This document shows, in pieces, positions 1 through 22,202 of a stretch of DNA of 22,202 bases. The position numbers were made by a program, and so were the translations under genes. Position 1 is the first letter of the stretch. Each line of letters starts with the position of its first letter. The stretch spans positions 18,188 to 40,389 of IMG/VR virus record IMGVR_UViG_3300030109_003415; one strand, written 5' to 3'. Source of the stretch: a virus. Below the pieces are notes generated by a model. It was not told the origin of the DNA, ran no database searches, and saw only the letters and a list, made by a program, of their open reading frames with translations.

Positions 1-419
1 TATTTGTATCCTCGTTCCTTGAACTTACATGCTTGTTCAAAACGATATCCTTTTAAGTAAGGATGCTCTTCTACGAATCTATCTAGCCACTCATCATGAT
101 TCCCTGCACACATATGTCTTTCCTTGCATTTAACTTTATCCAATGATTCATCAATTTCATCTAACAACTCATTAACAGCCTTAATGTCTTTATCTACTTT
201 AGGCATAATGTACTCTAATGGTGGTTTTTTCTTACGTTTCCATTGCCAGTGAGATACACTACCAAATTCACCTAAATCTCCCAAATCTACGTATATTTCG
301 GGCTTTACGAGCTCTATAGCTTGTTTTACTACGCTTATAGCTGGTTTATCATGTATAGGCGCATGTTTATCTGGAGTTACTATTGCTCGCTTTAGCACTC
401 CGTCTTTAGTTTTTTTCAT
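1..419 (-). CDS. Calcineurin-like metallophosphoesterase (partial, C-terminus off the left edge)
   Basis: The reading frame starts at the ATG at 419-417 and runs off the window after 139 codons. The translation contains the metal-ligand blocks of the calcineurin-like phosphoesterase family in order: PDKHAP (Asp17, His19), YVDLGD (Asp45 and Asp48) and GNHDEW (Asn107, His108). Family members hydrolyse phosphomono- or phosphodiesters with two metal ions; the substrate cannot be told from this part. An AGGAG ribosome site lies about 11 bases upstream of the start. It is the last visible gene of the minus-strand late operon, 13 bases after a zinc-ribbon gene. Phages often carry such enzymes, and a role in nucleic-acid or nucleotide processing is only inferred. 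The missing C-terminal part should hold the remaining histidine ligands. Confidence 0.88.
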   Translation of the reverse strand, partial: MKKTKDGVLKRAIVTPDKHAPIHDKPAISVVKQAIELVKPEIYVDLGDLGEFGSVSHWQWKRKKKPPLEYIMPKVDKDIKAVNELLDEIDESLDKVKCKERHMCAGNHDEWLDRFVEEHPYLKGYRFEQACKFKERGYK

Positions 420-432
420 TATCAAAAAACTC

Positions 433-768
433 CTAATTAAATTCAGAACGAGGGACGTATCCCCAATCTTCGGGATTCGTCCAATATCCTTTCGCTAACT
501 GAAGGTATTTTTCAGTTTTTTCTTCTGTAAATCTAAGCATAACTTCGTCACATTCATCACACTCCCATAACAAAACTCCATCATATCCTCCCATAACTTC
601 GAGTCCTGTTAATAAATCAGATTCACAGCAAGAGCAGGTTTCGGGCATATCTTTATAAATTTTACTATCTTTTATATCAAATTTTTTAAGTATATCACCC
701 TTTACTTCAACAATATCTTCAAGCATTACCAACCTGCATTGCTTCAATACACTACTTAATCTAGGCAT
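433..768 (-). CDS. Small zinc-ribbon protein, 111 aa
   Basis: No function is recognised. The protein has two CxxC pairs, Cys45/Cys48 (CSCC) and Cys70/Cys73 (CDEC), about 22 residues apart, which is the layout of a zinc ribbon. The start ATG overlaps the end of the preceding 54-residue gene by 8 bases, so translation is probably coupled. The N-terminal 40 residues are charged and probably helical. Similar small cysteine-pair proteins occur in the accessory part of many marine phage genomes, but without a settled role. It could bind nucleic acid or act as a structural zinc fold. Confidence 0.75.
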   Translation of the reverse strand: MPRLSSVLKQCRLVMLEDIVEVKGDILKKFDIKDSKIYKDMPETCSCCESDLLTGLEVMGGYDGVLLWECDECDEVMLRFTEEKTEKYLQLAKGYWTNPEDWGYVPRSEFN

Positions 769-925
769 TAGATTCTTCTAAAGCCTTAGATACTTCTGAC
801 CAGATTTTATCATCTAAATCATTTTCACTTCTCTTTACTAACCAATCTCCTAACTTTAAAAGGATTGCAATTAATACCTTTTGACTAAATATTCTAGTAG
901 CTACTGCTCCTAATAATTTACCCAT
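761..925 (-). CDS. Small hypothetical protein, 54 aa, membrane-prone N-terminus
   Basis: The frame starts at the ATG at 925-923 behind a very strong AAGGAGGAAG ribosome site and ends in TAG at 763-761. The N-terminal half (residues 1-30, including IFSQKVLIAILLKLGDWLV) is hydrophobic and amphipathic. The C-terminal half is acidic. It lies between two real genes, overlapping the 68-residue gene upstream by 8 bases and the zinc-ribbon gene downstream by 8 bases, as expected for a coupled operon gene. Size and position among other small membrane-type proteins make a membrane-associated lysis or virion accessory role possible, but this is inference from context. Confidence 0.75.
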   Translation of the reverse strand: MGKLLGAVATRIFSQKVLIAILLKLGDWLVKRSENDLDDKIWSEVSKALEESNA

Positions 926-1124
926 TCTTCCTCCTTGTTACTTTTTCTTTTTTCTTAGCTTTGCAACCACATTGTAAACAAACCCAATCTGATGGTTCAT
1001 GAGCTATTTTTTCCAATTTTTTAATTCTTTTATCATGAGTTTTTGCAATTCTCTTATCATCTGCTTTTTCAATTGCATCCATAACTTTATTTATAACAAG
1101 TTTAACTACAAGTGCTTGAATCAT
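918..1124 (-). CDS. Small basic helical protein with a CxxC pair, 68 aa
   Basis: No family is recognised. The N-terminal 20 residues (MIQALVVKLVINKVMDAIEK) look like an amphipathic helix. A Lys/Arg-rich helical segment follows, then a tail with WVCLQCGCKAKKK, whose CxxC could bind metal in an oligomer. The start ATG shares its A with the TAA stop of the preceding gene (TAATG), and the end overlaps the next gene by 8 bases, so it sits in a tightly coupled series. The C-terminus is strongly basic (KVTRRKNG). Confidence 0.72.
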   Translation of the reverse strand: MIQALVVKLVINKVMDAIEKADDKRIAKTHDKRIKKLEKIAHEPSDWVCLQCGCKAKKKEKVTRRKNG

Positions 1125-1471
1125 TATTCTGAACCCTCTGTTAAAGTTCTTTCTTTTTCAGCTTCTAATAATTCATTAGCTTTTTGCTTGTTTCTTTCAT
1201 GAAATTCCCAAGGGGGTTTTCCATGTTTATTTAAATATTCTTCTTGATACTTAGAAGCATAGTCACCTATATATCTTAAAGCGTTTTTAGGCAATTCAGT
1301 TCCATGTATATCTGCATCAATCCAATTATCGTCTTGAGGGTTATACCACTTAAAAATAGGATTCTTATTTTTATCTCTTCCCCATAACTCATAGTAATAA
1401 GAAGGTTGTGAAAATAGGCTTGTAAAGCCAAATAAGCCCTTTTCTGGAGGGTTTTCTAAATACCTGCTCAT
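1124..1471 (-). CDS. Hypothetical protein, 115 aa
   Basis: The start is placed at the ATG at 1471-1469, which overlaps the stop of the preceding gene (ATGA) and has AGGA about 8 bases upstream. A longer frame begins at an in-frame TTG at 1489 but lacks a better ribosome site. The protein is rich in Tyr, Trp, Asn and Pro (for example YYYELWGRDKNKNPIFKWYN) and ends in a charged helix. It has no signal peptide or membrane segment. No homologous family is recognised. It lies in the run of small genes after the fibre gene and may be a minor virion or lysis-associated protein, but nothing in the sequence decides this. Confidence 0.7.
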   Translation of the reverse strand: MSRYLENPPEKGLFGFTSLFSQPSYYYELWGRDKNKNPIFKWYNPQDDNWIDADIHGTELPKNALRYIGDYASKYQEEYLNKHGKPPWEFHERNKQKANELLEAEKERTLTEGSE

Positions 1472-1701
1472 TTGTCTATTCCTAACCAAGTAAGAACAAT
1501 TCCTATAACAAAAGTCAAAGTCCCTCCTATTGTTTTGACTGCTGTAATGTTATTTTCAGCTTTCCTTAACCTACCATTTATCTTTTCTAAATGAGCATGG
1601 TTTTCTTCAACTTTTTCTCTAATATGAGAAAGCTCTCCAGTAATTCTAGTTAAATGAACAGTAACTTCATTTCTATATTCTTCAGTACTTTTTTTTGGCA
1701 T
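1468..1701 (-). CDS. Coiled-coil protein with C-terminal membrane segment, XhlA-like, 77 aa
   Basis: Residues 10-50 form a heptad-like charged helix (EKVEENHAHLEKINGRLRKA). One hydrophobic membrane segment follows at about residues 57-75 (TIGGTLTFVIGIVLTWLGI), and a short polar tail ends the protein. Coiled coil followed by a single C-terminal membrane segment is the arrangement of the phage hemolysin XhlA family, whose members act with holins in host lysis. The gene starts inside the end of the 37-residue basic gene and its stop overlaps the next ATG. The lysis role is inferred from layout only; a membrane anchor for another protein is also possible. Confidence 0.72.
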   Translation of the reverse strand: MPKKSTEEYRNEVTVHLTRITGELSHIREKVEENHAHLEKINGRLRKAENNITAVKTIGGTLTFVIGIVLTWLGIDK

Positions 1702-1795
1702 TTTTCTTTTTAGTTGTTTTTTTCTTTACTACCTTTTTGCCTTTTTTCTTAGGTCTTCCTACTTTACTTCCATATGTTCCTTTACCGTATGGCAT
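1682..1795 (-). CDS. Tiny Lys-rich protein (MPYGKGTYG type), 37 aa
   Basis: The frame starts at the ATG at 1795-1793 behind a good AGGAG site and stops at TGA 1684-1682. It begins MPYGKGTYGSKVGRPKKK and then becomes almost entirely lysine and threonine. This start is a recurring signature of tiny basic proteins in marine phage genomes (recalled, not searched). The GRPKKK block resembles a minor-groove DNA-binding motif, so DNA or virion packing contact is a reasonable guess. Its 3' end overlaps the start of the XhlA-like gene by 20 bases in another frame. Confidence 0.72.
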   Translation of the reverse strand: MPYGKGTYGSKVGRPKKKGKKVVKKKTTKKKNAKKKY

Positions 1796-1803
1796 ATATT
1801 CTC

Positions 1804-2112
1804 CTAGTATTTCTTATTTGTATTTCTTTCTTGCATTCTTAAAAATTTGTCTTTTAAACCATTACCGCTTAATTTTGCTATAACTTCTACTAAAGTCTTA
1901 TAGCTATTTTCAATTCCTTTTTGTTCTAGTTGCATTTTCTTTTGCTGGTCAATTAGTTTAACTAGTATTCCTTCTATTCTACCAAATGATTCTCTTAACT
2001 CTCTCGTCAATTCATCCTGTATAAACTTTGTAGATTTCCATATATAAAAAGCCATTGCTATACTCCCTACAACTGGCAAACCGTATCTATCTAGTATAGA
2101 AAACCAGTCCAT
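1804..2112 (-). CDS. Single-pass membrane protein with long coiled coil, 102 aa (holin-like or spanin-like candidate)
   Basis: A hydrophobic segment at residues 10-26 (YGLPVVGSIAMAFYIW) is followed by a long charged helix from about residue 30 to 80, with heptad-like spacing, and a basic C-terminal tail. The start overlaps the stop of the preceding gene as TAATG. The N-terminal anchor and coiled-coil tail mirror the C-terminal-anchor protein encoded two genes later. The pair could be two membrane parts of the lysis system. No endolysin is adjacent, and no catalytic motif is present, so the lysis call is tentative. Confidence 0.72.
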   Translation of the reverse strand: MDWFSILDRYGLPVVGSIAMAFYIWKSTKFIQDELTRELRESFGRIEGILVKLIDQQKKMQLEQKGIENSYKTLVEVIAKLSGNGLKDKFLRMQERNTNKKY

Positions 2113-2246
2113 TATTTTTTATCTGAAGGCTTTTCTTCTTCTAGCATTTCCTTTAAAACATCTAAAGCACCTTGACATTTTACATAAAGCTCTTTTGCCG
2201 CTTCTTGCTGTTTAATCAAACTCTGTATTCTTTCCTCTATAGACAT
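2112..2246 (-). CDS. Tiny helical protein, 44 aa
   Basis: The frame starts at the ATG at 2246-2244, overlapping the TAA of the fibre gene (TAATG), and ends overlapping the next ATG in the same way. The translation is one charged helix (MSIEERIQSLIKQQEAAKEL and onward) with a single cysteine and a Lys/Glu-rich tail. Such short coiled-coil proteins are common after phage fibre genes. No function is recognised. Coupling on both sides is the main evidence that it is translated. Confidence 0.68.
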   Translation of the reverse strand: MSIEERIQSLIKQQEAAKELYVKCQGALDVLKEMLEEEKPSDKK

Positions 2247-3205
2247 TACTGTAAAATTCCTATTGATATTAAATCATCTACTAATTGCGCTAATCTATCT
2301 CCTATATCAGCTAAACTCCCATTAGCATCTAAAGCTCTTGAAGTACCTGTTTTATTGCTTACAGTCCAATCAGGAGCTGCTGCTGGAGTTTGTCCATTAA
2401 ATCCTACTCCATTTGTGTCAAATGAAATTCTTTTATTAGAGCCCATTGTAGAGCCTGTGCCCATATGAAACTTATCATCTGTTGCATCATTTCCAGCATA
2501 ATTAGTAGCTGCACTTCCATGAAATATAAGTGTTTGGTCTTTATCTCCACCTTCTCCTATATTAACCTGGTCATGAGACGAAGCATTAGTACCACTTCCT
2601 TTTAAGCATATTTTTCCATTTCCTATATGCTTAATATATGTGCTAACAAGAGTATTATTATCGGCATTAACTACATCTGGCCTAAAAGCAACAATATCTT
2701 CAGTGGTTAGATTTTTTCCTTGAAACAAAATTCTTCCATATGTTTTCCACATATCAAGATAGATTCTATTACTACTGTAATCAACTTCTCCTCCACCGCC
2801 TCCAGCAGTCCCTTTAATATTTATTTGACCACCTTCTAAATCTTGAGTAGATGTTAACCATATAGATGGAGCAGAGCCATGAACAGTTAACATTCCTGTA
2901 CCTTCTCTGCTTGCTGTTCCTACACACATAAATCCAGTAGTTGATAAATTTTCATCTCCAAAAGATATGTCTCCACCTGCTGCAGTAATAGTTAAATCAC
3001 CACTAGCAGCATTTATAGTATTAAGATTCAAACTTCCATTAACAGTCAAAGTACCTGAAGATAAGGCTAATAAATCTAAATCATTTGTATGACCTATATT
3101 AGTTCCATTAACAACTATGTCATCTACAGTTAACTTACTTAATGTTAAAGGGCCTCCATCTGAGGTTGTAGTTACTCCTTCTCTTGTCCATGATGTTATA
3201 GGCAT
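2246..3205 (-). CDS. Tail fibre or spike-like structural protein, 319 aa
   Basis: The sequence is rich in Gly, Ser, Thr, Asn and Asp, with short repeated beta-strand units (LTVNGSLNLNTINAASGDLT). This fits a beta-helix or trimeric beta-fibre shaft. The last 30 residues form a predicted amphipathic helix (LADIGDRLAQLVDDLISIG) of the trimerising type often found at the C-terminus of phage fibres. There is no enzyme motif. It follows the adaptor genes in transcription order and overlaps the next tiny gene. It is the best candidate in the window for a receptor-contacting protein, though a capsid fibre cannot be excluded. Confidence 0.7.
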   Translation of the reverse strand: MPITSWTREGVTTTSDGGPLTLSKLTVDDIVVNGTNIGHTNDLDLLALSSGTLTVNGSLNLNTINAASGDLTITAAGGDISFGDENLSTTGFMCVGTASREGTGMLTVHGSAPSIWLTSTQDLEGGQINIKGTAGGGGGEVDYSSNRIYLDMWKTYGRILFQGKNLTTEDIVAFRPDVVNADNNTLVSTYIKHIGNGKICLKGSGTNASSHDQVNIGEGGDKDQTLIFHGSAATNYAGNDATDDKFHMGTGSTMGSNKRISFDTNGVGFNGQTPAAAPDWTVSNKTGTSRALDANGSLADIGDRLAQLVDDLISIGILQ

Positions 3206-3206
3206 A

Positions 3207-3593
3207 TTAAAAATCCTGTTGTTTTATTGTTCCAGTTGCTTGATAATTACTTTTTGAATATTTTTTAGCCTCTTTAACCCCTACAGCATATTCTTGGTCG
3301 AAATATTGAGCTAATTGAATTTCCATGTTTCTAGGGTCTTTATAACCTCCAGCTATAACTTTATTTATGATTACTTCGTGAAATTGAGCAGGAATTTGAT
3401 TCCATGTAGATGTCACAGAGTTAATAGCTAAATCAGCATCTCTAGATATAGCATATATTCTTAAGTCTTTAGCTTCTGATATAGAAGACCAGTCTGTAGT
3501 ATATCCATCTTTTGTTACTGTGTTTGTACCTTTTTCTACAATACCTATTTTTATAAGTTTATCTACAAACCAAGCTCTTGTCTTTTTAGCCAT
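3207..3593 (-). CDS. Hypothetical structural protein, 128 aa
   Basis: No family is recognised. The protein starts with a basic helix (MAKKTRAWFVDKLIKIGIVE) and continues as a mixed alpha/beta sequence without membrane segments or cysteines. Its start overlaps the stop of the 91-residue gene, and it ends one base before the fibre ATG. The position between two adaptor-like proteins and the fibre suggests a head-tail or tail-completion protein. This is inference from gene order. Confidence 0.72.
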   Translation of the reverse strand: MAKKTRAWFVDKLIKIGIVEKGTNTVTKDGYTTDWSSISEAKDLRIYAISRDADLAINSVTSTWNQIPAQFHEVIINKVIAGGYKDPRNMEIQLAQYFDQEYAVGVKEAKKYSKSNYQATGTIKQQDF

Positions 3594-3868
3594 TATCCAT
3601 CCTCCGATGTATCATCATCTATTTTGGGTTTTCCTAGCAACATAGGAATTTGAACGTCATTTAGCCAAACAGATAATATTTTAATTATATTACTGCTAAT
3701 AGTATAGTATCTTTGATTAGCTACAGTTGTAGTTGTATAAGAATCTTTTACTATTTCAGTCCTAGCACAAAAGTCATCCTTAGCTCTATTAAGCCTATTA
3801 ATAATCTCTTTTTCACCTAAATGAGGATGATGTTGCTGTATTAATTCTATCATTTCTTTAGTAGTCAT
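3593..3868 (-). CDS. Head-tail adaptor-like protein, 91 aa
   Basis: The protein opens with a helix (MTTKEMIELIQQHHPHLGEK), then an NRAKDDFCART segment, then beta strands with YYTISSNIIKILSVWLNDVQIP. The order of a short helical N-terminus, a Thr-rich strand, a Tyr-Thr-Ile/Leu turn and an I..I..V strand is typical of small phage head-tail connector or adaptor proteins. It ends in an acidic tail (DDDTSEDG). It is coupled on both sides: 3593 and 3868 are shared stop-start bases. The adaptor call rests on pattern and position. Confidence 0.6.
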   Translation of the reverse strand: MTTKEMIELIQQHHPHLGEKEIINRLNRAKDDFCARTEIVKDSYTTTTVANQRYYTISSNIIKILSVWLNDVQIPMLLGKPKIDDDTSEDG

Positions 3869-4536
3869 TATTCTCCTCTAGGTGTAGCATCTTGTTCCAT
3901 AAACCTAGACATTTCCATGCCATATTGCTGTGTTAAAGTTTGTATTTGAGCTGTTAACATTGTTTGCATTTCATTATCTTCTTCATCTTGAACAAAATCG
4001 CTTATATAAGTTTGCAATATATTTACACAACTTTTTAATACTATTGCTTGTAGAACAGAATCAGGAAGACCAGAAACGGTACTTCCATCTCCAGTAGCTC
4101 CAGTTTTATAGTTAAAATGCCAAATGGTAACTATTTGGTCACCAGTAGGTACTGGAAATATCTTCAATTTAGGGTCATTAGCAGTAGTTACATCATATGT
4201 ATATACAGGCGATTCTACTGTAGCAGTATAAATACTTGTTGAATCTTGAGCTCTTAAAAATTCATAAAAAGGGACAGGAGTACATTCTCTAACTTCTGTT
4301 CCTGAATTTGAAATTTCTCTTGTAACAAGTAAAACTTTCTTTTCTTCAGTAGCATCCATACCAGCACTGCTATTAACTGTAGAGCTATTAGCTACATACT
4401 TAAGTAGTAATTCTGGAGGTAATGAATCAGCAATTTCGTTAACAGCAGCATTTGTCAAATCTTGCAAACTATTAGCAGGAATTGTATTATAATCCGTACC
4501 TATAAGCTCTTCTATCCTTTGATTAATAGTCGCCAC
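3868..4536 (-). CDS. Head-tail connector or adaptor-like structural protein, 222 aa
   Basis: The start is a GTG at 4536, three bases after the stop of the small basic gene, with AGGAG about 13 bases upstream. The N-terminal helix (INQRIEELIGTDYNTIPANS) is followed by a strand-rich middle. A C-terminal pair of helices (LPDSVLQAIVLKSCVNILQT, then a Gln/Met-rich helix) ends the protein. This resembles ring-forming adaptor proteins of short-tailed phages. It precedes a second, smaller adaptor-like gene. No enzymatic motif is seen. Confidence 0.65.
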   Translation of the reverse strand: MATINQRIEELIGTDYNTIPANSLQDLTNAAVNEIADSLPPELLLKYVANSSTVNSSAGMDATEEKKVLLVTREISNSGTEVRECTPVPFYEFLRAQDSTSIYTATVESPVYTYDVTTANDPKLKIFPVPTGDQIVTIWHFNYKTGATGDGSTVSGLPDSVLQAIVLKSCVNILQTYISDFVQDEEDNEMQTMLTAQIQTLTQQYGMEMSRFMEQDATPRGE

Positions 4537-4539
4537 TTA

Positions 4540-4704
4540 CTATCTACGGCTCCTTGCTCTACCTCTTGTTTTTGCACTTCCTGCTTTTCCTCTATGTCTA
4601 CTGCCACCACCTTTAGCACCAGCTTTTGACATTCTTTTTTTAGTTGCTGCTACTGATGAGCCTCCAACTAAATTTATATGTTTTCTTTTTTTTGTTACAG
4701 ACAT
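4540..4704 (-). CDS. Small Arg/Lys/Gly-rich protein, 54 aa
   Basis: The frame starts at the ATG at 4704-4702 behind a strong AAGGAGGAC site and ends at TAG 4542-4540. It is highly basic, with Gly-Gly-Gly and RGRARSRR stretches near the C-terminus. A disordered, nucleic-acid-binding or virion-packing protein is likely from composition. It is placed between two structural genes and is the second tiny basic protein in this late operon, the other being at 1682-1795. No family is recognised. Confidence 0.7.
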   Translation of the reverse strand: MSVTKKRKHINLVGGSSVAATKKRMSKAGAKGGGSRHRGKAGSAKTRGRARSRR

Positions 4705-4720
4705 TATGTCCTCCTTGTTA

Positions 4721-5698
4721 TTATCCTAAAATTATTGTTATTGGGAACCATTGGTTATGTGCAAAAATGACTGCACTCCCTGCCCCATGCATAAATTCAC
4801 TTCTTATCCTTGCATGCCCAGCTATTCCAGATGCTGTAACTGCATTTACATTTGTAATTCCAACTGTTGAAGTTACATCGCTATAAGGAAATTGTACTAT
4901 AGTACCACTTAATGGCGTTGCATTATGGTCTATATCCTGAGCAGAAATCCTACCTATTTGCCATGTTTCACCAGCTGGTGGAATAAACCCTGGTATGGTT
5001 TGCGCAGTTGTAGATTCAGCACCTTGTGGATTAATATTCCATTCTAAAGCTACAGTAATAGCTTTATTTCCTGACATATCTTCTTCAGACAATGAAGGTA
5101 CAATTCCATTTCCAGAATCCCAATGACATTTATGACCTGCAAGTATAGTTAAATTTCTATTTTTTAAATTAGTAGGTATTATTTTAGTTCTATAAGTTAC
5201 TCCCTCAGTTTCTGGATTTCTAAAATAAGTTGTATAACCTCCATGATATAATCTTCTTTTTTTCATTGTTTCTAAATCAGGTGTATTTATCTTATAAACA
5301 TCACTTGCGTCAAATGTATTTCCATGAGTAGGGTTAGTATCAATAACTAATCCTATATCTACAGTTATCCTTCCTCCATAAGTACCCCAATATCTTCCAT
5401 TTCCACTAGTATCACTTGCATATATAGTATCTATTAACGTACCTGCTTTAGTATATTTTTTAATGTACATATCAGTCGATGCATCAAAACATAATTCATA
5501 ATAATAATTGCAATTATATTCATCTATTAATTCTGCGTGTACTTCAATATCAGAAGTTCCAGTTGTTTGAGACACATACATATCTCCATCAGTTGCATTC
5601 TTGTCTCCAGTAGTGCCCAAATAAAAAGGTTTATGATTATATGGTAACCATACATTCCCTCTTCCATAGGCATTTGATGCTACCGTAACATTAGCCAT
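4721..5698 (-). CDS. Virion structural protein, 325 aa
   Basis: A longer frame reaches back to 5758, but the likely start is the ATG at 5698-5696 (MANVTVASNAYGRGN), which overlaps the stop of the preceding gene by 8 bases (ATGGCTAA). The protein is beta-rich with many aromatic and Gly/Asn residues (for example YYYELCFDA, RNPETEGVTYRT) and lacks membrane or catalytic motifs. It sits after the capsid-decoration-type genes and before the adaptors. A capsid fibre, head protein or tail-associated protein are all possible. Confidence 0.72.
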   Translation of the reverse strand: MANVTVASNAYGRGNVWLPYNHKPFYLGTTGDKNATDGDMYVSQTTGTSDIEVHAELIDEYNCNYYYELCFDASTDMYIKKYTKAGTLIDTIYASDTSGNGRYWGTYGGRITVDIGLVIDTNPTHGNTFDASDVYKINTPDLETMKKRRLYHGGYTTYFRNPETEGVTYRTKIIPTNLKNRNLTILAGHKCHWDSGNGIVPSLSEEDMSGNKAITVALEWNINPQGAESTTAQTIPGFIPPAGETWQIGRISAQDIDHNATPLSGTIVQFPYSDVTSTVGITNVNAVTASGIAGHARIRSEFMHGAGSAVIFAHNQWFPITIILG

Positions 5699-6158
5699 TA
5701 TGCAATACCACTGTAAGTTTGACGTTAGCTGCTGCTGTTGTGCAATTTGCATCACCACTTGGGGTTAAAGATAACCTCATATAAGGCATTCTTCCATTAG
5801 AAGCATAATCATATACAGCCATTCCAACAGTTTCTGCCTCTGCTCCACCACCTGCATCCCATGTTACTAAATCTGCCATTTTGGTATAATTAGTACCATC
5901 TATAGACCCTTCCATATCTACATCTACATTTCCAGAATCTGCTGTTATATCATTTAAAGTACCATTTAATGTAATTGTCAAATCCCCTGTAATAGGAAAG
6001 TCGAAATGACTAGTTGTAATTGCACCTGTTCCATCTAACCACATTAAACACTCATGTCTAACTTGTCCATTATCACCAGGCACAACCTTTATATTTTGAC
6101 TCAACCCAGGAGGAGTGCCTGTATTTGCTCCTATTGTTGTCCATTTACTTACTGCCAT
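5691..6158 (-). CDS. Virion structural protein, 155 aa, beta-rich
   Basis: A strong TTGGAGGAAAG ribosome site precedes the ATG. The protein is Gly/Thr/Asp-rich with repeated short strands (HFDFPITGDLTITLNGTLND, VDVDMEGSIDGTNYTKMADL). The wording of the latter resembles phage head-surface or fibre proteins with Ig-like or jelly-roll folds. It is transcribed after the 179-residue decoration-type protein, with a stable hairpin in the intervening gap, and overlaps the next gene by 8 bases. A capsid decoration or fibre role is inferred. Confidence 0.72.
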   Translation of the reverse strand: MAVSKWTTIGANTGTPPGLSQNIKVVPGDNGQVRHECLMWLDGTGAITTSHFDFPITGDLTITLNGTLNDITADSGNVDVDMEGSIDGTNYTKMADLVTWDAGGGAEAETVGMAVYDYASNGRMPYMRLSLTPSGDANCTTAAANVKLTVVLHNG

Positions 6159-6175
6159 CTTTCCTCCAATGTTGT

Positions 6176-6201
6176 GTAGAAGGGGCCGAAGCCCCCTCTA
6201 C
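6176..6201 (-). promoter_or_regulatory. Stable hairpin with a C(UUCG)G loop between two structural genes
   Basis: On the minus strand the sequence folds as GTAGA/TCTAC plus GGGGC/GCCCC with one mismatch and a CUUCGG loop, the especially stable tetraloop type. It lies in the 64-base gap between the 179-residue gene (stop 6223) and the ATG at 6158. No U-tract follows it, so it is not a standard terminator. An RNA-processing or message-stabilising element, or a weak attenuator tuning the ratio of the flanking virion proteins, is possible. Confidence 0.6.
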
Positions 6202-6222
6202 GATTAATAAACTAACCACTTA

Positions 6223-6762
6223 CTACGATGGGTCAACTCCTATACCACCAACTGATAAATCAGTATTACTACTACCTTCTGTCATTTGGATTATTTTCCA
6301 AGTACAGTCCTCAGCAGCTAGGGTACTTCCAGCATTAGCATTAAATGCATAATAAGGGAATTGTCCTAAGTTGATTCTTCCTCGAACTCCAGCAACAGTA
6401 CTAGTTACAACTGCCCCTGTATAATTAGGGTCAACTATAATACTTACTTGCGAAGCTTTGATATCATCCATAACTGCAGTACCTATTAAAGTACCGTCAG
6501 TGGCTGCTACCGTTCCTGCATCACCAGTTATTGCAAAGTCATCCGAATAACCACCATAAATATCAACAACAGTAGTAGAACTACCATCAATAGCCGCACT
6601 TTCACTATTAGCAACTAATACCCATGGTTTCGAAGGGTCTAAAGATGATGGTGTTTTTAAAGTATAGCCATCATTCTCTGCTGTTGTAGCTGTTACTACA
6701 CAACTATGTATAGTAGCTCCATTAACAGAGGTTGTTGACCATGCGCCTTGTGTTAAAGCCAT
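6223..6762 (-). CDS. Probable capsid decoration or minor head protein, 179 aa
   Basis: The gene follows the major capsid gene by 15 bases and has a strong GGGGAGGATAG ribosome site. The product is acidic, Ala/Ser/Thr/Gly-rich and predicted to be beta-sheet rich, with no charged helices and no enzyme motif. Size, composition and place directly after the capsid protein fit a decoration or capsid-stabilising protein. Only two cysteines are present. No specific family is recognised. Its codons look better biased than those of the tiny genes, consistent with high expression. Confidence 0.7.
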   Translation of the reverse strand: MALTQGAWSTTSVNGATIHSCVVTATTAENDGYTLKTPSSLDPSKPWVLVANSESAAIDGSSTTVVDIYGGYSDDFAITGDAGTVAATDGTLIGTAVMDDIKASQVSIIVDPNYTGAVVTSTVAGVRGRINLGQFPYYAFNANAGSTLAAEDCTWKIIQMTEGSSNTDLSVGGIGVDPS

Positions 6763-6777
6763 TTATCTATCCTCCCC

Positions 6778-8166
6778 TTAAGAAAACTTAAGAATTGCGT
6801 GAGTTTCAGGAAGACTAATTTCCAATCCAGCTTCAGTGATGATTTGGTCTTGCCTACCATCAACGCCGTTGTCTTGTACATTAGTTTCAATGAAGGTGTC
6901 TCGACTAACACCATTACCCACAAGTGGTCTGTAAGCTATATTTTTCATATCAACACAAACACAATAATCTTCCCAAGGACCTCTTAATAAAGGTTCTTGT
7001 ACAAAATGAAGATTACCAAATATAGTATTAACAACTGTAACTGTGTGCCCAAAAGCACCAGGTACTGTATTAACATCTAATCTATATTGAGATGAACCTA
7101 CAGAATTATTTAGAAAACTTCCATTACCTAATTTGTTTAAGTAAGTAATAACTTTTCTTGAAGCCAAGACTAGTTTGTTACCACTATTACCAGATTCAGG
7201 AGCGAAATAATCTTCCATTGCATCTAAGAAAGCATCATAACCAGATGAAGCATAAGACATGTTATAGATTTTACCATATGATTCAGTATAAGGTAAAATA
7301 CCCCAAGAAGTTCTATAAGATGCTGCTGCACCTGTTTCATTAGAAGCTGCTCCTGTACTAAATAACATAGCTTGTTCTATATCCATTTTATGTTCCATAA
7401 GTTTATCTTGCCAAATTCTTTGAAACTCATTAGCAATACCTCTATACTCTGTTGCTAAAGCTGTTCCTGAAAAGATGTTCATTCCAGTTTTGAATATTTG
7501 ACAATATCCTTCTCTGTCGAATAACTCATCTTCCCAACCAACAGGAGAATCAGTTCCTTCAGCCCATGCACTACCAATAACTTGACCTTTATTACCTATA
7601 GCAAAGCTTTCACCAGCATCAATCGCTTGAAGAGGTATTAAACTTTTACCATTTACTTGAGTAATTCCAGCTGTATCAGAATCATGGTTGATAAACTTAC
7701 CATCTGACAATGTTCCTGTTCTTTCGACTGTTGAAGCGTGGTCCACTTTAAATTTAAAAACTGTACCACTATCTGCTACAACTGCTACAACTGAACCTGG
7801 AACTACAAATTCACAGTGATTATCTGATGAACTTATTTTTCCATATTTGTCATATTTTGCAGTTATATGCAAATCTTCTCCATTAGCTAATGCTGTTCCT
7901 GCAACTTCTGCTCCAGGATTAAATGCTGCACTTGCTACTTCAAAATTACGTCTTTGCCACTGATGTCTCTGTTCCAAAAATTTGAATACAGGGTCATTAG
8001 TAGCCCTTTTTGCCACCTTCGATAAATATACGAAGAATGGACTTTGCATTGGAGCTAACTCAGCTACTCTTTCACCAAAATTAAACTTACGTCTAGTATC
8101 ATTAATACTAACACCTGAGCTTAATGTGCTTCCAGCTGAGCCAGACCATACTGTTGCGTCTGCCAT
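6778..8166 (-). CDS. Major capsid protein, 462 aa
   Basis: It follows the scaffold gene in the usual portal-scaffold-capsid order and has the right length for a HK97-fold capsid protein of a P22-type portal phage. The N-terminus (NDTRRKFNFGERVAELAPMQ) and the FFVYLSKVAKR segment look like the N-arm and start of the core of phage capsid proteins. The middle has the long mixed alpha/beta region, with phrases such as IWQDKLMEHKMDIEQAMLFS, a pattern seen in capsid proteins of uncultured phages. The C-terminal part is strand-rich (TEAGLEISLPETHAILKFS). It should form the icosahedral shell with the scaffold protein guiding assembly. Confidence 0.85.
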   Translation of the reverse strand: MADATVWSGSAGSTLSSGVSINDTRRKFNFGERVAELAPMQSPFFVYLSKVAKRATNDPVFKFLEQRHQWQRRNFEVASAAFNPGAEVAGTALANGEDLHITAKYDKYGKISSSDNHCEFVVPGSVVAVVADSGTVFKFKVDHASTVERTGTLSDGKFINHDSDTAGITQVNGKSLIPLQAIDAGESFAIGNKGQVIGSAWAEGTDSPVGWEDELFDREGYCQIFKTGMNIFSGTALATEYRGIANEFQRIWQDKLMEHKMDIEQAMLFSTGAASNETGAAASYRTSWGILPYTESYGKIYNMSYASSGYDAFLDAMEDYFAPESGNSGNKLVLASRKVITYLNKLGNGSFLNNSVGSSQYRLDVNTVPGAFGHTVTVVNTIFGNLHFVQEPLLRGPWEDYCVCVDMKNIAYRPLVGNGVSRDTFIETNVQDNGVDGRQDQIITEAGLEISLPETHAILKFS

Positions 8167-8186
8167 ATTAGACCATCCTTAATTAT

Positions 8187-8225
8187 GCCCTCTATCAGCT
8201 GCCTTGGTAGGCCTTCAAGTAGGGC
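8187..8225 (-). promoter_or_regulatory. Hairpin in the leader of the major capsid gene
   Basis: GCCCT at 8187-8191 can pair with AGGGC at 8221-8225, and an inner CCT-TGGT-AGG hairpin lies between them. The structure fills most of the 70-base gap between the scaffold stop at 8237 and the capsid ATG at 8166. No U-tract follows on the minus strand. It may insulate or stabilise the highly expressed capsid message. The pairing is short enough to be fortuitous. Confidence 0.35.
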
Positions 8226-8236
8226 GATTATTAAAA

Positions 8237-9178
8237 TTACTTCCAGGGATTTTTACTATTAAAATTCCCTATCATTGTATCCATAATCTTATCTTCTGCA
8301 GTTCTTCCATCAACATTACTTTGCCCAGAAGGCATCACGCCCATTGGCGATGGTACTTGTTGAGCATTTTGTACTTGTTGAAATTCAGGACTAGGAGCAG
8401 CTGGTTCTTGTTGCTGATTTCCTCCTCCTTGCTGGATTCTATACAGTTGAACGAGATTATCGATAGTTAGAGATTTAGGGTCAGACATTCTGTTCATAAA
8501 GTCAGTAGTTTCATTCTCAGACATACCATATGCACCCATAACATGTTCTTTAATCTTACTAGATTGAATATTACGTTCTTGTTCATATTGTTGTCTCTGA
8601 GCTTCTCTTACGCGTTCTTGTTGCATATCTTGGATTTTTTCTTCCATGACAGCACCTTGATACTGCGTTTTAAGATTATTATACTCACTCATGTCATCAC
8701 GCCATTCCTCTACATCATCTAGGTACCTAGCACTTTCACTTTGAGGGTCAGCATAAGCTTCATCTCTATTGAAATGTCTAGGTCTATTTGGTTTTGGAGG
8801 AGGTGCTGGAAATTCTTCAGCTGGTTGTTCTTGAACAGGTTGTACTGGAGGTACAGCAGGTGCTTGGACCTGTTGGCTCTTTATACTGTCTAGTTCATTT
8901 TTATACTTATCTGCTTGAGATTGCCAGTATTGATATCTTTTATCATCATTACTAGTTTGTTCTTGAGCAGGTTGCTGAGTTGTTTGCACTTGTGTTTCAG
9001 AAGGTTGTCCTTGCGGAGCTTCTGTAGTAACTTCCTCAATACCGTCTGTAAAAGCACTTTCAATATTATTATCAGAGCCGTCAAATCCTTGGCTAAAAAC
9101 AGCTTCTTCTAAAGAATTATACTGTTGTTCATTAGCTCCTTCTTGAGGGGTATCTGATTGTGTATTTTCTTGTGACAT
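8237..9178 (-). CDS. Capsid scaffold protein, 313 aa
   Basis: The gene lies between portal and major capsid genes, where phages encode scaffolds. The product is highly acidic at the N-terminus and rich in Gln, Glu and Pro (APAVPPVQPVQEQPAEEFPA). A long charged helix with coiled-coil character follows (roughly residues 150-215, including MQQERVREAQRQQYEQER). The C-terminus contains a short helix and a basic end (GNFNSKNPWK), typical of the capsid-binding tail of scaffolds. The start ATG overlaps the portal stop. No protease domain is visible, so the scaffold may exit intact as in P22. Confidence 0.82.
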   Translation of the reverse strand: MSQENTQSDTPQEGANEQQYNSLEEAVFSQGFDGSDNNIESAFTDGIEEVTTEAPQGQPSETQVQTTQQPAQEQTSNDDKRYQYWQSQADKYKNELDSIKSQQVQAPAVPPVQPVQEQPAEEFPAPPPKPNRPRHFNRDEAYADPQSESARYLDDVEEWRDDMSEYNNLKTQYQGAVMEEKIQDMQQERVREAQRQQYEQERNIQSSKIKEHVMGAYGMSENETTDFMNRMSDPKSLTIDNLVQLYRIQQGGGNQQQEPAAPSPEFQQVQNAQQVPSPMGVMPSGQSNVDGRTAEDKIMDTMIGNFNSKNPWK

Positions 9179-11409
9179 TATTTCTTTCTCCTTTTAGCTG
9201 CCTCTTTACTACCAGAAGAGGGTGAGCCTATCTTTTTAGCAGATTCTTTAATCTGCTGTTTTATAGTAGCTAGACTGTCATCAAGTCGTTTTTCATAAAC
9301 AGTTCCTGCCGCTTTGGCTTTATTACCAACTTGGTCAAGATTGTTTTTAAACTTCTCAACTTCAATCCGTTTTCTGAGGTTGACTGACTCTCTATCTCTA
9401 GATTGCATGTCACCTCTAAGTTTTTTGATTTCTTCTTGAGCGCCTTGCAATTGCCCTTGTAACTTAGCAATAACATCTGTTCTTTGCATAACGCCTTCCA
9501 TATCAAATATTTCTGTTTTCTTAAGAACTTCTTGCCTATCAATAAGTCCTTTTGAATAAGCATCCATATAAAATTCAAGTTCCGCATATCTATTAGACGG
9601 AAGTGTTGAACCTGTTACAACTATAACATCATATTTGCCTATTGTAATATCATTAAAAATCTTTATTTCACCACTTTTATCATCAACCATTTTCTTATTT
9701 ATCATGTACTCACTCATAGAGTTGTTTGGCTGAATAACCCTAAATATTTTTTCTGATTTATATAACTGCTGCATTAAAGGAATTGCAACTTCACCAACTC
9801 TAGTTAAAGCAGCTTCTATATCAGCAAGTTTAGATTTCATTTTTCTTTGACCAAATTCATCTATACTTATAGTAGCCTTATATGTTTGAGGGGCTGCTTG
9901 ACTATTACCCATCATCATTTCATATAAACCTAAAGCATGGTCAATATCATTTTTAGCTGTTTGCTCATTTTGATATAATTCATTAGGCAGAGGAGTGGGC
10001 TGAACTGGCAAAGGAGCGCCGTCAGTGGGGTCATAGGGAATAGCTACTCCAGGTTGAGCCCACTTTTCCTCAAAATCTTTCATATCAACACTACCTTCAG
10101 GTACAAGTATTTTAGTATTTGTACTTGTTGTAGCATGAGCAATTATCAAAGAGCGTGTTTTGTTTATATATTCTTGTAAACCTTTTATAAGCCTAACATC
10201 AGATACAGGATAAGGTGTCCTAGTATGTATGTTCATAACGGGAACTATAGGATACTTTTCTAAAGGCAAAATCCTTGAATATAAAAGCGTATCTCCTATA
10301 ATAACACATTGTTTAATTCTTTTAACTAAAACTTGTACAGCTTTAATTCTTTCTTGTTTTAGTAGTTCCTCATGAGTTGTTTCTCTATACTCAACTTGCT
10401 TAGGGCCTTTTTCTTTAAATCTAAATATAGATTTTTCATCATACCCAGCTGCTTCCATTTCTTCTAATTCTGCTTGGAATTGAAATGCACTTTGTTTTTG
10501 TAATTGAGCAATTATTTCACCAGCTTTATGTGGGTCTATAATTAATTGACCTTCTACAAAATAAGCAGGTTTTTTTAAATAATTTTGATAATCTTCTTCA
10601 TTTAATAAAAACTCTTTATTTGAAAATGTTTCAAAGACTCTATATTCTGGTATGTCCATTTTATAGTATCTTTCATATCCTCTTATATAATCTTTTTCAT
10701 TAAGCCTACCTACATCTTCAGGAAATTGAACTTCTCCATCGCCTTCTCTAATAGTTGAAGGTGCATTAAAATCTTGTCCTTTTCCATAAGCACCTGAATT
10801 ACTTGCATTATCAATTTTTGATTTATACATTGGATACAAACTTTGTGCTTGTTCTTTTGTAAAAAGTTTTGAAATTATAATATTTTCTGCATCGTCAAAA
10901 AGCTTATTCCTAGAATTAGGGTCAACATAAACATCTAAAGGGTCTACATCATGGAAACATACTTCCCCTTTACCCATATCTTTCATAGGGTCTTGATATA
11001 CGTGTATATATCCAACACCCATAACATAATAATCATCTACTGCTTGTCTTATAACTGCTCTTCCGTCAGATATATCATACATATAAGCTAGCATATTACT
11101 CATAACCTGAGCTATTTTATTATCTGAATCTTCTCTAGGAGCACATCTAAAAGATGGTCTATTAGAAGTCAGCATAGCTTTAGCAGATTCAACAGCAGGA
11201 TGCACTCTATTAATAACAATAGGAGCTTGCCCTCTAGACTCTAAAACTTCTTTCTGCTCTGCACTCCATTGTCTTCCAAGTCTAAACTCTTTATCTTCTT
11301 TAGCTTGTTGAGCCCATTGGTCTCGTTTCTGCGAGTACTTATCAAAAAGGTCTAAAGTTTCATCTACTATACTTGTTTGGTCTTTTTGGTCTTTTTCGTT
11401 ATATGCCAT
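9178..11409 (-). CDS. Portal protein, P22-like, 743 aa
   Basis: Length, gene order and sequence fit the P22-type portal family. The N-terminus has a charged helix and the conserved FRLGRQWSAEQKEVLESRGQ segment, followed by VINRVHPAVESAKAMLTSNR, which is the usual start of the portal core. Residues around 120-170 read as ISDGRAVIRQAVDDYYVMGV and then FHDVDPLDVYVDPNSR, again typical. The C-terminal 90 residues form a basic coiled coil ending in Lys/Arg (EAAKRRKK). Twelve copies should form the DNA channel and dock the terminase. No clear ribosome site precedes the ATG in the 16-base gap after the terminase stop. Confidence 0.92.
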   Translation of the reverse strand: MAYNEKDQKDQTSIVDETLDLFDKYSQKRDQWAQQAKEDKEFRLGRQWSAEQKEVLESRGQAPIVINRVHPAVESAKAMLTSNRPSFRCAPREDSDNKIAQVMSNMLAYMYDISDGRAVIRQAVDDYYVMGVGYIHVYQDPMKDMGKGEVCFHDVDPLDVYVDPNSRNKLFDDAENIIISKLFTKEQAQSLYPMYKSKIDNASNSGAYGKGQDFNAPSTIREGDGEVQFPEDVGRLNEKDYIRGYERYYKMDIPEYRVFETFSNKEFLLNEEDYQNYLKKPAYFVEGQLIIDPHKAGEIIAQLQKQSAFQFQAELEEMEAAGYDEKSIFRFKEKGPKQVEYRETTHEELLKQERIKAVQVLVKRIKQCVIIGDTLLYSRILPLEKYPIVPVMNIHTRTPYPVSDVRLIKGLQEYINKTRSLIIAHATTSTNTKILVPEGSVDMKDFEEKWAQPGVAIPYDPTDGAPLPVQPTPLPNELYQNEQTAKNDIDHALGLYEMMMGNSQAAPQTYKATISIDEFGQRKMKSKLADIEAALTRVGEVAIPLMQQLYKSEKIFRVIQPNNSMSEYMINKKMVDDKSGEIKIFNDITIGKYDVIVVTGSTLPSNRYAELEFYMDAYSKGLIDRQEVLKKTEIFDMEGVMQRTDVIAKLQGQLQGAQEEIKKLRGDMQSRDRESVNLRKRIEVEKFKNNLDQVGNKAKAAGTVYEKRLDDSLATIKQQIKESAKKIGSPSSGSKEAAKRRKK

Positions 11410-11425
11410 CTACGTAATTTACGAA

Positions 11426-12928
11426 CTAAAGTGTCATCCAATCAAGACTTTTCTTTGGATGTCTCCATTCTTCCTCTGATAAAAATTCAAATTCCTTAAT
11501 TCTACACGGCTTTGCGCCATCTAATGCAGTCCATATTGCATCCATTATATCATCATGTTTTCCTTTGGGATATGATAAAAATTCACCTTGAGCATGAGTA
11601 TCTTCTGCTCTAAAATAAAATTGCCCTTTAGCAAATAAAGGGACTAAAGATAATAATCTTTCAGATTTAGAATTCCTAGGTTTGACACCTGATTCTAAAC
11701 CTGGTATATATAAACTTTCTTCTCTCATAAGTTCTCTTACTGCTGTTCTTAAAGCTTCTTGATATCCCACTGTCTCAACTTTAATTCTACGAGGTCTATA
11801 TTTTTTAAAAGTATCAATTATTTTTTGAGGCTGTTCTGCTGGAGATATTCTATCTCTATACACATCTATTACATATTTATTATTATCATTATCAATTGCG
11901 ATAGTAGCAATAACAAAATAGTCAGCCCTAGCAGACAAAGAGCTTGCAGGGTCAACTCCAGTATATAATTCAACAGCTTTAATTTTTTCATTCTCTTTAT
12001 CTCCAAAATTTTGAACTAGGCAATTTTGCCCTTGTATTCTTTTATATTCCCAATTATGTATTTTAATCCAATTTGGTTGAAATGGAGCATCGTCAGGAGA
12101 TTGAGCTATATTCATATACTCTTGAAAGAATCCATTTATATTACCAACTGATTTAAATTCTTCTTTTATACTAAGTATACGTTCTTTTGGAAATCTTTCA
12201 GGCCATATACTTTCTTCATCATCATTCCATATAGAAAACCATAATACATTCCAAGCACTTGACTCTTTTGCCCAGCATAAAAAACAATCTTCCGATATAA
12301 CTGTTCCAATCATAGCAATCTTACCTTCATCTGATAAAGATGGTATAACAGCCTCTGTTAACCACTTTCTGTTTTTAGCTCTTGCTTCTGGTGTATAAGC
12401 ATTTAACTCTGATTCAAAATCATCTACTATAATTAAATTTGGTCTAGTATCTCCTTGTAAGAAACCCCTAACCCTTTGGCCTGTTCCAACAGCAACCATT
12501 CTAGTATTATTAGCAAGTATAATATCTGTATGAGTCCACCTACTAGCTGTTTCAGGACCTAAGTCTCCAAAGATTGCTTTAAATTGAGAACTAAAAGTCA
12601 AATGGTATTTAATCCTAGATAGGAAGTTAATTGATTGTGCTTGTGATTCTGATATTATAACTATAAATAACTCTTCATCACTTGTTTTAAAAGCAGCTCT
12701 CCATAAAGGATATATAAGAGTAGTTACCGTAGATTTAGCTGTTCCCCTAGGAGCTGCTATTAAAACTCTCCTTTTATCGTCATCTGCTAAATCTCTGTAA
12801 ATATTAGTATGAAACGGAGGAGTACTCTTCTTTAAAGCTGTAGGAAAGCAATGCTTTCCAAATAATGCCATGTTATTTCTTAATTTCTTTAGAGCTTGTA
12901 ATTGCTCATATTTTTCTTCATAATCCAT
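11426..12928 (-). CDS. terL: Terminase large subunit, 500 aa
   Basis: The ATPase domain has a Walker A motif at residues 58-67 (AAPRGTAKST) and a Walker B at 165-172 (LIIVDDFE). The nuclease domain begins with GVDPASS (Asp326) and contains VETVGYQ (Glu385) and the closing KGKHDDIMDA (Asp459, Asp460, Asp463), the expected acidic metal-binding residues of the RNase H-like fold. The length is usual for the family. The enzyme packages DNA into the capsid through the portal encoded next. A weak AGGGAAA ribosome site precedes the ATG. This is the firmest gene call in the window. Confidence 0.96.
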   Translation of the reverse strand: MDYEEKYEQLQALKKLRNNMALFGKHCFPTALKKSTPPFHTNIYRDLADDDKRRVLIAAPRGTAKSTVTTLIYPLWRAAFKTSDEELFIVIISESQAQSINFLSRIKYHLTFSSQFKAIFGDLGPETASRWTHTDIILANNTRMVAVGTGQRVRGFLQGDTRPNLIIVDDFESELNAYTPEARAKNRKWLTEAVIPSLSDEGKIAMIGTVISEDCFLCWAKESSAWNVLWFSIWNDDEESIWPERFPKERILSIKEEFKSVGNINGFFQEYMNIAQSPDDAPFQPNWIKIHNWEYKRIQGQNCLVQNFGDKENEKIKAVELYTGVDPASSLSARADYFVIATIAIDNDNNKYVIDVYRDRISPAEQPQKIIDTFKKYRPRRIKVETVGYQEALRTAVRELMREESLYIPGLESGVKPRNSKSERLLSLVPLFAKGQFYFRAEDTHAQGEFLSYPKGKHDDIMDAIWTALDGAKPCRIKEFEFLSEEEWRHPKKSLDWMTL

Positions 12929-12961
12929 TTATTTCCCTAATAAATCAAGTAGAAGTTTTCA

Positions 12962-14044
12962 CTACTTATCTTCTGTTTGAGTAAGCGCTCCTACAGGAGC
13001 TATTCCATGAAATTTATTTAACTTTTTTAATCTTGACTTAAAACTCCCTGACATGCCTTTTGTGGCAAAATTTATATCACTTTTTAATTGCTTTAATTCT
13101 CTTAAACCTAAAGTCTGTCCCTTTTCAAATAACTGCTTTAAACCAGGAGGTAAAGCTCTATATTCAGTCATTCTTGCACTAAGTTCTGAAGGTCTTAATC
13201 TGTAAAACATTCTACCTTTCCCAGAACCTTTTCCTACAGCTTCGTACCAATCATCCATATTATCTATACCAAACGAAGAATAACCCCTTTTTCCCTGCTT
13301 GGCCTTTTCTATAATTTTCCTAGGGTCTAATTTCGAAAGCATATTTTGCCTTCTCATTATAGCTGGGACTTCTTTTAAACCACCCCAATTAACAGGAAAT
13401 GCTTGATAGCCCCCATGACCAAATATATCTGAAAATGACAGTCTCATAGTGCTCCAATCTATAGGAACCATCCTTTTATTTAAATTAGTTTGAGCAAAAT
13501 GTTTTATTTCATGTATAGGAGTACCAAACCAATTACCACTAGAAAGCCTATCTCTATTTAAATAATTAGCATTTTCGTATGGCATATGAACTCCTAGCCA
13601 ATTTTTGTTATTAAACTTTTTAACAAATTGAGGGTCGGATAAAGAAATTGTTCTTTTTGTACCTTCGGTAATTACATTATCTCCAACAGACATATATTCA
13701 TTAAACAAACGCTTTTTATCAGGGTTTTTAATAAACTTATTAAATGAAGGTGCATACCTATTATTAATTTCTTTAATAACTTTTTCATGCCAATCCCCTC
13801 CATAATCCCTTGCAAGAGTTCTAGCATGTTCAATTTCTTTCATTTTCATATCAGTAAGACCGTCAACTGTTTGTCGAAACCATTTGTCAAATGAAGTCTG
13901 AGTTAGCATCTCGGTTTTTAAATTCTTTCCACTTACATCAATTAGTTCTTGAGTAGCTTTTTTACTTCCTATAAGTTTAGAAAGTTGTTTATAGCCCACT
14001 GGACCTAACTTTCTTAATAATGAGGATATAGATTTACCTACCAT
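12962..14044 (-). CDS. Protein with an HExxH zincin-like motif, 360 aa
   Basis: The family is not recognised. Residues 174-187 read GTPIHEIKHFAQTN: His178, Glu179 and His182 make an HExxH zinc-protease signature in a plausible helix. A third ligand cannot be assigned with certainty. The N-terminal 120 residues are charged and helical (SISSLLRKLGPVGYKQLSKL and onward). The C-terminal part is basic. The gene sits between the probable small terminase and the large terminase, coupled to the former by a TAATG overlap. Possible roles are a virion-packaged metalloprotease injected with the DNA or a maturation protease. The motif could also be fortuitous. Confidence 0.65.
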   Translation of the reverse strand: MVGKSISSLLRKLGPVGYKQLSKLIGSKKATQELIDVSGKNLKTEMLTQTSFDKWFRQTVDGLTDMKMKEIEHARTLARDYGGDWHEKVIKEINNRYAPSFNKFIKNPDKKRLFNEYMSVGDNVITEGTKRTISLSDPQFVKKFNNKNWLGVHMPYENANYLNRDRLSSGNWFGTPIHEIKHFAQTNLNKRMVPIDWSTMRLSFSDIFGHGGYQAFPVNWGGLKEVPAIMRRQNMLSKLDPRKIIEKAKQGKRGYSSFGIDNMDDWYEAVGKGSGKGRMFYRLRPSELSARMTEYRALPPGLKQLFEKGQTLGLRELKQLKSDINFATKGMSGSFKSRLKKLNKFHGIAPVGALTQTEDK

Positions 14045-14793
14045 TATTCTCCTTCTGTTAAAGTAGTTTTAGTTGCAATTAACTTGTCTTCTGTTTCTCT
14101 TAACTCATCAATAAGCTTTGTACTGCTTGTAGCTTCGATTTGTTCAGTTGTTTTGACTAAGTTTTTATCCTTCATTCCATGCATATCTTGAAGATTATCA
14201 ACAGCTCTCATAAGATTAGTAACATCACCCTTAGCTTTAGCTGTTTGTATAGTATCTTCTAGTAATTGCAGGGTATACTCTTCTGTTAACCCATGCTCTC
14301 TTAATAATGATTGTAATTCATCTCTTACCATATCTTTAAATTTCTCCTTCTTCATTCTTCTCTTCCACATAATCTTTTGATTATTAGTTGGATTGTCTAG
14401 AACGTGTTCTATAGCCTTATCATAATCCATAGTTTGTGCATAAACCATGGCTAAATTCTTCATAGTTTTGCCATTGGACAAGACTTCCCAGTTAGTCTTT
14501 CCACTAATGGTCGTATTAGATTTGCGACCAGACGCTTTAAGCTTAGTAGAATTATAATTAGGGTTATAAAAAGTGTAGCCATAGGGATAGCGCACATACA
14601 CACTAGTAGGCTTGTATACAGATTTGGAGATAACTTTAGCCACGTAGTTGTCGTCTGATATCCCGTATTCTCCTTCATTGGCTTCTCTCCAGTATTTATA
14701 AGACAAATTCTTCTTATCTGCCTCTTCTTTTCTTAAAACTAAGTATGTTGTAGGCTTTTCATCGCCTTTGTGATGTATATCAATAGTATACAT
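14044..14793 (-). CDS. Probable terminase small subunit, 249 aa
   Basis: The first 110 residues are strand-rich and Tyr-rich and are not recognised. The C-terminal half is helical: a segment with KIMWKRRMKKEKFKDMVRDE, then LLREHGLTEEYTLQLLEDTI and NLMRAVDNLQDMHGMKDKNL. Phage small terminases often end with this type of helical oligomerising region, and the phrase around AVDNLQDMHGM is reminiscent of them. The gene lies two upstream of the large terminase. The N-terminal extension is unusual for a small terminase, so a fusion or a different DNA-binding protein is possible. Start and stop are both shared with neighbours (TAATG). Confidence 0.5.
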   Translation of the reverse strand: MYTIDIHHKGDEKPTTYLVLRKEEADKKNLSYKYWREANEGEYGISDDNYVAKVISKSVYKPTSVYVRYPYGYTFYNPNYNSTKLKASGRKSNTTISGKTNWEVLSNGKTMKNLAMVYAQTMDYDKAIEHVLDNPTNNQKIMWKRRMKKEKFKDMVRDELQSLLREHGLTEEYTLQLLEDTIQTAKAKGDVTNLMRAVDNLQDMHGMKDKNLVKTTEQIEATSSTKLIDELRETEDKLIATKTTLTEGE

Positions 14794-15248
14794 TATACCA
14801 CCATTAATTTATCAACTCGTTTAATTGTTGCTTTATCAGGGTCTGTGTGATGAAATTTGTAATAAGCTTCTTTCATAGCATCTAAATCTAAATTACCTAC
14901 TTTTTTAAGAAGCTTATCAGAGCCTCTTTGTGCAAACATGTTGGCTAAAAACATGCAATCAGCGTCTTCATCATTCCAGTTATGAGGATTACTAGATATA
15001 TCTCTTATATCCTCTTTAAAAAAGCCCATATTATACATTCTATTCTTTGCTGTTTGAACAGATGCATCAGTAAACTGATATACCCCTTTAGCTGACGTTG
15101 TTCCTGCAGATGCTTTAGGATTATTGTCGGATTCTATATGTCTTACAATCATAGCCCATTTGTGCACATTCTTACAAAAACACTTGTCTTCTACCTTTAA
15201 TCTCTTTTTTTGGTTACATATAAACCTTAAAGCTTTACCTGTAAACAT
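14793..15248 (-). CDS. Lytic transglycosylase/lysozyme-like protein, 151 aa
   Basis: The start is placed at the ATG at 15248-15246 (MFTGKALRF), which overlaps the upstream TAA as TAATG. A frame beginning at 15266 adds six residues. The core reads MIVRHIESDNNPKASAGTTSAKGVYQFT, split here as MIVRHIESDNNPK and AKGVYQFT. Glu in HIES is the expected catalytic acid, and GVYQFT matches the Gly-x-x-Gln-x-Thr block of soluble lytic transglycosylases and related lysozymes. It should cut peptidoglycan glycan strands. The position at the head of the late operon, beside a peptidoglycan-binding protein, suggests a virion-associated enzyme for DNA entry or the lysis enzyme. A basic N-terminal region with two cysteines is unexplained. 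Confidence 0.72.
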   Translation of the reverse strand: MFTGKALRFICNQKKRLKVEDKCFCKNVHKWAMIVRHIESDNNPKASAGTTSAKGVYQFTDASVQTAKNRMYNMGFFKEDIRDISSNPHNWNDEDADCMFLANMFAQRGSDKLLKKVGNLDLDAMKEAYYKFHHTDPDKATIKRVDKLMVV

Positions 15249-15745
15249 TATAAGCCAGTTCCCCATGGATTCTTTTTACGAGGAGTATTAAACCCTTGAT
15301 AATTATAGCTATTATCCGCCATACCTGAGCCTATACCCATTAAAGACTTACCAAAATCTTTGGCCATTCCCTTCCAATCTGGAGGAGGAGGCTCATCCTC
15401 ACCGTTATTAGGGTCATCAGAGTTTATATTTTGATTATTTAAATCTGTTTCACCTTCTATCTGAAGGTCTGATTTACCTTCTCCTTGTCCTTGGGCTACA
15501 TATTGCTGTTTAAATAAGAGTTTTTGTTGCTCTGGGTTTAATTGATTCTCTTCAGCCCAATTGGTACTATACTCGTTATCTCCATATGTAAACTGTCCTC
15601 CACCACCAGAACCACCAGAATATTCACCCCATTGGTTTCTTGCAGCATTAAATGCATCACTAAACGATGTATAGCCAGTCATATCCATCAAACCACCTCC
15701 ATATGACTGTAAATCGGCGTTTTCTTCGTCTATAATGTTACCCAC
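15248..15745 (-). CDS. Small Gly/Asn/Gln-rich structural protein, 165 aa
   Basis: The start is a GTG overlapping the upstream TAG (TAGTG). A segment at about residues 28-65 reads SDAFNAARNQWG, a Gly-rich spacer, and then QFTYGDNEYSTNWAEENQLN. This AF.AAR...F.Y.G..Y.T..AEE pattern recurs in small phage proteins as a short beta-hairpin unit. The rest is acidic and low complexity with a Pro-rich spot (DEPPPPDW). It lies between peptidoglycan-binding and transglycosylase-like proteins, so an internal virion or cell-wall role is plausible. No catalytic residues are visible. Confidence 0.68.
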   Translation of the reverse strand: MGNIIDEENADLQSYGGGLMDMTGYTSFSDAFNAARNQWGEYSGGSGGGGQFTYGDNEYSTNWAEENQLNPEQQKLLFKQQYVAQGQGEGKSDLQIEGETDLNNQNINSDDPNNGEDEPPPPDWKGMAKDFGKSLMGIGSGMADNSYNYQGFNTPRKKNPWGTGL

Positions 15746-16536
15746 TACTTATATCCCATCCAGTTCCATAAAGCATCAGGACCCCAGTATTTATTCTGAT
15801 TGTCCATATCCTGTCTAACTTCACTATCTGGGTCTAAAACACTACCTTGTCCACCACCTGTATCTGGAACATAGCTATTTGAAATTGGGTCCCAAACCAT
15901 ACCTTCTGGGGCACCTACACTCATATTAGTTTGATTATTGCCCTGATTATACATTTCTTCATCAGATTTATCTAAATTAGGGTCTACAAAAAGATTACCC
16001 TCTCCATCTGTAAGGTCTAATTGAGTGTTATTTGACGCATTATCAAGCATATTGTACTGATAACCTTCTAAACCCATACCTTCTCTACTTTTAGTAATTT
16101 CGCTTCTATAAGCAGCTTCAGTATTCTTACCAAACTGTCCATCAATAGAGCTAACTTCTTGACCAGCAGAGTTTATATAAGTTGCTGGCAATGCTCCTGT
16201 AGAAACTAAGCTTTGCTGTATTCTTTTTACTGCTTCTGGGTCATTAGTATCTAAATCTTTAGTATTTATTTTAGAATAATGACGAGATGTTGGATTAACA
16301 TTTCCTATTCCAGAGCCAGTTTTATCCACCCATTCGTTAGCTTGCTTTACTTGAGCAGCTTTATCTTCTGCTAGTTGCCTTGCTTGGTCCATATTGTACT
16401 GGTCTTGTATTCCTTGTCCACTGAAAGCTCCGCCTTCTCCCTGATAATAGTTTGGATACATCCATTTAACAGGCATTCCTTGCTTGTTTTTAATGGTATT
16501 TTGCCATTGTACCCTTGGTTGCTTATTATTAGCCAT
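15745..16536 (-). CDS. Protein with a peptidoglycan-binding-type domain, 263 aa
   Basis: Residues about 101-145 read EAVKRIQQSLVSTGALPA and then IDGQFGKNTEAAYRS. This matches the V..LQ..L...G......DG.FG..T..A signature of the PG_binding_1 domain, a three-helix cell-wall-binding module. The flanking regions are Gln/Asn/Gly-rich and probably disordered. It is the first gene of the minus-strand late operon, with a TAGGAG ribosome site 6 bases before the ATG. It may anchor the transglycosylase-like protein encoded next but one to the wall, or be a virion protein. No catalytic domain is present. Confidence 0.72.
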   Translation of the reverse strand: MANNKQPRVQWQNTIKNKQGMPVKWMYPNYYQGEGGAFSGQGIQDQYNMDQARQLAEDKAAQVKQANEWVDKTGSGIGNVNPTSRHYSKINTKDLDTNDPEAVKRIQQSLVSTGALPATYINSAGQEVSSIDGQFGKNTEAAYRSEITKSREGMGLEGYQYNMLDNASNNTQLDLTDGEGNLFVDPNLDKSDEEMYNQGNNQTNMSVGAPEGMVWDPISNSYVPDTGGGQGSVLDPDSEVRQDMDNQNKYWGPDALWNWMGYK

Positions 16537-16620
16537 TTAATCTCCTAAATTGTATATTTTATGCACAAATTACTCTATAATTTACAATATATAAACTAAT
16601 AAAAGCAAATAAAAAGATTC

Positions 16621-16726
16621 TATAGCCTGTAATTACAGTACTTATAGCCTATAAAGAGTCTGTTTGTCTTTTATCTTTAATCTATAGCGTATCGCTACTT
16701 ACTACGCTATACTTACTACGTAGTAA
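16621..16726. promoter_or_regulatory. Cluster of short direct repeats and palindromes in the divergent control region
   Basis: TATAGCCT occurs at 16621-16628 and 16643-16650, 22 bases apart (about two helical turns). ATAGCGTA at 16684-16691 is inverted as TACGCTAT at 16703-16710. TAGCG-TAT-CGCTA lies at 16685-16697. ACTTACTACG is repeated at 16697-16706 and 16711-16720. TTACTACGTAGTAA at 16713-16726 is a perfect 14-bp palindrome. This density upstream of the late operon suggests operator sites for a regulator, or an origin. No matching regulator or replication initiator is visible in the window. Clear minus-strand promoter boxes were not resolved in the AT-rich stretch 16550-16620. Confidence 0.5.
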
Positions 16727-16817
16727 AATAACCCAAAAAATATATTTTGCAAGTGTTTTTTTCAAAAAGATGAAAAAATAGACAAACAACCCTCTTTTAG
16801 TTGAGTTTTTAAAAAAA

Positions 16818-16823
16818 TATAAC
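16818..16823 (+). promoter_or_regulatory. Possible -10 promoter box for the rightward block
   Basis: TATAAC lies in an A-rich stretch just upstream of the structured leader. The only good -35-like word, TTGAGT at 16801-16806, is 11 bases away, too close for a standard sigma-70 promoter, and the correctly spaced word is poor. If used, the transcript would start near 16830 and include the whole folded leader before the gene at 17013. Confidence 0.25.
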
Positions 16824-16844
16824 GAGAATGGATACACGAGATAT

Positions 16845-16928
16845 ATAGAGAGCGGTACCCGCCCGTTTTTACGGCCTGTGGGTTGCCTGGCCGTTCAAAC
16901 AATCGTGGGCAGGTACTTCGCTCTCTAT
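16845..16928. ncRNA. Folded element in the leader of the rightward block (two-part stem with inner hairpin)
   Basis: ATAGAGAGCG at 16845-16854 pairs perfectly with CGCTCTCTAT at 16919-16928. After a TT bulge the stem continues as GTACC/GGTAC and, past one C-A mismatch, GCCC/GGGC. Inside is a second perfect hairpin, ACGGCC at 16871-16876 with GGCCGT at 16889-16894 and a 12-base loop. It is clearly more GC-rich than its surroundings. It could be read from either strand; the plus strand would place it in the 5' leader of the 98-residue gene. A regulatory leader, an RNA of unknown class, or a DNA cruciform site are the alternatives. Confidence 0.6.
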
Positions 16929-16935
16929 TCCCCTT

Positions 16936-16975
16936 AGAGCCATGGCTCTGATGCTGATATCTTATATCAGTATCA
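16936..16975. promoter_or_regulatory. Palindrome and adjoining hairpin just before the first rightward gene
   Basis: AGAGCCATGGCTCT at 16936-16949 is a perfect 14-bp palindrome. It is joined to a 12-bp hairpin, TGATGCTGATAT at 16949-16960 with ATATCAGTATCA at 16964-16975 (one G-T pair, 3-base loop). No T-run follows, so it is not a terminator. It lies 26 bases upstream of the ribosome site of the gene at 17013. An operator or the last part of a structured leader is possible. Confidence 0.5.
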
Positions 16976-17012
16976 TCCATGAATTATCATTTAACAAGTT
17001 AAAGGAGAATAC

Positions 17013-17309
17013 ATGTCTAATACAGATATAAGTACATCATTGAAAGCCCTTGGGTCTTTCTTATTCAGTAATAACATAGTTATTACTAAAACGAAATCCG
17101 CCAAGGGTTTCATGATATATCAGCCTTCCCAAGTAACTGACGTTGCTAAACTCGAGAGTTTAGCTGCCGCAGTTAATTGGCAAGTCAGCTTCTTCGAACC
17201 TACTTACGATAGAGGCACTCTTGTCAGAGATGCATCTATCTATGTAGGTCCTCGAAGCTCAGCTAATGATATTAGCAATGTTGATGACTTTGTCAACAAC
17301 TTTGCATAA
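17013..17309 (+). CDS. Hypothetical protein, 98 aa, monocistronic
   Basis: The function is not recognised. A good AAAGGAG site precedes the ATG. The protein is a mixed alpha/beta sequence without membrane segments or cysteines (for example KGFMIYQPSQVTDVAKLESL). Its base composition and codon choice are visibly more balanced than in the AT-rich genes around it. It is the first rightward gene, has a long structured leader and is closed by its own strong terminator, so it forms a separate transcription unit. This arrangement suggests strong, separately controlled expression, for instance an early host-takeover or regulatory protein. That is inference only. Confidence 0.8.
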   Translation: MSNTDISTSLKALGSFLFSNNIVITKTKSAKGFMIYQPSQVTDVAKLESLAAAVNWQVSFFEPTYDRGTLVRDASIYVGPRSSANDISNVDDFVNNFA

Positions 17310-17324
17310 TATACATTTAGCTTC

Positions 17325-17368
17325 AGACATACGTCCGCACACTATGTGTGGGCGTATTGTCTTTTTTA
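17325..17368 (+). terminator. Strong rho-independent terminator
   Basis: A 17-bp stem with one bulge and two G-T pairs (AGACA/TGTCT at the base, then TACG, CC and GCACA arms around a 3-base loop) is followed immediately by TTTTTTAT. It starts 15 bases after the stop of the 98-residue gene and separates that gene from the tiny-gene train that follows. Confidence 0.9.
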
Positions 17369-17434
17369 TATTAAGTAATACATAAAGGTAGTTGCGTAAC
17401 AGAATTTTAATAAACTAAAATAAGGAGTATTGTA

Positions 17435-17578
17435 ATGGATAATCAATACTATGTAAAGAATATGATGAGTGGTCTAATTACTATAGTTATAGCCAAAGAC
17501 AAATGGCATGCTATACAAAAAGGGATTAGATATTTTGGTATTAATCAAGTAAGATTATGTAATGTAGGAGGCAAATAA
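17435..17578 (+). CDS. Tiny hypothetical protein, 47 aa
   Basis: The frame has a TAAGGAG site 7 bases before the ATG and ends overlapping the next ATG (TAATG). The protein has a hydrophobic centre (MMSGLITIVIAKDKWHAIQK) and ends VGGK. That Gly-Gly is encoded by the AGGAGG ribosome site of the next gene and should not be read as a modifier tail. No family is recognised. The beta-alpha look (strand, helix, strand) would fit a very small fold. Confidence 0.7.
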   Translation: MDNQYYVKNMMSGLITIVIAKDKWHAIQKGIRYFGINQVRLCNVGGK

Positions 17579-17652
17579 TGGTAGTAATATTTGATGTAAT
17601 GGTAACACTTATAATCATATGGTTTATTCTATTATTTGTGGAGAAACTATGA
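17578..17652 (+). CDS. Single-pass membrane micropeptide, 24 aa
   Basis: The ATG overlaps the preceding TAA, with AGGAGG 8 bases upstream, and the TGA overlaps the following ATG (ATGA). Almost the whole peptide is one hydrophobic helix (MVVIFDVMVTLIIIWFILLF) followed by a charged VEKL end. Coupling on both sides and the ribosome site argue that it is made despite its size. A membrane-acting early phage peptide is plausible. Confidence 0.6.
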   Translation: MVVIFDVMVTLIIIWFILLFVEKL

Positions 17653-17780
17653 GGTATAATTCATTTGTACCTCATTGGACTAAACAACAGTTTGTGGCTT
17701 GGGCTGATAAGCGATATCCAGGCCATAAACACTCCAAAATGAAGAAGAAACAATTAATAGCTATATTTATTAATAGCTGA
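17649..17780 (+). CDS. Tiny basic protein, 43 aa
   Basis: The frame starts in the ATGA overlap with the membrane micropeptide. It is rich in Lys, His and aromatic residues (WTKQQFVAWADKRYPGHKHS, then KMKKKQ). This resembles a short helix-loop-helix DNA- or RNA-binding unit, but no family is recognised. It is the last gene before the folded element at 17784. Confidence 0.65.
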   Translation: MRYNSFVPHWTKQQFVAWADKRYPGHKHSKMKKKQLIAIFINS

Positions 17781-17783
17781 AAT

Positions 17784-17908
17784 AATGCAGGTGTGACTGT
17801 AACCGTAAGGCCAGCAAAGGTGATGAGATTACACTCAGCGTAAAAAAGGGATTTTCGTTTGTGTTTATCCTTTCATACTACGCTCCTACCTTGTTTAGCA
17901 CCTGCATT
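17784..17908 (+). ncRNA. Structured RNA candidate 1: closed multibranch element
   Basis: AATGCAGGTG at 17784-17793 pairs perfectly with CACCTGCATT at 17899-17908. Inside are two arms. Arm A is 17794-17802 with 17829-17837 (TGA and TGTAA paired with TTACA and TCA around one C-C mismatch). Arm B is GCGTA at 17838-17842 with TACGC at 17879-17883, extended by AAAGG..AT/AT..CCTTT. AAGGT at 17817-17821 inside arm A could also pair with ACCTT at 17888-17892, a pseudoknot-like contact. It fills the gap between two tiny genes. It is not a tRNA and matches no class I recognise. No T-run follows. Confidence 0.6.
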
Positions 17909-17937
17909 TAGATTTATTTAATATAGGAGATAAATAA

Positions 17938-18087
17938 ATGGTAAATGATGAACAGTATTATAACATAATAGAAGACGCAGCAGTTAAATATCGTCAAGCA
18001 TTTGATATATTAATGGAGCATTTTAATGAATTGCCTGAAGATATAAAAGTCAAAGTGCATGCTCAATTAGAGGTATTAGGATTATGA
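17938..18087 (+). CDS. Tiny acidic helical protein, 49 aa
   Basis: A TAGGAG site lies 9 bases upstream of the ATG. The product is predicted to be two helices (EQYYNIIEDAAVKYRQAFDI and LPEDIKVKVHAQLEVLGL) joined by a short turn. It overlaps the next gene by 4 bases (ATGA). No family is recognised. It is the first gene after structured element 1. Confidence 0.68.
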   Translation: MVNDEQYYNIIEDAAVKYRQAFDILMEHFNELPEDIKVKVHAQLEVLGL

Positions 18088-18230
18088 TACAGGAAGAAGA
18101 ATGGTATAGTGTATGTTGTTATGCTCCACCTTTATATGATTTACATGTAGAAGAAGGCATAGAACCTGCGGGTTTGTGCATGCATTGCAGAGATAATACT
18201 ACATTTGAATTAATTAAGGAGGAAGAATAA
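18084..18230 (+). CDS. Tiny zinc-ribbon protein, 48 aa
   Basis: The protein contains VCCYAPP near the N-terminus and GLCMHCRDNTTFE near the C-terminus: Cys11, Cys12, Cys32 and Cys35 can form a metal site. Small proteins with this CC/CG...P...C.xC..AtFE layout occur widely in phage genomes (recalled pattern), with unknown roles. It is coupled on both sides by ATGA and TAATG overlaps. Confidence 0.72.
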   Translation: MIQEEEWYSVCCYAPPLYDLHVEEGIEPAGLCMHCRDNTTFELIKEEE

Positions 18231-18355
18231 TGTGCTACTATGAAGATAAAGCAGACTTAATAATAGATAAAATGGTAAGGAGGAATAAACGTGAGAAAAA
18301 GATACGAAAAGAACTTCGAAATAGAACACTTAAAAGACACAGTAAAATGTCTTAA
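18230..18355 (+). CDS. Tiny basic protein, 41 aa, overlapping the next frame
   Basis: The ATG overlaps the preceding TAA, with AAGGAGGAAG just upstream. The first half is acidic and mixed (MCYYEDKADLIIDKMV). The second half is almost pure Lys/Arg (RRNKREKKIRKELRNRTLKR). It shares 65 bases with the following membrane-protein gene in another frame. The overlap is long for this genome, so either both are used or this frame is read only as the coupling leader of the next. Confidence 0.5.
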   Translation: MCYYEDKADLIIDKMVRRNKREKKIRKELRNRTLKRHSKMS

Positions 18356-18479
18356 AAAGACGCTATGGGTAGCAATATTTATGGCATTCTTTCTACTATT
18401 CTTAGTAGTTAAAGAAAAAGTAAACACGAATAAAATAAAACAAACAATCCTTAAGGAGGGTATAGAATATGTCAAATGA
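18291..18479 (+). CDS. Single-pass membrane protein, 62 aa, overlapping the ubiquitin-like gene
   Basis: The start is a GTG behind an AGGAGG site 7 bases upstream. A charged N-terminal helix (residues 1-24) precedes one membrane segment at about residues 25-40 (LWVAIFMAFFLLFLVV). A Lys-rich tail with the sequence KEKVNTNKIKQTILKEGIEY follows. The last 11 bases overlap the start of the ubiquitin-like gene, whose AAGGAGGG ribosome site lies inside this frame, so the two are probably translated together. It may tether part of the modifier system to the membrane, but no interaction motif is seen. Confidence 0.68.
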   Translation: MRKRYEKNFEIEHLKDTVKCLKKTLWVAIFMAFFLLFLVVKEKVNTNKIKQTILKEGIEYVK

Positions 18480-18681
18480 AACAATAACAATCAATCTATT
18501 AGAGAACGGTGAATTCGCTTCAAGAGAAACATCATCAAAGACAGTTGGTGATTTAAGAAACGAATTAAGCATCCCAGGTGATGCTAATGTTATGGTTGGC
18601 GGAACTATTAGACAAAACGACTATGTTTTGGAAGATAGCGCACTTGTAGCCTATGCAAGTAATAATAAAGTAGGTGGATAG
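18469..18681 (+). CDS. Ubiquitin-like modifier with C-terminal Gly-Gly, 70 aa
   Basis: The sequence fits a beta-grasp fold: strand ETITINLLENG, strand EFASRETSS, the helix KTVGDLRNELSIP in the place of the ubiquitin or MoaD helix, then strands NVMVGGTI and DSALVAYAS. It ends NNKVGG with the stop directly after Gly-Gly, so no processing is needed to expose the tail used for adenylation. The helix phrase TVGDLR and the closing VAYA...VGG resemble MoaD/ThiS and small prokaryotic ubiquitin-like proteins. The genes for an E2-like protein, a JAMM isopeptidase and an E1-like enzyme follow, which supports conjugation to proteins. A sulphur-carrier role is the alternative but is less likely, because no cofactor genes are near. 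The Gly-Gly codons (GGTGGA) are not part of a ribosome site. Confidence 0.85.
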   Translation: MSNETITINLLENGEFASRETSSKTVGDLRNELSIPGDANVMVGGTIRQNDYVLEDSALVAYASNNKVGG

Positions 18682-18693
18682 TAAACGATAACT

Positions 18694-18778
18694 TTAAATG
18701 AGAGCCAATAACTGGTCCTGTAAGCCCTGTCAGATTCCGACCCTAACAGGCAAAGGAATATGTGAGGCTCTCATTTAA
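18694..18778 (+). ncRNA. Structured RNA candidate 2: long stem enclosing an H-type pseudoknot
   Basis: TTAAATGAGAGCC at 18694-18706 pairs perfectly over 13 bp with GGCTCTCATTTAA at 18766-18778. Inside, CCTGT at 18726-18730 pairs with ACAGG at 18746-18750. The loop of that hairpin holds ATTCC at 18734-18738, which pairs with GGAAT at 18755-18759 just downstream, giving an H-type pseudoknot of 5+5 perfect pairs. It lies between the ubiquitin-like gene and the E2-like gene, 19 bases before the latter's ATG. No T-run follows. It may be a leader switch, a processing site, or an independent small RNA. Confidence 0.65.
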
Positions 18779-18797
18779 TACAAACCGAGGAGATTAA

Positions 18798-20300
18798 ATG
18801 GAATATTTTAATGGAGTACAGACTTTTGAAGCTAATGATATTAATAAATTAGCTGAATTAAGTCAAGATGAAGCCAATTTATTGGCAATAGGTCCACAAG
18901 AACTATTCTTTAGTAAACTAGAATCAATTAATACTGAATTAAATTATTATGGTATTGATTCAATAGATGTTACTAATAAATGGAATTGGAGACCTGGTTC
19001 TTATGATAAAATTAAACAATACATGTACAAAAAGCTTGAATTAGACAAAAAAGCTATGAGTGTAAGTAAAATTATGATGAGAGCACAAGATAGAATAAAC
19101 TATATGAACTTTGTTCAAAGACAATCTGTTGATATGGAAAGAGAAAGAGCTAATCTTAAGAGATTAGGTGTTTCGAGAGATGTAGATATTGATGAATTTA
19201 AAGACAAATGCATTGAATTTGTAGATAATTTAATTAGCAATTGTGAAAAAGCATATGAATTAACACAGGAAAAAGTATTAATTGTTCCTTATATCTCATT
19301 AGATGAAGGAAGAAATGCTAAACTATTTCTTGATATAATGTTAAAAGATATGGTTTTATCAGTATATGATGGCCATGAAAGCCCTGTATTAATACAAGAA
19401 ATACCATTACAACCAATTCATATATCATTAACTATGCCTTTAAGACATAAAATAAATGGTATGAATATAGATGTAACACCAAATGGTAAGTATAAATCAG
19501 AAGGACCTGCTTTAACTCATCCATATATATCTTTTAGATATAGTAATGGTAATGGTTATGGTACTGTTTGCTTAGATAGATACTTTGATGATGTTAAAAG
19601 AGCATGTAAAAAGAATGATATGGTAAGTTTATCAATGACTTTAATGCAATGGGCACAATATTATAATATCAAAGTAGCAAATCCATACAATCAACCATAT
19701 ATGTCTCATATAGGTATGCCTGAAAACTTCTCGGATGAATACAAAGCAACTCAACCAGCAAGTAGCGTAACTGAAAGATGCGGAAGGGTATTACATAGCT
19801 TTAGTCAAAAAATAAATAGTGACTATTTTGAAGCAGATGAAGTTATAAGCAAAACATGTAATAACATAAAGTGTTCTCTTAAAAATTCTTGTAATTCTCA
19901 TATGAATATTTCTAGAAGAATAGATAATCTAGAAAGTGAATGGGGATGTCAAGTAGAATCTTTTGTTATGATGGTAGTAGACTGGTTATGGGAAGAATAT
20001 GCTGGTGAAAATGGTGATTTAAGTGCTATGAATGTGCCTTTAAGCTTTTTAACAGGTGATGATGCGCATCAACATAATAGAACAGAAGAAGAATATAAAG
20101 AATATATAGCTACTAAACTATTATGGTATTATGCAAACTCACTTAAACAAGAATTTGATGATTATACATATCAATTCTTAGAAAGGTATCATTTCATAGA
20201 TAAAATCAAAGAAGAACCACCATCTGTAGTTGATATGGATGAAGAACAAGTGAAAATAATAATGAAATCATGGGCAGAGACCCAAGGAGGGAGAAGATAA
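18798..20300 (+). CDS. E2-like ubiquitin-conjugating protein with large extra regions, 500 aa
   Basis: An ACCGAGGAG site precedes the ATG. Residues 241-300 carry the E2 active-site pattern in order: HPYIS (His241, Pro242), GTVCLDRYF with candidate catalytic Cys258, the helical segment LMQWAQYY (Trp285) and ANPYNQP at 294-300. This parallels the HPN...G.hCL...W...pNP..P series of E2 enzymes and bacterial E2-like proteins. The preceding strand-rich part (about 158-235) could supply the E2 sheet. A cysteine cluster at 354-368 (Cys354, Cys359, Cys365, His368) may bind zinc. The N-terminal 150 and C-terminal 130 residues are mainly helical and unrecognised, and may be substrate-binding or E3-like. 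The protein is over three times the size of a simple E2. Its stop overlaps the JAMM gene. Confidence 0.72.
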   Translation: MEYFNGVQTFEANDINKLAELSQDEANLLAIGPQELFFSKLESINTELNYYGIDSIDVTNKWNWRPGSYDKIKQYMYKKLELDKKAMSVSKIMMRAQDRINYMNFVQRQSVDMERERANLKRLGVSRDVDIDEFKDKCIEFVDNLISNCEKAYELTQEKVLIVPYISLDEGRNAKLFLDIMLKDMVLSVYDGHESPVLIQEIPLQPIHISLTMPLRHKINGMNIDVTPNGKYKSEGPALTHPYISFRYSNGNGYGTVCLDRYFDDVKRACKKNDMVSLSMTLMQWAQYYNIKVANPYNQPYMSHIGMPENFSDEYKATQPASSVTERCGRVLHSFSQKINSDYFEADEVISKTCNNIKCSLKNSCNSHMNISRRIDNLESEWGCQVESFVMMVVDWLWEEYAGENGDLSAMNVPLSFLTGDDAHQHNRTEEEYKEYIATKLLWYYANSLKQEFDDYTYQFLERYHFIDKIKEEPPSVVDMDEEQVKIIMKSWAETQGGRR

Positions 20301-21259
20301 TGGAATTAGAAGAAGTGTTTTACATAAAAGAAAAAGACTGGTATAAACTTCAAGGATGGGCTACGTTAGCTTATGAAGAAGATAAAAATGAAATATCAGG
20401 ACTAATGACCGCAGTACCACAAGAAGACGGTAGATTTAAAGTTGGTGATGTGGAAATACTAAAGCAAGAAAATACAGGAACTAATACTGACCTTAATGGA
20501 GACTCTGTAAGTGCTTATATGATGAAATATGGTATGAAGTATAAAAATCCAGATATGAAGTTTGTCTGGTGGCATTCACATCATACTATGGGAGCATTTT
20601 GGTCTGGAACTGATACTAAGGAGATAGATGCATGGAAGAATAGTAGTTTCTCTTTGGCTTTAGTTATAAACCTTAAAGAAGAATACTTGTTTAGAGTTAG
20701 TTTCTGGAAGACAAATGGGCTTCCTATAGAGCAACATGTAGATACTACTCTAACTATTGAAAGAGCTGAACCTAAAATAAATATAACAAATGCTATGAAA
20801 AAGCAATATAAAGAACTATGTTCAAGCCCTCAATCAATGGTTAGATATACTGGCGGTTATAGTACATATGGACAAGGATGGTCTAGAAATGTTAATCCAA
20901 ATCAACAAAATATCTGGCATGGTAATAATAAAGAGTCAGAAAAACAACTTGAAATGGAATATGCATATTCTGAAGCACTTGAACAAGTAGAATCAATGCA
21001 AGATGGCTTTATGGATGGAAGTGTTAGCCATAAAGAGTGGAAAAAGAAAGTTAAAAGAATAAATGAAATCTGCAAAACAAAGAAGTTTCCATTTAAAGTA
21101 GTAGAATTCAAAGAAAATAAAAGGGAACTTTTAAATGTTTTAATGACAAGGCTTCCTAGTGAATTGATTGAATGGGAAGATAATCAACTAAAAGATGAAT
21201 TCGAAACTAAAGAATGGAATAATAGTTTTGGAATAGGAGGAAATGACGTATGGCAATAA
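20300..21259 (+). CDS. JAMM/JAB metallo-isopeptidase, 319 aa
   Basis: The start is the ATG at 20300, overlapping the E2-like stop (TAATG) behind AAGGAGGGAG. An in-frame ATG at 20270 lies inside the E2-like gene and lacks a good site. The complete JAMM zinc motif is present: Glu31 in NEISGL and HSHHTMGAFWSGTD, giving His92, His94, Ser102 and Asp105 with the exact HxH-x7-S-x2-D spacing. The JAB fold should cover residues 1-150. The rest is charged and helical and of unknown role. Family members cut isopeptide or peptide bonds after a ubiquitin-like tail. Because the modifier gene already ends in Gly-Gly, deconjugation is the likelier job here. Its end overlaps the E1-like gene by 10 bases. Confidence 0.9.
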   Translation: MELEEVFYIKEKDWYKLQGWATLAYEEDKNEISGLMTAVPQEDGRFKVGDVEILKQENTGTNTDLNGDSVSAYMMKYGMKYKNPDMKFVWWHSHHTMGAFWSGTDTKEIDAWKNSSFSLALVINLKEEYLFRVSFWKTNGLPIEQHVDTTLTIERAEPKINITNAMKKQYKELCSSPQSMVRYTGGYSTYGQGWSRNVNPNQQNIWHGNNKESEKQLEMEYAYSEALEQVESMQDGFMDGSVSHKEWKKKVKRINEICKTKKFPFKVVEFKENKRELLNVLMTRLPSELIEWEDNQLKDEFETKEWNNSFGIGGNDVWQ

Positions 21260-21918
21260 ATATGAGAAGTAGAGGACTAGTAAACAATCTAAGTGACTTT
21301 AATTTTCATATATTGGGATGCGGTGCTATTGGTAGTGCCGCAGCTACCCAATTAGTGAGAATGGGAGCAACTAATTTCTGTTTATATGATAATGATGAAG
21401 TAGATACAGGAAATGTAGGAGTTTCTCAATATACTTTGTATGATGTAGGTCATGCTAAAGTAGATATGTTAAAGTCAAAGCTACATGATGTAAACGATTT
21501 AGCAGAAATAACATGTGTAGATGAAATGTTTGCTAATTATGTGTTTATGAATGATAATGACATAATAGTCTTAGGTTTTGACAGCATGAAGTCAAGGTTA
21601 GATGCTGTCAAGGCCTTAGGCAAATGGAAATACACCAAACCATATGCTGTTATAGATGGTAGGATGGGAGCTGAACACTATCAGCAATATGTGCTATTAA
21701 AGCCTACTTTAGAAGCATATAAGCAGATATGGTATAGTGATGAAGAAGGTAGCGAAGAACCATGCAATATGAAGGCTACAAGCTACTGTAGTAACATGTC
21801 AGGAAGTTTTATAGCAAATGCTATAAGAAAGATTGTGACAAAACAACCTTATGAGGAGTTTGTATCTCTTCATTTTCCTACAATGTCAATAGAAAAAACT
21901 ACTTGTTTATTTAAATAG
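21250..21918 (+). CDS. E1/ThiF-like adenylating enzyme, 222 aa
   Basis: The ATG follows an AGGAGG site inside the JAMM gene end. The Rossmann ATP-binding loop is GCGAIGS at residues 23-29. The next strand ends in YDNDEVDTGN (Asp47, Asp49, Asn55), followed by Gln60 and Lys70 in DVGHAK, the usual E1 ATP and magnesium-binding residues. The Arg of the standard NxxRQ motif is not present (NVGVSQ). PCNMKATSYC gives Cys172 (or Cys180) as candidate thioester cysteine in the usual place before the last helix. It should adenylate the Gly-Gly tail of the ubiquitin-like protein. It is shorter than MoeB or ThiF (about 250 aa), with no CxxC zinc pairs and no extra domains. Confidence 0.88.
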   Translation: MAINMRSRGLVNNLSDFNFHILGCGAIGSAAATQLVRMGATNFCLYDNDEVDTGNVGVSQYTLYDVGHAKVDMLKSKLHDVNDLAEITCVDEMFANYVFMNDNDIIVLGFDSMKSRLDAVKALGKWKYTKPYAVIDGRMGAEHYQQYVLLKPTLEAYKQIWYSDEEGSEEPCNMKATSYCSNMSGSFIANAIRKIVTKQPYEEFVSLHFPTMSIEKTTCLFK

Positions 21919-21935
21919 TAGTAGTTAACTTACAT

Positions 21936-22042
21936 GGCTATCTTATAATGCGAAATGCACATCAATGGATGCCCCTGACGAGCTATCCAGTCAGACGAGT
22001 GGCTTTCTCTCGGTGATGTGACGCAGAAAGCATAAGATAGCC
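21936..22042 (+). ncRNA. Structured RNA candidate 3: nested stem enclosing an H-type pseudoknot
   Basis: GGCTATCTTAT at 21936-21946 pairs perfectly with ATAAGATAGCC at 22032-22042. A second stem CACATCA at 21958-21964 pairs with TGATGTG at 22014-22020. Within it TGGAT at 21966-21970 pairs with ATCCA at 21985-21989, and CTGAC at 21975-21979, in that loop, pairs with GTCAG at 21990-21994, an H-type pseudoknot. CGAG/CTCG can form one more hairpin at about 21996-22012. It occupies the gap between the E1-like gene and the next gene, 31 bases before its ATG. It has the same plan as element 2 with different sequence. Confidence 0.65.
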
Positions 22043-22073
22043 CTTTCGTTTAAAATAAAATAGGGAGGTGCAA

Positions 22074-22202
22074 ATGGCACTAAAAAAGGTAAAAAGAAAG
22101 GCTATATCTCAGGACCCTAAAGTAATGTTACTTTACGGTGCACCAAAAGTGGGAAAAACTACAGCCTTAAGTCAATTAGAAGATTGTCTTATAATTGATA
22201 CA
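22074..22202 (+). CDS. P-loop ATPase, Sak4/RecA-like candidate (partial, C-terminus off the right edge)
   Basis: A TAGGGAGGTG site precedes the ATG. The first 43 residues include a Walker A motif at about 21-30 (YGAPKVGKTT) followed by LEDCLIIDT, the start of the second strand. This opening, with a basic N-terminus, VMLLYGAPKVGKTT and then a strand ending in D, is typical of phage Sak4-type RecA-like ATPases and AAA_24 proteins that act in single-strand DNA annealing and replication. The remainder is outside the window, so family assignment is provisional. Its place suggests that the replication genes follow the modifier genes. Confidence 0.7.
   Translation, partial: MALKKVKRKAISQDPKVMLLYGAPKVGKTTALSQLEDCLIIDT

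Follow-up and report, generated by a model that had tools for sequence, protein, structure and literature searches.

A Four-Gene Set for a Probable Reversible Ubiquitin-Like Modification System in Marine Phages, with Homologues in crAss-like Phages

The Locus

The window, i.e., the whole stretch of 22,202 nucleotides analysed here (positions 18,188 to 40,389 of virus record IMGVR_UViG_3300030109_003415), contains four consecutive genes on its plus strand, and all four open reading frames were recovered where an initial annotation of this DNA had placed them. They code for a ubiquitin-like modifier of 70 amino acids with the C-terminus NNKVGG (18469..18681; Gly-Gly codons at 18673..18678), a putative E2-like conjugating enzyme of 500 amino acids (18798..20300), a JAMM/MPN+ isopeptidase of 319 amino acids (20300..21259) and an E1-like adenylating enzyme of 222 amino acids with a single ThiF domain (21250..21918). 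The tight coupling described in the initial annotation was confirmed from the coordinates: the E2-like and JAMM genes share 1 base, and the JAMM and E1 genes 10 bases. Overlap is limited to these last three genes; the modifier and E2-like genes are separated by 116 bases. Values of dN/dS were about 0.03–0.45 across the four genes, with purifying selection on all of them; a single modifier pair, which differed at very few sites, gave 0.57. Given this selection and the order kept in relatives, the four-gene set is far beyond chance.

Between the modifier and E2-like genes lies a structured RNA element (18690..18785, plus strand), which was recognised by conserved sequence and an outer stem with compensatory changes. 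It had no match in Rfam and is probably separate from the ubiquitin-like system. Downstream, a Sak4-like ATPase gene (phrog_124, 1.6e-16) starts on the same strand and runs past the end of the window (22074..22202); it is a conserved neighbour outside the four-gene module.

Properties of the Four Proteins

Judged from sequence, the identities of the E1 (ThiF) and JAMM proteins can be regarded as secure, with predicted catalytic residues invariant in 30–32 homologues. The E1-like protein, claimed before as an adenylating enzyme, matched Pfam ThiF far above the cut-off (5.5e-20; 72 bits versus 28.1), and its matches among PDB profiles were UBA5, MccB, Cap2, BubCD and ThiF-type proteins. The GxGxxG motif and the ATP/Mg residues (D, N, K, D) are present; G23, G25, G28, D47, D49, N55, Q60, K70, D111 and R116 are invariant. 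C172 (21763-21765, plus strand), the candidate catalytic cysteine, and C180 are invariant in 30 sequences, C172 also in the crAss-like clade. Ser-Gln is found where MoeB/ThiF-type enzymes presumably have Arg-Gln, which counts against the conjugation reading. In the JAMM protein the metal ligand set E...HxH...S..D is complete, as had been proposed, and E31 (20390), H92 (20573), H94 (20579), S102 (20603) and D105 (20612) are invariant in 32 sequences. Its profile matched Rpn11 (E 4.9e-5); the match to Pfam Prok-JAB (3e-4) was just under the cut-off.

The modifier had only chance-level matches in Pfam, PHROGs, NCBIfam and PADLOC, and its alignment against PDB profiles gave unrelated matches only. 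The AF2 model predicts a beta-grasp fold with a disordered tail (pLDDT 83). Its top Foldseek match was the archaeal protein Mth1743 (E 3.2e-4), followed by ubiquitin, SUMO and archaeal ubiquitin with probabilities of about 1. The Gly-Gly terminus, noticed already in the initial annotation, is conserved: among 30 homologues the first glycine is invariant and the second is present in at least 90%. It forms the exact C-terminus in 33 of 43 unique homologues; in the remaining 10 it is followed by 1 to about 60 further residues, and for such precursors a peptidase would be needed.

The E2 is the weakest assignment of the four. The active-site region HPYISFRYSNGNGYGTVC (19518..19571, plus strand) contains the motif [HFY]PY[IL]...VC[LF] ([HFY]PYI...VCLD), in which P242, Y243 and the predicted catalytic C258 (19569-19571) are invariant in 33 of 33 sequences. 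The cysteine thus follows an HPN-like loop, in which Tyr takes the place of Asn. The AF2 model (pLDDT 87.8) shows a helix, a beta-meander, the active-site loop and helices; its N- and C-terminal parts are large and helical. The fold search against the PDB gave nothing below E 0.001; the UEV domain of TSG101, an E2-fold domain, recurred with weak matches (E 1.5–6.6), which had the best target-normalised TM-scores (0.32–0.41). Profile comparison with human E2 sequences, which were entered by hand, scored only slightly above shuffles, 3 of 150 of which scored as high. Pfam, PHROGs, NCBIfam and PADLOC yielded chance-level matches only, e.g., DUF7939, and alignment against PDB profiles only unrelated ones. 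The E2-like active-site region claimed previously is present as an invariant PY...Cys motif; the predicted topology would be compatible with an E2 fold, but the fold-search matches are weak. This protein is the fastest-evolving of the four (dN/dS 0.2–0.45), with the PY...C residues still invariant.

Occurrence in Phages

The order modifier, E2, JAMM, E1 is kept in every untruncated relative which was located via E1 or JAMM. When the search was seeded from the neighbouring primase-helicase gene, E1 was present in all 56 contigs that had sufficient sequence, and all four genes occurred in order in 24 of 26; of the two exceptions, one has a diverged version. The genes travel together in relatives, as the reading of the initial annotation requires, and belong to the near-core gene complement of this marine phage lineage. 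No match to the E2-like and JAMM proteins was found by tblastn in 50,697 phage records. Pattern scans for E1 and JAMM in 84,980 bacterial and archaeal genomes revealed no relative, so that the module could not be traced to a host or a cellular source.

Flavobacterium phages and crAss-like gut phages, among them the cultured crAss001 and DAC15, have a homologous set next to primase and Sak4 genes, an occurrence absent from the initial annotation. In crAss001 (gp79-gp76; Steigviridae) and its Fipvunavirus equivalents the four genes (phrog_15560, 15310, 21448/16107 and 15670) have the same order as here, and in both the marine and the crAss-like lineage Sak4 and primase genes adjoin them. Homology of the crAss-like E1 is nearly full-length (hhalign 1.2e-32), and the JAMM proteins are also related (hhalign 1.5e-9). 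The modifier, in contrast, makes up the N-terminal domain within a larger polypeptide, where KxxSG(A/G) takes the place of a free GG at the expected processing site, and the E2-like protein has diverged (HSH...C.G; HSH...PCLG), without a significant alignment to the marine version. The crAss-like proteins are annotated as ThiF ("thiamine biosynthesis"), as "metalloprotease" or as hypothetical; the present results suggest that the first two labels are misleading.

Proposed Pathway and Alternative Explanations

The gene set and its order, the conservation of catalytic residues, the beta-grasp prediction and purifying selection are established. The module is probably a phage-encoded system for reversible ubiquitin-like modification, which would be expressed with the replication genes. 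From the sequences we infer the following steps, leading to covalent conjugation. JAMM would cleave any tail off the modifier, so that this ends in GG; E1 would adenylate the GG carboxylate with ATP and then hold the modifier as a thioester, probably on Cys172; from there it would be handed to Cys258 of the E2-like protein and moved to a lysine of the target, from which JAMM could later detach it. No E3 and no substrate were recognised; since there is no recognised E3, the large helical regions of the E2-like protein are the probable selectors of substrates.

The same genes could be read differently. If the modifier were a sulphur carrier of the ThiS/MoaD type for thiamine, cofactor or tRNA/nucleotide thiolation, E1 would be a ThiF and JAMM would trim or desulphurise. 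This would agree with ThiF as top NCBIfam match of E1, with the GenBank label "thiamine biosynthesis protein" of the crAss-like homologue and with Mth1743 as top fold match of the modifier. However, the ThiF equivalog scored 69.5 bits against a cut-off of 159 and other ThiF/MoeB models in NCBIfam scored lower; no gene for ThiG, a rhodanese, IscS or nucleoside thiolation was recognised next to the module, which always includes an isopeptidase-type JAMM and an E2-like protein whose Cys is invariant. A sulphur carrier, against which the initial annotation had cautioned, appears highly improbable. Another reading, in which the 500-residue protein is no E2 and the modifier is conjugated or activated by E1 itself, or a non-protein product is made, is rather improbable; the weakness of the fold and profile matches to E2s would fit this, but the invariant PY...C, the E2-like topology and the resemblance to the crAss-like version (HSH...PCLG) and to a diverged phage version, L260 (HPHI...PCMG), argue against it.

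A plasmid-type PRTRC cassette residing in phages, with the partition or replication role of PRTRC, is quite improbable. The profiles of PRTRC ThiF and PRTRC A are related to the phage E1 and JAMM, and in L260 a ParB-domain gene lies upstream of the modifier. Every PRTRC model in NCBIfam was nevertheless far under its cut-off (ThiF 28.9 versus 144.75 bits, A 14.6 versus 101.8; B and C without match), and in the window, for which some of the small upstream reading frames were scanned, no ParB gene was seen close to the module. Profile comparisons of the E2-like protein with PRTRC B and of the modifier with PRTRC C detected no similarity above shuffled or unrelated controls. Counter-defence, finally, is an alternative about purpose, not chemistry: the module could conjugate and thereby tag and inactivate host defence proteins, or JAMM and a decoy modifier could disturb Bil- or CBASS-type conjugation of the host. 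Comparable host systems act against phages (PMC10097602, PMC11153139), and quick evolution of the E2-like protein (dN/dS as above) might be expected of an interface with changing substrates. Near-universal presence in the lineage and strict conservation of E1 and modifier, on the other hand, resemble a core function, not a patchy gene, and synteny with replication genes occurs in two distant phage groups; we consider such a role unlikely.

For reversible modification, the preferred reading, gene context points more to replication-recombination than to tagging of defence proteins or virion. The substrate is possibly a phage or host DNA replication-recombination protein, rather than defence proteins, the virion or another target. 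Still more tentatively, the complete pathway may be a vertically kept core of the replication module in two large groups of bacterial viruses, the marine and the crAss-like/Flavobacterium phages, where reversible tagging would control phage or host DNA replication-recombination proteins. Since crAss001 and DAC15, which carry the homologous set, grow on laboratory Bacteroides, its substrates and function should be directly testable, and available proteomes of infection could be searched again for Gly-remnant lysines.

Relation to Known Systems

No published description of the phage module was found in the open-access main texts searched. To our knowledge, the ubiquitin-like operons described in bacteria lie in host genomes or on plasmids, and where a role has been demonstrated it is mostly antiviral; in the present case, a virus has modifier, E1, E2-like and isopeptidase genes of its own, which form a near-core module.

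Bil (BilABCD) likewise has a separate gene for each of modifier, E2, JAMM and E1. Its hallmarks are two ubiquitin-like domains in BilA, a CEHH motif in BilB and two adenylation domains in BilD (PMC11354881). All of them are missing here, in agreement with the earlier view that the set differs from Bil: the 70-residue modifier and the 222-residue E1 are single-domain proteins, and no His follows C258 at CEHH spacing. Type II CBASS Cap2/Cap3, related E1-E2 fusions and BubCD of Bub are similar in the ThiF/E1 domain; the phage E1 is a stand-alone, unfused protein of 222 amino acids, and no CD-NTase adjoins the module. Ubiquitin-like and JAB-NlpC domains are phage-borne also in lambda tail assembly (TapI/TapK; PMC1779556), but without E1 or E2 and in a tail module, whereas the genes described here belong to a replication operon. 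The PRTRC cassette of plasmids, which is probably row 6d of Iyer et al. 2006 (PMC1779556; our identification), is likewise borne by a mobile element, with one gene each for modifier, E2-like protein, JAB and ThiF. It differs in content (A, B, C and ThiF with ParB and further proteins) and in gene order. The phage module is neither Bil, CBASS nor PRTRC, although PRTRC ThiF is related to its E1 (hhalign 1e-9).

Gene layout

In the window (bases 18188–40389 of the 49,125-base virus record), the phage structural genes, namely P22-like portal, SU10-type major capsid protein and terminase, lie on the minus strand, and those for modifier (18469–18681), E2-like protein (18798–20300), JAMM (20300–21259) and E1 (21250–21918) on the plus strand. 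The four ORFs were located where the initial annotation had put them, and the overlap it described for the last three was found as well, with 1 base shared by the E2-like and JAMM genes and 10 bases by the JAMM and E1 genes; the modifier gene is separated from the E2-like gene downstream by 116 bases. The module is followed by genes for a Sak4-like ATPase, an uncharacterised protein, possibly SSB-like by its gene position, and a primase-helicase.

Outside the window, a very long minus-strand gene (L007 3–4445, left part of the record) is cut off by the record's left end, and an ORF on the same strand (L008 7975–8925, right part) comes in from the right end. Since minus-strand genes cross both ends, the record may represent a complete genome, either circular or permuted. 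A protein of 2917 aa is encoded at L007 8995–17748, its tested portion being without a Pfam match, and a spore photoproduct lyase-like radical SAM gene at L008 3804–4664 (Pfam SPL, 1.3e-21).

Conservation of the module

Among relatives collected by E1 or JAMM profiles, every untruncated contig contained the order modifier, E2, JAMM, E1; in a distant clade, several small genes are inserted between modifier and E2. A second search was seeded with the neighbouring primase-helicase, yielding contigs not selected via the module itself. Of the loci that extend 2.3 kb or more upstream, all 56 have E1, and of those that extend 6 kb or more, 24 of 26 have all four genes in order. One exception, contig L260, carries a diverged set (modifier ending NKSG, E2-like protein with HPHI...PCMG, JAMM, E1); the other is L259. 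Values of dN/dS were about 0.03–0.1 for E1, 0.08–0.12 for the modifier (0.57 in one pair with few changes), 0.1–0.3 for JAMM and 0.2–0.45 for the E2-like protein.

Properties of the proteins

The E1-like protein consists of one ThiF domain; its profile matched solved structures including UBA5, MccB, Cap2 and BubCD. The JAMM ligands E31, H92, H94, S102 and D105 were invariant across 32 sequences, which bears out the complete metal site, and the profile matched Rpn11 (E 4.9e-5). For the modifier, a beta-grasp with disordered NNKVGG tail was predicted; Foldseek gave Mth1743 first (3.2e-4), followed by numerous ubiquitin-fold proteins (probability about 1). The Gly-Gly end is exact in 33 of 43 unique modifiers. 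The other ten have 1 to about 60 residues beyond GG, fitting a precursor that needs a peptidase. Modifiers with a fused region of about 60 post-GG residues occur in contigs L069 (728–1108) and L070.

The 500-aa protein gave no family match. Only nine columns are invariant among 33 homologues (16–84% identity to the window protein); three of them, P242, Y243 and C258, fall within HPYISFRYSNGNGYGTVCLD. In the structure prediction (pLDDT 87.8), helices precede a series of strands at about 160–232, after which come a loop, the Cys and more helices. TSG101 UEV domains were the top fold matches by target-normalised TM-score (0.32–0.41), none being significant. In a viral structure library, a 435-aa protein of crAss-like phage cr128_1 was matched (E 0.054, probability 0.72); because the lengths agree, it is probably the product of that phage's E2-position gene. 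Profile comparison with four human E2 sequences correctly aligned HPNI and G-x-[IV]-C-L-D, at a score reached by 3 of 150 block shuffles. Thus, the E2-like assignment made earlier is probable, short of proof.

RNA elements

At 18690–18785, in the gap between the modifier and E2-like genes, lies a structured RNA element with conserved GAGAGCCAAUAACUGGUCC ... GGCAAAGGAAUAUGUGAGGCUCUC, a variable interior and a covarying outer stem, which had no match in Rfam. It recurs in other contigs (L002 8023–8152, L025 5404–5500, L013 6731–6842 and others), in the modifier-E2 or the E1-Sak4 gap. At least 119 viral contig stretches contain exact copies of its 19-base 3' part; when 78 new loci were checked, 57 had no match to the module. 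A second hairpin class, with conserved CUAGACAURNGUGGCGGUCUAGCA, occupies the same intergenic place in contigs L029 (2778–2977, nested within the first element), L035 (4470–4679) and L037 (797–913).

crAss-like and Flavobacterium phages

By tblastn, E1 matched 77 phage records, with crAss-like and Flavobacterium psychrophilum phages at the top. The ten neighbourhoods read share the order modifier domain, E2-like, JAMM, ThiF; the modifier domain is joined to a C-terminal region in nine, and HSH and C.G are invariant in the E2-like proteins. In crAss001 the module is gp79–gp76, near primase and Sak4. Judged by profile alignment, the E1s (hhalign 1.2e-32) and JAMMs (1.5e-9) are homologous to those of our contigs, which we take to be marine from their IMG sample numbers; modifier and E2-like proteins gave no significant alignment between the two groups. 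In crAss-like cr106_1 (L075 695–1898), an HNH endonuclease gene splits off the modifier domain, which ends KKIKSGKF-stop, the break lying directly after the Ser-Gly expected as processed end; the piece beyond is probably the C-terminal region.

Possible function and relation to known systems

From the conserved residues, the catalytic steps would resemble those of ubiquitin-like cascades. Gene context points to replication-recombination proteins as a possible target, since adjacency to Sak4 and primase is common to two distant phage groups; the main rival is a counter-defence role. No relative was found in the bacterial genomes searched, which thus pointed to no host.

In the open-access main texts searched, we found no description of a phage encoding the complete set, and neither ubiquitin nor ThiF occurs in those of the crAss001 paper (PMC6235969) or Yutin 2021 (PMC7886860). 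Prokaryotic ubiquitin-like operons were already described by Iyer et al. 2006 (PMC1779556), along with the lambda tail TapI/TapK pair. In the E1 tree, marine and crAss/Flavobacterium E1s each formed a supported group; with long branches, the tree gave no supported placement of them relative to PRTRC and Cap2 E1s. PRTRC ThiF is related to the phage E1s (1e-9 and 8.8e-13), and L260, with a ParB_N-domain gene (3269–4063; 34.1 bits vs 26.3) directly upstream of its diverged set, resembles PRTRC plasmid cassettes.

Follow-up and report, generated by a model that had tools for sequence, protein, structure and literature searches.

How a large phage protein without a recognizable family could serve a ubiquitin-like pathway, and whether it would also select the targets of that pathway, are the questions raised by a locus of the IMG/VR virus record IMGVR_UViG_3300030109_003415. 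The stretch of DNA that was analyzed, here called the window, comprises 22,202 nucleotides (positions 18,188 to 40,389 of the record, G000:C1:18188-40389), and the record as a whole is 49,125 bases long. An earlier note on this DNA had recognized an E2-type active site in one of the encoded proteins and had suggested that this protein carries a built-in zinc module and might be a combined E2/E3. We think, with a probability of roughly 80%, that this protein acts as the E2 in a ubiquitin-like pathway encoded by the phage, which would follow the reaction steps proposed below. This view is based on its invariant cysteine, its UBC-type predicted fold, and its location in a cassette together with a GG-ended beta-grasp modifier, an E1 and a JAB isopeptidase.

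A ubiquitin-like gene cassette in a phage replication block

The minus strand of the window record carries genes for a portal, a terminase large subunit and a major head protein as assigned with PHROGs, and these head and packaging genes identify the virus as a tailed phage. A cassette of four genes starts at position 18469 on the plus strand and encodes a GG-ended ubiquitin-like modifier (Ubl), the E2-like protein, a JAB isopeptidase and an E1 in this order, followed by a Sak4-like gene. The features of this region are as follows:

18469..18681, plus strand: Ubl, 70 residues, ending in ...NNKVGG (AlphaFold2 model, Foldseek/VIA, relatives)
18798..20300, plus strand: E2-like protein, 500 residues, ATG start (29 relatives; AlphaFold2 model with pLDDT 86)
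19188..19712, plus strand: predicted UBC/E2-like core, residues about 131-305 (VIA-align, mostly E2/UEV, ~138-305)
19569..19571, plus strand: Cys258, predicted thioester cysteine in the context GTVCLD (invariant, 29/29)
19680..19697, plus strand: NPYNQP, residues 295-300, at the position of the E2 'PNPxDP' segment (P296 invariant; N295 and Q299 in 27/29; P300 in 28/29)
19758..20297, plus strand: fast-evolving helical C-terminal region, residues 321-500 (all-helical model; ends in conserved [LI]MKxWA)
19779..19892, plus strand: lineage-specific set of four cysteines, C328, C354, C359 and C365 (co-occurrence among 29 relatives; one change on the tree)
20300..21259, plus strand: JAB/JAMM isopeptidase with E...HSH-x7-S-x2-D (HSHHTMGAFWSGTD at 20573-20614; Pfam Prok-JAB E 3e-4)
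21250..21918, plus strand: ThiF/E1-like adenylating enzyme, 222 residues (Pfam ThiF E 5.5e-20)
21763-21765, plus strand: Cys172, candidate thioester cysteine of the E1 (conserved in the window group and in crAss/Flavobacterium phages)
22074..22202, plus strand: start of a Sak4-like ssDNA-annealing ATPase that runs past the window end (its relative L002 matches PHROG Sak4 with E 1.4e-34)

The cassette order is common to about 35 related viral contigs. Genes for Sak4, an SSB-like protein and a DnaB helicase lie directly downstream, and the succession of Ubl, E2-like, JAB, E1, Sak4, SSB-like, helicase/primase and HNH is the same in every contig that reaches these genes, with Sak4 after E1 wherever Sak4 is reached. 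A separate E3 gene was not seen near the cassette, and neither a CD-NTase nor a sulfurtransferase, thiazole synthase or tRNA-thiolation gene was recognized among the cassette neighbors that were read. To judge from the IMG sample numbers, the contigs may be of marine origin.

Three further reading frames of this genome may be mentioned. A 98-residue frame upstream of the cassette (window 17013-17309) is without a convincing family match. Downstream of the window, a 286-residue protein (L043:3804-4664 of G000) contains CLYKCNYCYM, a radical-SAM-like C-x3-C-x2-C motif that resembles spore photoproduct lyase, and a protein of 241 residues (L043:7082-7807) weakly matches the phage DNA methyltransferase family PHROG 3820 (E 2.6e-5).

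The partner proteins

The AlphaFold2 model of the Ubl (pLDDT 81) shows a beta-beta-alpha-beta-beta-beta arrangement with a disordered GG tail, so that the predicted protein combines a beta-grasp fold with an exposed C-terminal GG. Its best structural matches with Foldseek/VIA are Mth1743 (Foldseek E 5.7e-4; Z 8.3), ThiS, MoaD, TGS, ISG15 and ubiquitin. The terminal NNKVGG is kept in all 21 Ubl relatives. Two relatives end in GGQA, two residues past the GG (L036:1581-1784 and L042:3224-3427), and one has a longer tail, and such tails imply that precursor trimming would be required. The Prok-JAB match of the isopeptidase remains under the Pfam cut-off, and its JAMM motif is intact, with the glutamate and the HxH-x7-S-x2-D residues invariant in 37 relatives. 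In the E1, Cys172 is found in a C-x2-K-x-T context.

The E2-like protein

Relatives of the E2-like protein were gathered from viral contigs with the protein itself, the alignment and the neighboring E1 as queries, resulting in a comparison set of 29 distinct sequences that share 29-84% identity with the window protein. The latter contains H241-P242-Y243, G255-T-V-C258-L-D260 and N295-P-Y-N-Q-P300, in which the earlier note had seen the layout of an E2 active site with Cys258 as likely thioester residue. This assignment of Cys258 has gained in strength through its invariance, the UBC-type predicted fold and the Ubl/E1/JAB context. The layout as a whole holds for C258, D260, W285 and P296, which are invariant in the 29 relatives as are Y288 and Y289, and for P242, which like C149 is invariant wherever the alignment covers the position, but not for H241, which is H in 15, F in 10 and Y in 3 relatives. 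An HPN motif in the strict sense is therefore not present, as the histidine varies and a tyrosine replaces the asparagine. The spacing from HP to the cysteine is 16 residues and thereby exceeds that of canonical E2s. Deviations from HPN are also found in several prokaryotic E2 families (PMC1779556).

No match to the E2-like protein was obtained in Pfam, PHROG, NCBIfam or PADLOC, nor did a family library identify any of the 29 members as an E2. None of these members matched the Pfam E2 families (UQ_con, Prok-E2_A to E) at E <= 1, and a PDB profile search returned nothing. A sub-threshold match to DUF7939 (E 0.013) was taken as chance. The E2-like and JAB proteins gave no tblastn matches against phage records, and cellular relatives were not found in one scan of genome contigs, which is weak evidence for their absence because the scan used a single pattern.

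The AlphaFold2 model that was calculated from a 29-row alignment (pLDDT 86.4, pTM 0.74) consists in its core of a long helix (131-155), a strand meander (160-214 and 227-232), the Cys258 segment, helices 260-271 and 275-287, and then NPYNQP, and this predicted order of elements is that of a UBC domain. A Foldseek search of the model against the PDB gave no match with E <= 0.001, and UEV domains (Vps23, Tsg101) were within the list of weak matches. When VIA-align was run over the candidates from Foldseek, the resulting list was dominated by E2 and UEV proteins (UBE2A, UBE2N, UBE2S, UbcH10, UBE2O, Mms2, Rad6), with 120-130 of about 148 residues aligned at 3.5-4 A and Z values of 5-5.7, and with CapZ as the main non-E2 group. 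Since the Z values alone are modest, the case for an E2 is built on the consistency of these matches together with the motif, the invariant cysteine and the gene context. On the basis of the model and VIA-align, and with Foldseek E values above 0.001, we assign residues ~138-305 to the UBC fold with moderate confidence; the estimate of about 150 residues before and 200 after the core in the earlier note was right within 20 residues. Compared with the eukaryotic UBC E2s UBE2A, UBE2N and UBE2S, the window protein has the predicted UBC core and the CLD and NP motifs in common, but it lacks the asparagine of HPN, has a longer loop before the cysteine and about 130 and 195 extra residues, and shows no detectable sequence similarity.

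The C-terminal region and its cysteines

Among 20 complete cassettes, the mean pairwise identity is 79% for the E1, 74% for the Ubl, 62% for the JAB protein and 36% for the E2-like protein, and within the latter it is 47% in the N-terminus, 41% in the core and 22% in the C-terminus. Pairwise dN/dS values, calculated according to Nei-Gojobori with a custom script, peak in the C-terminal region of the E2-like protein for almost all close pairs (about 0.3 to 1.2), compared to roughly 0.03-0.2 for the E1. As judged from these sequences, the rapid change fits a contact with a variable partner, which could be a target or the host, and relaxed constraint may be an alternative cause. The conserved [LI]MKxWA at the very C-terminus (residues 482-497) follows a variable linker and includes the invariant W492; it could be a docking peptide.

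The C354-x4-C359-x5-C365-x2-H368 cluster that had been proposed as a zinc module is literally present in the window protein, but it is incomplete, as C328 goes together with C354 and C365. With H368 found in 4 of the 29 relatives, the reading as a zinc finger of the C-C-C-H type was rejected. The alignment that confirmed the invariance of Cys258 did not do so for the cluster: of the 29 sequences, 16 have all three of C328, C354 and C365 and the other 13 have none of the three, and C359 is present in all 29, including the clade that is devoid of the other three. In the maximum-likelihood tree, one change with a branch support of 96/96 explains this distribution, and the co-variation of the cysteines thus represents a single event, a loss of all but C359 in one clade. 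Repeated independent loss, which had been considered as evidence for a metal site, was accordingly dropped. The retention of all four cysteines in the other lineages, despite the mean identity of 22% in this region, nevertheless argues for a real site, either for a metal or a disulfide, and the model would place C328 beside C354 in a helical hairpin (321-338/343-356). As all but C359 are missing in 13/29, the set is lineage-specific and optional, and because a whole clade does without it, it is neither an essential E3 module nor needed for conjugation in general.

Proposed pathway and alternative explanations

In the pathway that we propose, the E1 would adenylate the GG tail of the 70-residue Ubl, which would then be loaded onto Cys258 in the E2-like protein, probably via Cys172 of the E1. 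The E2-like protein would in turn attach the Ubl to a target, at a lysine or some other nucleophile, and the JAB protein would strip it from targets and also trim precursors that extend beyond the GG. As no E3 is encoded nearby, targets are probably chosen by the long flanks of the E2-like protein, and above all, we would suggest, by its fast-evolving helical C-terminal third. The most likely target would be a replication or recombination protein of the phage or a host factor that is met in replication.

A step further goes the assumption of the combined E2/E3 mentioned above, in which the C-terminal region would be an E3 module, either through metal binding or with C359 as a second thioester cysteine in the manner of HECT/RBR enzymes. 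The lack of a visible E3 gene, the long flanks, the fast C-terminal evolution and the presence of C359 in 29/29 sequences, even in the clade that lacks the other three cysteines, would be in line with this. However, a RING needs more than four ligands, the set consists of four cysteines and is absent in 13/29, Pfam shows no match to an E3 family, and C359 is located in an interhelical loop of the model without a known catalytic motif; we therefore regard an E3 module as rather unlikely.

The Ubl model is equally close to ThiS/MoaD and to ubiquitin, and ThiF is the nearest family to the E1, which would also suit a sulfur carrier that is thiocarboxylated for biosynthesis or tRNA thiolation, with the E2-like fold used otherwise. 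The dedicated E2-like gene with its invariant cysteine, the JAB gene, and the absence of sulfurtransferase, thiazole synthase and tRNA-thiolation genes among the neighbors read make such a role improbable. Finally, the occurrence of UEV domains (Tsg101, Mms2) and of BRE (BRCA1-A) among the structural matches could indicate a UEV/RWD-type scaffold without catalysis, which we consider very improbable indeed, given that Cys258 is retained in 29/29 sequences over the range of 29-84% identity and that the cassette contains no other E2 gene. A catalytic E2 remains our preferred reading.

Parallel cassettes in crAss-like and Flavobacterium phages

A comparable gene run exists in the cultured crAss-like phages crAss001 and DAC15, in several uncultured Steigviridae, in Dulem virus 41 and in Flavobacterium phage Fpv3. 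The order of Ubl, E2-like, JAB and E1 in crAss001 (Gp79-Gp76) and Fpv3 (gp55-gp52) is that of the window, and these cassettes adjoin primase and UDG genes, in crAss-like phages also Sak4. Homology to the window group is firm for the E1 (tblastn 1e-16) and for the JAB protein (hhalign 9.5e-10), the latter with the motif HSH-x7-SG-x-D. The E2-like proteins of these phages, which carry the annotation 'hypothetical protein', comprise 371-444 residues and display HxH...C(L/I/T)G at a spacing similar to that of the window protein, with GGPY where the window group has NPYNQP. Their Ubl proteins have a beta-grasp-like N-terminal domain and a variable C-terminal extension after a K-x-SG junction. In cr106_1 (L051:2696-3899), an HNH endonuclease gene lies at this junction between the Ubl (ending in KKIKSGKF) and the extension, which would be expected of a Ubl that forms a unit of its own. 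The E2-like gene of cr85_1 has relatives in 45 phage records.

As hhalign comparisons of the E2-like and Ubl profiles between the window group and the crAss/Flavobacterium phages were not significant, the link between the groups is drawn from the homologous JAB and E1 proteins, the order of the genes and Foldseek. In BFVD, the window E2-like model matched a protein of a crAss-like phage (ctDAq1), a cr128_1 protein with the same length as the cr128_1 E2-like gene product (435 residues), and a phage protein that is named for a type II CBASS E2 domain. Tentatively, and as a possibility clearly short of an even chance, the window group, Flavobacterium phages and crAss-like gut phages may share a widespread and so far unnoticed phage-borne Ubl pathway. 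Its single large E2 would then take over from an E3 the choice of targets, through its rapidly evolving C-terminal domain, and tag replication/recombination proteins or host factors in the course of infection.

Relation to known ubiquitin-like systems

The bacterial Ubl operon type 6d has separate Ubl, E2-like, JAB and E1 genes (PMC1779556, Iyer et al. 2006). The window cassette is alike in this respect, but the novel helical gene of the type 6d operon was not recognized in it, and its setting in phage replication differs. We take type 6d to be equivalent to PRTRC, and the NCBIfam PRTRC models all scored under their cut-offs (E1 28.9 vs 144.75 bits; JAB 14.6 vs 101.8). BilABCD consists of homologues of ISG15, E1, E2 and a JAB/JAMM DUB (PMC11354881), and these four parts are shared with the window cassette. 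Bil, however, is a bacterial anti-phage system, whereas the window genes are located inside the phage's own replication block, and this location speaks against a defense role of the Bil type. A specific Bil match was not found for the Ubl or the E2-like protein with Pfam and PADLOC, nor for the JAB protein with PADLOC. In Type II CBASS, Cap2 is an E1-E2 fusion and Cap3 a JAB protein. With PADLOC, the window E1 matched E1-E2 models in their E1 half (best E 1.8e-16), but the window cassette encodes its E1 and E2 in two separate genes, the E2-like protein is unmatched and a CD-NTase is absent from the neighbors read, so that the cassette does not conform to CBASS or E1-E2 defense. The phage setting and the replication synteny separate the window cassette from the bacterial Bil, CBASS and 6d/PRTRC operons. 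While ubiquitin-like conjugation operons as such are already known, the complete phage-borne system is probably new. A literature search, in which subscription journals were thinly covered and preprints were outside the scope, found no description of the phage cassettes, and neither ThiF nor thiamine, metalloprotease or ubiquitin appears in the crAss001 paper.

Significance

Work on the ubiquitin-like operons of bacteria has mainly dealt with them as antiviral defense. Here, a complete set of modifier, E1, E2-like protein and deconjugase is found among the replication genes of phages, both in dozens of viral contigs and in crAss-like phages of gut Bacteroides that have been cultured. Should our interpretation be true, phages would perform a reversible ubiquitin-like tagging of proteins during infection, and the cassette would offer an accessible case for how E1-E2 cascades pick their targets without E3s. 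It would also provide a function for crAss-like genes that are now annotated as 'hypothetical', 'metalloprotease domain' or 'thiamine biosynthesis protein ThiF'; the run consists of genes with such annotations in crAss001, DAC15, cr85_1 and Flavobacterium phage Fpv3 (L047, L048, L045 and L046, respectively).
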